Of a stretch of DNA of 64,000 nucleotides, positions 1-64,000 are shown in pieces. The stretch spans positions 1 to 64,000 of the forward strand of contig CAMDTB010000002.1 in NCBI GenBank assembly GCA_945907245.1. The letters run 5' to 3'. Origin of the DNA: Rhizobium sp. Q54 (GTDB lineage: Bacteria; Pseudomonadota; Alphaproteobacteria; SMXS01). A program made the translations under genes and the position numbers. How positions within the stretch are numbered: position 1 is the stretch's first letter; each line of letters begins with the position of its first letter. The notes under the pieces are model-generated. The model saw only the letters and a list, made by a program, of their open reading frames with translations. It was not told the origin of the DNA and did not search any database.

Positions 1-53
1 CGCCGCAACGCCACCCCGTCAAAATCATCCCGCAAGCCGATCGCTGATCCCAT
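1..53 (-). mobile_element. 5' end of an IS630-type transposase gene (partial, runs off the window)
   Basis: On the minus strand an ATG at 53 opens a frame reading MGSAIGLRDDFDGVALRR to the window edge. This resembles the N-terminus of a group of alphaproteobacterial IS630-family transposases, which begin with a similar 'LR.DFD...LRRLAR' stretch. Only 17-18 codons are visible, so the family call rests on recollection of that opening. The right end of the element would lie between about 54 and 160, but I cannot fix its terminal repeat or TA target site. Confidence 0.5.
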
Positions 54-163
54 GGTCACGCCCTCCAAATGCAGGACGCCATTGATTCAGACTTTCGTCA
101 GTTTGGGAATCCCTGACGCGAGTCAGCCTCACCGCAGGTTGGTATTAGACGGGAGCGTCACTT

Positions 164-601
164 ATGAACCCTTTACTGAAGTCATTGCTGAGTAATGGAA
201 CGGCGTTCGGTCAAGGCTTTGCATTCGCAACGTCACCTTTCTCGGAATTCATCGTGACTGAGTATTACGACGGAGAGGTTGAGGGTTTTGCGCGAGCACG
301 GGGCGCCGAAGCGATCCTCTATTTCAGGAAAATCTGGTGGGATGAGGGACAGGACAATCGCTTGTTCGAGGCCTTCCTTATCCGAGATACAGAGCTAGGG
401 GAGCAGAGTGCCCAATTTCTAGCCTTTCTAGAGATGTACGGTTCGGGCTCCTGCGGCTACGGACCATTTTTGGAAGTTGATCTAGGAACGGCCGAGTCTC
501 TGGCGCGGTTCTTGATGCAAGCCGCTTCAAATGCGCGTCTGCACATATTCTCCCGAGATATCACCAAGGAGATATTCGTCTTGCCAGCATTTGAGGACTA
601 A
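164..601 (+). CDS. hypothetical protein, 145 aa
   Basis: The frame begins at ATG 164 with GGGAG about 7 nt upstream and ends in TAA. I do not recognise the family. It is a soluble protein with no signal peptide, rich in aromatic and acidic residues, with an 'EYYDGEVEGFARARG' stretch near residue 33. Base composition looks less GC-rich than the fatty-acid genes that follow. It sits alone between the edge of a transposase gene and mltG, and is transcribed towards mltG. This suggests an acquired gene carried near the insertion sequence. No function is proposed. Confidence 0.55.
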   Translation: MNPLLKSLLSNGTAFGQGFAFATSPFSEFIVTEYYDGEVEGFARARGAEAILYFRKIWWDEGQDNRLFEAFLIRDTELGEQSAQFLAFLEMYGSGSCGYGPFLEVDLGTAESLARFLMQAASNARLHIFSRDITKEIFVLPAFED

Positions 602-682
602 TCCGCGGCGCCTTAACGAGGCGCTAGACCTGATCAGACCGAACCAATCACCAGCGCCTGACGCGGCGTTGCTGACGGGGCA

Positions 683-1741
683 TTATTGGCCGGCGCCCTG
701 CCGCTCCAGCTCACGCCAGCGCTGCACGTTGCGCTGATGTTCGGCGTACGATTCCGAGAAGGCGTGGCCGCCGGTGCCATCGGCGACGAAATACAGGTCC
801 TGCGTTGCCATGGGGTTCAGCACCGCCTTCAATGACTCAATGCCCGGATTGGCGATGGGTGTCGGCGGCAGGCCGACGAACTTGTAGGTGTTGTAGGGCG
901 TATCGCCCTGCAGTTCGGACAGCCGGATCGGCCGCCCCAGCGGTTCGCCGCGCGTGATGCCGTAGACGATGGTCGGGTCCGACTGCAACGGCATGCGCGC
1001 GCGCAGCCGGTTGACGAACACGCCGGCGATGCGCGGCCGCTCGGCCGGCACGCCGGTCTCCTTCTCGACGATGGACGCGAGGATGAGCGCCTGTTCCGGG
1101 GTCTGCAACGGCAGGTTCGGCACGCGCTTTTCCCACAGCGCGGCCAGGTTCCGGTCCATGGCGGCGCGCATCCGCGCCATCACGCCGGCGCGGCTGTCGC
1201 CGAGGCTGAAATGATAGGTTTCGGGCAGCAGGCTGCCTTCCGGCGGTATCGGCCCCGGGTCGCCGTCGAGCGCCGGTTCGGCGCGGATCAGCGCGTCCAC
1301 CTGCCTGACGCTGAGGCCCTCGGCGACGGTGAAGCGCCGGATCACGGTCTTGCCGGAGCGCAGGAGTTCCAGCACGTCCCGCATGGTCGACGACGCCGGC
1401 ACCCGGTACTCGCCCGCCTTCAGCTTGCGGTCGGCGCCGGTCAGCTTGGAGGCGGCGAGGAACAGCGTGGTGCTGTCGATGACGCCTGCGCCGCGCAGCA
1501 CAGCGGCTGCGCCGCGCACGCCGGAGCCTTTGGGGATGACCACGGTGATCTCGGACGCCGGTCCCTTGGCCGCCTGGAACGCCCAAAGACCCCAGGCCGC
1601 GACGGCGATGCCGGCGATGACGGGCAGCAGGAGCAAAGCCGCCAGCCAGCGGTGACGGCGCAGAAATCCGGGTTGCGGCCTGGAGGGGTCAGGCGTCGGC
1701 GTCTGGGTTTGCCCGGCAGCGGTCGGTTGTTCCTCCGCCAT
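683..1741 (-). CDS. mltG: endolytic murein transglycosylase MltG (YceG-like)
   Basis: MltG cleaves nascent peptidoglycan strands in the inner membrane and so limits glycan chain length. The 352-aa protein has a proline-rich cytoplasmic start, one membrane segment at about residues 32-55, a LysM-like stretch at about 65-130 and the YceG catalytic domain. The signature LASIVEKETG lies at 221-230, and E226 is the likely equivalent of the catalytic Glu218 of E. coli MltG. The SDPT and YNTY motifs of the family follow. It begins 9 nt after the fabF stop and is the last gene of the fab cluster, a usual alphaproteobacterial placement. The ATG at 1741 gives a family-typical length. Confidence 0.95.
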   Translation of the reverse strand: MAEEQPTAAGQTQTPTPDPSRPQPGFLRRHRWLAALLLLPVIAGIAVAAWGLWAFQAAKGPASEITVVIPKGSGVRGAAAVLRGAGVIDSTTLFLAASKLTGADRKLKAGEYRVPASSTMRDVLELLRSGKTVIRRFTVAEGLSVRQVDALIRAEPALDGDPGPIPPEGSLLPETYHFSLGDSRAGVMARMRAAMDRNLAALWEKRVPNLPLQTPEQALILASIVEKETGVPAERPRIAGVFVNRLRARMPLQSDPTIVYGITRGEPLGRPIRLSELQGDTPYNTYKFVGLPPTPIANPGIESLKAVLNPMATQDLYFVADGTGGHAFSESYAEHQRNVQRWRELERQGAGQ

Positions 1742-1750
1742 GGGCCGTCG

Positions 1751-3016
1751 TCAGACGTCCTTCTTGAAGATCACGCTGGCGTTGGTGCCGCCGAACCCGA
1801 ACGAGTTCGACATCACGGCGCGCACCTCCCGCTGCTTGGCGGTATGCGGCACCAGGTCCATGCCCAGGCAGTTCTCGGACGGGTTGTCCAGGTTGAGCGT
1901 GGGCGGCACCACCTGGTCGCGCATGGCGAGCAGGCAGAAGATCGCCTCGACCGCGCCGGCGGCGCCGAGCAGATGGCCGATGGAGGACTTCGTCGACGAC
2001 ATCGACAGCCGGTTGGCCGACGCGCCGAACAGCCGGCGCACGGCGCCCAGCTCGATCTCGTCGCCCAGCGGCGTCGAGGTGCCGTGCGCATTGATGTAGT
2101 CGATGTCGTCGAGGCCCAGGCCCGAGCGCTTCAGCGCCGCCTGCATGGCCCGGAACGCGCCGTCGCCTTCCGGCGATGGGGCGGTGATGTGATAGGCGTC
2201 GCCCGACATGCCGTAGCCGACGATCTCGCCATAGATCTTGGCGCCGCGGGCCCTGGCGTGCTCGAGCTCTTCCAGGATGACGATGCCCGCGCCCTCGCCC
2301 ATGACGAAACCATCGCGGTCCTTGTCATAGGGGCGCGACGCCTTGGTCGGCTGGTCGTTGAACTGGGTCGACAGCGCCTTGGCCTGGCTGAAACCGGCCA
2401 TGCCGATGCGGCAGATCGCCGCTTCCGCGCCGCCCGCCACCATCACGTCGGCGTCGTCCAGCATGATCAGCCGGGCGGCATCGCCTATGGCGTGGGCGCC
2501 CGAGGAGCAGGCCGTGACGACTGCGTGATTCGGGCCCTTGAAGCCATGCTTGATCTGGATCTGGCCAGAGACCAGGTTGATCAGACGGCCGGAGATGAAG
2601 AACGGGCTGACCCGGCGCGGCCCTTTCTCGTTCAGCGTGGTGACCGCTTCCTCGATGCCCGGCAGACCGCCGATGCCCGAGCCGATCATGCAGCCGGTGC
2701 GGATGCGCTCGTTCTCGTCGGTCGGATGCCAGCCGGCATCTTCCAGCGCGATGTCGGCGGCGGCGACGCCGAACAGGATGAAGTCGTCGACCTTGCGCTG
2801 TTCCTTCGGCTCCATCCACTGGTCAGGATTGAACGAACCATCGGTGCCATCGCCAAGCGGCACGTCACACGCGACTTTGGCCGCGTAGTCCGTCGTGTCG
2901 AATTTGGTGATGGGCCGCGCGCCCGACTGACCTTCGATCAGCCGGCGCCACGGAATCTCGATGCCCGCGCCCAAAGGCGTGACCAGCCCCAGGCCTGTGA
3001 CCACTACTCGACGCAT
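1751..3016 (-). CDS. fabF: 3-oxoacyl-[acyl-carrier-protein] synthase II
   Basis: FabF condenses malonyl-ACP with acyl-ACP during fatty-acid elongation. It is a 421-aa thiolase-fold enzyme with the Cys-His-His triad visible: C170 in TACSSGAH, H311 in NAHGTSTPLGD and H348 in SSIGHLLGAAG. The glycine-rich SFGFGGTN lies near the end. An in-frame TTG sits directly before the ATG at 3016. I chose the ATG because a GGACAGG sequence stands just upstream and because MRRVVVTGLG is the usual family start. The gene follows acpP by 34 nt, so its protein partner is made from the same transcript. Confidence 0.96.
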   Translation of the reverse strand: MRRVVVTGLGLVTPLGAGIEIPWRRLIEGQSGARPITKFDTTDYAAKVACDVPLGDGTDGSFNPDQWMEPKEQRKVDDFILFGVAAADIALEDAGWHPTDENERIRTGCMIGSGIGGLPGIEEAVTTLNEKGPRRVSPFFISGRLINLVSGQIQIKHGFKGPNHAVVTACSSGAHAIGDAARLIMLDDADVMVAGGAEAAICRIGMAGFSQAKALSTQFNDQPTKASRPYDKDRDGFVMGEGAGIVILEELEHARARGAKIYGEIVGYGMSGDAYHITAPSPEGDGAFRAMQAALKRSGLGLDDIDYINAHGTSTPLGDEIELGAVRRLFGASANRLSMSSTKSSIGHLLGAAGAVEAIFCLLAMRDQVVPPTLNLDNPSENCLGMDLVPHTAKQREVRAVMSNSFGFGGTNASVIFKKDV

Positions 3017-3050
3017 CAATCCTGTCCGTTCCTTTGATCCCGAGTAGGAT

Positions 3051-3284
3051 TTAGCTCGCCTGCTCGATGAAATCGACCGCGTCCTTCACGGTCAGGATCT
3101 TCTCGGCGGCGTCGTCCGGGATCTCGATGCCGAACTCTTCTTCGAATGCCATGACGAGTTCGACGGTGTCCAGGCTGTCCGCCCCCAGATCGTCGATGAA
3201 GCTCGCGCTTTCGGTGACCTTGTCCTCGTCCACGCCCAGATGTTCGACCACGACCTTTTTCACGCGTTCAGCAACGTCGCTCAT
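3051..3284 (-). CDS. acpP: acyl carrier protein
   Basis: This is the 77-aa acidic four-helix carrier of growing acyl chains. The phosphopantetheine attachment site is S37 in GADSLDTVE. Length and sequence match primary-metabolism ACPs. The start ATG at 3284 has AAGGGAA about 8 nt upstream. A 220-nt gap separates it from fabG. It may therefore have its own promoter and be made in excess over the enzymes, as is usual for ACP. The gap also holds a perfect short hairpin in the leader (3330-3346). Confidence 0.97.
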
Positions 3285-3329
3285 TTTCAGTATTCCCTTG
3301 AAGGTTTGTCGTTAAACCGTTGAACTCGC

Positions 3330-3346
3330 TGCCAAAGATTTTGGCA
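3330..3346 (-). promoter_or_regulatory. perfect hairpin in the acpP leader
   Basis: TGCCAAA, a 3-nt loop and TTTGGCA form an exact 7-bp inverted repeat about 46 nt upstream of the acpP start. It has no T-run, so it is unlikely to be a terminator. It could stabilise the leader or be a protein-binding site. The half-site TTGGCA-type symmetry is seen directly; any role is inference. Confidence 0.3.
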
Positions 3347-3504
3347 GAATTTACCCGGCAGGTTACCCTTGTTTGCCGTGTCGTATCATAAATCCACAAC
3401 CTTTGCCAGCAGGCTGGAACGGTTTCAGTCGGGACCGAACCGCTCCAGCGTTTTTCGTCGCGGCTTTCGGACGGCAAGACGATTCCGCCTTGCCTGAAAG
3501 CACT

Positions 3505-4242
3505 CTAGATCATCGCCATGCCGCCATTTACATGCAGCGTCTGGCCCGTCACGTAGCCCGCCTCGTCCGATGCCAGGTAGACCACCGCGGCGGCCACGTC
3601 CGGGCCGGAACCCATGCGTCCCGCGGGAATGCGGCCGATCAGCGTCTCGCGCGCCGGACCGGCGATCGCATCCGTCATGGCGGTCTCGATGAAGCCCGGC
3701 GCCACGGCGTTGACTGTGATATTGCGGCTCGCCACTTCCTGCGCCAGCGATTTTGACATGCCGATCAAACCGGCCTTCGACGCGGCATAGTTGGCCTGAC
3801 CCGGATTGCCGGTGACGCCGACCACCGACGTGATTGAGATGATGCGGCCGAACCGGCGCTTCATCATGCCGCGCAGCACATTGCGCGACAGCTTGAAGGC
3901 GGCCTTGAGGTTGATGTCGATGACCGCGTCCCAGTCCTCGTCCTTCATGCGCATGGCCAGATTGTCGCGGGTGACGCCGGCGTTGTTGACCAGGATGTCG
4001 AGCTGGCCCATGGCGGCTTCCGCCTGGCCGACCAATGCGTCGACGGCGGCGCCGTCGCCCAGGTTGCACGGCAGGACGTGCACGCGCTCACCCAGCGCCG
4101 CGGCCACCTCCTGCAGCGCGGCTTCGCGGGTGCCGGAGATGGCGATCGTGGCGCCCTGGGCATGCAGCGCCTCGGCGATCGCGCGGCCGATGCCACCGCT
4201 GGCGCCGGTCACGAGGGCCGTCTTGCCGGTAAGGTCGAACAT
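3505..4242 (-). CDS. fabG: 3-oxoacyl-[acyl-carrier-protein] reductase
   Basis: FabG reduces beta-ketoacyl-ACP with NADPH in the first reductive step of elongation. It is a 245-aa classical SDR. The cofactor loop TGASGGIG is at residues 12-19, NNAG at 86-89, and the catalytic triad is S139, Y152 and K156 (YAASK). The C-terminal NGGMAMI is FabG-like. The ATG at 4242 has TAGGAG upstream. The gene starts 9 nt after the fabD stop. Although several other SDRs occur in the window, this one is assigned to FabG by its position between fabD and acpP and its close family match. Confidence 0.95.
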   Translation of the reverse strand: MFDLTGKTALVTGASGGIGRAIAEALHAQGATIAISGTREAALQEVAAALGERVHVLPCNLGDGAAVDALVGQAEAAMGQLDILVNNAGVTRDNLAMRMKDEDWDAVIDINLKAAFKLSRNVLRGMMKRRFGRIISITSVVGVTGNPGQANYAASKAGLIGMSKSLAQEVASRNITVNAVAPGFIETAMTDAIAGPARETLIGRIPAGRMGSGPDVAAAVVYLASDEAGYVTGQTLHVNGGMAMI

Positions 4243-4251
4243 CGAAGTCTC

Positions 4252-5193
4252 CTAGAGGCTCTTGAGCAACGCGTCGATCTCGTCGGGCGTTCCGGCTGCA
4301 CTGGCAATAAGGTCCTTGTTGATGCGCTTGGCCATGCCGGTCAGCGCCTTGCCGGCGCCCAGCTCGATCACCTCGGTGACGCCGTTCGCGGCCATGTACT
4401 CGACGCATTCGCGCCAGCGGACCGAGCCGGTGACCTGCTCGACGAGCAGCTTGCGGATTTCGTTCGGGTCGGACACCTGCGAGGCGGTGATGTTGGCGAC
4501 CAGCGGCACGGCGGGCGCCTTGATGGTCACGGCGGCCAGCGCCTCGGCCATTTCATCGGCGGCGGGCGCCATCAGCGCGCAGTGGAATGGCGCGCTGACC
4601 GGCAGCAGCATGGAGCGGCGGGCGCCCTTCTCCTTGCCGATTTCGATGGCGCGCTCGATGGCCTCGCGGTGACCGCTGATCACCACCTGCCCCGGCGCGT
4701 TGTCGTTGGCGGCGGTGCACACCTGTCCCTGCGCCGCCTCGGCCGCGATCTCGCGGGCCGTGTCCAGGTCGACGCCGAGCAGCGCCGCCATGGCGCCGAC
4801 GCCGACGGGTACGGCGCGCTGCATCGCCAGCCCGCGGCGCTTCAGCAGCCGGGCGGTGTCGGCCAGGGTGAAGCTGCCGGCGGCGGCCAGCGCCGAATAT
4901 TCGCCCAGCGAGTGTCCGGCGACGAAGCGCGCCTTCTGCGCCAGGTTGACGCCGGCTTCCTTCTCGAGGATGCGCATGACCGCTACGCTCACCGCCATCA
5001 GCGCGGGCTGGGCGTTCTCGGTCAGGATGAGCTGGTCCTCGGGCCCGGTGAACATCAGCTTCGACAGGCTCTGGCCCAGCGCCTCGTCGACCTCCTGGAA
5101 CACCTCGCGCGCCGTGGCCGAAGCCTCGGCCAGCGCCTGGCCCATGCCGACGGCCTGGCTACCCTGGCCGGGAAAGGTGAATGCTCGGGTCAT
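4252..5193 (-). CDS. fabD: malonyl-CoA:ACP transacylase
   Basis: FabD loads malonyl groups from CoA onto ACP. The 313-aa protein has the acyltransferase fold. FPGQGSQ is near the N-terminus, the nucleophile S95 lies in GHSLGEY, an arginine lies in LLKRRG near 119-120, and the catalytic H204 is in APFHCALM. It is the first gene of the minus-strand fab cluster. It is divergent from the rpsF operon, with a 212-nt shared intergenic region. Confidence 0.95.
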   Translation of the reverse strand: MTRAFTFPGQGSQAVGMGQALAEASATAREVFQEVDEALGQSLSKLMFTGPEDQLILTENAQPALMAVSVAVMRILEKEAGVNLAQKARFVAGHSLGEYSALAAAGSFTLADTARLLKRRGLAMQRAVPVGVGAMAALLGVDLDTAREIAAEAAQGQVCTAANDNAPGQVVISGHREAIERAIEIGKEKGARRSMLLPVSAPFHCALMAPAADEMAEALAAVTIKAPAVPLVANITASQVSDPNEIRKLLVEQVTGSVRWRECVEYMAANGVTEVIELGAGKALTGMAKRINKDLIASAAGTPDEIDALLKSL

Positions 5194-5290
5194 GGTGGTC
5201 CGATCCGTTGTTGCGGGTCCCCAGGAAGCGCGCCACAGATAACGCCTCCCCGTCTCGTGTCAAGCGCGTGACAGAGAATGCAGTGCAGGC

Positions 5291-5318
5291 TTGCCAGCGC
5301 AAACATTTTCCGTATAGT
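5291..5318 (+). promoter_or_regulatory. likely sigma-70 promoter of the rpsF-rpsR-rplI operon
   Basis: TTGCCA (5291-5296) and TATAGT (5313-5318) are separated by 16 nt. A start near 5325 would give a leader of about 80 nt that contains two hairpins. The elements are close to consensus, and this is the only clear promoter upstream of the operon. Confidence 0.55.
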
Positions 5319-5335
5319 GCGCGCCTTCGCTCCTT

Positions 5336-5381
5336 GCCGGTACATGCCGGCTATGCCTGTGCGGCCCCATGGCGGCAGGCA
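5336..5381 (+). promoter_or_regulatory. structured leader of the rpsF operon, possible S6:S18 autoregulatory element
   Basis: The leader carries GCCGG(N6)CCGGC at 5336-5351, followed by a second inverted repeat TGCCTG...CAGGCA at 5354-5381. The second repeat encloses C/G-rich bulges, and the rpsF ribosome site AAGGAG comes directly after it. In many bacteria an S6-S18 complex binds a leader hairpin containing a CCG bulge and represses this operon. The position and base content fit, but I cannot score the structure here. Confidence 0.35.
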
Positions 5382-5405
5382 GTGTAACAGCCAGAAGGAG
5401 TCCAT

Positions 5406-5774
5406 ATGGCTTACTACGAGCACGTGCTGATCGCGCGGCAGGATATTTCCAGCCAGGCGGTCGACCAGCTGGCGGAAGAATTCGCCGGCATCATCACCGC
5501 CAACGGCGGTCAGGTCACCAAGACCGAAAACTGGGGCCTTCGGACCCTCGCCTACCGGATCAAGAAGAACCGGAAGGGCCATTACGTCATGATGAACATC
5601 GACGCGCCGCCTGCCGCGGTGTCGGAGATGGAGCGCCTCGAGAAAATCAACGAGGACGTCATCCGCGCCATGACCATCCGCGTCGAAGAGTTGGATGTGG
5701 AGCCCTCGCCGGTTCTGCGCAGCCGCGACGATCGTGACGACCGCCGCGGCGGTCGTGAAGGAGGACGCTTCTAA
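5406..5774 (+). CDS. rpsF: 30S ribosomal protein S6
   Basis: S6 is a small-subunit protein that binds 16S rRNA as a complex with S18. The 122-aa sequence opens with the family's [15 protein letters not shown] and keeps [17 protein letters not shown] in the middle. It ends in a basic, arginine/aspartate-rich tail. The start ATG at 5406 has AGAAGGAG upstream. Its TAA stop overlaps the rpsR ATG by one base (TAATG), so the two are translationally coupled. Confidence 0.97.
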
Positions 5775-6025
5775 TGTCATCCGCCGCCCGTCCGCGCACC
5801 GCGCGCCGCCCGTTCTTCCGCCGTCGCAAGAGCTGCCCGTTTACCGGCCCGAACGCGCCGAAGATCGATTACAAGGACGTAAAACTGCTGCAGCGTTACG
5901 TTTCCGAGCGCGGCAAGATCGTCCCCAGCCGCATCACGGCCGTCTCGGCCAAGAAGCAGCGTGAGCTTGCCCGCGCCATCAAGCGCGCCCGCAACATCGC
6001 CCTGCTTCCCTACGTGCTGCAATAG
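5774..6025 (+). CDS. rpsR: 30S ribosomal protein S18
   Basis: S18 is the small-subunit partner of S6. The 83-aa basic protein shows the family core: [45 protein letters not shown] and [15 protein letters not shown]. It is coupled to rpsF by a one-base overlap. Length is typical of alphaproteobacteria. Confidence 0.97.
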
Positions 6026-6034
6026 GAGAGCCCG

Positions 6035-6604
6035 ATGCAAGTCGTACTGCTTGAGCGGGTCGAAAAGCTCGGCCAGATGGGCGACGTGGTCACCGTAAAG
6101 GATGGCTTCGCCCGCAATTTCCTGCTGCCGAAGAAGAAGGCGCTGCGCGCCACCGCCACCAACCTCGAATCCTTCAAGGCGCGTCGCGCCCAGCTCGAGG
6201 CGTCGAACCTGGAGCGCCGCAAGGACGCCGAAGCCGTCGCCGAGAAGATGGACGGCGCCCGTGTCGTCATCCTGCGCCAGGCCGGCGAGAGCGATCATCT
6301 CTACGGTTCGGTCAGCCCGCGTGACATCTCGGACGCGCTGAAGGAAGCCGGCTACACGGTCGAGCGGAACCAGGTCGACCTGGACCGTCCGATCAAGACC
6401 ACCGGCCGTCACGAAATCCGCGTGTTCCTGCACCCGGAAGTCGCCATCACCGTGGCCGTTGTCGTCGCCCGTTCCGAGGCCGACGCCAGCAACATGGACC
6501 GCAAGCCCGAAGCCGCCGCCGCCGAGGACGTGTTCGAGAGCGAGGAACTCGCCCGTCATGCCTCCGATGACCTGAGCGAGGACGAGCCGGAAGAAGACGA
6601 ATAG
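6035..6604 (+). CDS. rplI: 50S ribosomal protein L9
   Basis: L9 binds 23S rRNA domain V and has two globular domains joined by a long helix. [24 protein letters not shown] and [13 protein letters not shown] mark the N-terminal RNA-binding domain. The central helix follows at about residues 45-75 and the C-terminal domain to about 150. The last roughly 35 residues form a strongly acidic tail (SEDEPEEDE at the end), making the protein 189 aa, longer than the E. coli protein, as seen in many alphaproteobacteria. AGGAG stands before ATG 6035. Confidence 0.97.
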
Positions 6605-6680
6605 GCCTTAAAAAAGGAAGACGACCTGAACCAGCGTCTCCAACAACAAAACAAAAACAAGAAAACTGAGGAAACTCCCG

Positions 6681-6707
6681 AAGGGCGGCGCAAGCCGCCT
6701 TTCTTTT
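6681..6707 (+). terminator. Rho-independent terminator after rplI
   Basis: GGCGGC, the tetraloop GCAA and GCCGCC form the core. It is extended by A-T and G-T pairs at the base and followed by a T-rich tail (TTTCTTTT). It lies about 80 nt after the rplI stop and closes the ribosomal operon. Confidence 0.85.
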
Positions 6708-6798
6708 CGTCTGCCCCCCTTCGGCGGAGCACCTTTCGCGCTTGTGGGAATACGTGGATCACGGCTAATTCTGGTCGATCGATCAACAGGGGAACCCA

Positions 6799-7257
6799 AT
6801 GGATTATCAGGTTGAAACGGCCGGCGCCGAGCTGTCGCCGTCGCAGATTGCCGCGCAGCTGGCGTGCGCCAACGTACTGACGGTGTTCATTCACCTGATC
6901 GACGACAACCGCTCGCTCGAACTCGTCGAGTTGTTCGCCGAGGACGGCGTGATGGAGGCTGTGCCGCACACCTTCAGCGGCCGCACGCAGATCCGCGAGT
7001 TCCTGGCATCCCGGGCCGGCGGCGCGCCCACCCGCCGCACCCTCCACGCGCTGTCGAATTCCGTCTTCCGGCACGTGTCGGAGCGTGAGGTGCACTGTAC
7101 GTCCGTGATGACGGTGTTCGCCTTCGACGCGTCGCAGCCGCGGGCCGACCTGACGCCGGACTCGCTCTGCAAGCTGGAGGACAGGTTCGTCAGGGATACG
7201 GACGGCGCGTGGCGCTTCGCGCACCACCGGCGCAGCTTCATCGTCCAGGCGGCCTGA
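6799..7257 (+). CDS. SnoaL/NTF2-like protein, 152 aa
   Basis: The pattern is that of the NTF2-like alpha+beta barrel (SnoaL_4 type): an N-terminal helix with 'LIDDNRSLELVELFAEDGVMEA', 'FSGRTQIREFLASR' in the middle, and a C-terminal 'EDRFVRDTDGAWRFAHHRRSFI'. Relatives act as small-molecule cyclases, dehydratases or binding proteins; the substrate here is unknown. The ATG at 6799 has a GGGG-rich site upstream. It is a single gene between the ribosomal terminator and dnaB. Confidence 0.75.
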   Translation: MDYQVETAGAELSPSQIAAQLACANVLTVFIHLIDDNRSLELVELFAEDGVMEAVPHTFSGRTQIREFLASRAGGAPTRRTLHALSNSVFRHVSEREVHCTSVMTVFAFDASQPRADLTPDSLCKLEDRFVRDTDGAWRFAHHRRSFIVQAA

Positions 7258-7391
7258 GCAGCCTTTCCAGACTCGCCTTGGGCGACACCGACGAGAAACT
7301 CGTGGGACCATGGGACCCACGGCGCCCTTCCCGGCGTTGAGTTCGTCGTCGGGCATGGTCATCGCCACCCGGTTCGATCACCTGTCCCCGT

Positions 7392-7411
7392 TTTTCCACA
7401 CCTGTGGATAA
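7392..7411. promoter_or_regulatory. inverted pair of DnaA-box-like sites upstream of dnaB
   Basis: TTTTCCACA (7392-7400) and TGTGGATAA (7403-7411) face each other across two bases. The second is the exact complement of the consensus DnaA box TTATCCACA; the first differs from it at one position. The site lies 106 nt before the dnaB start codon, where a promoter is expected. DnaA is known to act as a transcription regulator as well as initiator, so control of dnaB by DnaA is a reasonable inference. Confidence 0.55.
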
Positions 7412-7516
7412 ATCCCCTGTGTAGGAAATCGAGTTCCTGATATGTTCACGTGACGGGGTGCCTGCGGTCGTGCTCAATGGCGAGTCTTCCGCTCAAGCCA
7501 ACGAGGATACGCGCCC

Positions 7517-9016
7517 ATGCCGTCAGGATTTCAGGATAGCGCCCAGCTTGCCGGCCTCGACGCGCCGCAGGGCTATACTGGTCTGCCCCACAATCTGGAG
7601 GTGGAACAGGCGCTTCTGGGCGCGATCCTCGTCAACAACGACGCCTCCAACCGGGTGTCGTTCCTGACGTCGGATCACTTCTTCGACCCGCTGCATCAGC
7701 GCATCTACGCCACGGCCATGCGGCTGATCGAACGAGGCCAGCTGGCGATTCCCGCCACCCTGAAGACCTACCTTGAGGCAGACCCGGGACTCAAGGAAGT
7801 GGGCGGACCGCAATATCTGGCCCGACTCGCCGCCGCCGCGACCTCCTTGCTCCATGCCGAGGAATATGGCCGGACGATCTACGACCTGTCGCTGCGCCGC
7901 CAGCTGATCCTGATCGGCGAGGAAACCGTTCAGAACGCCACCGACGGCGATACCGAAAACCCGGCCATCCATCAGATCGAGCATGTCGAGCAGAAGCTGT
8001 TCAACCTTGCCGAGAGCGGCCAGGCGGAAGAAGGCTTCAAGCCGTTCTCCCGTTCGCTCGGCATCGCCATCGAGAACATCGAGGCGGCCCACAAGCGCGA
8101 GGGCAAGCTGACCGGCGTCTCCACCGGCATGCGCGCCATGGACGACCTGCTGGGCGGCCTGCACAGGTCGGACTTGATCATCCTCGCCGGGCGCCCGTCC
8201 ATGGGCAAGACGGCGCTGGCCACCAACATCGCCTTCAACGCGGCGCGGCGCTGGCAGCGCTCCAAGCTCGAGGGCGAGGATCCGGCGAAAGGCGGCGGCG
8301 CGGTGGTCGGCTTCTTCTCGCTGGAAATGTCGGCCGAGCAACTCGCCGCCCGCATGCTGTCGGAGCAGGCGGAAATTCCGTCGGAGAAGCTGCGCCGGGG
8401 CGACATGACCTCGGACCAGTTCCGCGCCCTCGTCCGCGCGTCCCAGGAGATCGAGGATATCCCGCTGTTCATCGACGACACGCCGGCGCTGTCGATTGCC
8501 GGCGTGATGTCGCGGGCGCGGCGGCTCAAGCGTCAGCACAATCTCGGCATGGTGGTGATCGACTACCTGCAGCTTGCCCGTCCATCCGGCCATCAGAAGA
8601 CCGAGAACCGGGTGCAGGAGGTTTCCGAAATCACCCGTGGCCTCAAGGCCTTGGCGAAAACACTTAACGTTCCAGTGCTGGCCCTGTCGCAGCTCAGCCG
8701 CTCGGTCGAGCAGCGCGAGGACAAGCGGCCCCAGCTTGCCGATCTGCGCGAATCCGGCTCCATCGAGCAGGACGCCGACGTGGTCATGTTCGTCTACCGC
8801 GACGAGTACTACCACGAGCGCCGCCAGCCCGAGATGGGCACGCCCGCCCACCAGGAGTGGCTGGAGCGCGGCGAACGCATCCGCGGCGTGGCCGAGGTGA
8901 TCATCGGCAAGCAGCGTCACGGCCCCACCGGCGTCGCGCGCTTGCACTTCACCAAGGAAACCACCAAGTTCGGCGATCTCGCGGAGATGGACCACTTGCC
9001 GGATCGCACGTTTTGA
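7517..9016 (+). CDS. dnaB: replicative DNA helicase DnaB
   Basis: DnaB is the hexameric 5'-3' helicase of the replication fork. The 499-aa protein has the N-terminal DnaB domain (about 22-125, PHNLEVEQALLGAIL), a linker, and the RecA-like C-terminal domain. Walker A is GRPSMGKT at 225-232. IDYLQL (Walker B-like), 'ALSQLSRSVEQR' and 'DLRESGSIEQDADVV' follow. A short insertion rich in Gly/Lys follows Walker A at about 245-262, as in other alphaproteobacteria. Its TGA overlaps the TTG start of mlaE, so it heads a coupled run of genes. Confidence 0.96.
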   Translation: MPSGFQDSAQLAGLDAPQGYTGLPHNLEVEQALLGAILVNNDASNRVSFLTSDHFFDPLHQRIYATAMRLIERGQLAIPATLKTYLEADPGLKEVGGPQYLARLAAAATSLLHAEEYGRTIYDLSLRRQLILIGEETVQNATDGDTENPAIHQIEHVEQKLFNLAESGQAEEGFKPFSRSLGIAIENIEAAHKREGKLTGVSTGMRAMDDLLGGLHRSDLIILAGRPSMGKTALATNIAFNAARRWQRSKLEGEDPAKGGGAVVGFFSLEMSAEQLAARMLSEQAEIPSEKLRRGDMTSDQFRALVRASQEIEDIPLFIDDTPALSIAGVMSRARRLKRQHNLGMVVIDYLQLARPSGHQKTENRVQEVSEITRGLKALAKTLNVPVLALSQLSRSVEQREDKRPQLADLRESGSIEQDADVVMFVYRDEYYHERRQPEMGTPAHQEWLERGERIRGVAEVIIGKQRHGPTGVARLHFTKETTKFGDLAEMDHLPDRTF

Positions 9017-9798
9017 CCACAGTCACCAATCCCGTCGCCAATGTCGGCCGCGCCACGCTGGAATTCCTGGCCGACGTGGGCCGGCTTTGCATCTTTGCTG
9101 CCCAGTCGATCCTCGCGGTGTTCACGCCGCCCTTCTACTTCGCCAATCTGGGCCGGCAGCTGCTGTCGGTGGGCTTCTATTCCCTGCCCGTCGTCGGGCT
9201 CACCGCCCTGTTCACCGGCGCCGTGCTGGCGCAGCAGATCTATATCGGCACCGGCCGGTTCAACGCCGAATCGACGGTACCGACGATTGTCGTATTCGGC
9301 ATCACCCGGGAACTGGGCCCGGTGATCGCCAGCCTGATGGTGGCCGGCCGAGTCTCGGCCGCCATGGCCGCAGAACTTGGCACCATGCGGGTCACCGAGC
9401 AGATCGATGCCCTCACCACCCTCGCCACCAACCCGTTCCGTTACCTGATCGCGCCACGCGTGCTGGCCGCGACGCTGATGCTGCCCATCCTCGTGCTGAT
9501 CGGTGACATCATCGGCGTGATGGGCGGCTGGGCGCTGGCGACCACCGTGCTCGAGTACAACTCGGTGGGCTACCTGCAGCGGACCGTCGACTTCCTAGAG
9601 ACCTGGGACGTGATCTCGGGCCTGATCAAGGCCGGCGTGTTCGGCTTCATCATCGCGCTGATGGGCTGCTACCAGGGCTTCAACAGCAGCGGCGGCGCGC
9701 AGGGCGTCGGCCGCGCGACCACCAACGCAGTGGTCTCCGCGTCGATTCTCATCCTGGCCGCCAATTACATCATCACCTCCATCGTGTTCACCGACTGA
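9013..9798 (+). CDS. mlaE: MlaE family lipid ABC transporter permease
   Basis: This is the inner-membrane permease of the Mla-type (MCE-associated) lipid transport system that moves phospholipids between inner and outer membranes. The 261-aa sequence has five to six hydrophobic segments. It carries the family motifs 'ELGPVIASLMVAGRVSAAMAAELGTMRVTEQIDAL' region (about 95-130) and 'GFNSSGGAQGVGRATT' near the end. The only suitable in-frame start is TTG at 9013, overlapping the dnaB stop as TTGA. This implies coupling and explains why no ATG is found. Partner genes mlaD/B/C are not in the window. Confidence 0.88.
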   Translation: MTTVTNPVANVGRATLEFLADVGRLCIFAAQSILAVFTPPFYFANLGRQLLSVGFYSLPVVGLTALFTGAVLAQQIYIGTGRFNAESTVPTIVVFGITRELGPVIASLMVAGRVSAAMAAELGTMRVTEQIDALTTLATNPFRYLIAPRVLAATLMLPILVLIGDIIGVMGGWALATTVLEYNSVGYLQRTVDFLETWDVISGLIKAGVFGFIIALMGCYQGFNSSGGAQGVGRATTNAVVSASILILAANYIITSIVFTD

Positions 9799-10571
9799 TG
9801 GCCACGCCCAAGCTCAGCCTGCAGCACATACACAAGCGCTTCGGCGCCAAGGTCGTGCTCGACGGCGTCAACCTTGACGTCGATGCCGGCGAATCCGTCG
9901 TGGTCATGGGTGGCTCCGGCACGGGCAAGTCGGTGATGCTCAAATGCGTGCTGGGCCTGATCCAGCCCGACAGCGGGCGCATCCTGCTCGACGGGCAGGA
10001 CATCACCCATGTCCATGGCCGCGAGCGCGAGCAGCTGTTGCGGCGCTTCGGCATGCTGTTCCAGGGCGGCGCGCTGTTCGACAGCCTGCGGGTCTGGCGC
10101 AACGTCTCGTTCGGGCTGATCTCGGCCCAGCGGATGAGCAAGCGCGACGCGCGCGCCAAGGCTGTCGAGATCCTCGCGAAGGTCGGTCTCGGACCGGAGG
10201 TCGGCGATCTGCGGCCCGCCGAGCTGTCGGGCGGCATGCAAAAGCGCGTGGCGCTCGCCCGCGCCATCGCGACCAACCCGGAGATCATCTTCTTCGACGA
10301 GCCGACCGCCGGCCTCGACCCGATCATGGCCGACGTCATCAACAAGCTGATCATTGAGCGGGTCCGCGAAATGGGCGCGACCGCGCTCACCATCACCCAC
10401 GACATGGCCAGCGCTCGCAAGATCGCCGACCGCATCGGCATGCTGCATGGCGGCAAGATCATCTGGATCGGACCGGCGGCCGAGGTCGACCGTTCCGGCA
10501 ACCCCTATGTGGAGCAGTTCATCCACGGCCGCGCCGAAGGGCCGATCACCATGGCCGTGCGGAGACAGTAG
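9798..10571 (+). CDS. mlaF: MlaF family lipid transport ATP-binding protein
   Basis: This is the ATPase subunit that powers MlaE. The 257-aa protein shows Walker A GGSGTGKS (38-45), Q-loop FQGG, ABC signature LSGGMQKR (143-150), Walker B IIFFDE (163-168), D-loop GLDP and H-loop THD. It overlaps mlaE by one base (TGATG) and radA follows without a gap. The variant signature LSGGMQKR is typical of MlaF-type ATPases. Confidence 0.93.
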   Translation: MATPKLSLQHIHKRFGAKVVLDGVNLDVDAGESVVVMGGSGTGKSVMLKCVLGLIQPDSGRILLDGQDITHVHGREREQLLRRFGMLFQGGALFDSLRVWRNVSFGLISAQRMSKRDARAKAVEILAKVGLGPEVGDLRPAELSGGMQKRVALARAIATNPEIIFFDEPTAGLDPIMADVINKLIIERVREMGATALTITHDMASARKIADRIGMLHGGKIIWIGPAAEVDRSGNPYVEQFIHGRAEGPITMAVRRQ

Positions 10572-11924
10572 GTGGCAAAGACCGCGGAAAACTTCGTCTG
10601 CCAGAACTGCGGCACGTTCTACCGCAAGTGGCAGGGCAAGTGTGACGGCTGCGGCGAATGGAACACCATCGTCCAGGAGATCGGCGCCGAGCCGATCCCG
10701 CGCGGCCTGACCATCGGCAAGGGCAACGTCATCGAGTTGACCGGCCTGACTGGCGAGACCGAGCAGGCGCCGCGCCTGATCACCGGCATCGCCGAGTTCG
10801 ATCGGGCCTGCGGCGGCGGGCTGGTGCCGGGCTCGGCCTTGCTGGTTGGCGGCGATCCGGGCATCGGCAAGTCCACCATCCTGCTGCAGGCGGCCGCGCT
10901 GCTGGCCAAGCGCGGCGTTGCCTGCGTCTACATCTCAGGAGAGGAAGCCGCCGCCCAGATTCGCTCGCGGGCGGTCAGGCTGGGGCTGGCGGACTCGCCG
11001 CTGGAACTGGGTTCCGAGACCAGCTTGCGCAACATCCTGACCACGCTGGAAGCGCGCCGGCCCCAGGTCGTGGTGATCGATTCGATTCAGACCGTGTTCG
11101 CCGACAACGTCGAATCGGCGCCCGGCTCGGTCAGCCAGGTGCGCGCCTGTGCCCAGGAGCTGATCCGCTTCGCCAAGCGGCGCGGCTGCACCGTCATCCT
11201 CGTCGGCCACGTGACCAAGGACGGCCAGATCGCTGGCCCGCGCGTGCTCGAGCACATGGTCGACACCGTGCTGTATTTCGAGGGCGAGCGTGGCCACCAG
11301 TTCCGCATCCTCCGGGCGGTGAAGAACCGCTATGGCGGGACCGATGAGATCGGCGTGTTCGAGATGACCGACAAGGGTCTGGCCGAGGTGCCTAACCCGT
11401 CCGCCCTGTTCCTGACCAACCGGCGCGAGCCGGTGAGCGGCGCGGCGGTGTTCGCCGGCATCGAGGGCACCCGGCCGGTGCTGGTCGAGATCCAGGCGCT
11501 GGTCGCGCCCTCGCCGCTCGCTACGCCGCGTCGCGCCGTGGTCGGCTGGGATACCGGGCGGCTCGCCATGGTGATGGCGGTGCTCGACGCCCGTTGCGGC
11601 CTGGGCTTCGGCGGCCAGGATGTCTACCTCAACGTGGCCGGCGGCCTTAGGGTGACCGAACCGGCCGCCGACCTTGCGGTGGCCGCGGCCCTGGTGTCGT
11701 CGCTGACCGACATTCCCGTGCCGGCTGAAACGGTGATCTTCGGCGAGATCAGCCTCGCCGGCGAGGTCAGGCCGGTGGCGCAGTCCGACGCGCGTCTGAA
11801 GGAGGCCGAGAAGCTGGGTTTTGCCCGGGCCTGGCTGCCGCAGTCGTCGAAGACCGCCAAGTCCAGCCTGCGCCTGACCGAACTTGAAAAGCTGCAGGCC
11901 GTCAAAGACCTGTTCCTGTCCTGA
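10572..11924 (+). CDS. radA: DNA repair protein RadA
   Basis: RadA (Sms) is a RecA-like, DnaB-type helicase that extends branch migration in recombination. The 450-aa protein has a C4 zinc finger (C10, C13, C24, C27) and Walker A GGDPGIGKST (93-102). The RadA-specific KNRYG motif is at 251-255, with a Lon-protease-like C-terminal domain after about residue 270. Translation begins at GTG 10572, immediately after the mlaF stop. It belongs to the dnaB-mlaEF-radA-cvpA run. Confidence 0.95.
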   Translation: MAKTAENFVCQNCGTFYRKWQGKCDGCGEWNTIVQEIGAEPIPRGLTIGKGNVIELTGLTGETEQAPRLITGIAEFDRACGGGLVPGSALLVGGDPGIGKSTILLQAAALLAKRGVACVYISGEEAAAQIRSRAVRLGLADSPLELGSETSLRNILTTLEARRPQVVVIDSIQTVFADNVESAPGSVSQVRACAQELIRFAKRRGCTVILVGHVTKDGQIAGPRVLEHMVDTVLYFEGERGHQFRILRAVKNRYGGTDEIGVFEMTDKGLAEVPNPSALFLTNRREPVSGAAVFAGIEGTRPVLVEIQALVAPSPLATPRRAVVGWDTGRLAMVMAVLDARCGLGFGGQDVYLNVAGGLRVTEPAADLAVAAALVSSLTDIPVPAETVIFGEISLAGEVRPVAQSDARLKEAEKLGFARAWLPQSSKTAKSSLRLTELEKLQAVKDLFLS

Positions 11925-11930
11925 GGGTCC

Positions 11931-12497
11931 ATGGAAAGTATCGCCACTCTCGATATCGTCATCGTCGCCGTGGTCGGATTGTCGGCGATCATCGGCATGT
12001 ATCGGGGCCTCGTCCGCGAGATCCTGTCGCTGGCGGCATGGATCGGCGCGGGCTGGATCGCCCTCACCTTCTTCGATCCGGCCAAGAAGCTGCTCGAGCG
12101 CTGGATCGACGATCCGCAATGGGCGGGTATCATTGCCGGAGCCGGCCTGTTCATCCTGGCCCTGGTGGCGTTGCTGATCGTCGCGGGCTACCTGTCGCGC
12201 AACACCAAGCGCGCCAGCTTGCTGGGCCCGGCCAACCGGATGCTGGGGATCGTCTTCGGTATCCTGCGGGGCGGCGTGGTGGTGGCGCTGGTCTACATCG
12301 CCACGGTCCACGTCATCGGTCTTTACGATGAAGGAGGCGACGAGGAAAAGACGGACGCCAAATGGGTGGAAAGTTCCCGGTTGTTGCCCCATGTAAGGGC
12401 CGCGGCGGCGGCGATCGAACGTCTAGTGCCGGAGAAGATGCGGCCTGCCCCCAAGGAAAAACGACAGGACTCCCGCGAGGAATCGGGGGTGCTGTAG
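11931..12497 (+). CDS. cvpA: CvpA family membrane protein
   Basis: This is a CvpA-type inner-membrane protein, known in E. coli for colicin V production and for its link to purF. The 188-aa sequence has four hydrophobic segments between about residues 8 and 125. 'IGMYRGLVREILSLAAWIGAGW' is the family signature, followed by a charged cytoplasmic tail. GAGGG precedes ATG 11931. It lies between radA and purF, as in many proteobacteria. The molecular activity of the family is still unclear. Confidence 0.88.
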   Translation: MESIATLDIVIVAVVGLSAIIGMYRGLVREILSLAAWIGAGWIALTFFDPAKKLLERWIDDPQWAGIIAGAGLFILALVALLIVAGYLSRNTKRASLLGPANRMLGIVFGILRGGVVVALVYIATVHVIGLYDEGGDEEKTDAKWVESSRLLPHVRAAAAAIERLVPEKMRPAPKEKRQDSREESGVL

Positions 12498-12598
12498 GTG
12501 CATTCGGGAACTGACATGGTCGGGGAATCGAGCTATACACCCGCACGACAGCAGATACCGAACCTGCTAGAGAGGCAACCGGCGGAGTCAGGGCCGAA

Positions 12599-14053
12599 GT
12601 GACGGTATCCACCAATCCATTCGACGACGACAAGCTGCACGAGGAGTGCGGCGTATTCGGGATTTATGGCCATCCGGACGCCGCCGCGTTGACGGTGCTG
12701 GGCCTGCATGCCTTGCAGCACCGCGGCCAGGAAGCGGCTGGCGTGGTCAGCTACGACGGCAAGCAGTTCCATTCCGAGCGTGCGCTGGGCCTTGTCGGAG
12801 ACACGTTGAGTTCAGAAAGCGTCATCGCCTCGCTCCCCGGTGACTCGGCGATCGGCCACAACCGCTATTCCACGTCGGGCGGGACCGTGCTGCGTAATGT
12901 GCAGCCGCTGTTCGCCGAATTGTCGGGCGGCGGTTTCGCCATCGGGCACAATGGCAACCTGACCAACGCCATGACCCTGCGGCGCATGCTTGTGAGCAAG
13001 GGCGCCATCTTCCAAGCCAGTTCCGACACCGAGGTGATCATCCACCTGGTGGCGCTGAGCCAGCAGCCGCGCCTGGTCGACCGGGTGGTCGATGCGCTGC
13101 GCCAGATCGAAGGCGCCTATTCGCTGGTCATCCTGACCCAGAAGAAGATGATCGGCATCCGCGATCCGCTCGGCATCCGCCCATTGGTGCTGGGCGAGAT
13201 GGAGGGCGGCGTGCCGGTGCTTGCCTCCGAATCTGTCGCCTTCGACATCATCGGCGCCAAATATGTCCGCGAGATCGAACCGGGCGAGATGATCGTCTTC
13301 ACCGAAAACGGCATTCAGAGCCTGCACCCGTTCCCGCAGCTGAAGGCCCGGCCCTGCATTTTCGAGAACATCTATTTCTCGCGTCCGGACACGCTGACCA
13401 GCAACGGCAGCGTCTATGAGATTCGCAAGCGCATCGGCGCCGAGCTGTCGCGGGAAATGCCGGTCGACGCCGACCTGGTGATCCCGGTTCCCGATTCCGG
13501 CACACCGGCGGCGATCGGCTATTCCCAGGAGTCCGGCATCCCCTTTGAGCTGGGGATCATCCGCAACCACTATGTGGGTCGGACCTTCATCGAACCGACG
13601 GATTCGATCCGCCACCTCGGCGTGCGCCTGAAACACAACGCCAACAAGGCGCAGATCGCCGGCAAGCGGGTGATCCTGGTGGACGACAGCATCGTGCGCG
13701 GCACCACCTCGATCAAGATCGTGGAAATGATCCGCAGCGCGGGCGCCCGGGAGGTGCACATGCGCATCGCCAGCCCGCCGACGACCCATTCCTGCTTCTA
13801 TGGTGTCGATACGCCTGAGCGGCACAAGCTGCTGGCGGCGCGCATGAGCGTCGACGACATGGCGCGGCTGATCGGCGTCGACAGCCTCGCCTTCCTCTCC
13901 ATGGACGGCCTTTACCGTGCCGTGGGCGAGACCGGCCGCGACGCGCGCCAGCCGCAATATTGCGACGCCTGCTTCTCGGGCGAGTATCCGATCCGTCTGG
14001 TCGACCATGACGGCGGCCAGCAGTCCCAGCTCTCGCTGCTCGCGGAAGCATGA
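12599..14053 (+). CDS. purF: amidophosphoribosyltransferase (GPATase), Fe-S type
   Basis: PurF makes 5-phosphoribosylamine from PRPP and glutamine, the first step of purine synthesis. The GTG start at 12599 gives 484 aa with a short propeptide before the catalytic C17 (EECGVFG). That Cys becomes N-terminal after processing, as in the Bacillus-type enzyme. Cysteines C253, C399, C455 and C458 match the four [4Fe-4S] ligands of that type. The PRPP loop VILVDDSIVRGTTS is at 358-371. Its last bases overlap the next gene (ATGA). guaA and guaB of the same pathway lie about 16-20 kb away. Confidence 0.96.
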   Translation: MTVSTNPFDDDKLHEECGVFGIYGHPDAAALTVLGLHALQHRGQEAAGVVSYDGKQFHSERALGLVGDTLSSESVIASLPGDSAIGHNRYSTSGGTVLRNVQPLFAELSGGGFAIGHNGNLTNAMTLRRMLVSKGAIFQASSDTEVIIHLVALSQQPRLVDRVVDALRQIEGAYSLVILTQKKMIGIRDPLGIRPLVLGEMEGGVPVLASESVAFDIIGAKYVREIEPGEMIVFTENGIQSLHPFPQLKARPCIFENIYFSRPDTLTSNGSVYEIRKRIGAELSREMPVDADLVIPVPDSGTPAAIGYSQESGIPFELGIIRNHYVGRTFIEPTDSIRHLGVRLKHNANKAQIAGKRVILVDDSIVRGTTSIKIVEMIRSAGAREVHMRIASPPTTHSCFYGVDTPERHKLLAARMSVDDMARLIGVDSLAFLSMDGLYRAVGETGRDARQPQYCDACFSGEYPIRLVDHDGGQQSQLSLLAEA

Positions 14054-14766
14054 CCCAGCCATTGTCGGGAAAGATCGCGCTGGTGACAGGCGCCTCGCGA
14101 GGCATCGGCTATCAGGCCGCGCTGGCGCTGGCGAAGGCCGGGGCGCATGTCATCGCCGTCGCCCGCACCGTCGGCGCCCTCGAGGAACTCGACGACGAGA
14201 TACAGGCGGCAGGCGGTTCGGCGACCCTGACCCCGCTCGACCTGAAACAGGGCGATCTCATCGACCGGGTCGGCGGCGCCGTTCACGAGCGCTGGGGTCG
14301 GCTCGACATCCTCGTCGGCAATGCCGGTATCCTCGGTGAGCTGGCGCCCATGCACCACATTGCGCCCAAGGTGTGGGACGAGGTGATGCAGGTGAACCTG
14401 ACCGCCAACTGGCGCCTGATCCGCGCGTTCGATCCGCTGCTGCGGGCTTCGGAGGCCGGCCGGGCGCTGTTCATCTCCGCGACGCTGGGACATGTGCCGC
14501 GCGCCTATTGGGGCGCCTATGCGGTTTCGAAGGCCGGCCTCGACATGATGGTCAAGACCTACGCCGAAGAGCTCGACGGCACGCCGATGCGCGTCAACCT
14601 GCTGAATCCGGGCCGCACCCGCACCGCCATGCGCGCGAAAGCCATGCCGGGCGAAGATCCCGCAACCCTGCCGATGCCGGCCGACATCGCCCCCAGCATC
14701 GTCCGGATGGTGTCGCCCGACTGGACCGGTCAGGGCGAGTTGGTGAACTGGCGGGAAACGCGTTAG
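14050..14766 (+). CDS. SDR family NAD(P)-dependent oxidoreductase coupled to purF
   Basis: This is a 238-aa classical short-chain dehydrogenase. The cofactor loop TGASRGIG is near residue 14, GNAG near 91, and the YxxxK pair lies in AYAVSKAG near 157-161. It overlaps purF by four bases (ATGA), so it is translated from the same message. Relatives next to purF are common in alphaproteobacteria and resemble E. coli YciK; the substrate is not known. It ends convergently with the TPR gene, overlapping by four bases. Confidence 0.85.
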   Translation: MTQPLSGKIALVTGASRGIGYQAALALAKAGAHVIAVARTVGALEELDDEIQAAGGSATLTPLDLKQGDLIDRVGGAVHERWGRLDILVGNAGILGELAPMHHIAPKVWDEVMQVNLTANWRLIRAFDPLLRASEAGRALFISATLGHVPRAYWGAYAVSKAGLDMMVKTYAEELDGTPMRVNLLNPGRTRTAMRAKAMPGEDPATLPMPADIAPSIVRMVSPDWTGQGELVNWRETR

Positions 14767-15518
14767 TCGGAAAGATCCGCAGCTCTGACTTTATCGGCTG
14801 CCGCCGCCTCGGTTTGTCCCATCGCCTCGTAGATCTCCGCCCGGGTGCGGTAAGCCGCCGCCGATCCACGGTCTTGCGCGATGGCCTTGTCGACAGCATA
14901 AAGCCCTTCGCTCATGCGGCCGATGCGGCCATAGGCGGCGCCGCTCAAGATGTCGATCTGGACTTGTGCCTGTTTGCGGGCCGACTTGCCGATCTTGCCG
15001 ACGCGAGTCAGGCTTTCCGCCTGTTGCAGGCTGCCGATCGCCGCCTCATACCGGCCAAGCTCGAATTGCACCTGCCCCCGCAGCAGATAGACATAGTAAT
15101 CGGGAAACACGTCTCGTTTCTTCCCAAGTGGCTTGCCGGAGTCGATCTGCAGACGGTGGACGGCCTTGTCCAGGTCCGACAACGCCTCCTGATTGCGGTT
15201 CGCATCGTGATGGATCGAAGCGCGGGCCACGTAGGGATCGCGCAAGCGGAACTCGGCGCGTGTGAGATTTCCCGCTTCGACAAGCGAAACCAGGCTCGTG
15301 CAATAGCCGAGCCTGGCGGCAGAGTCGGCTTCGCGGTCCGTGCACGCCGCATAGGACGTCAGGATGTCCGGCGGCGTCTCGGACGCCTGCGCCCCGTCAG
15401 CAGCCAACGAGGCCATCAGACCGGCCGCAATCGCCACAACGCATTTTCCAGCCAACATATCGGGTGTACCGGCTTCATCCTTGTGTCCGCGGCCGCCGCC
15501 CATGCGAAGCCCGGTCAC
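14763..15518 (-). CDS. exported TPR-repeat protein, about 230-250 aa
   Basis: The C-terminal half carries tetratricopeptide-like helical pairs (DYYVYLLRGQVQFELGRYEAAI, AAYRTRAEIYEAMGQTEAAAA). The N-terminal part has a hydrophobic export signal ending in DGAQA. Two starts are possible. GTG 15518 has AAGGA closely upstream. ATG 15458 would place the signal sequence (MLAGKCVVAIAAGLMASLA) at the very N-terminus but has no clear ribosome site. I list the longer form, but the shorter precursor is plausible. It probably acts in the periplasm as a protein-protein adaptor. Confidence 0.7.
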   Translation of the reverse strand: MTGLRMGGGRGHKDEAGTPDMLAGKCVVAIAAGLMASLAADGAQASETPPDILTSYAACTDREADSAARLGYCTSLVSLVEAGNLTRAEFRLRDPYVARASIHHDANRNQEALSDLDKAVHRLQIDSGKPLGKKRDVFPDYYVYLLRGQVQFELGRYEAAIGSLQQAESLTRVGKIGKSARKQAQVQIDILSGAAYGRIGRMSEGLYAVDKAIAQDRGSAAAYRTRAEIYEAMGQTEAAAADKVRAADLSD

Positions 15519-15613
15519 TATTCCTTATAAGACGCCGGTTGCTTTCGGCGGCTGGCGAGCCGGATTTATTCGCCGCCGTCCGCGTGCCAGTGACTTGACG
15601 GTCGCGAGCCGGT

Positions 15614-16969
15614 TCAGTCCTTGTCGGCGAACGGGTTGTCCGATTTCTTCAGCCGGATGCGGATCGGCGTGCCCCACATGTTGAACGTGTCGCGCAGGCC
15701 GTTCTGCAGGTAGCGGATATAGGACTCCGGCACATCGTCCGGACGCGAGCAAAAACATACGAAGGTCGGCGGCCGCGCCTTGACCTGGGTCATGTAGCGC
15801 AGCTTCAAGCGGCGGCCCGACGGGGCCGGCGGCGGATGCGCCTGGATGGCGCCGTCGAGCCAGCGATTGAGCCGGGCCGTCGAGATGCGGCTGTCCCACG
15901 CGTCGTAGGCCTTCATCACCGCCGGCATCAGCGTATCGAGGCCGCGGCCGGTCAGGGCGGAAAACTGCACGAGTTGCACGCCGCGGATTTCAGGCATGTC
16001 GAGGTCGAGCATGTCCTCGACTTCCTTGAGAACCTCTTTCTTGTTCTCGACCAGGTCCCACTTGTTGAGCGCGACGACCAGCGCCCTGCCCTCGCGGGCC
16101 ACCAGGCTGGCGAGGACCCGCTCCTGCCGGTCGAGCGGCGACGTGGCGTCGACCAGCAATACGACGATCTGGGCGAACTTGACCGCGCGCAGGCCGTCGG
16201 CGACCGACATCTTCTCCAGCTTGTCGATCACCCGCGCCTTGCGGCGCATGCCAGCGGTGTCGAACAGCTTGATCCGCTTGCCGTCGTACTCCCATTCGAC
16301 CGAAATCGAATCCCGGGTCAGCCCGGCTTCCGGCCCGGCCAGCAGCCGTTCCTCGCCGATCAGGGTATTGATCAGCGTCGACTTGCCGGCATTCGGTCGG
16401 CCGATGATGGCGAGATGCAGGACGCCGTCCTCATGGTCGGCGTCATCTTCCTCGCCGTACTCGTTCGGAACGATGATTTCGGCATGCTCGGACAGCGCGT
16501 CGTAGAGTTCGCCCATGCCCTGGCCATGCTCGGCGGAAATCTGCACCGGCGTCCCGAGGCCGAGCCCGAAGGCCTCGAGATAGCCGCTCTCGCCCGCGGA
16601 GCCTTCGGCCTTGTTGGCGACCACGACGACCGGCTTGCCGGTCTGGCGCAGCCACTGTGCGAAATGCTCGTCGAGTGGCGTGACGCCCGCGCGGGCGTCG
16701 ATCATGAACATGACCACGTCAGCGGATTCGACGGCGCGTTCGGTCTGCTGCCGCATGCGCGCTTCCATGGAGTCGTCGTGGACATCCTCCAGGCCGGCGG
16801 TATCGATCAGGGTGAACTCGAGCCCGGCGATGCGCGCCGCTGCTTCGCGGCGGTCGCGGGTGACGCCCGGCCGGTCGTCGACCAGCGCCAGGCGCCTGCC
16901 GGTCAGCCGGTTGAAGAGCGTCGATTTGCCGACATTGGGTCGGCCGATAATGGCTGCGGTAAAGGACAT
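15614..16969 (-). CDS. der: ribosome biogenesis GTPase Der (EngA)
   Basis: Der is a double-GTPase assembly factor for the 50S subunit. In the 451-aa protein the first P-loop is GRPNVGKST (9-17) with DTAGLED and NKAE. The second is GRPNAGKST (190-198) with DTAGMRRKA and NKWD. The KH-like C-terminal domain follows from about residue 360. An acidic linker ([12 protein letters not shown]) separates the G domains. The ATG at 16969 was chosen because [16 protein letters not shown] is the usual start, although a longer in-frame start exists upstream. It directly follows bamB. Confidence 0.95.
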
Positions 16970-16979
16970 CTCCGCATCG

Positions 16980-18335
16980 TTACCGCATCGCCAGCAGTTC
17001 GCCATCGTCACCCATCAGATAGAGGGTGCCGTTGGCGACCACGGGTTCGATGTAGTTCTTCTTGCTGGGAATCTCGATACCGCCGAGAAATTCGCCGGTA
17101 TAGGGCGAGAACGACGCCAGCATGCCGTTGTTGGTGACGACCAGCAGGCGGTCTCCCGCCAGCACCGGGCCGGTCCAGGTGATCAACGCCTTCTTCTTGT
17201 TGTTCTTCTTGTAGCGCAGCATGTCGGTGACCCACTTCGCCTTGCCGGTCCGGCGCGACAGGCACATCAGCTGGTTGTCGGCGGTCACCACATAGAGGTA
17301 GTCGCCCGCCACCCAGATCTTCTGGGCGCTCGGGACGTCGTTCTCCCACAGCCGCGAGCCGGTGGTCAGGTCGATCGAGGCCATGCGCCCGGAATGGCCC
17401 ACCGCGAATACCGCGCCGCGGTCGATGACCGGCGAGCCGTCGATGTCGTTGAGCGTCGACAGAGCGGTCATGCGGCCGACCCGGGTGAGCGAATCCGCCC
17501 AGGCGACGCGGCCGTTGCTGGACTGGAGCGCGAACAGTTCGCCGGACGAGAAGGCGGCGACGACCGTGCCGCCGATCACCGCCGGGCTGGCTGAGCCCAC
17601 CAGGCCAGCCGCTTCGGCGATGGCCACATGTGTCCACACCGTGGCGCCGGTCTCCGCATTGAGCGCGTAGAGCTGGTTGTCGTGGGTGGTGACGTAGACG
17701 AAGCCTTCCGAGGCCGTCGGCGCGCCGCGCAGCGCCACGTCGAACTTCACCCGCCACAACTCGCCCCCGGTGCGCGGATCGAGCGCGAGCGCCTCGCCGG
17801 TGCCCAGTGTCACGTAGAGCTTGCCGTTTTCGTAGGCGACGCCGCCGCCCGAGGCGGTGTCTTCCTTTTCTTTTTCCTTGGGCGCCTTCAGCCGCTGGCG
17901 CCAGGCAACCGCGCCGCTGTCGGCGCTGAACGCGGAAATTTCCCAGCCCGAGCCGAGCGCGAACACCATGCCCTGCGCGACGACTGGCTGCGAGAGCAGG
18001 TTGCGGTTTGCGGTGGACCCTTCCACACGGGCGCGCCAGATGATACGCGGCGATGAGCCGAGCGCGAGATGGTGCATGGCGTGGGTAGCGTAGCCGCCGG
18101 CCTGCGGCCATTCCGGGTTGGCGTAGGGCTGCGGCAGCGTCACCGGCACCGCCTTCAGCGCTTCGTCGGGCGTGACCACGTCGTTCAGTTCGACGATGGA
18201 CTTGCGCTCGCCCTCGAGGACGATCTTCTTCTCCTTGCCACCGCAGGAGGAAAGCAGGGCGAGCAACGCGACCGCCGTGACGGCGGTCCAGCCGACGCTG
18301 CGCGTATAACCGGAATTGCGACGGGACATCGGCAT
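16980..18335 (-). CDS. bamB: outer-membrane assembly lipoprotein BamB (PQQ-like beta-propeller)
   Basis: BamB is the propeller lipoprotein of the BAM complex that inserts beta-barrel proteins. The 451-aa protein has a signal peptide with lipobox LSSC (lipidated C31). It then has repeated PQQ/WD-like blades with 'TGxxLW' type motifs ([36 protein letters not shown]). Translation is placed at ATG 18335, with AGGTGG 9 nt upstream; a GTG at 18347 directly abuts the stop of the preceding gene. The neighbours der and the YfgM-like gene are the classical bamB context. Confidence 0.92.
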
Positions 18336-18347
18336 CAGGCGCACCAC

Positions 18348-19031
18348 CTACTTGGTCTTGTTTTCAGTCTGGATTTCGTCGGCCGGGACGCCGAGGACGG
18401 CCAGCATCTGTTGCGCCCTCAGCTTGAAGCCGGAATCAGCCGGCGCCTTCTCCAGCAATTCCTTGAACGTCTTCACCGCGGCGTCGCGCTGATCCATCTT
18501 GTAGTGGTTCAGGCCCTTGAGTTCCTCGACCGACAGATGCCAGACATTGTCGTCGCCGGACATGGCATGGACCCGCTTCTCGAGCTCGGGACCGCCGCCG
18601 CTTTCCAGCAGCAGCGACGCGGCATAGTAGGCGGCCAGGTCGCGGTAAACCTTGTCGACGCCCGAATCCGCGGCGATGGCATCGTAGGTCGCCTGCGCGG
18701 CCTTGGTGTCCTTGGCCTGGTTCTGCAGTTCGGCGACGCGGAAACGCGCCAGCAGGCCATAGCTGTCGGCACCGCCTTCCTTGGAGACCGCCTGCAGCTT
18801 GGGCAGCGCTTCGGCGGGCTTGGCGTCATCCACCAGCGCCACCGCCGCATCGTAGGCGTCGCCCTGCGCGGCGTGTTCGCGATGCTGCCGGGTCTCGAGG
18901 TAGCGGTATCCTGCGACAAGGGCGATGGCCAGGACGATGACGGCCGCCAGGTACTTTCCATAACGCTTCAGGAAAGTGATGACCTGCTCTTGGCGGACTT
19001 CTTCATCGACTTCGCGGAAGATGTCGCTCAC
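18348..19031 (-). CDS. YfgM-like membrane-anchored TPR protein
   Basis: This 227-aa protein has a cytoplasmic N-terminus (SDIFREVDEEVRQEQ), one membrane segment at about residues 28-45, and a periplasmic helical domain with TPR-like repeats. This is the layout of YfgM, an ancillary SecYEG/periplasmic chaperone factor encoded beside bamB. The start is GTG 19031, preceded by a strong AGGAGG site. It is the first gene of the yfgM-bamB-der run on the minus strand. Confidence 0.85.
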   Translation of the reverse strand: MSDIFREVDEEVRQEQVITFLKRYGKYLAAVIVLAIALVAGYRYLETRQHREHAAQGDAYDAAVALVDDAKPAEALPKLQAVSKEGGADSYGLLARFRVAELQNQAKDTKAAQATYDAIAADSGVDKVYRDLAAYYAASLLLESGGGPELEKRVHAMSGDDNVWHLSVEELKGLNHYKMDQRDAAVKTFKELLEKAPADSGFKLRAQQMLAVLGVPADEIQTENKTK

Positions 19032-19123
19032 TCAGTAACCTCCTACTCGGGAACGGGCGGCTACCTTAGCTTGCGGCCCGTGGGATCGCAAACGCTGAGG
19101 CGGCCGGAAACCGCGTCGCGGGG

Positions 19124-19939
19124 CTAATCCCGCATGGAATATGTATGCTCGCGCGCCGGGAAGCGCCGGGCCTTTACTTCTTCGGCATAGTGGGCCGCCG
19201 CCTCGTCGATTGCCGCGCCCCATTCTGCATAGCGCTTGACGAAGGTCGGCGTGGTCGCGAACAGGCCGATCATGTCCTCGGTGACCAGGATCTGGCCATC
19301 GGTCCCTGCCCCGCCGCCGATGCCGATGACCACGTTGGGCACGCTCTGGGTGACTTTCTCGCCCAGTTCCGCAGCGACCGCCTCGAGCACGGTGGCGAAC
19401 GCACCCGCCTCGGCGACCGCCTTGGCGTCGTCGATCACGTCTTCCCATTCGGCGCGCCGCCGGCCCTTGGCCGCATAGCCGTGCATGTTCACCTTCTGCG
19501 GCTGCAGGCCGACATGGGCCATCGTCGGGATGCCACGCTTGACCAGGAATTCGATGGTCGGCGCCATTACCTGGCCGCCTTCGAGCTTCACCGCCGCGCA
19601 GCCGGTTTCGCGCATGATCCGGGATGCGTTGAGGAAGGCCTGCTCCGGCGAAGCCTCGTAACTGCCGAACGGCATGTCGACGACGATGCAGGCACGCGGC
19701 GCGCCGCGCATCACCGCCTGGCCATGCAGGATCATCATTTCCATGGTCACGCCCACCGTGTTGGGCAGGCCGTGGATCACCATGCCGACGGAATCGCCGA
19801 CCAGCAGCAGGTCCACATAGGGATCCAGCAACTGGGCGACGAGCGCGGTGTAGGCGGTCAGGCAGACCACCGGCTCCTTGCCCTTGCGCGCCGCGATGTC
19901 GCGCACGGTGACGTTGCGCTCTCTCTCGAACTTGGACAT
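19124..19939 (-). CDS. panB: 3-methyl-2-oxobutanoate hydroxymethyltransferase
   Basis: PanB transfers a hydroxymethyl group from 5,10-methylene-THF to 2-oxoisovalerate, giving ketopantoate for coenzyme A synthesis. The 271-aa TIM-barrel protein contains the metal-binding '[18 protein letters not shown]' region (about 39-56), '[10 protein letters not shown]', 'VKLEGG', '[13 protein letters not shown]' and '[14 protein letters not shown]'. AGAAGG precedes ATG 19939. It lies 92 nt upstream of the yfgM-like gene and may have its own transcript. Confidence 0.95.
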
Positions 19940-20043
19940 GCCTTCTTCCCCGTTCGCCTGTGCGTCGGCCGCCCGGTCGGGCGTCCGGCGCCTTCATAGC
20001 ATCTGCGCGCGGCCACTCCAACGAAGATGACCGATCCATCCGG

Positions 20044-20072
20044 TTGACACCGCCGAGTGGTTTCTTTATTTA
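20044..20072 (+). promoter_or_regulatory. sigma-70 promoter of the arsR-AHSA1-yceI cassette
   Basis: A consensus TTGACA (20044-20049) and TATTTA (20067-20072) are separated by exactly 17 nt. The expected start is near 20079. The short AT-rich stretch after it contains TTAACC and GGGTAA half-sites that could serve as an ArsR-type operator, but that is speculative. Confidence 0.65.
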
Positions 20073-20106
20073 ACCAAAGGGTAATTTAACTGACTGGTAC
20101 ATCTCG

Positions 20107-20454
20107 GTGCCGACCGACAGCCTCAGCGCCACCTTCTCCGCTCTCGCGGATCCCACCAGGCGGGCGATCCTGGCGCGGCTCACCAAAGGGGAAGCCTCGG
20201 TGACCGAACTGGCACAACCCTTCGACATGACCATGCCCGCCATCACCAAGCATCTGAAGGTTCTGGAACGTGCTGGCCTGGTCGCCCGCGGACGGGAGGC
20301 GCAGTGGCGGCCAGTCCGGCTGGAGGCGGGGCCGCTGCGCGAGGTGTCGGGCTGGCTGCAGCACTATCGCCAGTTCTGGGACGAGAGCTTGGACCGCTTC
20401 GACGACTATCTCCAGGCCATCCAGAAGGGAGACCGCGATGCCGGACGTCACTGA
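20107..20454 (+). CDS. ArsR-family winged-helix transcriptional regulator
   Basis: This is a 115-aa one-domain repressor. 'FSALADPTRRAILARLTKGEASVTELAQPFDMTMPAITKHLKVLERAGLV' is the classical ArsR helix-turn-helix. The metal-binding cysteines of ArsR/SmtB sensors are absent, placing it in the non-metal subgroup usually paired with an AHSA1-type gene. Translation begins at GTG 20107. No good ribosome site is visible, and the transcript may have a short leader from the promoter at 20044. It overlaps the next gene by 17 nt. Confidence 0.85.
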   Translation: MPTDSLSATFSALADPTRRAILARLTKGEASVTELAQPFDMTMPAITKHLKVLERAGLVARGREAQWRPVRLEAGPLREVSGWLQHYRQFWDESLDRFDDYLQAIQKGDRDAGRH

Positions 20455-20971
20455 GACCATCGCGAGCAACCTGATCATCAGCCGCGTATTCGAGGCGCCG
20501 CGCCGCCTGGTGTGGAAACTGCACTCGGAAGCCGAGCATCTGGCGCGCTGGTGGGGCCCAAAGGGCCTGACCTGGGTGAGCGGCACCCTCGACTTCCGCC
20601 CCGGTGGCCGCTTCCACTATTGCATGCGGGGCGGCGACGGCTATGAGCTGTGGGGCAAGTTCGAGTATCGCGAGATCGAGGAGCCGCGGCGGATCGTCTG
20701 GGTGAACGCGTTTTCGGATGCCTCGGGCGCAACCGTGCGTGCGCCGTTCATGGCCGATTTTCCACTGGAGGTCCTCAACGTGGTGACCCTCAGCGAGGAT
20801 ACCGGTCGCACGACGCTGCGCCTGCAGAGCGCGCCGCTCGATGCGACGGCAGCAGAATGGGCCGCCTTCAAGGGGTTGCATGACTCCATGCGACAGGGCT
20901 TCGGCGGCACCTATGACCAGCTGGAAACCTGTCTCCAGACCATTCAGGACGACGGCCAACAAGGAATGTGA
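20438..20971 (+). CDS. SRPBCC / AHSA1 domain protein
   Basis: This 177-aa protein of the START-like fold has 'ISRVFEAPRRLVWKLHSEAEHLARWWGPKG' at the N-terminus and 'GLHDSMRQGFGGTYDQLE' at the end, both typical of AHSA1 (Aha1 C-terminal-like) proteins. The family binds small hydrophobic ligands; the ligand here is unknown. ATG 20438 has AGAAGGGAG upstream and overlaps the ArsR gene. ArsR/AHSA1 pairs are frequent, and the regulator likely controls this operon. Confidence 0.85.
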   Translation: MPDVTETIASNLIISRVFEAPRRLVWKLHSEAEHLARWWGPKGLTWVSGTLDFRPGGRFHYCMRGGDGYELWGKFEYREIEEPRRIVWVNAFSDASGATVRAPFMADFPLEVLNVVTLSEDTGRTTLRLQSAPLDATAAEWAAFKGLHDSMRQGFGGTYDQLETCLQTIQDDGQQGM

Positions 20972-21521
20972 CCGAGCCAATATCAAGAGCCACGCCAGCC
21001 TGGCCTTCAAGCTCAGCCATCTGGGCTTCTCGAACTATACCGCCCGGTTCGCCAGCTTCGACGCCAAACTACAGTTCGACCCGGCGACGCCCACGGCCGC
21101 GACGGTCGAGGCCACGATCGACGCCAGTTCGCTCGAGCTACCCTCGCCGCCCGCCGGGTTCACCGAGACGCTGAAGGGCGAACAGTGGCTCGATACGGCG
21201 AAATACCCGACCATCTCCTTCAAATCCACGAGGGTGGAGCCGTCCGGCGACAACAAGGCCAGGATCACCGGCGATTTCACCCTGCACGGCGTGACCAAGC
21301 GGGTGACACTCGACGCCACCTTCAACGGTGGCTATGGAGGCCATCCCATGGACCCCAACGCCCGCTTCGGCTTCCCGGTGGAAGGTACGTTCAAGCGTTC
21401 GGACTTCGGAATCGCCTACGGTATCCCGGCGCCCGGCACGACCATGGGCGTCGGTTACGAGATCTCGGTGATGATCGAGGCCGAGTTCAGCGGTCCGCCG
21501 CTGCCCGGCGCGAAGCAGTAG
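20841..21521 (+). CDS. YceI-family lipocalin-like protein with a damaged 5' end
   Basis: From about 20985 to 21521 the reading frame gives a clear YceI domain: SHASLAFKLSHLGFSNYTARF, EQWLDTAKYPTISFKSTRV, ITGDFTLHGVTKRVTL, FKRSDFGI. The family binds polyisoprenoid-like lipids. The expected start is GTG 20968, with AAGGA upstream and overlapping the AHSA1 stop (GTGA). It is in a different frame (GTG ACC GAG CCA ATA) and runs out of frame with the domain within a few codons. In the domain's own frame the only starts lie inside the preceding gene (20841, 20880, 20913). I infer a small frameshifting deletion near 20980-20990, or a sequence error. Confidence 0.6.
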   Translation: MRRQQNGPPSRGCMTPCDRASAAPMTSWKPVSRPFRTTANKECDRANIKSHASLAFKLSHLGFSNYTARFASFDAKLQFDPATPTAATVEATIDASSLELPSPPAGFTETLKGEQWLDTAKYPTISFKSTRVEPSGDNKARITGDFTLHGVTKRVTLDATFNGGYGGHPMDPNARFGFPVEGTFKRSDFGIAYGIPAPGTTMGVGYEISVMIEAEFSGPPLPGAKQ

Positions 21522-21593
21522 GCGCTTCGGATCAACGGTGATCCTGCGGCGTTCAGGTATTCCGCGGTGTCAATTGAACCGGAGTGAAGACCC

Positions 21594-21950
21594 ATGAGCC
21601 TGCAGGACCAGCTTCTCGATATCGAACGCGCGCTATGGATCAACGATCCGATCGCATACCGTCGGCACCTCATCGAGGAAGCGGTGCTGGTGTTTGGCGA
21701 GACCGGACCCATCGGCCGCGACGCGGCTATCGACGCCATCCACAAGGAAGTGGCCGAGGGTGACCAGTGGACGGACGTCGACATCGCGAACGTCATCTCC
21801 ATGAGCCTCGACACTGATGCCGCACTGTTGACCTACAAGGCGTCGGCCCGGCGGAAAAGCCAGGTTGTCACGGTGCTGGCGACCAGCGTCTATGTCCGCC
21901 GCGGCGAGGACTGGAAATTGGCCCTGCACCAGCAGACGTCGGTGGATTAG
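21594..21950 (+). CDS. DUF4440 / NTF2-like protein
   Basis: The 118-aa protein has the NTF2-like pattern seen in DUF4440: an N-terminal helix with 'LLDIERALWINDP', then 'TGPIGRDAAIDAI', 'DTDAALLTYKASA' and the closing 'VYVRRGEDWKLALHQQT'. The function is unknown; relatives are small ligand-binding or enzyme-like barrels. GAAGAC precedes ATG 21594. It could share the transcript of the upstream cassette, lying 72 nt after it. Confidence 0.7.
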   Translation: MSLQDQLLDIERALWINDPIAYRRHLIEEAVLVFGETGPIGRDAAIDAIHKEVAEGDQWTDVDIANVISMSLDTDAALLTYKASARRKSQVVTVLATSVYVRRGEDWKLALHQQTSVD

Positions 21951-21987
21951 TTGGCGCCGCGGCGGCGTAGCCCGCTAGGATGCCGCC

Positions 21988-22449
21988 ATGATCTATCTCC
22001 TCGCCCTGCTCCTCGGGATGGTCTCGGGCCTGCGGACCTTCACCGCGCCCGCTGCCGTGGCTTGGGCGGCGCATCTCGGCTGGCTGCCGCTCCAGGCGAC
22101 CTCGTTCGCCTTCCTCGGCCACAGCGTGACGCCCTGGGTGCTCGGCGCTCTTGCCCTTGGCGAACTGATCACGGACAAGCTGCCCGTCACGCCCAGCCGC
22201 AAGATCCCGATGGCATTCGCGGCAAGGCTGATCTCCGGCGGATTCTCCGGCGCGGCCCTGGGCTCGGCGGTCGGCGCAACGATTGCGGGCATGGCCCTCG
22301 GTGTCGCCGGCGCGGTAATCGGCACCTTGGGCGGCTATGAAGGCCGCAAGCGCCTCGCCGCCCTCTTCCGCCGCGATCTGCCAGCGGCGCTGATGGAGGA
22401 CGCGGTTGCTGTCGGCGGCGCCCTGCTGATCGTCCGCGCGGTCGCCTAG
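21988..22449 (+). CDS. DUF4126 family membrane protein
   Basis: This 153-aa, glycine/alanine-rich protein has about four hydrophobic segments. It opens with 'LLALLLGMVSGLRTFTAPAAVAWAA' and contains 'ALGELITDKLP' and 'SRKIPMAFAARLISGGFSGAALG', matching the DUF4126 pattern. The family's role is not known. A terminal 'GGYEGRKRLAALF' and a last membrane helix complete it. Confidence 0.75.
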   Translation: MIYLLALLLGMVSGLRTFTAPAAVAWAAHLGWLPLQATSFAFLGHSVTPWVLGALALGELITDKLPVTPSRKIPMAFAARLISGGFSGAALGSAVGATIAGMALGVAGAVIGTLGGYEGRKRLAALFRRDLPAALMEDAVAVGGALLIVRAVA

Positions 22450-22667
22450 GGTCACGGCAGGGCTTTCAGGCGCCTCCTGGCTTCGCCTCTGTCATGGATT
22501 CGTCATTGAGTTAATTGGACACAAGTGGCAGAGTCCTTTTACGGGAGGACTACCATATCTATGCGCTTGGCCGGATCGCTTTCGGATTCCGGCCCGAAGT
22601 CCATCCTGCGGAAGCATGCCTCCGCTACGTGCCGTCTGCCTTGTTTCACTCGAGGAGAAGAAAGCAC

Positions 22668-22970
22668 ATGACTTCACGAACCTGCATCCTGACCATAGCC
22701 GGCGCACTGACCATCGCGGTTGCCGCCCCGGTATTCGCGGAACCCGTTGCCGCGGCCAACATGGGCGCCTATTGCCGCGGCCAGGCGGCCAAGGCGTTCG
22801 ACGCCCGGCCCACCTATGTGAAATCCACCAGGGCCATGCCGGTCCCGGATGGTTCGTCGACCGTCAACGGCACATACGTCGACGGTGACGGCCGAACCAA
22901 GAGCTTCACGTGCCGGTACGACGCCAAGGGCAATTTCCTGGACGTCAAGCCCGCGACGGGCAAGTCCTAG
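22668..22970 (+). CDS. small exported protein, 100 aa
   Basis: A signal peptide (about residues 1-24, cleavage after PVFA) precedes a mature region of about 76 aa. The mature region has two cysteines (CRGQAAKAF and FTCRYD) that could form a disulfide, and ends in a basic patch. The 'GAYCRGQAA...TCRYDAKGNFL' spacing recalls small periplasmic proteins of unknown function in related bacteria. GAGGAG lies before ATG 22668. No function is proposed. Confidence 0.65.
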   Translation: MTSRTCILTIAGALTIAVAAPVFAEPVAAANMGAYCRGQAAKAFDARPTYVKSTRAMPVPDGSSTVNGTYVDGDGRTKSFTCRYDAKGNFLDVKPATGKS

Positions 22971-22993
22971 GCCGAGACGGATCGCTGCGCGGG

Positions 22994-23971
22994 CTAGGCG
23001 AGGCTGACTGTCAGACGCACGCTTCCGCGGTTGTTGTCGTATAAATGCCAGGCGTCGTTGGCGAAGCAATGCAGGTAGCCGTCGAGCAGCGGGGTGAAAG
23101 TCGCCTCCCTGCCGATCAGGAAGGTCTGGTGTGGCAGGGTGTTCCTGTCGTCGTCGGGACGCCAGCCATGGGCCACCGTGCCGACCAGCGAGAACCACGG
23201 AAACCGCTCTTGCCGCCGCGTGCCGAAGAAATCCGCCTGCTGGTTGCGCGTAAGCCGCTTGAACAGCGCTTCCGCCTCGCCGAACAGGGCGCCGGCCAGG
23301 TGGACCATCTCGCCGACTTCGAACCGGCCGTCGGCGGTGCCGCCCGGGCCGCACGCGATCGAGCCATCGAGCCACTCGCCCTCCGCGGTGAACCGATAGG
23401 TCTTGCCTGCCTCCAGGAACAGGCTGGTTGCGTTCCAGCGCTCGCGCGCATAGACGCTGACCTGCACGGGTTTTCCGGGTGATAGCGCCTGCGTCGGCCA
23501 GTAGTCGCCCTGATCGAGCGGCGGATAGAGGTGACGGTCGAGCGCCGAACTGTGGAGACGGCCCTTGGCGAGCGCCTCCTGCGCGATCCGGGGGATTTCG
23601 CGCGGGCGGGTCTTCAGGCGCGCGAACAACCCGATGCATGAATCATGCAGCAAGCCGCGCGCATCTGGTCGCACCTGCTCGATCACCCGGTCGCGGAACA
23701 CGAGGCCAAGGTCCTGCGCTTCCTCGATCATCCACTTCAGGGCCCCGTCGGACAGACCGCAATGCGCGTAGCCGCCGCCCACGTCGCTGTGCACACCGGG
23801 GAACCACACCTGCTTCACGGTTGGCCGGTCATCGATGTTGGTCCACAGCGTCGGCATGAAGCTCTGGCGGGTTTCGTCGATCGCCAGGGCGTGCCGCGCA
23901 TGGGCGACCTTCGGGCTGAGGTCGGTGTCGTGGAAGCTGTGCTTGGCGGGGTCGTCGATCAGGTTGCCCAT
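22994..23971 (-). pseudogene. DUF2235 (alpha/beta hydrolase) gene lacking its N-terminal half
   Basis: The 325-aa frame begins inside the DUF2235 fold: 'FHDTDLSPKVAHARHALAIDETRQSFMPTLW' and the catalytic-region motif 'VWFPGVHSDVGGGYAHCGLSDGALKWMI'. The preceding part of the fold is missing, including the nucleophile motif GFSRG normally found about 100 residues earlier. GGGGAGGG stands directly before ATG 23971, so a truncated protein may still be made. The C-terminal 150 residues look like a separate beta-rich domain. Next to it lies another 5'-truncated gene, so I read this as a deletion remnant, though a natural short form cannot be excluded. Confidence 0.55.
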
Positions 23972-24038
23972 CTATCCCTCCCCTTGAAAAGAGGGAGGAT
24001 AACACGGTGAAATACGGGCGGGCACGGTGTCGGCGGAA

Positions 24039-24347
24039 TTATGCATCCACCAGGATGGCCGGCTCGGTTTCGCGGCCGGACTGCCGCTCGAACAGCCGGC
24101 GGTAGATGCCGTTCCGGTCGCCCAGCAGCGCCCTATGGTCGCCGTCCTCGACGATTCGGCCGCCGTCGAACACCAGGATGCGGTCGAGCGTGCGCACCGT
24201 CGACAGCCGGTGGGCGATGATGATCGACGTACGCCCCCTCATCAGCCGCTCCATGGCCTGCTGGATGAGGTGCTCGGATTCGGAATCCAGGCTCGAGGTG
24301 GCCTCGTCGAGGATCAGGAATATGGTCCGGAACCAGCGCAGGACCAA
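24039..24347 (-). pseudogene. remnant of an ABC-exporter ATPase domain (C-terminal piece)
   Basis: From about 24314 downstream the frame reads Walker B/D-loop [14 protein letters not shown], the helix '[25 protein letters not shown]' with the H-loop histidine, and the usual ABC-exporter ending '[21 protein letters not shown]'. Walker A, the Q-loop and the LSGGQ signature are all absent. The few residues before LILDEAT (LRWFRTIF) do not fit the family. It is therefore a 5'-truncated fragment of about 100 aa that cannot hydrolyse ATP. Confidence 0.8.
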
Positions 24348-24430
24348 GTCGGCTTCTACCGCGGAATTGGGCCGGAAGCGCAGCCGAGGAGGCCCGCGGT
24401 TGCAGCCCTGGCGTGGAGGGGCCTACGGCG

Positions 24431-25795
24431 TCACACCGACAGCGAGTGTCTGGCGCCGCCCTGCGGGTTCAGGTAGGCGTCGAAGCGGGCGCAAATGTTG
24501 CGCACGAACGGACGGCCCCGCGGCGTTAGCCGCAGCCGGTCGGCCATCGGCTCGACGAAGCCGTCCTCGTTCTCCTGGATGATGGTGGCGGCGATGTCGC
24601 GCACGTCCCTTCCCGCCTCGCCGAAGCGGTAGGACACTTCGCTCAGCGACAATTCGAAGTCGCACATCAGCCGCTCGATGGCGAAGGCGCGCGCCCGGTC
24701 GTCATCGGTCAGCACCCGGCCCCGTACCGTCGCCAGCCCTTCCGCCACCCGCGCTTCGTAGTCGTGGGCGGCTACGGCGTTCTGCACATAGCCCTGCGGT
24801 AGCCGGCCGATGGCGGACGCGCCCAGGCCGATCAGGGTTTCGGTCCTGTCGGTCGTATAGCCCTGGAAATTGCGGTGGAGCGACCCGCCGGCCAGCGTGT
24901 CGTCCGGCCGGGCGAAATGGTCGAGGCCCAGCGCCAGGTAGCCTGCCCGCTCCAGCAACTGGGCCAGCAGCCGCGCCATGGCGAAGCGCTCGACCGCGCC
25001 CGGCAACGCCTGTTCGTCGATCAGCTTCTGGTTGGCGACCCGCTGCGGCAGGTGCGCATAGCCGAACACCGCGATCCGGTCCGGCGCCAGCGACAGCACC
25101 CGGTCGACGGTCGCGCGCAGCGTCTGCTCGCTCTGGTGCGGCAGGCCGTAGACCAGGTCCAGGTTCACCGAGCGCACGCCGCGGTCGCGGAACATCTCCA
25201 CGGCGCCCTTGGTCACCTCGTAGTCCTGCATCCGGCCAATGGCCGCCTGCACCGCCGGGTCGAAGTCCTGCACGCCCACCGAGATGCGGTTGACGCCGAT
25301 GTCGGCCAGCGCGTTGGCCTTCTCGGGCGTCATCAGCCGGGGATCCACCTCGACGGCGAACTCTGCTGCCTGCTCGACCTGGAACCGCCGGTGCAGCGAC
25401 GCGCCCAGATGATGGATGTCGTCGGGCTTCAGGATGTCGGGCGAGCCGCCGCCCCAGTGGATGTGGCGCACCGCGTGCTCGCGCGGCAGCAGCGAGGCGA
25501 CCGTCGACATCTCGACGTCGAGCGCACCCAGATAGCGCTCCACCGGCGCATATTGCCGCGTCGCCTTGGTGCTGCAGGCGCAGTACCAGCACAGCGAGTC
25601 GCAGAACGGGATGTGCAGGTAGAGCGACAGCGCCGTGCCGTCGGCCAGTTCACCGAGCCAGCGCCGGTAGTCGGCCGGACCGACCGATGCCGAGAAATGG
25701 TTGGCGGTCGGATAGGACGTGTAACGCGGCAGCGCCGCGGCCCGTTTTTCGACGAGCGCCGGATCGACCGGCGTGATGGAGCTGACGTGATTCAT
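24431..25795 (-). CDS. hemN: oxygen-independent coproporphyrinogen III oxidase
   Basis: HemN is a radical-SAM enzyme that decarboxylates coproporphyrinogen III to protoporphyrinogen IX when oxygen is low. The 454-aa protein carries the Fe-S/SAM motif C65-x3-C69-x2-C72-x-C74 (PFCDSLCWYCAC). It also has HIHWGGGSPDIL, 'RISVGVQDFDP', 'NLDLVYGLPHQ' and the HemN C-terminal domain (FARPDDTL, NFQGYTT). The ATG at 25795 gives the family's length of about 455 aa. An FNR-like half-palindrome lies about 60 nt upstream, consistent with anaerobic control. Truncated genes follow downstream. Confidence 0.94.
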   Translation of the reverse strand: MNHVSSITPVDPALVEKRAAALPRYTSYPTANHFSASVGPADYRRWLGELADGTALSLYLHIPFCDSLCWYCACSTKATRQYAPVERYLGALDVEMSTVASLLPREHAVRHIHWGGGSPDILKPDDIHHLGASLHRRFQVEQAAEFAVEVDPRLMTPEKANALADIGVNRISVGVQDFDPAVQAAIGRMQDYEVTKGAVEMFRDRGVRSVNLDLVYGLPHQSEQTLRATVDRVLSLAPDRIAVFGYAHLPQRVANQKLIDEQALPGAVERFAMARLLAQLLERAGYLALGLDHFARPDDTLAGGSLHRNFQGYTTDRTETLIGLGASAIGRLPQGYVQNAVAAHDYEARVAEGLATVRGRVLTDDDRARAFAIERLMCDFELSLSEVSYRFGEAGRDVRDIAATIIQENEDGFVEPMADRLRLTPRGRPFVRNICARFDAYLNPQGGARHSLSV

Positions 25796-25856
25796 GGCTG
25801 CGACTCTCGGCCCGTGGACTATGGGGCGATTCTGCGGCGGTTGCGGTGCACCGGCA

Positions 25857-25870
25857 TTGAGCGAACGCAA
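25857..25870. promoter_or_regulatory. possible FNR/FixK-type box upstream of hemN
   Basis: TTGA-N6-GCAA differs from the alphaproteobacterial FnrL/FixK consensus TTGA-N6-TCAA at one position. It lies 61 nt before the hemN start, on the correct side of the gene. hemN is a well-known FNR target, which is why this weak match is reported. No -10/-35 pair was recognised beside it. Confidence 0.35.
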
Positions 25871-25889
25871 TCGTCGCGCCGCCGGCCGC

Positions 25890-26135
25890 CTAGTCGGCCT
25901 CGCCGTCACCGTCGAGGCTGTCGAGGAACGCCTCGATGTCGTCAAGGTCGGCGCAGTAGGGATAGTCCTTGTCGCCGAACACGATCGCGTGGGTTTCCGG
26001 ATCGCGCAGCATGTAGCCGCCATGGGCCAGCACCCGCTTGTCGGGCTTTTCCGCCTTCATCATGTGCCAGCCGCGCCGCACGACCAGGCGGCGGATCCGG
26101 CGCTCCACGGCGGCGAGGCTGTCGCGTCGGCTCAT
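25890..26135 (-). CDS. small acidic protein, 81 aa
   Basis: The N-terminal third is basic (SRRDSLAAVERRIRRLVVRRGW), followed by 'HGGYMLRDPETHAIVFGDKDYPYCADLDDIEAFLDSL' and an acidic tail. The pattern resembles uncharacterised small alphaproteobacterial proteins with a 'GGYML.D' core. ATG 26135 has GGAGAG upstream. It lies just downstream of the phnA-like gene, with a 15-nt gap, so the two are probably co-transcribed. Function unknown. Confidence 0.6.
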   Translation of the reverse strand: MSRRDSLAAVERRIRRLVVRRGWHMMKAEKPDKRVLAHGGYMLRDPETHAIVFGDKDYPYCADLDDIEAFLDSLDGDGEAD

Positions 26136-26150
26136 GACCCGTCTCTCCGG

Positions 26151-26453
26151 TCAGCGCTTGCGCACGAACTCGGTGCGCAGGACGAGGCCCTTGATCCCGT
26201 TATGGCGGCAGTCGATCTCGTCCGGGTCGGCGGTGAGCCGGATCGACCGGATGACCGTGCCCTGCTTCAGCGTCGTGTTGGTGCCCTTCACCTTCAGGTC
26301 CTTGATCAGCGTGACCGAGTCGCCGTCCGCCAGGGTGCTCCCGGCCGCGTCGCGGACCACGATCCCTTCGACAGCGGCGGGCGGCGCCGCCTCGCCGGCC
26401 GGACGCCACTCGCCGGTGGCCTCGTCATAGATATAATCGTCGTCGCCGGCCAT
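26151..26453 (-). CDS. PhnA/YjdM-like alkylphosphonate utilisation domain protein
   Basis: This 100-aa protein's C-terminal half matches the PhnA domain: 'LADGDSVTLIKDLKVKGTNTTLKQGTVIRSIRLTADPDEIDCRHNGIKGLVLRTEFVRK'. The zinc-ribbon N-terminus of full-length YjdM is replaced by a short acidic/aromatic segment (DDDYIYDEATGEWRPAG). Despite the family name, a role in phosphonate use is not established. ATG 26453 has GGAGG 5 nt upstream, which decides the start over longer frames. Confidence 0.85.
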   Translation of the reverse strand: MAGDDDYIYDEATGEWRPAGEAAPPAAVEGIVVRDAAGSTLADGDSVTLIKDLKVKGTNTTLKQGTVIRSIRLTADPDEIDCRHNGIKGLVLRTEFVRKR

Positions 26454-26588
26454 GGGTGCCTCCGTGATGGATGCCGCGTTCTGACAGGCGCGGGCACCGT
26501 GCGCAACGTCGAATGCGGACTCGGTCATCGAGGACAGGGCCTTGTTCGAGCCGGAGCTGGGCCGGAACACTCAGGCATCGGGTCTGCG

Positions 26589-27398
26589 CTAGTTCTTGGG
26601 GCGTCCGCGCGTGAACGTCCAGTCAACGTACAGCATGCCGCCCTGGACCGCGACCTCGCGCTTGCCGCCGCCGATCGGCCCCTCGAGCGTGAAATCCATG
26701 ACGGCCATGGGCGCCGCGGACGCCTTGACGAGCTTGGCCGGATAGCCGGGCGCTTCATGCTGCTGGAAGCCGCCCGCGCTGGGCGAGAGGAACATGTAGC
26801 GGGTGCGCGCGCGGTTCAGGTCGGTCTCGACCGTGAGCGGCGTGTCACCGGTGCTGAGCGGGCGGGTTCCGGAGGTGTGGACGATCGGCTCCGGGCCGGC
26901 GATCGTCGGGTCATCCAGATGATAGGTGTCGTCGATCTTGAGGGTTCCGGTGCAGTCCTCGTTGAACCAGGGCTGGTAGGAGCCGGTCGCGGCGAAGGGA
27001 TCGCTGCTGTTAGGATTGTCGTAGGTGGCGAAATAGGAGGAAGCGGATTCGCCGCTGGAGGTGACGGGGCATTCAAGCGCCGCGATGCGCTTGTAGACCT
27101 GCGTCATGACGCCCTCGTTGGGGTTTCCGGTGACGATCTCGGACGCCCACCGGATCTGGATGGACAGGGTTCCTTCCAGGCCGGATTCCTCGGCGACAAG
27201 GCCGCCGCCCGGCTTCGGCGCCTGCCCCGCGCCCGCGGGCGGTTGGCCGGCGTCGGACGCCGAAACCGTTGCCTGACCTGCGGCGGGTGTCGCGGGGCTG
27301 GCCGCTGACGCGGGGTCGGCGGGGCTCGGCGCCTCGCCGCAGGCCGCCAGAACGCCGATGCACGCCAACGCCAGAACTCCTGCTGATCCCCGACCCAT
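26589..27398 (-). CDS. lipoprotein, 269 aa
   Basis: The protein has a signal peptide with lipobox LAAC (C20), then a long Ala/Pro/Ser-rich linker (about 25-75) and a globular domain containing two or more cysteines (ALECPV, NEDCTG). The start at ATG 27398 has GGAGGGAT upstream. The domain is not one I recognise. It is presumably anchored in the inner or outer membrane facing the periplasm. A stretch of 312 nt without a gene follows up to fitA; that gap contains the toxin-antitoxin promoter and nothing else I can identify. Confidence 0.65.
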   Translation of the reverse strand: MGRGSAGVLALACIGVLAACGEAPSPADPASAASPATPAAGQATVSASDAGQPPAGAGQAPKPGGGLVAEESGLEGTLSIQIRWASEIVTGNPNEGVMTQVYKRIAALECPVTSSGESASSYFATYDNPNSSDPFAATGSYQPWFNEDCTGTLKIDDTYHLDDPTIAGPEPIVHTSGTRPLSTGDTPLTVETDLNRARTRYMFLSPSAGGFQQHEAPGYPAKLVKASAAPMAVMDFTLEGPIGGGKREVAVQGGMLYVDWTFTRGRPKN

Positions 27399-27646
27399 GC
27401 GAAATCCCTCCACCCGGACCGGCCAATCCCCCCGGAGGTGTCAGCTTACAGCGATTCCTTGCAACGGTGAACGACACCAGCGCTCAGGGGCTTCAATCAC
27501 GCATGCTTCGGCCATGGCCGGCGAGCCCGGGCATCGACGTGCCCAGGGCCGCCGCCCCGACTTGGCGGATCGCCGACGGCATGGCTTCGTAACATTTTCC
27601 CTGTCACCGAAGGTCGGAAATGCTGTTGGAGGAAAGTGCCGGACCA

Positions 27647-27691
27647 TTGGCATTTCAAGCCAACCAGCCTATATTGCCTGCAATGAAGGCA
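27647..27691 (+). promoter_or_regulatory. promoter and candidate operator of the FitAB-type toxin-antitoxin pair
   Basis: TTGGCA (27647-27652) and TATATT (27670-27675) are separated by 17 nt. Directly overlapping the -10, TGCCT-N7-AGGCA (27675-27691) forms an inverted repeat, with a further AAGGCAG just before the start codon. Toxin-antitoxin operons of this class repress themselves through a ribbon-helix-helix antitoxin, so a palindrome here is expected. Binding itself is inferred. Confidence 0.5.
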
Positions 27692-27710
27692 TGTCAGTGA
27701 AGGCAGATTG

Positions 27711-27947
27711 ATGGCTCAACTCACCGTTCGGAACGTCACCGATCAGGTCGTCAAGGCCCTGAAGAGGCGCGCCGCGGAACATGGTCGTTCAGCGGAGGCC
27801 GAGCACCGCGAAATTCTGCGGTCGGCACTGTTGGAGAATGAGGTTTCCTTTGCCGAGCGTGCCGCCGCGCTGCGCGAGCGCCTCCGCTCTCCCGGCGACA
27901 GCGCGGACCTTATCCGGGGCGACCGGGATCGCGATCACGCCCCATGA
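27711..27947 (+). CDS. FitA-like ribbon-helix-helix antitoxin
   Basis: The 78-aa protein begins 'MAQLTVRNVTDQVVKALKRRAAEHGRSAEAEHREIL', the RHH DNA-binding motif of FitA-type antitoxins. The charged C-terminal half is expected to wrap around the PIN toxin. GAAGG precedes ATG 27711. It overlaps the toxin gene by four bases (ATGA), the usual coupling that keeps antitoxin in excess. Confidence 0.85.
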   Translation: MAQLTVRNVTDQVVKALKRRAAEHGRSAEAEHREILRSALLENEVSFAERAAALRERLRSPGDSADLIRGDRDRDHAP

Positions 27948-28381
27948 CCGGCTATGTTATCGACGCCAGCGTCGCGGTGAAGTGGTTTGTCGCCGAGGAG
28001 CACTCCGACCGGGCCACGGCACTGCTGCGCGACGGCATCACGCGCGTTTCGCCGGAGCTTGTTTTCGCCGAGGTCGGCAATGCGCTGTGGGCCATGTGCC
28101 GCCGCGGCAATTTCAGCGCGGAAGACTACGCCGAGGCCATGAGCGTCCTGAAGGCAATGCCCTTGGGCGTCCCCGTTGCCATGAGCAGTCTGATCGGAGC
28201 CGCCGCGCGCCTCGCGCTCGATCTCGATCATCCGGTCTATGACTGCATCTACCTGGCGCTGGCGTTGCAGGAGGGGTATCCGGTCGTTACCGCCGATCGC
28301 CACTTCCACGACGCGGTCAAGCGGCACCCATACCTCGCTGACCGGATCATGCATGTCGGGGACGTGACGAGCGGTTTGTAA
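27944..28381 (+). CDS. PIN-domain ribonuclease toxin (VapC/FitB-like)
   Basis: This is a 145-aa PIN-fold endoribonuclease with the acidic active-site residues D7 (YVIDASV), E43 (FAEVGNAL), D100 (VYDCIYLALA) and D118 (TADRHF). Members cleave tRNA or rRNA when freed from their antitoxin. It follows the FitA-like gene in the canonical antitoxin-toxin order. All four catalytic positions are intact, so the toxin is likely active. Confidence 0.88.
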   Translation: MTGYVIDASVAVKWFVAEEHSDRATALLRDGITRVSPELVFAEVGNALWAMCRRGNFSAEDYAEAMSVLKAMPLGVPVAMSSLIGAAARLALDLDHPVYDCIYLALALQEGYPVVTADRHFHDAVKRHPYLADRIMHVGDVTSGL

Positions 28382-28490
28382 GGTGTCGCCTTCGCGATCC
28401 TCAACTATGCGCCGTAAACTCGACCCCTGGCCTAGCCATGACGGTCGCGATACTGTTCGAGCCAGACAGTTCGAAGAGACAACATCGCGG

Positions 28491-29330
28491 ATGGCTGCTG
28501 ACTGGACCGATGCGCAGAATGATGCAATCGTCGCGGATTACTTCGCGATGCTGGCCGATGACATCGTTGGAAAACCATACAGCAAGGCCGAACATAATCG
28601 CTTGCTTCAAGTAGCGATCGACCGGCCGCGCGGCTCCATCGAATACAAGCACCAGAACATCAGCGCTGTATTGAAGGGACTCGGGGAGGATTGGATTCCC
28701 GGCTACAAGCCCGCGTTCAATTTCCAGGCCTCGCTAGTCGACGCAGTGGTGCGGTGGCTTGGGCAGCACTCGGAATGGTTAGCGCCGGTGGTCCGGGCGG
28801 GGCCATATCACGCGTTGCCCGCATTCTCCGAAGCTTCGGCGCTCTGGATCGGGCCACCACCGACGCACAGGAACTTGCCGCCTCCTGTCGAACTGGAGCA
28901 GATGAACTCCATCGCGCGGAAGTACGATGTCGCCGAGCGTGATGCGCGCAACCGCGCGCTCGGGCGCGCTGGCGAGGAGCGTGTGCTGGCTCACGAACAC
29001 GCGAATCTCCGCGCGGCCGGGCGCACCGATCTTGCTAGCAAAATTCGTTGGACATCTCATGTAGAGGGCGATGGCGCCGGCTATGACATCGAAAGCTTCG
29101 AACCCGACGGCAACCGCCGGTTGATTGAGGTTAAGACAACGAATGGCTGGGAACGCACGCCGTTTCACATCACGCGCAACGAACTTGATATCGCCGAAGC
29201 CTGCCGCGAAGTTTGGCGACTGGTACGCCTGTGGAATTTTGCCCGGGAACCGCGCGCCTTTGAACTGCGCCCGCCGCTAGACGCCCATGTGTCGCTGATG
29301 GCGACCAGCTTTCAAGCGACGCTCCGCTAG
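28491..29330 (+). CDS. DUF3883 domain protein, PD-(D/E)XK nuclease-like
   Basis: The C-terminal half (about 150-260) matches DUF3883. It has GRAGEERVL with E162/E163, GYDIESF with D199, IEVKTTNG with E213 and K215, then 'FHITRNELDIA'. This is the layout of a restriction-endonuclease-like core. The N-terminal 130 residues form a different, mostly helical domain with 'YKHQNISAVLKGLGEDWIPGYKPAFNFQ', seen with this nuclease in other bacteria. DUF3883 proteins often occur in defence or mobile loci. It sits 110 nt after the toxin gene and no methyltransferase is near, so the role remains open. Confidence 0.75.
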   Translation: MAADWTDAQNDAIVADYFAMLADDIVGKPYSKAEHNRLLQVAIDRPRGSIEYKHQNISAVLKGLGEDWIPGYKPAFNFQASLVDAVVRWLGQHSEWLAPVVRAGPYHALPAFSEASALWIGPPPTHRNLPPPVELEQMNSIARKYDVAERDARNRALGRAGEERVLAHEHANLRAAGRTDLASKIRWTSHVEGDGAGYDIESFEPDGNRRLIEVKTTNGWERTPFHITRNELDIAEACREVWRLVRLWNFAREPRAFELRPPLDAHVSLMATSFQATLR

Positions 29331-29375
29331 GGCGGCGTCAGGCCGGCGCGGTTTACAGTTCGCCGGCAACACCCC

Positions 29376-30923
29376 TCACTCCCACTCAATCGTCCCCGGC
29401 GGCTTCGACGTCACGTCGTAGACCACGCGGTTGATGCCCCTCACCTCGTTGATGATGCGGCTCGACACCCGGCCCAGGAACTCGTGCTCGAACGGGTAAT
29501 AATCCGCCGTCATGCCGTCGGTCGACGTCACCGCCCGCAGCGCACACACATAGTCATAGGTCCGCTCGTCGCCCATCACGCCCACGGTGCGCACGGGAAG
29601 CAGCACGGCGAAGGCCTGCCAGATGGCGTCGTAGAGGCCGGCGCGGCGGATTTCCTCCAGGTAGATCTTGTCGGCCTTCTGCAGCAGCGCGATCTTGTCG
29701 CGCTCGATGGCGCCGGGGATGCGGATGGCGAGGCCCGGGCCGGGGAAAGGGTGGCGGTCGACCAGTGTCTCTGGCAGGCCCAGCTCGCGGCCCAGCACCC
29801 GCACCTCGTCCTTGAACAGCTCGCGCAGCGGCTCGACCAGCTCCATGTTCATTCGCGCCGGCAGGCCGCCGACATTGTGGTGCGACTTGATGGTGACGCT
29901 GGGGCCGCCGCCGAACGAGACGCTCTCGATCACGTCGGGATAGAGCGTGCCCTGGGCGAGGAATTTCGCGCCGCCGATCTTCTTCGCCTCGGCCTCGAAC
30001 ACGTCGATGAAGGTGGCGCCGATGATCTTGCGCTTCTGCTCCGGGTCGCTGACGCCTTCCAGCTTGCCGAGGAACAGCTCGGCGGCGTCCACATGCACCA
30101 GCTGGATGTTGTAGTGGCCGCGGAACAGGCTCACCACCTGCTCGGCCTCGTCGGCGCGCAGCAGGCCGTGGTCGACGAACACGCAGGTCAGCTGGTCGCC
30201 GATGGCCTCGTGCAGCAGCACGGCGACCACCGAGGAATCCACGCCGCCGGACAGGCCGCAGATCACCCTGCCGGTTCCCACCTGAGCGCGCACCTCGGCG
30301 ATCTTGCTCTCGAGGAACGCGGCCATGGACCAGTCGGCGACGCAGCCGACGATGTTCAGCACGAAGTTCTTCAGCAGCTTGCCGCCGTCGGGCGTGTGCA
30401 TCACCTCCGGGTGGAACTGCACGGCATAGATGCGCCGCGCCTCGTCGGCGATGGCGGCGAACGGCGCGCCGTCGCTGACACCGACGACCTTGAAGCCATC
30501 GGGAATCGCGTTCACCCGGTCGCCATGGCTCATCCACACCTGGTGGCGCTCGCCCGGCGCCCAGACGCCCTCGAACAGGGCGCAGGGTTCGGTGACGGTG
30601 AGGAACGCGCGGCCGAACTCGCGGTGGTCGGAATTCTCCACCGAGCCGCCGAGCTGGGCGCATAGCGCCTGCTCGCCATAGCAGATGCCGAAGATCGGCA
30701 CGCCCCGGTCGAGCACCTTCTGCGGGATGCGCGGCGCGTCGTCCGCGTTCGCGCTGGCTGGGCTGCCCGAGAGGATGATGCCCTTGGGGTCGAAGGCGTC
30801 GATCATGCCGTCGACCTTGTTGAACGGCACGATCTCGCAATAGACGCCGACCTCGCGCACGCGGCGGGCGATCAACTGGGTCACCTGGGAGCCGAAATCG
30901 ACGATGAGGACATGTTCAGTCAT
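29376..30923 (-). CDS. guaA: GMP synthase (glutamine-hydrolysing)
   Basis: GuaA aminates XMP to GMP. The 515-aa protein joins a class I glutamine amidotransferase (C81 in GICYGEQ; H171 and E173 in QFHPEV) to an ATP pyrophosphatase domain (P-loop SGGVDSS at 225-231). The C-terminal dimerisation domain ends in KPPGTIEWE. It is the last gene of a guaB-rsmB-guaA run on the minus strand, starting 12 nt after the methyltransferase stop. Together with guaB upstream it makes GMP from IMP. Confidence 0.97.
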
Positions 30924-30935
30924 GGTTTTTGGACC

Positions 30936-32213
30936 CTATGGCGAGCGTTCGAGGACGGCAACGAAAAAGCCGTCGGTCTGATGGGCGGCGGGGCTGAGGA
31001 CCAGGTAGTCCGGCCAGTGCGACAGGGTCGCGGGCGGCGCGCCTTCCGCGGCCGGCCAGTTCTCCTTCCACGAGACGCTGGCGAAGGCCGGATTGCGGGC
31101 GACGAACGCGTCGACGCGGGCCTCGCATTCCTCGGGCAGCAGCGAGCAGGTCATGTAGACCAGCTGGCCGCCGGGCTTCACCAGCGCCGCGCCGCGGTCG
31201 AGCAGGTCGTCCTGCAGCCGGGTGAGTGCGGCGAGCCGCTCCGGCGTTAGCCGCCAGCGCAGCTCCGGGTTGCGCCGCCACGTGCCGGTGCCGCTGCACG
31301 GCACGTCGAGCACGACCCGGTCGAGGCCGGACGGCAGCTTGGACGGGCTGTCGACATACTGGATATTGTGCGCGTCAGCCCGCTTGGCCCGCGGGCGCAG
31401 CTTCTCCAGCCGGCGCCGGTCGGTGTCGAAGGCATAGATCTGGCCCGAATTGCCCATCTGCGACGCCATCGCCAGCGTCTTGCCGCCGCCGCCGGCGCAC
31501 AAATCGAGCACCTGCATGCCCTTGCCCGCGCCGGTCAACAGGGCTCCGATCTGCGAGGCCTCGTCCTGGATCTCGACCAGGCCGCCCAGATAGGCGATGT
31601 GGCGGGAGATGTCCTCGCTGGTCGGCATCCGCAGGCTGGTCGAGATCATGCCGCCGCGCGAGGCCTCCGGCAGCAGCTTCAGGGCATCCTCGGGCGTGCC
31701 GCGCAGCAGGTTGACCCGGAGGTCGAGCGGCGCCCTGCCCGCCAGCGCCGCCATCTCCGTCTCCAGCCGGTCGCCGAAGCGGTCGCGAAGCGACGGCTCG
31801 ATCCAGGCCGGGAAGTTCAGCCGCGCCCAGCATGGCGCGCTTGAAGGATCGGCCGCAAGCACCTGTTGAAGCTGCGCCATTTCCGGTTCGTCGATCGGCG
31901 ACGGCGCGTGCGGGTCGCCCTCGAACTCGGCGTTCATCGTCGACAGATCGGCGCCGGACAGCGCGGCCTGGGCCAGCACCGCGAGCCGCGCGCCGCCAGT
32001 CGCGTCGCCGAGCCGCCAGTTCAACTCGCCGCGCCGGCGCAGTACGGCGTAGAGCAAATCGCCGACGGCGCGCCGGTCCTTCGAGCCGGCATAGCGCCGC
32101 TGCCTGAAATACTCGCGCAGGATGGTGTCGGCGGCGGCGCCGCCGTCGCGGGTCGACGCGTCGACCGCCGCAACCAGGTCGATCGCGGCCTGGATGCGGG
32201 CGCCTTCCCTCAT
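30936..32213 (-). CDS. RsmB/NOP-family rRNA m5C methyltransferase
   Basis: This is a 425-aa SAM-dependent RNA cytosine-5 methyltransferase. The SAM site is 'VLDLCAGGGGKTLAMA' (about 235-250). The two family cysteines are C306 (DVPCSGTGTWRRNPE) and C356 (VYMTCSLLPEE). The N-terminal region of about 150 aa resembles the RsmB NusB-like part but is divergent. It begins 7 nt after the guaB stop and ends 12 nt before guaA, so it is co-transcribed with purine genes, a common alphaproteobacterial arrangement. Confidence 0.9.
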   Translation of the reverse strand: MREGARIQAAIDLVAAVDASTRDGGAAADTILREYFRQRRYAGSKDRRAVGDLLYAVLRRRGELNWRLGDATGGARLAVLAQAALSGADLSTMNAEFEGDPHAPSPIDEPEMAQLQQVLAADPSSAPCWARLNFPAWIEPSLRDRFGDRLETEMAALAGRAPLDLRVNLLRGTPEDALKLLPEASRGGMISTSLRMPTSEDISRHIAYLGGLVEIQDEASQIGALLTGAGKGMQVLDLCAGGGGKTLAMASQMGNSGQIYAFDTDRRRLEKLRPRAKRADAHNIQYVDSPSKLPSGLDRVVLDVPCSGTGTWRRNPELRWRLTPERLAALTRLQDDLLDRGAALVKPGGQLVYMTCSLLPEECEARVDAFVARNPAFASVSWKENWPAAEGAPPATLSHWPDYLVLSPAAHQTDGFFVAVLERSP

Positions 32214-32219
32214 CTCAGG

Positions 32220-33725
<1,506 letters not shown>

Positions 33726-33741
33726 CTAAGGTACAAGACCT

Positions 33742-33788
33742 AGATCATCCCACCTTCAGCGGCTTCGCTGAAGGTGGAAAGATGATCT
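33742..33788. repeat. long palindromic element A between guaB and rlmE
   Basis: CCACCTTCAGC (33750-33760), a 6-nt loop and GCTGAAGGTGG (33767-33777) are exact 11-bp arms. They are flanked by AGATCATC and GATGATCT, which extend the structure after a 3-nt internal bulge. It lies close to a second unrelated palindrome. The form is that of dispersed intergenic palindromes of alphaproteobacteria, but copy number cannot be judged from one window. Confidence 0.75.
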
Positions 33789-33799
33789 ATTTCAACGTG

Positions 33800-33842
33800 C
33801 TAAAGCAGTTTCCCGCGCTCAAGCGAACGCGGGCTGCTTTAG
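33800..33842. repeat. long palindromic element B directly downstream of rlmE
   Basis: CTAAAGCAG...CCCGCG (33800-33817) faces CGCGGG-CTGCTTTAG (33828-33842), giving 15 paired bases with a 3-nt bulge and a 10-nt loop. It ends 2 nt before the rlmE stop codon. Read on the minus strand it could end rlmE transcription, but there is no clear T-run. It is more likely a palindromic repeat that also shields the 3' end. Confidence 0.7.
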
Positions 33843-33844
33843 TA

Positions 33845-34576
33845 TCAGGTGTCCTGAAGCCCATTGAAACCCGTCGCAACCACGTACGCTTCGGCGGAGT
33901 CCTGCCGGCTGGCCTTGGGCTTTGCATGGCGCACGGACCTGAAATGCCGCTGCATCATGGCGAGCAATTCGTTCTCGGTGCCGCCCTTGAGCACCTTGGC
34001 GACGAAGCTGCCGCCGGGGGCGAGCACGTTCACCGCGAACTCGATGGCGGCCTCGCACAGCGCCATAATCTTCAGGTGGTCGGTCGGTCGGTGACCCGAG
34101 GCCGACGCCGCCATGTCGCTCATCACCAGGTCGACAGGACCGCCGGCCATGGCGATCAGCCGGTCGGGCGCTTCGGGGTCGAGGAAGTCCATCTGGGTGA
34201 TCTCGACGCCGGGAATGGGATCGAAGGCGTTGATGTCGATGGCGATGATCCGCCCCGACGGACCGGCCTTCTTCACCGCCACCTGGCTCCAGCCGCCGGG
34301 CGCCGCGCCCAGGTCGATGATCCGCGCGCCCTTCTTCAGCAGATGGTACTTCTCGTCCATCTCGATCAGCTTGTAAGCGGCGCGCGAGCGGTAGCCCTCG
34401 CGCCTGGCGGCCGCCACGTAAGGATCGTTGAGCTGGCGCTGCAGCCACAGCGTCGATGACAGGGTGCGGCCGGAGGCGGATTTCACCCGCACGCTCAGCT
34501 CCCGCTCTCCGGGTCCCTTGATCACGGCTTTTCCCGGGGCGCTCGGGCGCGAGCCCCTAGGCGGACGCGGCGCCAT
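33845..34576 (-). CDS. rlmE: 23S rRNA 2'-O-ribose methyltransferase (RlmE/RrmJ/FtsJ)
   Basis: RlmE methylates U2552 of 23S rRNA during late 50S assembly. The 243-aa protein has the SAM site '[15 protein letters not shown]' (about 87-100). The catalytic K-D-K-E tetrad is visible as K69, D154, K194 and E229. The basic N-terminal extension (about 1-40) is longer than in E. coli, as in related species. Its ATG at 34576 lies inside the end of the ppx/gppA gene (20-nt overlap), so the two are coupled. Confidence 0.95.
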
Positions 34577-35612
34577 GCCCGTTCCGGCGTTGTTCGGAGT
34601 CGGCGTCGATCATCAGGTCGAGCAGCAAGCCTTCGCGCAGGCCGCGGTCGGCGACGCGCAGCCTGGCGCACGGCCACATGTTGGCGATCGCCTCGTAGAT
34701 GGCGCAGCCGGCGACCACCAGGTCGGCGCGGTCGCGGCCGACGCAGGGTTCGGCCATGCGCTCCTCGTAGCTCATGCCGCTCAGGCGGCGGGAAATGTCG
34801 TGGATGTGCTCGCGCTCGATCCACATGCCGTCGACCCGGCTGCGGTCGTAGCGTTTCAGGCCCAGATGGATGCCGGCGATGGTGGTGACCGTGCCCGAGG
34901 TGCCGATCATCTGCACCTGGTGGCCGGCGACCCGGTCGCGCAGCCGGTGGGCCTCCTCGAATGGCCGCAGCAGCGCCTCGACGTATTCGACCATCTCGCG
35001 GTACCGGTCGGCGGTCACTTCGTGGCCGCCGAACGTCTCGGCAAGCGTCACCACGCCGCAGGGCAACGAGGTCCAGGCGCGGATGTCGCAGGCCTTGTCC
35101 GGCGTCGCGGCAACCCAGATCAGCTCGGTGCTGCCGCCGCCGATGTCGAACACGAAGGCAAATTCGGAGCCGTCGTCGAACAGCGAAATGCAGCCGGACA
35201 CGGCAAGCCGCGCCTCTTCCTCGGGGGTGATCACATGCAGCTTCAGGCCGGTCTCGCGGCGCACCTTGTCGAGGAATTCCTCGTGGTTGCTGGCGGCGCG
35301 GCACGCCGCCGTCGCCACGTGGCGCTGGCGGGTGACGCCGCGGCGCTCGATCTTGTCGGCGCAGATCTTCAGCGCCTCGATGGTGCGGTCCATGGCGTCC
35401 CGCGACAGCGCGCCCTTGTTGGCGACGCCCTCGCCCAGCCGGACGATGCGCGAGAACGAATCGATGACGCGGAAGCCGGCCCCCGTGGGCTTGGCGATCA
35501 GCAGCCGGCAGTTGTTGGTGCCCAGGTCCACAGCGGCATAGGTATGCCCCCAACGGCCGGCGCCCTGCCCGTTTCCGGGCCTGGCTTGGATATGGTCGGC
35601 CGCGTGACTCAC
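34557..35612 (-). CDS. ppx/gppA: exopolyphosphatase / guanosine pentaphosphate phosphohydrolase family protein
   Basis: This member of the ASKHA-fold Ppx/GppA family hydrolyses polyphosphate or pppGpp. Motifs: '[16 protein letters not shown]' (phosphate 1), '[11 protein letters not shown]', '[14 protein letters not shown]' (phosphate 2) and '[13 protein letters not shown]'. The C-terminal HD-like domain of long Ppx is absent, giving 351 aa. Translation probably begins at GTG 35612, because longer frames add a non-conserved extension; no strong ribosome site confirms this. It is coupled to rlmE. Which substrate dominates cannot be told from sequence. Confidence 0.88.
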
Positions 35613-35801
35613 CTGACTTTTGGGCTCCGGTTCAAAGACTTGGGAATTCACCCCAATGTAACGCGGTTTGCCGGGCGCGCAAGGCCGCGTCGGATTCGGC
35701 CGTCGGGGCGACCCTGGACAGGACCGATATTCCGGTGGCGGAAACACCGCTCAAGGCGTTGACAGGATGCGCCTCTCTCCCTATGTTCCGCCCGCCTTCG
35801 T

Positions 35802-35875
35802 TGGGGGATCGTCTAACGGTAGGACAGCGGACTCTGACTCCGCCAGTCTAGGTTCGAATCCTAGTCCCCCAGCCA
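35802..35875 (+). tRNA. tRNA-Gln (anticodon CTG)
   Basis: A 74-nt cloverleaf is readable: acceptor TGGGGGA / TCCCCCA, D-arm GTCTAACGGTAGGAC and anticodon stem GCGGA / TCCGC around the loop CTCTGAC (anticodon CTG). The T-arm is CTAGG-TTCGAAT-CCTAG. Discriminator G and an encoded CCA end it. It stands alone between ppx/gppA and a glycosyltransferase-like gene. Confidence 0.96.
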
Positions 35876-35983
35876 AATCTCTCCCATACCATCGCGCAGG
35901 TTTGCCACCGGGTTCACCCGGGCGCCCAGCTATGCAAATCTCGGCGGCAAAACCTCTTCCAACGCACCGGGCATCAAATCCAC

Positions 35984-37213
35984 ATGCAGGCGCAAAAAAT
36001 CCCGAAGATCGTGGCTTCGGTGAACGCACCCTACATGCGTCTGCTGCGGCTGTGGCTGGCCCAGTCCGCGCCATACATGTGGGGCGATCTCGAAGTCGGC
36101 TGCATGGACGATGTCTCGTTCGAGCAATGCCTGGCCCTGGACCGAGTCACGCCGACGGCACTGCCTCAGCTGGAGATTTCCCGGGACAGCCGCCATTCCC
36201 TGCTGGTGCGCCACATGGCGTTCTTTCGCGGCTTTCTCGATGCCGGCCACGACATCCTCCATACCGACATCGATGCATTCTGGCAGCGCTCGCCCTGGCC
36301 GCTGCTGGGCGATCATCCCGACGACATCGTCTGCTCGGTCGAATACGGCATTCCCCGCGATCTTGTCGCCAAATGGGGCTTCGTGCTCTGCGCCGGCTTC
36401 TACCGCGCCCGCTCCACGCCAGCGACGCGCGCCTTCTTCGGCCGCTGGCAGCAACGGCTCGAGTATCACAGCCGCGAACAGGTCGCGTTCAACCAGCTCC
36501 TGGCGAGCCTGAATCCTGTCTGGGAGCCGGCCAAGATCGATGGCCTGAATGGCCATCGCTGCCATGTCGAGATCGAGGGCCACCGCCTTTCCGTGCTCGC
36601 GGTTCCTTACGGGACGTTCTCTCGCGACCTGCCTTGCATCGCGCCGGAAGCGGCCGTGGCCCATCCGTATTTCGAACGGCCATTCTTCACCAGCCATGTC
36701 GAGTTGCTGGAGTACATTCTGCACGAAACCGGATCGGTCAACGGCTATGCGGTTTCGGCGGAGGAGATGGCCGGCGTCGAGGGCCTCGGGCCGCGCGATG
36801 CGGCCTCGCTGTGCGCCTTGCGCTGGCGTCTTGCCGCCAGTCCCGCCAGCGGACCTAACTGGACGCATCTGGGGTGCCTGCAACTGCGCATGGGCGACAG
36901 GTCGGCCGCAGCGGCGTCCTTCGAACATGCGATGGTCCACGGCGTCGCCGATGCCAACACCCAGCTCGCGCTTGCCCTGGGGCTCAAGCAGCTCGGCGAC
37001 TCCGGCCGGGCGCGCGAGGTGCTGCGGCGGCTCGCCGCACTCGACCGGCTGGAGGCGCTGATCAGCCGGCCAGCCGCCATGTCACTGATCTCGCTCGGCG
37101 CTGTCTCGGAAGGCATCGGGCTCGGACTTCGCTCGGTGCGCCGCGCTGGCCTTCGCGAAAGCGTTCGGCTGCTGCCGCTGATGATCCGCAACAAGCTGCG
37201 AGGATCGATCTAG
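35984..37213 (+). CDS. nucleotide-diphospho-sugar transferase-like protein with C-terminal TPR region
   Basis: The N-terminal 250 residues follow the layout of nucleotide-sugar transferases of the PF03407 type. They include 'RHMAFFRGFLDAGHDILHTDIDAFW' with the DxD pair D95/D97, then 'GFVLCAGFYRARSTPATRAFFGRW' and 'EQVAFNQLL'. From about residue 285 on, TPR-like helical pairs follow ('NWTHLGCLQLRMGDRSAAAASFEHAM', 'LALALGLKQLGDSGRAREVLRRLAAL'). It is cytoplasmic, 409 aa. A role in polysaccharide or protein glycosylation is inferred; the sugar and acceptor are unknown. It lies alone after tRNA-Gln, and its end overlaps the NCS2 permease end by four bases. Confidence 0.65.
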   Translation: MQAQKIPKIVASVNAPYMRLLRLWLAQSAPYMWGDLEVGCMDDVSFEQCLALDRVTPTALPQLEISRDSRHSLLVRHMAFFRGFLDAGHDILHTDIDAFWQRSPWPLLGDHPDDIVCSVEYGIPRDLVAKWGFVLCAGFYRARSTPATRAFFGRWQQRLEYHSREQVAFNQLLASLNPVWEPAKIDGLNGHRCHVEIEGHRLSVLAVPYGTFSRDLPCIAPEAAVAHPYFERPFFTSHVELLEYILHETGSVNGYAVSAEEMAGVEGLGPRDAASLCALRWRLAASPASGPNWTHLGCLQLRMGDRSAAAASFEHAMVHGVADANTQLALALGLKQLGDSGRAREVLRRLAALDRLEALISRPAAMSLISLGAVSEGIGLGLRSVRRAGLRESVRLLPLMIRNKLRGSI

Positions 37214-38529
37214 CCAGCCGCCAGCCAGACAAAGCGGGCAGCGAACAGCAGGGCCAGCAGCATCATCAGCCAGTCGCCGCGCCCCGCCCGTCCGCTCGCA
37301 AGCTTCAGCGCCACATAGGCGATAACACCGAAGGCGATGCCGTTGGAGATCGAAAACGTCAGCGGGATGCCGACGAGAACAAGGAACGCGGGGATCGACG
37401 TCATCGGGTCGTGCCAGTCGACCCTGGCGAGCGGCGCCATCATCATGGCGCCGACCAGGATCAGCGCGGGCGCTGTCGCCGCGGCCGGGATCGCCTGGGC
37501 ATAGGGCGCCGCGAACAGGGCGGCGAGGAACAGCAGGCCGACCACCACGGCGGTCAGCCCGGTCCGCCCGCCCGCCGATACGCCAGCGGCGCTCTCGATG
37601 TAGTTCACCACCGGACTGGTGCCGGCGACCGCGCCGGCCATGCTGGCCGCGGAATCGGCGAACAGCATGCGCCTGAGACGCGGAATGCGGCCGTCGGGCG
37701 TCATCAGCCCGGCGCGCTGGGTGACGGCGACCAGCGTCCCCACATTGTCGAACAGGTCGACGAACAGGAAGATGAAGACGATCTCGACAAGTGCGATGCC
37801 CGTCCCGTGCCCGCCCAGGCCCAGCGCCGCGGGAATGTCCAGGCGGAAGGCGGTCGAGGTCAGGGCCGCGACGCTGTAGTCGACCGGCTTCATCGTGACC
37901 TGCCCCAGCGCCCACGCCAGCGCGGTGGTCGCCAGGATGCCGATCAGGATGGCGGCGCGGACCCGCCATACCAGCAGTGCGCCGGTCAGCGCCAGGCCGA
38001 ACACGGCGAGTCCCGCCGAAGGTGTCGCCAGGTCGCCCAGCGCCACGGTGGTCACGGGATTCGCCACGACGATCCCCGCACCGTGCAGGCCGATGAACGC
38101 GATGAACAGGCCGATGCCGGCGGCGATGGCCGCGTAGAGTGACTGTGGTATGGCGGCGATGATCAGCTGCCTGAGCCCGGCGACCGTCATCAGCAGCATG
38201 GCGAGGCCCGACAGGAACACGCAGCCCAGCGCCGTCTCCCACGGCAGGCCCATGCCCTTGACCACCGTGTAGGTGAAATAGGCGTTGAGGCCCATGCCCG
38301 GCGCGAGGGCAATGGGCGTGTTCGCGGCGAGGCCGATCAGGATCGAGCCCAACGCCGCGCCCAGACACGTGGCGGCGGCCGCGCCGGCGAAGGGCATGCC
38401 CGCGTCGGCGAGAATCGTCGGGTTGACGACGATAATGTAGGCCATGGTCAGGAAGCTGGTCAGGCCCGCCAGCACCTCGGTGCGGACAGTCGTGCCGTTC
38501 TCGGATAGGCGGAAGAACCGGTCGAGCAA
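37210..38529 (-). CDS. NCS2 family permease (AzgA-type purine transporter)
   Basis: This is a 439-aa inner-membrane protein with about 12-14 hydrophobic segments. Typical AzgA-branch motifs are 'FRLSENGTTVRTEVLAGLTSFLTMAYIIVVNPTIL', 'ALAPGMGLNAYFTYTVV', 'FLFVDLFDNVGTLVAV' and 'GTSPVVNYIESAAGVSAGGRTGLTAV'. Members import adenine, guanine or hypoxanthine by proton symport. The start is taken as TTG 38529, giving the conserved opening M-LDRFFRLSENGT; no ATG fits and no clear ribosome site was seen. A tiny upstream frame ends 12 nt before it. Purine uptake would complement guaA/guaB/purF. Confidence 0.88.
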   Translation of the reverse strand: MLDRFFRLSENGTTVRTEVLAGLTSFLTMAYIIVVNPTILADAGMPFAGAAAATCLGAALGSILIGLAANTPIALAPGMGLNAYFTYTVVKGMGLPWETALGCVFLSGLAMLLMTVAGLRQLIIAAIPQSLYAAIAAGIGLFIAFIGLHGAGIVVANPVTTVALGDLATPSAGLAVFGLALTGALLVWRVRAAILIGILATTALAWALGQVTMKPVDYSVAALTSTAFRLDIPAALGLGGHGTGIALVEIVFIFLFVDLFDNVGTLVAVTQRAGLMTPDGRIPRLRRMLFADSAASMAGAVAGTSPVVNYIESAAGVSAGGRTGLTAVVVGLLFLAALFAAPYAQAIPAAATAPALILVGAMMMAPLARVDWHDPMTSIPAFLVLVGIPLTFSISNGIAFGVIAYVALKLASGRAGRGDWLMMLLALLFAARFVWLAAG

Positions 38530-38540
38530 GGCGGACCCGT

Positions 38541-38621
38541 TCAGGCGGCGACGGACACGGGACGGAAGCCCTTCGTCACATGGAACGTGGTGAATGCGCC
38601 TACAGACAGTCCGAGAATCAT
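38541..38621 (-). CDS. possible 26-aa leader peptide upstream of the NCS2 permease
   Basis: An ATG at 38621 opens a 26-codon frame (ILGLSVGAFTTFHVTKGF..., ending VAA) with GGAG about 12 nt before it. Its TGA lies 11 nt ahead of the TTG start of the permease. It is hydrophobic at its start and could be a small membrane peptide, or could help deliver ribosomes to a weak TTG start. Such a short frame can also arise by chance. Confidence 0.25.
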   Translation of the reverse strand: MILGLSVGAFTTFHVTKGFRPVSVAA

Positions 38622-38745
38622 CCACTAAACTCCATGCTGGCCCGCGATCGATAGTCCGGTTTTTTCCGGCGGTTGCCAAGCGGTCACATCCCCAGAAATC
38701 TGAGTACAACGTGCCTGGCTGTGCGGCCGGGCCTGGAGCCGATCG

Positions 38746-39352
38746 TTGCCTATCGAAGACACCTACCAGCCCTCGCTCGTCGAAACCGCTGCCGACCATC
38801 TGGTGATCATTTCCGGCTGCTCGGGCGGTGGCAAATCCACGCTGCTCGCTGAGTTGGCCCGCCGGGGCCATCCGGTCTACGAGGAATCAGGACGGCAGGT
38901 CGTCAAGGAGCAGCTCTACATCGGCGGTGACGCGCTACCTTGGGCAGACGCTGGCAGGTTCATTGAACTGACCATATCGCGCACAATGCACAACATGATC
39001 CTGGCAGCGCGAACGGGTCGGCTGACTTTCTTCGACCGCGGCATCGTCGATCAGATCGCGGGCGGCGAGCAGACCGGACTGCCGGTGCCCGAGCAATTGC
39101 GGGAGGCGTCGCGGCGCTTCCGTTGCCATCGTTCAGTTTATGGCGCCGCCTTGGCCAGAGATCTTCCGCAACGACGCCGAGCGGCGGCGTGACTTCGAGC
39201 AAGCGGCGGCGAGCTACATCCCGCTACGCGCGGCATACGAAGGGTTGGGATACGACATTGTCGATCTGCCGAAGGCCGGCGTGGGTTCGAGAGCCGACTT
39301 TGTCGAAGCGTGGATTGAAACCGCGACCCAAAATCGGTATATAAAGAAATAG
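38746..39352 (+). pseudogene. AAA_28-family ATP-binding protein, frameshifted
   Basis: The first part (to about 39130) gives 'LVIISGCSGGGKSTLLAELARRGHPVYEESGRQVV' with Walker A SGCSGGGKST, followed by 'FFDRGIVDQIAG'. The family's next block, 'APPWPEIFRNDAERRRDFEQAAASYIPLRAAYEGLGYDIVDLPKAGV', appears only in another frame from 39140 to 39352. A one- or two-base change around 39120-39145 (near CGTTCAGTTTATGG) breaks the gene. Translation would start at TTG 38746 after GGAG. AAA_28 proteins are small P-loop kinases/ATPases of unclear role. Sequencing error is possible; otherwise it is a pseudogene. Confidence 0.8.
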
Positions 39353-39358
39353 AATCTA

Positions 39359-39381
39359 TCTATACCAAAAGGTCTATACCA
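39359..39381 (+). promoter_or_regulatory. direct-repeat operator region of vapBC
   Basis: TCTATACCA occurs twice (39359-39367 and 39373-39381), 14 nt apart. The second copy overlaps the vapB start codon. An inverted copy of the core (GGTATATA, 39336-39343) lies upstream. This AT-rich patch in a high-GC genome probably contains both the promoter and the sites bound by the VapB-VapC complex. Confidence 0.5.
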
Positions 39382-39623
39382 TGGCATTTCATGTCAAGGA
39401 CAGTCGTACCGACCAGGCTGTGCGCCGTCTCGCCAGACTGAAAGGGACCTCCCTCACGGAAACCATTCGCGACGCTGTCGAACAGGCTTACGAGCGAGAA
39501 CGCGGGTCAATTCCGCTGGTGGACCGGCTGAAACCGCTTCAGGCCAAGGTGGCCGCGCTATCGAGACCCGGCGCCTTGCCGGCCGACAAGGCATTCTATG
39601 ACGACTTGTCGGGTGACGTCTGA
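39381..39623 (+). CDS. vapB: VapB-family (Rv0623-like) antitoxin
   Basis: The 80-aa protein opens 'MAFHVKDSRTDQAVRRLARLKGTSLTETIRDAVEQAYERER', the N-terminal DNA-binding motif of Rv0623-like / PSK-type VapB antitoxins. A flexible C-terminal part follows that masks the toxin. It lies directly upstream of vapC with a one-base overlap (TGATG). The gene is preceded by repeated TCTATACCA motifs that suggest self-repression. Confidence 0.88.
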   Translation: MAFHVKDSRTDQAVRRLARLKGTSLTETIRDAVEQAYERERGSIPLVDRLKPLQAKVAALSRPGALPADKAFYDDLSGDV

Positions 39624-40018
39624 TGTTCGTGGACGCGTCGGCAATGGTTGCGATACTGGCAAGCGAAGAGGACGCCGGGGCTCTGGCGGCGCGTCTTGGG
39701 CAGGCGCAAAGAGCCTACACGTCGCCTGTGGCGATCTACGAGACAGTCCTGGGACTGGCACGCGTCACAGGCATGCGGGTCGTCGAGTCCAGAGCGCTGG
39801 TCTCGGAGTTCCTCGACGAGGCCGGCATAGAGACAATTCTGATAACCGACAGCATCGCCGACCTGGCGATCGATGCATTCGACCGGTTCGGCAAAGGCCG
39901 TCACAAGGCGGCACTCAATCTGGGCGATTGCTTCGCCTATGCCTGTGCCCTGGCCCTCGAAGAACCGCTTCTGTTCAAGGGCCAGGATTTCCCGCAAACC
40001 GACGTTACGGTGGCGTAG
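39623..40018 (+). CDS. vapC: VapC PIN-domain ribonuclease toxin
   Basis: The 131-aa PIN-domain protein has the acidic residues D4 (MFVDASAM), E40 (IYETVLGL), D102 (LNLGDCFAYA) and D122 (FKGQDF) in the VapC order. It is coupled to the antitoxin gene and ends in TAG at 40018. This is the second complete toxin-antitoxin unit of the window. The two PIN toxins are only distantly similar, so they are separate acquisitions. Confidence 0.9.
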   Translation: MFVDASAMVAILASEEDAGALAARLGQAQRAYTSPVAIYETVLGLARVTGMRVVESRALVSEFLDEAGIETILITDSIADLAIDAFDRFGKGRHKAALNLGDCFAYACALALEEPLLFKGQDFPQTDVTVA

Positions 40019-40138
40019 CCAACCGCGCTTGTCGGCCGTGCGGCGCTGTGGAATGCTGGTCACCTCCGGTGTTTCCTGCCTGGAGGGAGCGGTGTTCAGG
40101 ACGCATCTCCGGTTGGTTGGTCTGGATCCGGCGCATCG

Positions 40139-40924
<786 letters not shown>

Positions 40925-40990
40925 GTCAATGAATCTCCCCCTTGGTTCAGGGGCAGCCTAGCATCCGGCGTGGCCGAGGGCCACGGCTGC

Positions 40991-42193
40991 TCAATGGGCG
41001 GCAGCCGTTGCCGCGCGACGGCCGAGAAGCTCGTCGCGGACGCCGTCGATCAGTATCTGGCGGGTGCGCTCGACGATGTCGTTGAGGTTGGGCGTATGGG
41101 CGAACATGTTCGCCGCCTTTTCCCGCAGCTCGGCCATGCTGGGCATGGTCGGCACATGAATGGCGTGGAACAGCTCGTCGAGATCATGGCGCAGGTGTTC
41201 CATCCTCTCGTCGAGCTGGTGATGCCAGCGATCGACCAGTTCGGCCAGCTCGTGCTGGACGTGGCCGCGCTTTTCGGCGAGCCGTGCGCGCAGGTCGGCG
41301 GCGATGCTTTCCACCGGAAAGCTGGCGGCGAGTTGCCCCGCGGCCTTCTCGACGACGGCCGGCGTCAGCTTCTGGTCGTACTGGATGGCGCGCTCGGACG
41401 GCATGCGCAGATCCCAGACCAGGCCGACCGCCGCCATGCCGCGCAGCACATAGAAGCTGATGTCGATCTCGTACCAGCGGAAGCCCTGGCGGACCGAGCC
41501 CTGGTAATGGTGATGGTTGTTGTGCCAGCCCTCGCCGAAGGTGAGCAGCGCCAGCCACCAGTTGTTGCGCGACTGGTCGCCGGTCACGTAGCGACGGCTG
41601 CCGTGAACATGGGCGAGCGAGTTGATGGCGAAGGTGGCGTGCCAGCACAGCACCGTCGACCAAAGGAAGGCAACGACCAACCCGGACCACCCAGCCAGCA
41701 GCCATACCGCGAAGCCGGTGATGATCGCCGGCAGGTAGGGATGGCGCTCGAGCCACCGCAGTTCGGGGTATTTGGCCAGGTCAGGCACCAGGCTCATATC
41801 CGTGGTGTGATAGCGGTCGCTGAAGATCCAGCCCACGTGGGAATAGACGAAGCTGCGCCGCACGGGGGAATGCACATCCTCGGGACCGTCGGAAAAGCGG
41901 TGATGGTGGCGGTGCGTGCCTGCCCACCAAAGGATGCCGCGCTGGGCCGAGCTTTGCGCGAGGAAGCCGAGGATGAACGCCATCACCCGGCTGGTCTTGT
42001 AGGTCTTGTGCGAGAAATAGCGGTGATAGCCGCCGGTCACGCCGAACATGCGCGCCGCGTAGAGGCCGGCGCAAAGCACTAGGTCGGCGACCGAGACGCC
42101 GGTCCATATCGCGGCCAGACAGGCCACATGCGCAAGAATGAAGGGAATGGTGGTGCCGAGCAGATAGCGTTCTTGGCTTTGGTCGCGGCTCAT
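40991..42193 (-). CDS. fatty-acyl desaturase (delta-9 type), 400 aa
   Basis: This is an integral-membrane di-iron desaturase with the three histidine boxes HRYFSH (57-62), HRHHH (94-98) and HNNHH (224-228). Four hydrophobic segments are arranged around them. Residues after about 285 form an extra soluble helical tail of about 110 aa, rich in charged heptads ('DLRARLAEKRGHVQHELAELVDRW'), absent from minimal desaturases. It introduces a double bond into acyl chains, adjusting membrane fluidity. The start at ATG 42193 gives the usual short N-terminus; no clear ribosome site was seen. Confidence 0.9.
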   Translation of the reverse strand: MSRDQSQERYLLGTTIPFILAHVACLAAIWTGVSVADLVLCAGLYAARMFGVTGGYHRYFSHKTYKTSRVMAFILGFLAQSSAQRGILWWAGTHRHHHRFSDGPEDVHSPVRRSFVYSHVGWIFSDRYHTTDMSLVPDLAKYPELRWLERHPYLPAIITGFAVWLLAGWSGLVVAFLWSTVLCWHATFAINSLAHVHGSRRYVTGDQSRNNWWLALLTFGEGWHNNHHHYQGSVRQGFRWYEIDISFYVLRGMAAVGLVWDLRMPSERAIQYDQKLTPAVVEKAAGQLAASFPVESIAADLRARLAEKRGHVQHELAELVDRWHHQLDERMEHLRHDLDELFHAIHVPTMPSMAELREKAANMFAHTPNLNDIVERTRQILIDGVRDELLGRRAATAAAH

Positions 42194-42323
42194 CCGGAAG
42201 CAGGTCTTTCAGCGGAGAATGTGGCCTGGTCCCGGGAACGCGCCCTCTCGCTGGCAGCAAGTCTCCTGGAGGATCGAGTGATCCGGTCCCTTATATAGGA
42301 TCGAAACCCGATCTCTCAAAACG

Positions 42324-44672
42324 TTATTGCGGAAGCCCCTGCTCACGGCGGCTGCGGAGCCAGTGGACACCCAGCCCGCAGCCCAGCAGCAGCAGACCGA
42401 GCAGGTCGCTATACAGACCCGACGCGAGCAGCATGAGGCCGCCAACCGCGCACAGCACCCGCTCCACGGCAGTCGCCCGCGCCAGCGCGTAGCCCGTCAG
42501 CCCCACGGCCAGGCCCAGAAGCGCGACGCCTGACTTGACGAACGTCAGCAGGATGCCGCTCCAGTCTGCCCAGCCAGCCGGATCGAGGCCCTCCGGGGTC
42601 AGGGACAGCAATTGCAGTCCGGACGGCGTGAGGCAGAACATCACCGGAATGACGAAGGCAGGCAGCGTGTACTTCCACGTCTGCATCATGGTGCGGAACG
42701 GCTGACCGCCGGTGATCGCCGACGCGGCGAACGGCGCGAGCGCTGTTGGCGGCGACACCTCGCCCAGCACGGCGTAGTAGAACATGAACATGTGCGCTGC
42801 CGGCTCGGGAATGCCCACCTGGGTCAGCGCCGGCACCAGCATCACGGCCGCGATGATGTAGCTTGCGGTCACCGGCAGGGCCGCGCCGATCACCCACATG
42901 GCGACCGCCGCAAGTAGGATCACCAGCAGCCGGTCGCCACCGCCGGCGCTGACGATCATCGAGGAGATCGTCAAACCCAGCCCCGTCAGATTGACGACCG
43001 AGACGATCAGCCCGGCGCAGGCACAGGTGGCGATGATGCCCAGGGTCGACACCGCGCCGTCATGCAGGGCGCCGACCATGCCGAGTGCGCCGGGCTCGGG
43101 CGGCGAGTCACGCCGCAGCGCCAGGGCCGCCTGCAGCGCCGACACCAGGATCGCCGTCATCATCATCCAGAACAGGGAGACCGACACACGACCGTCGAAC
43201 AACTCGCCCAGGCCATGGCCGGCGGCCGTTCCGGTGACGCCATACAGATGCACCGCGAGCCCCGCCGCCCCGCCGATGGCCAGGGCGGACGGCGTCACCA
43301 GCCGGTCCTCCCGCCGCAGCATGGACAGGAGAAGCGCCAGGATGATCGACCAGAAGACGGCCATGAAGGCCGAGAAGCCCATGGTCAGCAGCAGGGCGAT
43401 CGTCAGCAGCGACAGGAAGTGATAGCCGTGGCCTTTCGTCAGGCGCCACAGCGACAGGTCTGACGTGCGCACCGGCGCTACGCCCAGCCGCCTTGCATCG
43501 GCCTCCGTGGTCAGCCAGCACGAGAAATAATACAGCACCGCCGGGATCGCCGCGTAGATGATCACCTGCAGGTAAGGCACCTGCAGGTACTCGGCGATGA
43601 TGAACGCCACCGCGCCCAGCGTCGGCGGCGCGACAAGCGCGCCGATGCCTGCGGCCGACAGCATGCCGCCGGCGACGTTCGGCGGGTAGCCGCTGCGCTT
43701 CAGCATGGGCCAGGACAGCGAGGCGAGAGTCACCGTGGTCGCCACGCCCGAACCCGAGACGGTTCCCAGCAGGAATCCCGACGCCACGACGGCTCGTCCC
43801 GGCGCGGCCGGCGACGGCTTCCTGCCGAACAGCGCGAACGCCCAGTCGATGAAGAACTTTCCCGCGCCGCCGCGCGCCAGCACGCTGCCGAAAAGGGAAA
43901 ACACGATAATGAAGGTGGCGGCGACGTCCATGGGGGTCGAAAACACGCCTTCGAACGTCAGGTAGTTCTGCGCGATCATTCGGGTCGCCGAGAAGCCCCG
44001 GTGGTCGAAGGGGATCGGCACATAGGGACCGAGATAGCAGTACGCCAGGAACACCAGCGTGATCGCGGGCAGGATCCAGCCGATGGCGCGCCGGGTCGCC
44101 TCGAGGATGAGGACGATCAGCACCAGCCCGAGCGCGATCTCTTCCGAGGTTGGCCGCGTGGCGCGGTTCTTGTAGAGGTCGATCTGGGTGGCGAGATAAA
44201 GCGCGCTCCAGACCGCGAGACCGGCCAGGATCCAGTCGGCGATCCGCAGGCGGGCCACGAAGGGTACGGAGACCGCCAGCGGATACAGCAGGAACGGCAG
44301 CGCCAGGATCGCCAGGATCAGGCAGGATTTGGGGTCGCCGGCCAGCATGCCGGTCTCGGCCAATGTCACCGCGATCATCCCCAGAGCGACGAGCGCCGTC
44401 AGCCACTCTTCCAGCGTCGCGCGGCGCACGACAGACGGCGGCGCGAGCGGCCGGCGCAGGAACACGAGCACCAGCGCCGCGGCCAGGAAGCTCGCCCGGT
44501 ACCAGGTCGTGTTGATGGCGAACTGGGTCCAGTACAGGGCATAGCACGCGAGCAGGAAGGCGCCGGCGCCGGTCGCCCATTTCAGCCAGCCCTGGACGTG
44601 TTCCGGCTCGCCCTCCTCCGACAGCGCGGCGACGGCCAGCGGTGCCTGGTCGGCGTTCCCCAGCGTACTCAT
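42324..44672 (-). CDS. TRAP transporter fused permease (DctQ-DctM, TAXI type)
   Basis: This 782-aa inner-membrane protein fuses the small (4 TM) and large (about 12 TM) TRAP permease subunits, the form that pairs with TAXI solute receptors. Signature regions include 'GSVLARGGAGKFFIDWAFALFGRKPSPAAPGRAVVASGFLLGTVSGSGVA' and 'GVFSTPMDVAA'. The second half carries 'GSVSGSG'-like loops and 'GIPEPAAHMFMFYYAVLGEVSPPTALAPFAASAI'. It drives uptake with an ion gradient rather than ATP. The ATG at 44672 overlaps the TAXI receptor stop by four bases. The substrate is unknown; glutamate- or C4-dicarboxylate-type organic acids are common. Confidence 0.92.
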   Translation of the reverse strand: MSTLGNADQAPLAVAALSEEGEPEHVQGWLKWATGAGAFLLACYALYWTQFAINTTWYRASFLAAALVLVFLRRPLAPPSVVRRATLEEWLTALVALGMIAVTLAETGMLAGDPKSCLILAILALPFLLYPLAVSVPFVARLRIADWILAGLAVWSALYLATQIDLYKNRATRPTSEEIALGLVLIVLILEATRRAIGWILPAITLVFLAYCYLGPYVPIPFDHRGFSATRMIAQNYLTFEGVFSTPMDVAATFIIVFSLFGSVLARGGAGKFFIDWAFALFGRKPSPAAPGRAVVASGFLLGTVSGSGVATTVTLASLSWPMLKRSGYPPNVAGGMLSAAGIGALVAPPTLGAVAFIIAEYLQVPYLQVIIYAAIPAVLYYFSCWLTTEADARRLGVAPVRTSDLSLWRLTKGHGYHFLSLLTIALLLTMGFSAFMAVFWSIILALLLSMLRREDRLVTPSALAIGGAAGLAVHLYGVTGTAAGHGLGELFDGRVSVSLFWMMMTAILVSALQAALALRRDSPPEPGALGMVGALHDGAVSTLGIIATCACAGLIVSVVNLTGLGLTISSMIVSAGGGDRLLVILLAAVAMWVIGAALPVTASYIIAAVMLVPALTQVGIPEPAAHMFMFYYAVLGEVSPPTALAPFAASAITGGQPFRTMMQTWKYTLPAFVIPVMFCLTPSGLQLLSLTPEGLDPAGWADWSGILLTFVKSGVALLGLAVGLTGYALARATAVERVLCAVGGLMLLASGLYSDLLGLLLLGCGLGVHWLRSRREQGLPQ

Positions 44673-45706
44673 GCCAGCACGCCACGGGACCGGTAGAATG
44701 CTTCGGCCGCCGGATGGAACGGCACCGCCGTACGCCGCGCGGCGCCCGCGAGGGTGAGCTTGCGCGCCTCCGGATGGATCTTGTGCAACTGGTCAAGGTT
44801 GCCGAAGAAGGTCTCGAGCACGCGGGTCACGAATTCCCCGTCGATCGCCGACGGCACCAGCAGCAGGTTTGCCACGCCCAGCCCGGGCACCGCCTCGTCC
44901 TGGGTGCGATAGGTTCCGGCCAGCAGATCGAACGGCGAGTAGATGCCCGGCCATGCCGCTTCCAGGGCGGGCAATTCGCCGGCCGTCGGCACGAACCGCA
45001 ACGCCGGCTGACCCGAGATGGAGAGATCGTTGATCGCCGAGGTGGGAATGCCGCCGACCCAGAACAGGCCGGCGATCTTGCCGTCCTTCAGCGCCGAGAC
45101 CGATTCCGCGACGCTCAGATTGTCGCGCGTGACGTCCTTCAGCGGATTGAGGCCGGCCGCCTGCAGCACGCGGTCGGCAAAAGCCTCCGTGGACGAGCCC
45201 GCCGATCCGATGGAAACGCGCATCCCCTTGAGGTCCGCCGTGCGGTGGATCGGCTTGGAGGCATCGACCACCAGGTGCAGGAAGCTGTCGTAAAGCACGG
45301 CCAGCGTGCTGACCTTCTGGCGGCCGACGCTGTCATAAGGCGCCCTGCCCTTGATCGCCTCGAAGGCCGAATCCAACGTGGAAAAGCCCAATTCGGCCTG
45401 GCCAGCGTCGAGCAGCATGATGTTGTCGACCGAGCCGCCGGTGACCTGGGCGGTCGCCTGGAGGTTGTCGCCATGCTCGGTCAGCAGCTTGGCCAGTCCG
45501 CCGCCATAGGGATAGAAGACGCCGCCCGTGCCGCCTGTGACGATCGCCATTCTCAGGCGGCGGGCATGGACGGATGTCGGCAGCAGGGCGAACGACGCCG
45601 CCAGCGCCGCGCCCAGCCCCAGGATGCGCCTGCGGGAGACGCGCGGGCTATGTCGGCTTGTCGTGAGCAACAAGGAAGCTTCCGTCTGGTTGGCGAGCGA
45701 CCTCAT
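44669..45706 (-). CDS. TAXI family TRAP transporter solute-binding protein
   Basis: This periplasmic receptor delivers substrate to the fused permease. The 345-aa precursor has a Tat-type signal (SRRRIL at 24-29, hydrophobic core to about 47). The mature part begins near 'RRLRMAIVTGGTGGVFYPYGGGLAKLL', the standard TAXI opening. 'GRAGSS'-like 'SIGSAGSSTEAFADRVLQAAGL' and 'AGLFWVGGIPTSAINDL' follow. I chose ATG 45706 because upstream in-frame starts would place the signal peptide internally. It is coupled to the permease by ATGA. prfC lies divergently 100 nt away. Confidence 0.88.
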   Translation of the reverse strand: MRSLANQTEASLLLTTSRHSPRVSRRRILGLGAALAASFALLPTSVHARRLRMAIVTGGTGGVFYPYGGGLAKLLTEHGDNLQATAQVTGGSVDNIMLLDAGQAELGFSTLDSAFEAIKGRAPYDSVGRQKVSTLAVLYDSFLHLVVDASKPIHRTADLKGMRVSIGSAGSSTEAFADRVLQAAGLNPLKDVTRDNLSVAESVSALKDGKIAGLFWVGGIPTSAINDLSISGQPALRFVPTAGELPALEAAWPGIYSPFDLLAGTYRTQDEAVPGLGVANLLLVPSAIDGEFVTRVLETFFGNLDQLHKIHPEARKLTLAGAARRTAVPFHPAAEAFYRSRGVLA

Positions 45707-45806
45707 CAAAGCACACCAGTCCAGCCGAGTCAGGTCAACATTAGCGTGGCATTGCATTGCCGGCGGCCCTATATGTGCGCCCGACCCAAACGGCATTGCG
45801 AGACCG

Positions 45807-47422
<1,616 letters not shown>

Positions 47423-47426
<4 letters not shown>

Positions 47427-48052
47427 AGCAGCCGGCACAGCACCAGGTAGTAGAACGCCGTCGCCACCATGAAGCTGATCGAAAGGATCGTCGACTGGAT
47501 GCCGGCGATGCGGCCGAAGCTGGCCATGGGATGCCGGGTGTAACCATAGGCGTGCAGATAACGCGCCAGCACCAGCAGGCCGCCGCCGAAATGCACCATG
47601 ATCGCAGGCGCGCCCGACAACTCGACCATCACCAGCAATGCCAGGCCGGTCGGCACATATTCGGTGAAGTTGGCGTGCACGCGGGTCACGCGCTGCGACT
47701 TCTCGTCCTCGCCCTGCGAACCCGGCGCCGTCATGATCCGCACCCGGTGATGCATCACATTGTAGGTCAGGATCACCAGCAGCAGGCCCAGCGCCGCACC
47801 ATAATACAGGCTGACCGGCACCGCGCGTCCCGCGACCGCGTTTGGCATGCCGCCGGTCAGCGCGCCGGCGACGATCAGTGCCACGCCGGCTATCAGGCAG
47901 GCATAGGCCGCCCTCATGAAATTCTTCAGGATTGCCGCGCCCGGCGCGTATTCCCAGGCGCCACGAGCGTAGCCATAGACGATGCCCAGCCCCACCATAA
48001 GCAGCGCGAGGCCGAGGATCAGCGCGAAGGCGCCCCACGGAATAACGGTCAT
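47423..48052 (-). CDS. MAPEG family membrane protein
   Basis: This 209-aa protein has about five hydrophobic segments. The C-terminal 130 residues match the MAPEG (membrane-associated eicosanoid/glutathione metabolism) fold, with 'RVHANFTEYVPTGLALL' as the family signature and 'RYLHAYGYTRHPMASFGRIAGI'. An N-terminal pair of helices (about 7-65) precedes it, including a segment related to the same fold. Bacterial members are often glutathione-dependent, but the activity is unproved. GGGGAGAG precedes ATG 48052. Confidence 0.85.
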
Positions 48053-48137
48053 TGTTCTCTCCCCTTTGCCCGATCAAACCAGCAAGAGGGGCCGGCCGCA
48101 ATGATCTTGCGGCCGGCGGCGTTAGCCCGCGAAGCGG

Positions 48138-48632
48138 CTACTGGGCGCCCTTCTTCGGCTTCGGCGACGACGTCATCGACAGGTCGCTGTAGGAAACCTT
48201 GCCGTAGCTCATCTCCTGCACGTGCGGATCGCCATGCACGTCGCACGCGGTCACGGTGACGTCCTCCAGGGTGTATTTGCCGGTCCGGGCGGTGAGCACC
48301 GCGTTCGCGAAGTGCTTGCCCGTGGCGCATTTGGCGCTGGCGCCCGAGGTGGTCACGACGATGGTGCCCGGACCGGCAGGCGGCGCGGCCGGCGCCGCCG
48401 CCTTGCCGGCGCTCATGCCGCTCGAGCCGACGCTGGTGGGGTTGCTGGCGCCCCAGGAGAACGACTGGACTTCGATCTGGCCGCCACTGCCGCCGCCACC
48501 GCCGCCACCGAACTTTGCCTTGGACTCGCCCTTCACGTCGCCCAGTTCCAGCAGGTAGTCGGATGCCGCGTAGGCGCCCGACGACATCAGCATGACGGCA
48601 AGCGACGCCGTCGCCAGGGTACGGATGATCAT
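48138..48632 (-). CDS. exported Hcp-like (type VI tube-like) protein
   Basis: The N-terminal 22 residues form a Sec signal peptide (MIIRTLATASLAVMLMSSGA). The mature part shows the Hcp pattern 'YLLELGDVKGES' and 'IEVQSFSWGASN', with a glycine-rich loop inserted between them. An Ala/Pro-rich insert follows at about 72-90, and 'YTLEDVTVTACDVHGDPHVQEMSYGKVSYSDLSMTSS' comes after it. Hcp proteins form T6SS tubes, but no T6SS genes are near and tube Hcp is not Sec-exported. This belongs to a group of exported Hcp-like proteins of unknown function. The start at 48632 has GGGAGAG upstream. Confidence 0.75.
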   Translation of the reverse strand: MIIRTLATASLAVMLMSSGAYAASDYLLELGDVKGESKAKFGGGGGGGSGGQIEVQSFSWGASNPTSVGSSGMSAGKAAAPAAPPAGPGTIVVTTSGASAKCATGKHFANAVLTARTGKYTLEDVTVTACDVHGDPHVQEMSYGKVSYSDLSMTSSPKPKKGAQ

Positions 48633-48740
48633 ATGTGTCTCTCCCAAGTCGCCATGATCGGCGATATCTGGAATATTGCGCAGGCGGAACCTTTCGCAAG
48701 CGGTACGGACGGAATCCTGCGATTCTCGCTACTTACGCGC

Positions 48741-49529
48741 TTACGGCAGGGTGTGCATGCCGCCTTCGAGCATGAAGGTGCTGCCGGTCATGTAGTCTGA
48801 GCCGGGACCGGCGAGGAACACGGCGATCGGGCCGGCATCCACGTCGGGATCGCCAAGCCGGCGCATCGGGATGCGCTGCTTAAGCGCCTCGACGAATTCG
48901 GGCCGGGCGGTCTTCCACGCGTCGAACGCACGGGTCTCAAGCGCGGGATTGATGGTGTTGACGGTGATGCCGTACTGGCCCCACTCGTTGGCCGCGGTCC
49001 GGGTCAGGGCGCGGATCGCTTCCTTGGTCGAGTTGTAGCAGGTGTTGCCCGGGAACCCCATCTGGCCGGAGCTGGACGCGAAATTGATGATCTTGCCGTA
49101 GTGCTGGGCCTTCATGTGCGGGAACACGGCCTTCATGAACCACAGCGAGGCGGTCGCGCCGGTGCGGAAGGTGTATTCCCACTCGTCCTCGTTGGTGTCC
49201 TCCATGGCGACATAGACCGTCGAGGGCTGCGGGTCATCCTCGGTGCCGAAGCCCTGGGCGTTGTTCACCAGGATGTGGACCGTGCCGAAAGCCTTCACGG
49301 TCTTGTCGACGGCGGCGAACACCTGGTCGCGCTTGCCCACGTCACAGGCGATGCCTATGGCTTCGCCGCCCGCGTCCTTGATCTCCCTGGCGACGGCCTC
49401 GACCGTCGAGGGCGTGCGCGAGACCACCGCGACCTTGGCGCCTTCCCTGGCATAGGCCATGGCGATGGCCCGGCCGATGCCCCTGCCCGCGCCGGTGACG
49501 ATGGCGACCTTGTCCTGCAGCTGCTTCAT
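48741..49529 (-). CDS. SDR family oxidoreductase, 262 aa
   Basis: This is a classical SDR: TGAGRGIG near residue 12, NNAQG near 88 (a variation of NNAG), and catalytic YNSTK near 164-168. The C-terminal ending 'GSTFMLEGGMHTLP' closes it. 'FASSSGQMGFPGNTCYNSTKEAIRALTRT' carries the catalytic serine. Relatives act on steroid-, acyl- or sugar-like alcohols; the substrate is unknown. The start at ATG 49529 was chosen over a longer frame because GGAGAA precedes it and MKQLQDKVAIVTGAG is a typical opening. Confidence 0.82.
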   Translation of the reverse strand: MKQLQDKVAIVTGAGRGIGRAIAMAYAREGAKVAVVSRTPSTVEAVAREIKDAGGEAIGIACDVGKRDQVFAAVDKTVKAFGTVHILVNNAQGFGTEDDPQPSTVYVAMEDTNEDEWEYTFRTGATASLWFMKAVFPHMKAQHYGKIINFASSSGQMGFPGNTCYNSTKEAIRALTRTAANEWGQYGITVNTINPALETRAFDAWKTARPEFVEALKQRIPMRRLGDPDVDAGPIAVFLAGPGSDYMTGSTFMLEGGMHTLP

Positions 49530-49713
49530 GTTCGGTTCTCCACATGCGACGGCGCGGCCATGGACCGGCCGCGCGCTCCCCAACGACACGGCAAAACCCT
49601 ATGCGAGCCCCCGAAGCGGCACAACAGCGAGTTTCAACACGTGTTACATGAAACATCACGGAGACGGGGATTGACCGTCACCCGCGCCAACCGTATGGTC
49701 CGCGCGTTTTCGG

Positions 49714-49789
49714 GAGCCCGTAGCTCAGCTGGTAGAGCATCTGACTTTTAATCAGAGGGTCTCGGGTTCGAACCCCGACGGGCTCACCA
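49714..49789 (+). tRNA. tRNA-Lys (anticodon TTT)
   Basis: A 76-nt cloverleaf: acceptor GAGCCCG / CGGGCTC, D-arm GCTCAGCTGGTAGAGC, anticodon stem TCTGA / TCAGA around CTTTTAA (anticodon TTT), and T-arm TCGGG-TTCGAAC-CCCGA. An encoded CCA follows discriminator A. An AT-rich stretch follows directly. Confidence 0.97.
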
Positions 49790-50295
49790 TAATTTTAAAT
49801 ACTTTACTGGACATCCGACAGCAGGCTGTTCGTATCACAGCGCTACAGCAATCAGATTGCAATCAGGCAAATCTGTTTCGGGTCCTGGAATGATACCCGC
49901 ACCCCGCAGGTTCTACGCTATCGTCCACAGCGAGAAGATTTGTAATGGGACCCACGCCCTGTTTCACGATGCACCGGGGGGATACCTTCGAGCGAAGGGC
50001 GATCCAAGCCCATGTGAGCGTGCAAAATAATCCCAATCCTCAACCAGACGCGCCATTAGTAAGCCGTTCGTCTATCGCCATCGTTGGCAGTCGGATGAGG
50101 CCTCTGGGACAAACCCGCAGGACAATATGAAAAAGCGCCCAAACCCCCGCCGCTTCCCAAGGCCAGATGTTGGACGAATGGAAGGCCGCTGTGTCGGAGG
50201 TGAACAGCACGGCACCGGCCTAAGCCGCCATTCGCGCCGTGTCCCGAACTGGGCTAGGCTTTCCCTCGTAGTCTCCCTCTCTTGGAGTAGCCAGC
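49790..50295. other. gene-poor 506-nt stretch downstream of tRNA-Lys
   Basis: No frame here looks coding: those present are short and compositionally poor. The first 70 nt are AT-rich, the remainder mixed. tRNA 3' ends are common integration sites, so I looked for a second copy of the tRNA 3' end and for integrase remnants, and saw neither. Confidence 0.5.
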
Positions 50296-50790
50296 ATGAT
50301 AGAGATTGAACACAAGCGAGATGCCGACCTTTCAGCCGACGCAGTCTGGGCGGAACTGCGCCACTTTGACCGGGTGCTTGATTGGATTCCCGGCGGGGCT
50401 GAAAGCACAATCCATGTCCACGGTGTGGGGGTCGGCGCGATCCGGGACATACAGCTTTCAACCCAAGGCTATGTGCAGCATCGACTGATCGCCTTTGACG
50501 ATGAAAAGCGGATGCTCTCCTACCAACTCACGGCGGGCAACCCCATCGGCATGCAGGATTACACCGTTGTCGCTACCGTAACACCCATCGACGAACGTCA
50601 TTGTGCGATCCGCTGGGCGGGAAAAATGACGGCAGACGGTAGCCTGGACGAACGCGAGATAGGCCGCGCACTGGAGATTGCCCTGGCAAACATGACCACC
50701 GGCTTGATTGCGCGCCTGAAGGGTAAGGCGCCCGACTTCATCCAGCAGCCGAACGAAGACTGGCAGTTGCGGAACCGCACCGACGAATAA
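50296..50790 (+). CDS. SRPBCC family protein
   Basis: The 164-aa protein shows the START-like/polyketide-cyclase pattern: 'KRDADLSADAVWAELRHFDRVLDWIPGG' at the N-terminus, a run of beta strands ('VGVGAIRDIQLS', 'RLIAFDDEKRMLSYQLT'), 'CAIRWAGKMTADGSLDE' and a long C-terminal helix ('ALEIALANMTTGLIARLKGK'). It binds or transforms a small hydrophobic molecule; the ligand is unknown. TTGGAG lies about 9 nt before ATG 50296. It is a single gene in a sparsely coding stretch. Confidence 0.78.
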   Translation: MIEIEHKRDADLSADAVWAELRHFDRVLDWIPGGAESTIHVHGVGVGAIRDIQLSTQGYVQHRLIAFDDEKRMLSYQLTAGNPIGMQDYTVVATVTPIDERHCAIRWAGKMTADGSLDEREIGRALEIALANMTTGLIARLKGKAPDFIQQPNEDWQLRNRTDE

Positions 50791-50904
50791 TCCCTGCCGG
50801 TACTGTTGGATCAGGGATATGTGTACGGAAAACAAGTGGTTTTCGAACCCGCTCGCGCCCAACTCGGAATTATGCGTGAGGCCCTAAGATGAGCACGGCT
50901 GATA

Positions 50905-50930
50905 GTTTCTGGTTTCTGGTTTCTGGTTTC
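50905..50930. repeat. heptamer tandem repeat (GTTTCTG)
   Basis: Three exact copies of GTTTCTG plus a partial fourth lie between an SRPBCC gene and the end of an alpha/beta hydrolase gene. This is a small VNTR-like tract, not in a reading frame. Confidence 0.85.
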
Positions 50931-50943
50931 CAATTAACAATTC

Positions 50944-51768
50944 TCAGTGTCCTGATCGATCCACGTCGCTGATAAACTGGGTCAGCGCTCGATTGAAGTC
51001 CGCTGGTTTTTCCGTCAGCATAAAATGGGTGGCACCGGCAAAATCCACTCGCTTAGTGACTTTAACATGTTGTTCTAGAAGGTCTGCCACTTCCCGGCAT
51101 GCTGGCGCATCGTATTCGGCTGTAACAATAAGAATCGGAACTTGTATGTTAGTCAGAAGTTCTGTCGCAACCGGTTGTACATTTTGCATCGGGTCTGCAT
51201 GGTTTGCCCACCACCAGCGGTAATCCCTGCAGATACCCGAAATCTCCGTTTTGACCTGTAAATCCATATGTGCTGGATTGTACGCCGGGATGTTGACGAA
51301 GGCGTCCGCCGCCGCACGGGCGCCGTCACGGCGAAAGATTTCGCCACACTCGATATACGCGTCAAACAGGGCGTCAGTGGCTGGTGAAGTGTGTCCAGAT
51401 ATAAAGGGCCCCGCGGCAATGATCGATCTGAATAACTCCGGGTAAACGGTGTAGGCATCCACCGCAACCTGACAACCTAGCGAAAAGCCGGCGATATCTG
51501 CCCTGGATATTCCCAGGGCCAGCATCAATCCGTGCAAGTCATCCGCGTGCCTGTAGGCCTGCCCCTCAACCGGATTATCTGATTTGCCGTATCCGCGAAG
51601 ATCATAGCGAACGACGTCATAGGTCTCCGCCAATTTTTCGAATTGCCCATCCCAAAAGCGCCGGTCACCACCACCCCCATGGACCAGCAGCAACGGGTCA
51701 CCTGCTCCTAACCGCTCGCAGTATAGCCTGGTGCCATTGACGTCGATTAGCTTCTGCCAGACTTCCAT
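50944..51768 (-). CDS. alpha/beta-fold hydrolase, 274 aa
   Basis: The protein shows the alpha/beta-hydrolase layout: oxyanion region 'LLLVHGGGGDRRFWDGQF' (about 27-43), 'VVRYDLRGYGKSDNP', nucleophile S96 in GFSLG, a cap region, the acid in 'VTAEYDAPA' and the catalytic His in 'GATHFML'. The substrate is unknown. Composition here is noticeably less GC-rich than the neighbouring operons. ATG 51768 is preferred, since MEVWQKLIDVNGTRLYCE is a natural opening; a GTG at 51828 would add 20 residues. Confidence 0.83.
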   Translation of the reverse strand: MEVWQKLIDVNGTRLYCERLGAGDPLLLVHGGGGDRRFWDGQFEKLAETYDVVRYDLRGYGKSDNPVEGQAYRHADDLHGLMLALGISRADIAGFSLGCQVAVDAYTVYPELFRSIIAAGPFISGHTSPATDALFDAYIECGEIFRRDGARAAADAFVNIPAYNPAHMDLQVKTEISGICRDYRWWWANHADPMQNVQPVATELLTNIQVPILIVTAEYDAPACREVADLLEQHVKVTKRVDFAGATHFMLTEKPADFNRALTQFISDVDRSGH

Positions 51769-52039
51769 ATCAATATAACTTTCCAAGCTTGGGGCGTAGC
51801 TTCTGTCCGTCGTCAGAACATTTGGCACATCTCGGCGTGTAGACTAACGCAGTGCAGGCGTCGTCTCGGGGTTGATGTTAGGCGGCGAGCTTGCGGTGTT
51901 GCAAGCGCCGGTATTCGACGGAAGAGGCTATCCGGGGAACATCCGGCACGCGCCGTACGTTCAGGCTGCGACCGTTTCGGTGCTGCCGCTCCGCCGATTC
52001 CGGAAAGTCCCGTCCATCGGCGTTCCAACAGGAGAAGAC

Positions 52040-52225
52040 ATGCCCCTGCTGCATGTAGTGATCGTCCTCGTCGTCGTCGGCATCATGCTCTGGCTGGTCA
52101 ATGCCTACATCCCGATGGACGCAAAGATCAAAAAGATCCTCAACATCGTCGTCGTCATCGCTGTCATCATCTGGCTGCTGCAGGCTTTCGGCCTGCTGGG
52201 CGCGATCGGCAGCGTCCGGATCTGA
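52040..52225 (+). CDS. Thivi_2564 family small membrane protein, 61 aa
   Basis: This small protein has two hydrophobic segments, 'LHVVIVLVVVGIMLWLVNAYIP' and 'ILNIVVVIAVIIWLLQAFGLLG', joined by 'MDAKIKKIL'. It matches the Thivi_2564 family of unknown function, present in many alphaproteobacteria. The start at ATG 52040 is fixed by GGAG 9 nt upstream; the longer reading frame has no support. Confidence 0.85.
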   Translation: MPLLHVVIVLVVVGIMLWLVNAYIPMDAKIKKILNIVVVIAVIIWLLQAFGLLGAIGSVRI

Positions 52226-52353
52226 GGAAAGCAGCCTCCCGCCGGTATGTCCACCATGGAACTTCGCCACCGGGAATTCGTTCTGGTCCCGCTGAATCGG
52301 CGTTGCCGCGCCGCCCAGGGACCACCCACATTCCCGGCACCATGGAGACACCG

Positions 52354-52683
52354 ATGAGGAAAATTCTGTTCTCGATCGTTACCGCGTCCGCGCTGCTGAG
52401 CGCCGGCATTGCCTTCGCCGAGTCGTCCACGACCACCACGACCACCTGGACCGCGGATAACGGCACGGTGATTAAGGAATACTCGACCACCAAGAAGTAC
52501 GCGCCGATCAGCGATCCGTCGATGAATGCGGAAGTGGGCGCCGTCCTGCCCGGCACGGTCGCGGTGTACCCGCTGCCGGAGACCATGAAGGTCGAGAACC
52601 CCGACCGGTACAGCTACACGATCATCAACAACAAGCCGATGGTCGTCGAGCGCAGCAGCCGGCGCGTTGTCCACATCTGGTAA
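52354..52683 (+). CDS. DUF1236 domain exported protein
   Basis: The 109-aa protein has a Sec signal peptide (MRKILFSIVTASALLSAGIAFA) and a mature threonine-rich stretch. It ends with the DUF1236 pattern 'VGAVLPGTVAVYPLPETMKVENPDRYSYTIINNKPMVVERSSRRVVHIW'. The role is unknown; the family is periplasmic and often stress-linked. ATG 52354 has GGAG 8 nt upstream, and a clear terminator lies 30 nt after the stop. Confidence 0.85.
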   Translation: MRKILFSIVTASALLSAGIAFAESSTTTTTTWTADNGTVIKEYSTTKKYAPISDPSMNAEVGAVLPGTVAVYPLPETMKVENPDRYSYTIINNKPMVVERSSRRVVHIW

Positions 52684-52712
52684 GCTCGGTACACCCTGCA
52701 GATGACTCGATG

Positions 52713-52745
52713 AGCCCCGCCGGAATGTTCCGGCGGGGCTTTCGA
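52713..52745 (+). terminator. terminator hairpin after the DUF1236 gene
   Basis: AGCCCCGCCGGAA (52713-52725) and TTCCGGCGGGGCT (52728-52740) are exact 13-bp arms followed by TTTCG. The T-tail is short, but the stem is strong and its position 30 nt after a stop codon fits a terminator. Confidence 0.75.
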
Positions 52746-52776
52746 TGTGCGGGTCGTTATACGAGAGCCAGGCGCT

Positions 52777-52959
52777 TCAGGCGCCCAGGGCCGCGACGTC
52801 CTCGTTGCCCCGTTCCTCGTGGTTCGCAGCGCGCGAATAGGTGATCGAGGCCTTGGGGTGCTCGGATTTGACGAACTTGGCGGCTTCAAGCGCATCTTCC
52901 GCCTCGAGGGTCACATGTTCCGATGTCTCGTTGATCCGGTAACCGACGGTGTACAGCAC
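52777..52959 (-). CDS. small soluble protein, 60 aa
   Basis: Translation most likely begins at GTG 52959, which has GGGAGAAG 3-4 nt upstream; an ATG 57 nt further out has no such site. The protein reads 'MLYTVGYRINETSEHVTLEAEDALEAAKFVKSEHPKASITYSRA...'. It has a beta-strand start and an 'AEDALEAAKFVKSEHP' helix, a pattern found in small hypothetical proteins. Function unknown. It faces the upstream terminator convergently. Confidence 0.6.
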   Translation of the reverse strand: MLYTVGYRINETSEHVTLEAEDALEAAKFVKSEHPKASITYSRAANHEERGNEDVAALGA

Positions 52960-53301
52960 GGGCTTCTCCCTCTGATGACGTTCCTGCCAAACGCGCCTCC
53001 GAGACGCCGGTTCCATGGTGCCGCGTAGAGAGAGTCCGGAAATCAGTCGCTTATATCAATATAAATAATACTTTAAGATATTGTCTTCAGTGCTGACATG
53101 ATCTTGGGGCCGCGGTAAAGAGACGACGCTCAAGAAGGCGAAAAAGGTCGATGCGCCAGATTCTTACCTACAAATCCTGATGTCGGCTTCGTGACCACGC
53201 TGCCTAAAATGGGTATCTGATTCCAACCAACTCTAAGGTATAATGGGGTGTCTCCGGCGTTGACGGGGCCGAACAGATCCGGGCAAGGGCGCGGGGCAAC
53301 C

Positions 53302-53550
53302 ATGAGTTCTCCTATAATCGACAAGATCATGAATGAGCAGGACAGGGATTTCATCCGTGTCCTCGAGGACCTGATCGACGTGCTCGTCGCACGCGGAGTC
53401 ATCACCATGGAAATGCTCCCCCCGGATGCGCGGGAAAAGCTGGCCACCAGGCGGCAGATGCGCGACTCCCTGCGGGAGCCCACCGCCGCGCGGCCGGTCG
53501 ACATCTCTGCGATCGACCAGAAGCTGGCCGCACTGCGCTTCAAGGAATAG
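53302..53550 (+). CDS. small helical protein, 82 aa
   Basis: The protein begins 'MSSPIIDKIMNEQDRDFIRVLEDLIDVLVARGVITMEMLPPDAREKL'. It has helices of mixed charge and a C-terminal 'ISAIDQKLAALRF' helix, and no membrane or export signal. The start is ATG 53302 with GGGG upstream. I do not recognise the family. It lies about 70 nt before the next gene, an HSL-type hydrolase. Confidence 0.6.
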   Translation: MSSPIIDKIMNEQDRDFIRVLEDLIDVLVARGVITMEMLPPDAREKLATRRQMRDSLREPTAARPVDISAIDQKLAALRFKE

Positions 53551-53621
53551 CTTTACGCGCGAGCGTGGCCTGGCGGCCACGGTCTGCTACTCTTTCCCGG
53601 AGTAACGGGAGGGGAACGGGC

Positions 53622-54566
53622 GTGGCATCCATCGCGGACTTGATCGATTCGGACGTACGGGTGAACTTCACGCCGGAGCGGGGCGAGCAACTCGCCATGA
53701 TCGGGCCGGACATGACGGCAGCGCGCGCCCGATGGGCCGAACTGCTGGTGGCCTGGCGCCTGATCCTGCCGGGTTTCGACGGCCGCGAGGAACCGGGGAT
53801 CGTGCCGGGTCTGACAGGCAACCCGGATGTTCCGGTCCATGTCTACACGCCCAACCGGATGGAATTTCCCGGTGCGGTGATGATCTGGGTTCACGGCGGC
53901 GGCTACGTGATGGGCACGGCCGACGACCCGTTCGTCTACCGCTACACGCCGCTGATGAAGGTGATCTCGGTGGACTACCGCATGGCGCCCGAGCACCGCT
54001 CGCCGGCCGCGGTGCTGGACACCTGCGCGGTGATCGAGTGGGTGGTGGCCAACGCGGCCCGGCTGGACGTCGATCCGGCGAAAATCATCCTCGGCGGCCC
54101 CAGCGGCGGCGGCGGCGTCGCGGCGGGCGCGGCGCTGATGAACCGTGACCGGGGAGGACCCGCCCTGCTCTACCAGATGCTGATCTATCCGATGATCGAC
54201 GACCGCCACGACACGCCGTCCGGCCATTTCGACCTGCCCGCCTATTGCTGGACCCGCGAGGTGTCGCTGCGCGCCTGGTCGATGTATGTGGAGGCGCAAG
54301 GCGAGCCGTCCTGTTACGCCGCCGCGATCCGAGCCCAGGACGTTGCCGGCCTGCCGCCCGCCTACATCATGACCGGCGACCTGGACCTGTTCCGCGACGA
54401 GGACGTCGCCTACGCCAGGCGGCTGATCGCCGCCGGCATCCGGGTCGACCTGGCGGTGTTTCCGGGGGCACCGCACGGCTTCGACCTGATCGCGCCCGAC
54501 GCCCGGGTCAGCCGCAGGGCCATCGCCCACCAGCTGGATTGCCTGCGCCAGGTGCTTTCGCGTTGA
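53622..54566 (+). CDS. alpha/beta hydrolase of the hormone-sensitive lipase group
   Basis: This 314-aa esterase-like enzyme has the HSL motif HGGGY at 91-95 and the nucleophile S161 in GPSGG (usually GDSAG). The acid D255 is in 'TGDLDLFRDED' and the catalytic H285 in GAPHGFD. Substitution at the GDSAG motif (GPSGG) is unusual but keeps the serine. The start is GTG 53622, preceded by GGAGGGG. It is followed after 11 nt by an NTF2-like gene, so the two probably form one transcript. Confidence 0.86.
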   Translation: MASIADLIDSDVRVNFTPERGEQLAMIGPDMTAARARWAELLVAWRLILPGFDGREEPGIVPGLTGNPDVPVHVYTPNRMEFPGAVMIWVHGGGYVMGTADDPFVYRYTPLMKVISVDYRMAPEHRSPAAVLDTCAVIEWVVANAARLDVDPAKIILGGPSGGGGVAAGAALMNRDRGGPALLYQMLIYPMIDDRHDTPSGHFDLPAYCWTREVSLRAWSMYVEAQGEPSCYAAAIRAQDVAGLPPAYIMTGDLDLFRDEDVAYARRLIAAGIRVDLAVFPGAPHGFDLIAPDARVSRRAIAHQLDCLRQVLSR

Positions 54567-54577
54567 AAGGAGATTCC

Positions 54578-55126
54578 ATGACCGACGAGGAGCGCGTCCG
54601 CCGCATCGACGAGATGCTGGCGAAGGACGCCATCTATGACGTGCTGTGCCGCTACTGCCACGGCATCGACCGCTGCGACGCCGAGGTGCTGAAGTCGGCC
54701 TACTGGCCCGACGCGACGGAAACCCACGGCACCTTCGACGGCAACGCCTGGGAGTTCGCCGTGTTCATGACCGACAACATGCGGGCGAACATGCGGGGCA
54801 GCCAGCAGAAGATCGGCAATGCCTGGATCGTCGTCGATCCCGACGGCGTCCACGCCCGCGGCGAGACCTACGTCACCGGATATCTGGATATCGACGAGCC
54901 TTCCGGACCGGTCCAGCGCATCGTCGGCGGCCGCTACCTGGACCGCTTCGAGTGCCGCGACGGCGAGTGGCGCATCATCGACCGGCTCTATGTCATGGAC
55001 TGGAACCGCAACGGCCCATCGACGGCCGAATGGGACGAAGGCCTCTATGCGGCGCTGAAGACTCGTGGCGCCCGGCACCCTGACGATCCCTGGGACAAGG
55101 ACATGCCACCCCGTCGGTCTGGATAG
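54578..55126 (+). CDS. SnoaL/NTF2-like protein, 182 aa
   Basis: The N-terminal helix 'AKDAIYDVLCRYCHGIDRCDAEVLKSAYWPDATETHG' and the following 'FDGNAWEFAVFMTDNMRANMRGSQQKIGNAWI' match the SnoaL_4 pattern, ending with 'RDGEWRIIDRLYVMDWN'. Relatives dehydrate, cyclise or bind small molecules; the role here is unknown. AAAGGAG precedes ATG 54578. The close position behind the HSL hydrolase gene suggests they work in one pathway. Confidence 0.82.
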   Translation: MTDEERVRRIDEMLAKDAIYDVLCRYCHGIDRCDAEVLKSAYWPDATETHGTFDGNAWEFAVFMTDNMRANMRGSQQKIGNAWIVVDPDGVHARGETYVTGYLDIDEPSGPVQRIVGGRYLDRFECRDGEWRIIDRLYVMDWNRNGPSTAEWDEGLYAALKTRGARHPDDPWDKDMPPRRSG

Positions 55127-55186
55127 GGAACGCTTCCGCGAGGGACTGCGTTGTTGGGCGGAGCGCACCCAACCATGGAGATTACC

Positions 55187-55727
55187 GTGCCCAAGACCCA
55201 GCGCGACGCCGTCGCCCTTCTCAAAGCCGATCACCGCAAGGTCGAAGATCTGTTCGCCAAGTTCGAATCGGCACAGGGGGGCCGATCGCAAGCAGAAGCT
55301 CGCCGAGCAGATCTGCATGGAGTTGACGGTTCACGCGATCATCGAGGAAGAAATCTTTTACCCGGCCTGCAAGGACAAGGTCGAGGAGGACCTGCTCGAC
55401 GAGTCTTATGTCGAGCACGACGGCGCCAAGGTGCTGATCGCCGAGATAGAGGCCGGCAACCCTGAAGACGACTTCTACGACGCCAAGGTCACCGTGCTGT
55501 CGGAGATGATCGAGCACCACGTCAAGGAGGAGGAGAAGCGCTCCGAGGGCCTGTTCGCCCAGGCGCGCGCCGCCGGCCTCGACGTCGACGAACTCGGCGC
55601 CCGGATGCAGGCGCGCAAGCACGAGCTGACGGCCCAGTTCAAGGCCAGCGGCCTGCCCTCGCCCGAAACCCGCAGCTTCATGGGCCATGACCTGAAGCAG
55701 GGCGTGCCGGTCAGCGCCTTGGCCTAG
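55187..55727 (+). pseudogene. hemerythrin-domain protein gene broken in a G6 tract
   Basis: A hemerythrin HHE-like protein starts at GTG 55187 (PKTQRDAVALLKADHRKVEDLFAKFESAQG), with GGAG six nt upstream. It then continues only in another frame as 'ADRKQKLAEQICMELTVHAIIEEEIFYPA...HHVKEEEKRSEGLFAQ'. The switch lies at the run GGGGGG (55276-55281); five G's would restore one frame giving QGADRKQKLAE. Conserved H/E ligands are split between the two parts (DHRKVE, HAIIEEE, HHVKEEE). Slippage, phase variation or a sequence error can explain this. The protein would bind a di-iron centre if expressed. Confidence 0.8.
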
Positions 55728-57592
55728 CGATACCCGGCGGCCTGTAGCTCAAACAACTCCGCGTAGCGACTGGACGAGACGAGCAGTTCCTCATGGGAAC
55801 CGCTTGCCTCGATCTGGCCGTCCGCCATGACCAGGATTCGGTCGGCCATGCGCACGCTCGAGAAGCGGTGGCTGATCAGCACCGCCATCCGCCGTTCGCT
55901 CAGGTCGCGGAACCGCTGGAACACCTCGAACTCGGCGCGGGCGTCGAGCGCGGCCGTGGGCTCATCGAGAATCAGCACCTGGGCATCGCGCATATAGGCG
56001 CGGGCGATGGCGATCTTCTGCCACTCGCCGCCCGACAGGTCGATGCCGGTGCGGAACCGCTTGCCGACGATCTGGTCGTAGCCACCCGGAAGCCGCCGGA
56101 TGACGTCGTCGGCCATGCCGCGGCGCGCCGCCCGCTCGATGCGGTCACGATCGTCGCGCGCCTCGATGCGGCCGACGGCGATGTTGTCGGCGGCGCTCAG
56201 GTGATAGCGCATGAAATCCTGGAAGATGACCCCGACGTTGCCGCGCAGGTCATCGAGGTCGTAATCGCGCAGGTCGTGGCCGTCGAGCAGGATGCGGCCC
56301 TCGGACGGGTCGTAGAGCCGGGCCAGCAGCTTGACCAGCGTGGTCTTGCCCGCGCCGTTCTCGCCGACCAGCGCCAGCACCTCGCCCGGGTTCAGGGTGA
56401 AGTCCAGGTGCCGCACCGCCCAGCGCCGCGCGCCCGGGTACTTGAAGCCGGCGTCCTCGAAGGCGAAGCCCTGCCGGATCGGGCGCGGAAACGGCAGCGC
56501 GCCGGGACGCGAGGCGATCTCCGGCTTGATCTCGAAGAAACCGAACAGGTCGTCGAGGTAGAGCGCCTGCCCGGCCACCTGCGACACGCCCAGCAACAGC
56601 CCTTCGAGCAGGCCGCGCAGCCGCAGGAACGAGCCGGCCAGGAACACCAGGTCGCCGATGCTGAACTGGCCGGCCAGCGTGCGCCAGACCAGGAAGGCAT
56701 AGGCGGCGTAGTAGCCCAGCGTTCCCAGCGCGGTCAGCGCGCCGCCCCAGCCGGCGCGGCGGATGGCGAGGCGCTTGTTGGCGCGGTAGATGTCGCCGGA
56801 CAGTTTGCGGTAGCGCTCGATCAGGAAGGTGTTGAGGCCGAAGATCTTCACTTCCTTGGCGGTCTCGACGCTGGCGCCGGTCTGGCGGACGTAATCGAGC
56901 TCGCGGCGCTCCTGCGTCCGGGTGAAGGCAAGCGCATAGCTCTGGGCGTTGAAATGCGCCTCGCCGATGCACGCCGGCACCAGCGCCGCCAGCAGCAGCA
57001 CGATCAGCCACGGCGCGAACACCATCAGGCCGGCGGCGAAGCTGATCACCGTCACCACGTCCTGCGCCTGGGAGAACATCATGCTCATCAGCGACATGCG
57101 CCCGGCGGCTTGCCGCCGCGCCCGGTCGAGCTGGTCCTGCAACTCGCTGTCCTCGAAATCCTCCAGGTCCAGCGTTGCCGCGTGCTGCATCAGCCGGATG
57201 CTGGTCTCGTTGCTGAAACGCTCGGACAGCAGCCCGTCGAGCAGCGCGACCAGCCGGCCCAGCAGGTCGGCGACGACCGCCAGCCCGAACTCGAGGGCGA
57301 CCAGCACGCCCAGCCTGGTCAGCAGCCCGCTTTCGATCCATTCGCGCAGGCCCGGCGCCATGCCAGGGAGCCGGGTGAGCAGCACCACCTCGTCGATGAT
57401 CAGCTTGCCGATATAGAGGCTGATCACCGGCAGCAGCGCGCGGATCAGGCGCAGCGACAGCGATCCGGCGGTGAGCGCCCGGCTGGTGCGCCACACCAGC
57501 ACCAGGAACGGCGGCAGGTTGCGCAGCGCGCCCACCCGCTCCCGCCAGGTCTGCGACGGCGGCGCTTCGTTCGATCGTCTTGGTTCAGCCAT
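55724..57592 (-). CDS. ABC-type exporter (fused membrane and ATPase domains)
   Basis: The 622-aa half-transporter has about six membrane helices in the first 330 residues, then an ATPase domain. Its motifs are Walker A GENGAGKTT, Q-loop 'IFQDFMRY', signature LSGGEWQK, Walker B 'QVLILDEPTAALDA' and the H-loop 'ISHRFSSVR'. It resembles the lipid/peptide exporter group. The variant signature LSGGEWQ is typical of some PpcA/lipid-type exporters rather than of drug pumps. ATG 57592 was preferred to a longer start because the latter adds only a non-conserved stretch. Its gene end overlaps the hemerythrin stop. Confidence 0.85.
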   Translation of the reverse strand: MAEPRRSNEAPPSQTWRERVGALRNLPPFLVLVWRTSRALTAGSLSLRLIRALLPVISLYIGKLIIDEVVLLTRLPGMAPGLREWIESGLLTRLGVLVALEFGLAVVADLLGRLVALLDGLLSERFSNETSIRLMQHAATLDLEDFEDSELQDQLDRARRQAAGRMSLMSMMFSQAQDVVTVISFAAGLMVFAPWLIVLLLAALVPACIGEAHFNAQSYALAFTRTQERRELDYVRQTGASVETAKEVKIFGLNTFLIERYRKLSGDIYRANKRLAIRRAGWGGALTALGTLGYYAAYAFLVWRTLAGQFSIGDLVFLAGSFLRLRGLLEGLLLGVSQVAGQALYLDDLFGFFEIKPEIASRPGALPFPRPIRQGFAFEDAGFKYPGARRWAVRHLDFTLNPGEVLALVGENGAGKTTLVKLLARLYDPSEGRILLDGHDLRDYDLDDLRGNVGVIFQDFMRYHLSAADNIAVGRIEARDDRDRIERAARRGMADDVIRRLPGGYDQIVGKRFRTGIDLSGGEWQKIAIARAYMRDAQVLILDEPTAALDARAEFEVFQRFRDLSERRMAVLISHRFSSVRMADRILVMADGQIEASGSHEELLVSSSRYAELFELQAAGYR

Positions 57593-57656
57593 GGCGCGAT
57601 GATGGCATGCCGGGTATGGATGGACCAAGCGGTGCCGCCGCCGCTATGGTGTCGCC

Positions 57657-58490
57657 ATGCCCGTGAAGCTGCTCATCGCCGACATCTATTCCACCAACGG
57701 CCGCGCCGGCATCGTCTCGGCAGGCGGATCGAAGGCGGGTGACATGTTCACCCGCGCGGTCCGGCTGCACCGGCCCGATGCCGAGATCTCGGTGCTCACC
57801 TTCGACACGACGTCGCCCGAGATGCCCGCGCCGATCGGGGCGTTCGACGGCATCATCTGGAGCGGCTCGAACTTGACGATCCACCGGCGCAATGCGTTGA
57901 TCGACGCGCAGATCGACATGGCGCGCGCGGTGTTCGACAGCGGCGTGCCGCAATTCGGCGTCTGCTACGGCATCCAGCTCGCTACCGTCGCCGCCGGCGG
58001 CACGGTTGTGGCCAATCCCAAGGGTCCGGAGATCGGCTGGGCGCGGGACGTGACCCTCACCGACGCGGGCCGCAATCATCCCATGTACCGCGGCAAGGTC
58101 GACCGGTTCGACGCGCTGTGCTGGCACAACGACACGGTCTGGGAGTTGCCCGACAACGCCGAACTGCTGGCCGGCAACACCCATTCCCATGTCCAGGCCG
58201 CGATCCTGCGGCGCGGCCGCGGCGAGTTCTGGGCCGTGCAGTATCACCTGGAATTCGACGGCCGCGAGGTCGCCAGCCTGGTCGGCGGCAACGCGCCCGC
58301 CCTGATCCAGGCCGGCGCCCTGAACGAGGAGAGCGCGGCGGCCATCATTGCCGACATGCAGGCGGTCTCGGCGCTCGCGGAAGATCCCGCTTCCGTGCCG
58401 GAGGCGCTCAAACCGGTCGCCGATCCGCTGACCCGCACCGCCGAGCTGGGCAACTGGCTGGACCGGGTGGACGAGATTCGGAACGTTTGA
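57657..58490 (+). CDS. class I glutamine amidotransferase-like protein
   Basis: The 277-aa protein has the GATase1 fold: the cysteine C103 in 'PQFGVCYGIQLATVAAGG', the partner H197 and E199 in 'WAVQYHLEF', and 'LIWSG'-like core ('FDGIIWSGSN'). A C-terminal extension of about 70 residues, rich in helices, is unique to it. It releases ammonia from glutamine or cleaves a gamma-glutamyl bond; the acceptor is unknown. The neighbour 200 nt downstream is an ATP-grasp-like gene, so a two-part amide-bond system is possible. A REP-like palindrome lies between. Confidence 0.78.
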   Translation: MPVKLLIADIYSTNGRAGIVSAGGSKAGDMFTRAVRLHRPDAEISVLTFDTTSPEMPAPIGAFDGIIWSGSNLTIHRRNALIDAQIDMARAVFDSGVPQFGVCYGIQLATVAAGGTVVANPKGPEIGWARDVTLTDAGRNHPMYRGKVDRFDALCWHNDTVWELPDNAELLAGNTHSHVQAAILRRGRGEFWAVQYHLEFDGREVASLVGGNAPALIQAGALNEESAAAIIADMQAVSALAEDPASVPEALKPVADPLTRTAELGNWLDRVDEIRNV

Positions 58491-58505
58491 GCATACCCCT
58501 CCTTT

Positions 58506-58595
58506 GTCATTGCGAGGAGCGTAGCGACGCGGCAACCCAGAGAACCTAGGGCAAGGAACTGGGTTGCCGCGCGCCCTTCGGGCGCTCGCAATGAC
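58506..58595. repeat. REP-like palindromic element (GTCATTGCGAG...CTCGCAATGAC)
   Basis: The outer arms GTCATTGCGAG (58506-58516) and CTCGCAATGAC (58585-58595) are exact complements. The inner arms GGCAACCCAG (58531-58540) and CTGGGTTGCC (58559-58568) are also exact, enclosing an 18-nt loop. This matches a dispersed 'CATTGCGAG...' repeat type familiar from many alphaproteobacterial genomes. It lies just after the GATase stop and could also end transcription. Confidence 0.85.
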
Positions 58596-58695
58596 GGAAA
58601 TTGGGTGTGGCAAACAAGCGGGCTTACATCTGACGATCTTGTCGGGATACAGTCGCTCCCGCTGAACCGCCAAAGACAAACTGGGAGACGAAACC

Positions 58696-59994
58696 TTGCG
58701 CGCAGCCCCTTTCTTTCCTGGCCAGACCATGAGCACCGCCTATGCGGTGACGGTCGATGACATGTCGCTGCATTTCGACCCGGCCAAGCTGACCCCGAAG
58801 CAGCGCAAGGACGAGGCCGAAAGCGCCGATCTCATGGGTTTCCTGCAGGTGGTCTATATCGGCCTGGGCAAGCCCGCCGACTACGTCATGATGTACGAGG
58901 AGTTCGGCGTCGCGCCCTGGCCCGAGCGGCTGGCGGCCATCACCGAATTCTTCAAGCGCATGGGCATCGACCACATCCCGCCCGAGCACCGTATCCTGCA
59001 TCCCAAGACCGACTTCTATAATTCCATTGCCCGCAATCTGCCGCCGACCGACAGCATCACCCTCTACATGACCAGCGGCACCAACAGCGTGCTGCACAAC
59101 GACCCCGAAGCCTACCGGGTCAGCCAGAACGTCAATTCCAAGATCCATTTCGCCCGCAACGCGCCCGGCTTCGGCATCCCGGTGCCGGAGACCATCGTGC
59201 TCACCAAGGGCACGCTGGATTCGCCGCTGGCGCATGGCTTCATCGCAAAGCACGGCAACAAGGTGATGATGAAGGTCCTCGGTCTGGCCGGCGCGCGCAA
59301 CGTGACGACCGTGACCAGCATCCAGGAGGCGAAGGACTACGTCGCCGAGTACGAGGACAGCATGGAGCTGATCCTGCAGCAGCGGCTGGACCTGACCCGG
59401 TTCACCGAGATGACCGTCGATTTGCGGGTGACGCCCGATGAGATCGTCATCGCCAACGTGCGCAAGATCATGTTCGCCGACGGTGTCTGGGTCGGCAACC
59501 TGATCGGTCCGGACGTGATCCTGACCGAGGCGCACAAGGAGGTTCTGCTGAACGTTGGCGCCTACGCCCGCGCCCAGGGCTTCGTGTGCCCGGAAGGCAT
59601 CAATTGCGGCATCGACTATTTCATCGCCGGCGACGAGGTGATGGTCACCGAGATCAACTGCCGCTGGACCGGCGGCCTGTTCCCCACCGAGATGATCCGC
59701 AAGGTCGGCGCCCAGAACGAAAGCTGCGTCGCCTTCGTCGACATGGTGCGCGATGACAAGTTCAACGACTGGCTGGGCTTCGTCGACCGTCATCTGTGGA
59801 AGGAGACCGAGGGCGAGTTCGCGATGATCCCGTTGGGTTTCAGCCCGATCCCGCAGGTCATCGATGGCGTCGACCATTTCCTGACCTGGCAGGTCGTGGC
59901 CGGCGATTTCGACGCCTTCAAGCAGGCCCGCCGGGACGAGCTGGGCGACGGCGCGCTGATGCGAGCGGATTCGATCAGCCTGGAGTTCAGCTGA
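58696..59994 (+). CDS. ATP-grasp-type ligase-like protein
   Basis: The 432-aa protein ends its catalytic half with 'GDEVMVTEINCRWTGGLFPTEM', the metal/ATP-binding EIN motif of ATP-grasp enzymes. Before it comes 'LILQQRLDLTRFTEMTVDLRVTPDEIVIANVRKI', typical of the second half of the fold. The N-terminal 190 residues hold 'VLHNDPEAYRVSQNVNSKIHFARNAPGFGIPVPETIVLTKG'. ATP-grasp enzymes join carboxylates to amines or thiols via acylphosphates. The TTG at 58696 has GGGAGA 8 nt upstream, whereas ATG 58729 has none, so I choose TTG. The partner substrate is unknown. Confidence 0.7.
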   Translation: MRAAPFFPGQTMSTAYAVTVDDMSLHFDPAKLTPKQRKDEAESADLMGFLQVVYIGLGKPADYVMMYEEFGVAPWPERLAAITEFFKRMGIDHIPPEHRILHPKTDFYNSIARNLPPTDSITLYMTSGTNSVLHNDPEAYRVSQNVNSKIHFARNAPGFGIPVPETIVLTKGTLDSPLAHGFIAKHGNKVMMKVLGLAGARNVTTVTSIQEAKDYVAEYEDSMELILQQRLDLTRFTEMTVDLRVTPDEIVIANVRKIMFADGVWVGNLIGPDVILTEAHKEVLLNVGAYARAQGFVCPEGINCGIDYFIAGDEVMVTEINCRWTGGLFPTEMIRKVGAQNESCVAFVDMVRDDKFNDWLGFVDRHLWKETEGEFAMIPLGFSPIPQVIDGVDHFLTWQVVAGDFDAFKQARRDELGDGALMRADSISLEFS

Positions 59995-60177
59995 GCGGCC
60001 GACTGTTGCGCAATCGCTGGGGGGCAGGTGATGTTTGCGTGCATTGATCAATTGGCATTCCATATGTGGTAGCCAAGGATAGAATCTATTGCGGCCGAGA
60101 TTGGCGCAATTTATAATGAATACAAAAGATGGTTACTGCTTGAGGTAGGTGAGGTGGGGGGGGGGTAATTTGATGTG

Positions 60178-60723
60178 ATGATGGAGCTACTAAGTAGTGT
60201 CTTAGACTGGGCGTTTGATCAGAATAATGCGCTTCAAATAACGGGCGTTAGCTTTTGGTTGGCGGTTTTGAGTCTTTTCCTTACGATAATTGGTTTTACC
60301 ATTACATGGCTACAGCTAGTTAAAACAACGTCAGCTGCAGAAGCGGCTAAAGCTGAGTCGGAGAGGATTAAAATTTCTCTCAATGCCTATGATCTCGCGC
60401 AGGAAGCGTCTCGTGCGATTTTTGCCTTACAAACTGCGCAAAAGCATCTCAGAAGCGGAAGCTTGTTTGACGCCGCAGAAAACTATGAAATATATCGCCG
60501 CGGGCTTCTAACTCTCCGTGCAGGTTGCAAGAAATTGGATCCAGCAACAGTCCAGTCAATCGATGATGCGTCAAAATATATCTCTCATATATGTAGTCGC
60601 ATAGAGGGCAGCATAAGCAAAAATGGAACCAATATAAATCAAGAGAAAACCTTAAACATCATGAGGAGCCATCTTGATTTGATTCATGATGTTAGTCGCG
60701 TCATCGAAGGAGACTTAATATAA
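60178..60723 (+). CDS. membrane-anchored helical protein of a low-GC two-gene unit
   Basis: This 181-aa protein begins at ATG 60178 (GTG and ATG alternatives lie one codon either side). It has one membrane segment at about residues 25-48 (SFWLAVLSLFLTIIGFTIT). A long helical, lysine/alanine-rich C-terminal region follows, including 'TTSAAEAAKAESERIKISLN', likely a coiled coil. Codon use and base composition are clearly AT-richer than the genes on either side, which suggests transfer. A G10 run ends 12 nt before the start, so the upstream signal may vary in length. It overlaps the next gene by one base. I do not recognise the family. Confidence 0.7.
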   Translation: MMELLSSVLDWAFDQNNALQITGVSFWLAVLSLFLTIIGFTITWLQLVKTTSAAEAAKAESERIKISLNAYDLAQEASRAIFALQTAQKHLRSGSLFDAAENYEIYRRGLLTLRAGCKKLDPATVQSIDDASKYISHICSRIEGSISKNGTNINQEKTLNIMRSHLDLIHDVSRVIEGDLI

Positions 60724-61100
60724 TGGCAGATTTATCTGATAAATATGCCCTCTTGGTGGATCGACTTTACAGAAACACCATAGTTGACAAAATAATCTGG
60801 GAGCTCGACAGAGGTGGCGTGCCGTTAACAAAAATTTCAGATAAAACAATACGTGTATCAAAATCTTTGAACAGCGATGGACAGCCATTAGTTGTGGTTA
60901 CCGTGTATGGGGAATCGGGTTCTGCGATTGAATCGTTCAATGATGAGTTTCTAACTTCTATTTCTCCTCCAGATTCCGACTTTATGACGTATTGGGCAAA
61001 AATGGAGGCACTGCATCAACTCGCTATTCGACGTGCCACTGGCGCAGACAAAGCGTTGGATGAGCTACTGCGCGACTTAGATGACAAAAATCTTGCTTAG
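60723..61100 (+). CDS. small soluble protein, second gene of the low-GC unit
   Basis: The 125-aa protein starts at ATG 60723, overlapping the stop of the preceding gene (TAATG), which implies a shared operon. It reads 'DKYALLVDRLYRNTIVDKIIWELDRGGVPLTKISDKTIRVSKS', a strand-rich middle, and a C-terminal helix 'ALHQLAIRRATGADKALDELLRDL'. The closing 'L..LAIRRATG.DKALDELL' pattern recalls small hypothetical proteins seen in accessory islands of other bacteria, but no function is known to me. It could be the soluble partner of the membrane protein. Confidence 0.7.
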   Translation: MADLSDKYALLVDRLYRNTIVDKIIWELDRGGVPLTKISDKTIRVSKSLNSDGQPLVVVTVYGESGSAIESFNDEFLTSISPPDSDFMTYWAKMEALHQLAIRRATGADKALDELLRDLDDKNLA

Positions 61101-61224
61101 AGGCATCGTGCCGGTCAGTGGAGAATTCATCCAAAGCTTGGGGTGGAGCAATGAGCGACGTAAGCCATTTTGGGGCGGTCGTCATAGGGTTTGCTAATAC
61201 TCCTTTCCCGGCTAAATATGCCCC

Positions 61225-62235
61225 ATGACCAAATACTCCGTTCTCGATCTCTGCCCCGTCGTCGAAGGCGCCACGCCGGCCGACGCGTTCCGCAACTCGC
61301 GCGACCTCGCGCAGCATGCGGAGCGGCTCGGCTACGAGCGGTTCTGGCTGGCCGAGCATCACGGCATGCCCGGCGTCGCGAGCGCGGCCACGTCCATCGT
61401 CATCTCGCATGTGGCGGCCGGCACCTCGACGATCAGGGTGGGCGCCGGCGGCATCATGCTGCCGAACCATGCGCCGCTGGTGATCGCCGAGCAGTTCGGC
61501 ACCCTCGTCTCGCTCTATCCGGGACGGGTCGACCTGGGGCTGGGCCGCGCGCCTGGCACCGACCAGATGACCGCGCGCGCGCTGCGCCGCAACCTGGACT
61601 CCGATCCGAACGAGTTCCCGCGCGATGTGATGGAGCTGGTGAACTATTTCCGCGACCCCGATCCCAACAACTATGTCCGCGCCATTCCCGGCGAGGGCAC
61701 CCATGTGCCGGTGTGGATCCTGGGCTCCAGCCTGTTCGGCGCGTCGCTGGCGGCGGCGCTGGGCCTGCCCTTCGCCTTCGCCTCGCACTTCGCGCCGGCG
61801 CAGATGATGCAGGCCATCGAGATCTACCGGAGCAAGTTCAAGCCGTCCGAGTTCCTGGAAAAATCCTACCTGATGCTGGGCTACAACGTGTTCGCCGCGC
61901 CGACCGACGCCGAGGCGCGGCTGCTGGCCAGTTCCATGCAGCAGGCGTTCATCGCCATCCGCACCGGCCGCTCGGTCCGACTGCAGCCGCCGATCGAGAA
62001 TTTCCAGGATACGCTCGGCCCGTCCGAACTCTACCTGCTGGAGCAGACCCTCGACCGCTCGGCGATCGGCTCGCCCGAGACGGTACGCCGGACGCTGGAG
62101 GATTTCGTCGGCAAGACCGGCGCCGACGAGGTGATGATCGCCTCGCAGATCTACGACCACGACCTGCGCAAGCGCTCCTACGCGATTACCGCCGACGTGG
62201 TGGGCATGGCAGCGACTGCATCGGTGACTGCGTAA
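61225..62235 (+). CDS. LLM-class flavin-dependent oxidoreductase (luciferase-like)
   Basis: This 336-aa TIM-barrel monooxygenase has '[63 protein letters not shown]' and '[12 protein letters not shown]', the standard markers of the LLM family (FMN or F420 users; FMN expected here). The substrate is unknown. The start ATG 61225 has no strong ribosome site. It returns to typical high-GC composition after the AT-rich pair. A 252-nt gap separates it from the next gene. Confidence 0.87.
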
Positions 62236-62487
62236 TCTCGTCTCGAAGCGCGCCGTCAGGCTCAGCATCCCCGGCGCCTCGGGCAGAAAATATTTACAAT
62301 TCAAATCAACTGGGTAAAAAAATCCCCTTCATAAAGAAACATGGTCGTTACACGTAGTAAAAGTGGCCCGCTGTATGAATATTATGTGACTCTGGCCCAT
62401 TTTCATTGACGCCTTCTTGCCCCCTGAGTCACTAACTTCTGTCGGGGCCAATTGTGAACCGCTCAACCTGCTTGGGAGGTGATCGCG

Positions 62488-64000
62488 GTGACGAATATCA
62501 GCTTGTATGGCGGTGAACCGGAAGAGCCGGGGCACGAGCGTGTGCACCCGGGGTGGGCCGCGCGACGCATGAGCGCTTCTGCTCTGGCCGGACGTGAGAC
62601 GCGCCCGCTCGCCCAGGCGCCTGTCTACATCCGCCGCCTGCCAACCGATTTCGAGGCCATGCTGATCGGTCTCGAACACGCGTTTCAGCCCATCGTCAAC
62701 AGCCATTCGGGCGTATGCTTCGGTTACGAGGCGCTGCTGCGCAACGTCGACCGCTATGGATTCGGCAGCATTCAGGAATTTTTCGACGCCTGCGAAGGCG
62801 CGGGTGTGTTGTCGGAGATGGAAGCGGCGCTGCACGAGAAGGCCATCATCAAGTTCTCGCAGCTTCCCCATGCCGACCGGGTGAAGCTGTTCCTCAATGT
62901 CGACAACCGGGTGATCGACCAGCTTCCGCTGCCGGGCAAGCCGCTGGACCAGATCCTCTCGAAGGCGGGCCTGTCCCGTTCCGGGATCGTGTTCGAGATA
63001 TCCGAGCGCCTGCCCGTGCGGCAGGACCAGGAGATGATGGAATCGCTCGAACGCATCAAGGGCCAGGGCCTCAACATCGCCGTCGACGATTTCGGCGTCG
63101 GCTTTTCCGGCCTGCAGCTGCTGTACCGGGTAGAGCCCGACTACATCAAGGTGGATCGGTTCTTCATCGCCGGCATCAAGGAAGACAACCGCAAGAAGTT
63201 CCTGCTGTCGCATATCGTCGACATCGCCCGTCTGCTGGGAATTACGGTCATCGCAGAAGGCGTCGAAACCGAACGAGAGTTCCTGGTCTGCAAGGAACTG
63301 GGCTGCGACCTGATCCAGGGCTACCTGGTGCAGCGTCCGACCAGGCGGATGTCCGAACTGCGGATGCACTATGAGGACATCACTGTCCTCAGCGCCCGCG
63401 AGCGCCGGCGCAAGACCTCGGACTACCAGTTCATCAAGGACAATCTGGAGCCCATCGACGCCATCCCGATCGATACGCCGATGCTGTCGGTGCTGCAGAA
63501 ATTCTCCGACCGCCCGCGCTTCGCGTATTTCCCGGTGGTCGACGCCATGGGTATGCCGCTGGGCGTGGTGCGCGAGGCCGACGTCAAATATTTCGTCTAT
63601 TCGCGGTTCGGCCGCGACCTGCTGTCGAACCGCAGCTTCGCGGTGACGCTGGATCAGATCGTCAGCACCTGTCCGGTCGTCGACATCAACAGCCGCGCCG
63701 AGAAGATCCTCGAGGTGTTCTCCGTCGATAACCCGGCCCAGTGCGCCATCGTCACCGAGAACATGCACTATCTGGGCACGCTCAACGCCCAATCGCTCCT
63801 CGGAATCCTGACCGAGAAAAACCTGACCATGGCGCGCGACCAGAACCCGCTGACGCGCATGGCCGGCAACACACTGATCGAGGAGTTTGTGTCCGAGGCG
63901 CTGATGGACACGGCCGAGGATTACATCTTCGCCTATTTCGACTTCGACTACTTCAAGCCGTTCAACGACCGCTACGGTTTCCGCACCGGCGACCGGGCAA
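62488..64000 (+). CDS. EAL - CBS - GGDEF cyclic-di-GMP protein (partial, runs off the end)
   Basis: The frame begins at GTG 62488 after a near-perfect ribosome site (GGGAGGTGAT) and stays open for 504 codons to the window end. It has an N-terminal EAL domain with the catalytic residues E81 (YEALLR), N137, E170 (FEISER), D200-D201 (VDDFG), K221 (YIKVDR) and E257 (AEGVET). A pair of CBS domains follows at about 320-450. The start of a GGDEF domain follows ('NPLTRMAGN', 'YFDFDYFKPFNDRYGFRTGD'). The EAL domain looks active as a c-di-GMP phosphodiesterase. Whether the GGDEF half is active cannot be seen because the signature lies beyond the end. Confidence 0.9.
   Translation, partial: MTNISLYGGEPEEPGHERVHPGWAARRMSASALAGRETRPLAQAPVYIRRLPTDFEAMLIGLEHAFQPIVNSHSGVCFGYEALLRNVDRYGFGSIQEFFDACEGAGVLSEMEAALHEKAIIKFSQLPHADRVKLFLNVDNRVIDQLPLPGKPLDQILSKAGLSRSGIVFEISERLPVRQDQEMMESLERIKGQGLNIAVDDFGVGFSGLQLLYRVEPDYIKVDRFFIAGIKEDNRKKFLLSHIVDIARLLGITVIAEGVETEREFLVCKELGCDLIQGYLVQRPTRRMSELRMHYEDITVLSARERRRKTSDYQFIKDNLEPIDAIPIDTPMLSVLQKFSDRPRFAYFPVVDAMGMPLGVVREADVKYFVYSRFGRDLLSNRSFAVTLDQIVSTCPVVDINSRAEKILEVFSVDNPAQCAIVTENMHYLGTLNAQSLLGILTEKNLTMARDQNPLTRMAGNTLIEEFVSEALMDTAEDYIFAYFDFDYFKPFNDRYGFRTGDRA

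Follow-up and report, generated by a model that had tools for sequence, protein, structure and literature searches.

The 64,000-nucleotide stretch of DNA analysed here (the window) was read in part, and the genes found were mltG, fabF, fabG, fabD, rpsF, rpsR, rplI, a SnoaL-like gene, dnaB, an ABC-type permease and ATPase pair, radA and purF, with all names except SnoaL and DnaB assigned by reading the translations. The SnoaL-like gene (Pfam SnoaL_4) occupies positions 6799-7257, between rplI and dnaB. The open reading frame at 7517-9016 (+ strand) matched the Pfam families DnaB_C (1e-102) and DnaB (7e-25) and encodes the replicative DNA helicase, as an earlier note on this DNA had proposed.

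Paired DnaA boxes and a LexA-type box upstream of dnaB

To describe the dnaB upstream region, we used a box scan together with an alignment of seven promoters. Two near-consensus DnaA boxes, one exact and one with a single mismatch, face each other as TTTTCCACA-CC-TGTGGATAA at 7392-7411, and the dnaB ATG follows 105 nt further on, with positions 7412-7516 in between. The left arm, TTTTCCACA (7392-7400, + strand), is the DnaA-like box with 1 mismatch, and the right arm, TTATCCACA (7403-7411, - strand), is the exact box, inverted and 2 bp from the left arm; both were delimited from the box scan and the alignment columns. The symmetric pair described in the earlier note is thus confirmed in its coordinates, its 2-bp CC gap and the quality of each box. 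A degenerate half-box, CTGTCCCCG (7382-7390, + strand), lies upstream of the left arm and was recognized from the sequence, the alignment and a class-wide motif: its position matches TTAYCCMC in 4 of the 7 aligned promoters and TTATCCCC in the motif. We consider it a weak half-box in this genome because it has 4 mismatches to TTATCCACA.

A LexA/SOS-type box overlooked in the earlier note, GTTCCTGATATGTTC (7433-7447, + strand; GTTC-CTGATAT-GTTC), lies 21 bp downstream of the box pair and 69 nt before the dnaB ATG, and was identified by pattern search, by alignment and by the presence of the same motif before lexA. We found no terminator-like site or hairpin in 7255-7530, and a consensus scan detected no sigma-70-like promoter at dnaB.

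Single boxes with at most 1 mismatch were not enriched in the window (5 observed for 4.05 expected). Box pairs with starts 9-12 nt apart occurred once in the window and never in 60 Markov-simulated sequences of 64 kb, and a search of the whole 3.34-Mb genome for TTWTCCACANNTGTGGAWAA with up to 3 mismatches returned one place only, the dnaB site. Both results bear out the earlier estimate that back-to-back boxes would seldom arise here by chance. Exact copies of TTATCCACA number 5 in the genome, located at dnaB, at a uvrC-like gene, at one other place and, for the last two, at the end of contig 41. The copy preceding the uvrC-like gene (contig 3, 10989) has a GTGGATA-type half nearby, and a LexA-type box is absent from that locus. 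The two copies on contig 41 are 20 nt apart (27483-27511), at the very end of the contig, and possibly belong to an origin region cut by the assembly.

Conservation of the sites in close relatives

We located dnaB in 29 of the 31 genomes searched and aligned the promoters of six genus members (our own genome included) and of one member of a sister genus (G007). The right box is kept in its exact form in 7/7 promoters, with 8 of 9 columns invariant. The left arm is strong in 3/7 and has 3 invariant columns out of 9. Of the 128 columns that lie outside the motifs, 18 do not vary. Our genome, G003 and G005 combine a strong left arm with a weak upstream half-box, whereas G001, G002, G006 and G007 show the opposite pattern, with TTAYCCMC upstream and a weak left arm. 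The conserved unit is thus one inverted box plus a partner, and the partner is found in one of two places. In G008 and G009, which belong to a third genus of the same family, we found TTATCCCC-type boxes and no palindrome. The earlier note held that absence of the palindrome from close relatives would count against its reading, and the outcome is divided: the right box persists in all seven promoters, but the well-paired form is limited to our genome, G003 and G005.

The LexA-type box is present at dnaB in 6/6 genus members and in G007, that is in all 7 aligned promoters from two genera, and is absent in G008 and G009. All 8 half-site columns are invariant, against the 18 of 128 among the remaining columns (hypergeometric 7e-7, an approximate value because neither columns nor sequences are independent). 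The half-sites are constant while the spacer and flanks vary, and G007 is 39% identical to our genome outside the motifs. Searching our genome for GTTCN7GTTC yielded 80 matches versus 24 for the reversed pattern, including one before dinB, and the motif precedes lexA in 10/10 genomes examined, 7 of them genus members. The same pattern is given as the Caulobacter LexA consensus in PMC12700426, where GTTCttgttatGTTC is common to two Caulobacter SOS genes.

A rival account is that DnaA alone controls dnaB and that the GTTC repeat is no LexA operator but arose as a chance match or serves as a core-promoter element. Many of the 80 genomic matches are probably due to chance, and the 3' half of the repeat, TATGTT, can be read as a -10 hexamer. 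The DnaA-only account is also favoured by recA: among 8 members of the source family examined, none had GTTCN7GTTC within 250 nt of the recA match start, and recA was dropped as a further LexA target. The missing box would be unusual in a canonical SOS regulon and speaks against one here; as a recA box is a usual but not absolute feature of such regulons, its absence lowers the LexA claim and does not bar it. Against a chance repeat stand the half-sites, invariant across two genera in the midst of varying sequence, the excess of matches over the reversed pattern and the use of the motif by lexA itself, and we regard control by DnaA alone as unlikely. In the broader class, GTTCN7GTTC was found at dnaB in 3 of 144 genomes, all chance-like matches, and class-wide LexA control of dnaB was rejected.

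The neighbourhood upstream of dnaB differs between relatives. Judged by its upstream sequence, G003 likewise has a SnoaL-like gene between rplI and dnaB; G005 shows no more than a tail-like remnant in its place, and in G002 an rplI-terminator-like repeat lies immediately 5' of the dnaB control region. The DnaA and LexA-type sites remained with dnaB. Separately, a sequence labelled Candidatus Kuenenia (CALQFM020000018.1) carries a dnaB that shares 97% identity with the alphaproteobacterial one studied here, and its label looks wrong.

DnaA boxes at dnaB and palindromes elsewhere in Alphaproteobacteria

We then considered 144 alphaproteobacterial genomes outside the source family, which provided 143 dnaB upstream regions (window -300 to -60). 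A near-DnaA box was present in 71/143 of them, versus 7/141 and 9/141 in control windows, leaving 72/143 with no near box in that interval; exact boxes numbered 22 at dnaB and 0 in the controls. In a set of 80 named dnaB loci, which is biased to Rhodobacteraceae and includes three genus members, a near box was found at -300 to -60 in 58/80, versus 0-3 of 77-80 in eight control windows, and exact boxes numbered 21 versus 0. Many Rhodobacteraceae mark dnaB with a single exact box that has no partner. Outside Alphaproteobacteria, the signal was weak (6/40 other Proteobacteria, 2 of them exact, versus 2/40 in a control window), and a wider spread of dnaB boxes was not retained.

The boxes might also titrate DnaA or reactivate it as DARS sites do, and play no part in dnaB transcription; E. 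coli offers a parallel in DARS1, described in PMC6015884 as a box cluster inside the uvrB promoter. Over about 7 kb of flank plus gene, however, the enrichment is limited to a few hundred bases 5' of dnaB, as would be the case for promoter sites, which makes a titration or reactivation role improbable.

When motifs were sought with no seed taken from this locus, the width-10 result was.TTATCCACA and the width-32 result ..TTaTCCCCG..aTTCACa...tg (TTATCCCCG..aTTCACA, then a weak tg), with several top rows of the latter extending as CACAGGCTGTGGATAA. DnaA-like boxes are enriched at dnaB in both orientations, direct and inverted, and the inverted arrangement CACA-N3-TGTG occurred in 19/141 upstream regions versus 0/141 in the control and 0.42 in shuffled sequences. 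Inverted boxes are commonly 3 bp apart in the class, while the 2-bp form of our genome was found in 0/141 upstream regions.

To identify the genes neighbouring such palindromes, we searched 192 genomes of the class for two forms, spacer-3 and, with at most 1 mismatch, spacer-2, and called the neighbours using the NF006577, TIGR01464, TIGR01391, MnmE and Maf models. This yielded 18 sites: dnaB 5, nrdA 3, hemE 2, dnaG 1, mnmE 1 and other 6, so that 12/18 lie at named loci; a reversed-pattern control yielded 0 palindromes in either spacer search. The spacer-3 form accounts for 7 separate sites, at dnaB (3, assigned by distance to dnaB matches), at dnaG (1), near mnmE (1) and at other places (2). 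The spacer-2 form accounts for 11, at dnaB (2, our genome and G005), at the gene for the class I ribonucleotide reductase alpha subunit (3), at hemE (2) and at other places (4). The hemE region is a usual place of the origin in Alphaproteobacteria, and one of the two hemE palindromes has maf on its other side. The three genomes with 2-bp inverted pairs before the ribonucleotide reductase alpha gene represent different alphaproteobacterial families. These positions, like the conservation of the dnaB sites, are read directly from the genome sequences.

Symmetric sites generally suit dimeric regulators, and the palindrome could be the operator of another such protein that merely resembles two DnaA boxes. 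This would leave aside that direct boxes are enriched at dnaB as well as inverted ones, that the palindromes elsewhere lie at the replication-linked nrdA, hemE and dnaG, and that partnerless exact boxes mark dnaB in many Rhodobacteraceae; we therefore consider it very improbable. DnaA is the best-supported binder because boxes are enriched at dnaB and the palindromes lie mostly at replication loci, a gene company that, as far as sequence can indicate, fits DnaA and poorly fits an unrelated regulator. The genome's own DnaA is intact (TIGR00362, 573.6 bits) and carries GGRDHTTVMHA, which we take to be its DNA-binding signature; no near DnaA box was found upstream of dnaA within the stretch scanned. 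The attribution to DnaA made in the earlier note appears sound as regards the class-wide enrichment and the replication-locus palindromes and is weakened by the well-paired form being present in only 3 of the 7 promoters aligned.

Proposed control of dnaB and comparison with known systems

We propose that the region upstream of dnaB is probably a compact control region, at which DnaA would act on a box cluster and, in this lineage, LexA would repress the same promoter. DnaA would bind the cluster 5' of dnaB and tie transcription of the helicase gene to initiator activity, the inverted 2-bp pair presumably being the local version of an array that in Alphaproteobacteria consists of two direct boxes and an inverted one. 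LexA acts as a repressor. In this lineage it would also sit on GTTCCTGATATGTTC and repress the same dnaB promoter, so that dnaB would also rise once LexA is cleaved after DNA damage; with the LexA site beside the DnaA boxes, the supply of helicase may respond to the initiation of replication as well as to DNA damage. That DnaA and LexA occupy these sites, which way DnaA acts and where the promoter lies are inferred. DnaA is most likely an activator at dnaB, because Caulobacter dnaB is reported in the DnaA regulon (PMC8203912); the sign is uncertain since DnaA represses several E. coli genes, according to the parts of PMC8203912 and PMC6015884 that deal with them.

A broader reading in two parts, which we advance tentatively and would put at somewhat short of even, is that a head-to-head DnaA pair with a fixed 2-3 bp gap recurs at alphaproteobacterial replication genes (dnaB, nrdA, dnaG and the hemE locus), in a geometry unlike the E. 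coli tandem double box, and that LexA was added at dnaB in the source family. With LexA added, the replicative helicase gene would become an SOS gene, and one promoter would read both initiator level and damage. Should this hold, many Alphaproteobacteria couple the supply of helicase to the initiator by way of a conserved DnaA site, and in one family dnaB has been placed under the damage response too. This gives two testable cases: joint control of an essential replisome gene by DnaA and LexA, and a contrast in DnaA box pairing between Alphaproteobacteria and E. coli. In the open-access literature, our searches turned up neither joint control of dnaB by DnaA and LexA nor an earlier description of the class-wide inverted box spacing.

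DnaA control of dnaB is already reported in one model species, Caulobacter crescentus, whose dnaB is placed in the DnaA regulon by a review (PMC8203912, citing Hottes et al. 2005). In both systems DnaA boxes precede the gene for the replicative helicase; a LexA site goes unmentioned in the portion of the review available to us, whereas here, judging from sequence alone, an inverted 2-bp pair is followed by a LexA-type box. The Mycobacterium tuberculosis dnaB similarly has a putative SOS box and is overexpressed after mitomycin C (PMC8151990), although it belongs to an unrelated phylum and the comparison covers its SOS box only. The E. coli uvrB gene, co-repressed by DnaA and LexA according to PMC6015884, resembles dnaB in having DnaA and LexA boxes within one promoter region. 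It differs in being a repair gene with some overlapping boxes, whereas the sites here are separate and precede a helicase gene, and the LexA sequence here is of the alphaproteobacterial type. Finally, DnaA of E. coli has a preference for boxes paired at a distance of 2-3 bp (PMC11317965), and our pair is alike in having two boxes at such a distance (2 or 3 bp), one of them non-consensus; the boxes are tandem in the motif modelled in that source, as far as its available text describes it, and inverted here.

Follow-up and report, generated by a model that had tools for sequence, protein, structure and literature searches.

A horizontally acquired pair of overlapping genes, encoding a predicted membrane protein and a predicted soluble protein, in a variable chromosomal slot of Rhizobium sp. 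Q54

Modules of the RexA/RexB type are two-component abortive-infection systems that act at the membrane. The gene pair described here, P1 and P2, resembles them in that a soluble and a membrane protein are predicted from adjacent, coupled genes. It differs from them in that P1 has one predicted transmembrane (TM) helix and in that the pair matches no defence model tested. A second comparison is with tRNA-adjacent islets that lack an integrase, and with variable intergenic slots. As in these, the pair forms a short insert of foreign composition between conserved genes, empty and alternative-cargo alleles occur in relatives, and three of the six complete pairs found lie just downstream of a tRNA gene (tRNA-Met, tRNA-Lys and tRNA-Gly). 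Here, we show that P1 and P2 constitute a horizontally acquired, tightly coupled two-gene cassette in a variable chromosomal slot.

The two genes lie near the end of a 64,000-nucleotide stretch of Rhizobium sp. Q54 DNA, referred to below as the window (Table 1). Both ORFs are intact, and they overlap by one base at the junction TAATG. Their composition is foreign to the region, with a GC content of 0.425 (P1) and 0.431 (P2) against 0.63 and 0.68 in the flanking genes, and a third-position GC of 0.41 and 0.39 against 0.90 and 0.91. When GC was calculated for 1.1-kb segments of the window (mean 0.652, standard deviation 0.040), the minimum of 0.436 fell on the P1/P2 segment. The original prediction of an overlapping, low-GC gene pair of foreign composition, marked upstream by a run of ten G's, was thus reproduced in its coordinates, composition and overlap. 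It had also named the neighbouring genes. The luciferase-like name is firm, since the right flank is an LLM oxidoreductase of the MsnO8 family (NCBIfam TIGR03558, E 4e-133), whereas for the left flank the name ATP-grasp relies on Pfam and NCBIfam matches that all fall below cut-off. GC is also reduced (0.53-0.63) at 49500-53500 of the window, directly after a tRNA-Lys gene (49714-49789), and this stretch may be another small island.

Table 1. Features of the P1/P2 locus, in window coordinates.
Feature	Position	Strand	Description	Basis
Left flank gene	58696..59994	+	ATP-grasp-like; 92-94% identical in G001, G003 and G005	weak matches only
AT-rich inserted segment	59995..61183 (approximate boundaries)	.	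GC about 0.45; a conserved gene on either side	
G10 tract	60156-60165	+	GTG 60175 follows after 9 nt, ATG 60181 after 15 nt	within GAGGTGGGGGGGGGG
P1	60175..60723	+	180-182 aa; start options GTG 60175, in-frame ATG 60178, ATG 60181; short N-terminal region, one transmembrane helix, predicted cytosolic helical domain	ORF; hydropathy; low-confidence all-helical model; homologues in five further pairs
P2	60723..61100	+	125 aa, predicted soluble	ORF; structure model; homologues
Right flank gene	61225..62235	+	LLM-class (luciferase-like) oxidoreductase; 94-95% identical in relatives	

The insertion site could be defined by comparison with three genomes of the same genus (G001, G003 and G005), in which both flanking genes are neighbours and 92-95% identical to those of the window. 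Against these genomes the left flank can be aligned up to its TGA stop codon (59992-59994), and the right flank resumes at about 61184 (TAGGGTTTG). Only 98 bp separate the flanking genes in G005, and in G001 and G003 about 1.6 kb are occupied by one gene of normal GC, which from its sequence reads as a Rieske-type ring-hydroxylating oxygenase (loci L014 and L015). The slot is therefore variable: it exists in three states, as a gap, with the Rieske-type gene, or with the AT-rich pair (in G000, the genome of the window), and presence and absence are seen at one conserved site. No P2 match was found in six other genomes of the genus. Unlike the tRNA-adjacent islets mentioned above, the window site yielded no tRNA, integrase, flanking direct repeats or clear target duplication. 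Two repeats were considered and rejected. A direct repeat (59995-60014 and 60091-60110, 80% identical) was discarded as a target duplication as the right end of the insert has no counterpart, and an inverted repeat (61051-61063 and 61127-61139) was discarded as an integron attC site because the order of its boxes is wrong and one of them lies inside P2.

Homologues of both proteins were searched for initially in 398 genomes, and later with profiles built from the window proteins and the members found. The profiles were needed, as the window proteins used as single queries matched nothing in plasmids, phages, viral contigs or GTDB contigs. The first relative of P2 appeared among the 398 genomes in Bradyrhizobium sp. 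149 (G468; E 1.4e-6), where the upstream neighbour proved to be a relative of P1. Six complete pairs are now known: those of the window, Bradyrhizobium sp. 149, Bradyrhizobium sp. NFR13 (G866), G653, G686 and G697. P1 precedes P2 in all six, and the start of P2 lies at -1, -11, +1, -4, -4 and +2 nt, respectively, relative to where the P1 stop codon ends. Full-length P1 was found in four genomes of the alphaproteobacterial class sample, each time adjoined by P2; G603 carries a truncated P1 remnant only, and the remaining weak P1 matches in that sample are probably due to chance. A match in G478 was rejected as spurious, as it falls inside a sucA-like ORF. Members of either family are rare and scattered, occurring in about 1-2% of the genomes in the samples searched and, for Alphaproteobacteria, in about 1% of those sampled. 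Comparison of the two Bradyrhizobium copies, in which synonymous sites are saturated, gave pN 0.29 and pS 0.82 for P1, and pN 0.43 and pS 0.73 for P2; the lower nonsynonymous change in both genes fits purifying selection.

Neither protein reached the threshold of any Pfam, NCBIfam, PHROGs or PADLOC model (sub-threshold Pfam matches to CD20 and BON were disregarded), so the pair is undescribed in the libraries tested. The absence of a recognised family had been anticipated from the sequence of the window, and the partnership that had been put forward as its own test was borne out by the side-by-side occurrence of P1 and P2 in five further genomes.

P2 also has relatives outside the cassette. 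A P2-like protein occurs without P1 in G233, and P2 is homologous to the N-terminal domain of proteins of 390-492 aa in G162, G304, G393 and G407 (hhalign probability 97.5, E 6.8e-12, 106 columns). Beyond this domain the longer proteins are unlike P2: they carry a long acidic, proline-rich tail, have no P1 alongside and are apparently encoded by ordinary genes. Because the domain is found alone in one genome and fused in four others, it is not specific to the cassette. The tails of the longer proteins (L044, L045, L046 and L047, from position 1489), for which there is no family name, end in RFNPW(N/S), and in L044 and L045 the gene lies directly downstream of a thioredoxin-like gene.

In each of the six cases the GC content of the pair is below that of the flanking DNA, and the six sites are different and unrelated. 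Besides the tRNA-adjacent contexts, the G653 pair is part of a GC-poor island that carries a serine recombinase (Pfam Resolvase, 4.9e-44) and truncates or interrupts a comM/Mg-chelatase-like gene. In this island (L034, 4212-10124), the recombinase, P1 and P2 are accompanied by a protein of 174 aa and a TPR protein of 647 aa; interpretation of the latter as a TIR protein was rejected, since searches of Pfam and of PDB sequences gave it no support. The G697 pair follows sucA-sucB. There (L065, 1142-2037) the adjacent P1 and P2 have GC contents of 0.59 and 0.38, so that the low value is mainly that of P2, a contrast that hints at separate histories. It is because of the six unrelated sites, the low GC relative to the flanks and the tRNA-adjacent and island contexts that we call the unit mobile, and we consider it very probable that P1 and P2 are a real mobile gene pair.

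P1 has one strong predicted TM stretch at about residues 23-41 (mean hydropathy 2.26). In the four members examined its N-terminal flank is acidic and its C-terminal flank bears K/R residues, which by the positive-inside rule weakly suggests an N-out, C-in orientation. P1 was modelled, with low confidence (mean pLDDT 61.6), as a bundle made up entirely of helices, and fold searches with this model retrieved generic helical bundles only (Z up to 12.4). The P2 model, of moderate confidence (mean pLDDT 71.4), consists of a helix, beta strands and two helices; its best matches had a Foldseek E of 0.16 and a VIA Z of 4.7 (rmsd 3.9 over 69 aligned residues). Neither fold search returned anything usable for function, and profile searches of PDB sequences with the family gave chance-level matches only.

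Taken together, the best joint explanation is a mobile cassette of a predicted membrane protein, P1, and a putative soluble partner, P2, possibly with a protective accessory role, a reading to which we assign a probability of roughly 0.4. P1 would cross the inner membrane once, with its N-terminus outside, its C-terminus inside and a helical bundle in the cytosol, and the soluble P2 would bind or control it. Among possible roles, the most likely would be that of an accessory protective module, for example in abortive-infection-type phage defence, in which P2 may sense or restrain and P1 may act at the membrane. We offer this abortive-infection-like reading as a conjecture, held tentatively and at somewhat less than even odds. 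Its more specific form, a two-gene membrane-linked anti-phage module of Alphaproteobacteria in which a P1 effector is held inactive by, or triggered through, P2 and which resides in integrase-free islets near tRNA genes or in variable slots, is plausible rather than probable.

The genomic neighbourhoods bear on this reading at two loci at most. In Bradyrhizobium sp. 149, a KAP P-loop NTPase (Pfam, 2.9e-6; L028, 5573-7288) is convergent with the pair and matches the PADLOC candidate PDC-S49 (E 2.9e-23). This gene adjoins the pair, but it is a neighbour with no homology to P1 or P2, and no counterpart was seen next to the five remaining pairs. Together with the recombinase island of G653, a possible defence-island signal is thus limited to one or two of six loci among the neighbours scanned. 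A PADLOC-candidate neighbour occurs at just one locus, and a sample of six does not allow enrichment to be tested. The models of PADLOC-DB 2.0, a library dating from 2023, matched neither protein of the window or of Bradyrhizobium sp. 149. The contexts therefore suffice to call the pair mobile, but not to call it a defence system.

Other functions have to be weighed against the protective one. The pair might be an accessory envelope or stress-related unit that is not defensive and has spread as niche-specific cargo. In most cases (G686, NFR13, G697 and the window) the closest neighbours have the look of normal chromosomal genes, and a protein encoded outside islands likewise contains the P2 domain. 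Moreover, the same slot holds the metabolic Rieske-type gene in G001 and G003, so the slot itself is not specific to defence. Against such a role, the very low and scattered occurrence of the pair and its consistently foreign composition are more usual for accessory modules that are exchanged rapidly, and we regard an envelope or stress function as plausible, though less likely than a protective one.

A small, overlapping, sporadic and mobile pair that includes a membrane protein, and that is found in tRNA-adjacent and island contexts, could also recall a toxin-antitoxin-like addiction pair. In that case P1 would be toxic at the membrane, P2 would serve as its antitoxin or regulator, and the pair would persist through self-maintenance and not because of phage defence. 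Addiction modules are usually common on plasmids, yet 72,556 plasmid records searched with several family members as queries contained no match to P1 or P2. Neither protein matched a toxin or antitoxin family above threshold in Pfam, NCBIfam or PHROGs, and P2 has no recognisable DNA-binding domain. An addiction role thus appears improbable.

It had been suggested that the G10 tract could vary in length, by slippage altering the translation of P1 or the spacing of its promoter, which would make the module phase-variable. The tract does sit in a 5' untranslated position, and there is a precedent in espR of M. tuberculosis, in which changes in the length of a poly-G run in the 5'UTR alter translation (PMC11898584). 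It is the sole run of at least seven G or C in the window; such a tract arose in 17 of 100 shuffles of the whole window, but dinucleotide shuffling of the AT-rich segment produced one in only 3 of 2000 trials, so that it is improbable there. Nevertheless, no G-run precedes P1 in the four other pairs examined (those of Bradyrhizobium sp. 149, NFR13, G653 and G686). The 3.34-Mb genome contains five G/C runs of at least nine, their lengths taken from a single assembly. One of them lies near a contig start, and another, of 20 G's, closes a contig (G000:C1:132614-132633) and is probably an assembly artefact caused by poly-G reads. A second G10 tract (L049, 1575-1584; G000:C3:28074-28083) ends 5 nt before the apparent start codon of a gene that reads as apt, a housekeeping gene. 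At the same position the tract is G6 in three genomes of the genus and G5 in a fourth, and the pre-apt tract has therefore been lengthened in the present genome or in its assembly. Since its position fits and a G10 tract also precedes apt, the tract before P1 probably belongs to a G-rich ribosome-binding region (GAGGTGGGGGGGGGG), with no role as a switch. The length-switch proposal is accordingly not upheld, and we consider a phase-variable module very improbable.

Finally, that the segment is a non-functional AT-rich remnant or a set of chance ORFs is hardly credible and largely refuted by the conserved pairs: family matches are lacking and P1 is truncated in G603, but full-length homologous pairs with the same gene order exist elsewhere, purifying selection is indicated between the Bradyrhizobium copies, and both ORFs of the window are intact.

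Conserved mobile gene pairs without a family name have been the source material of many recently recognised defence systems. Now that the P1/P2 cassette is known from six independent loci, with both families aligned and an empty site clearly defined, it is open to direct testing. In addition, P2 contributes a small, undescribed alpha-beta domain that recurs beyond the cassette.
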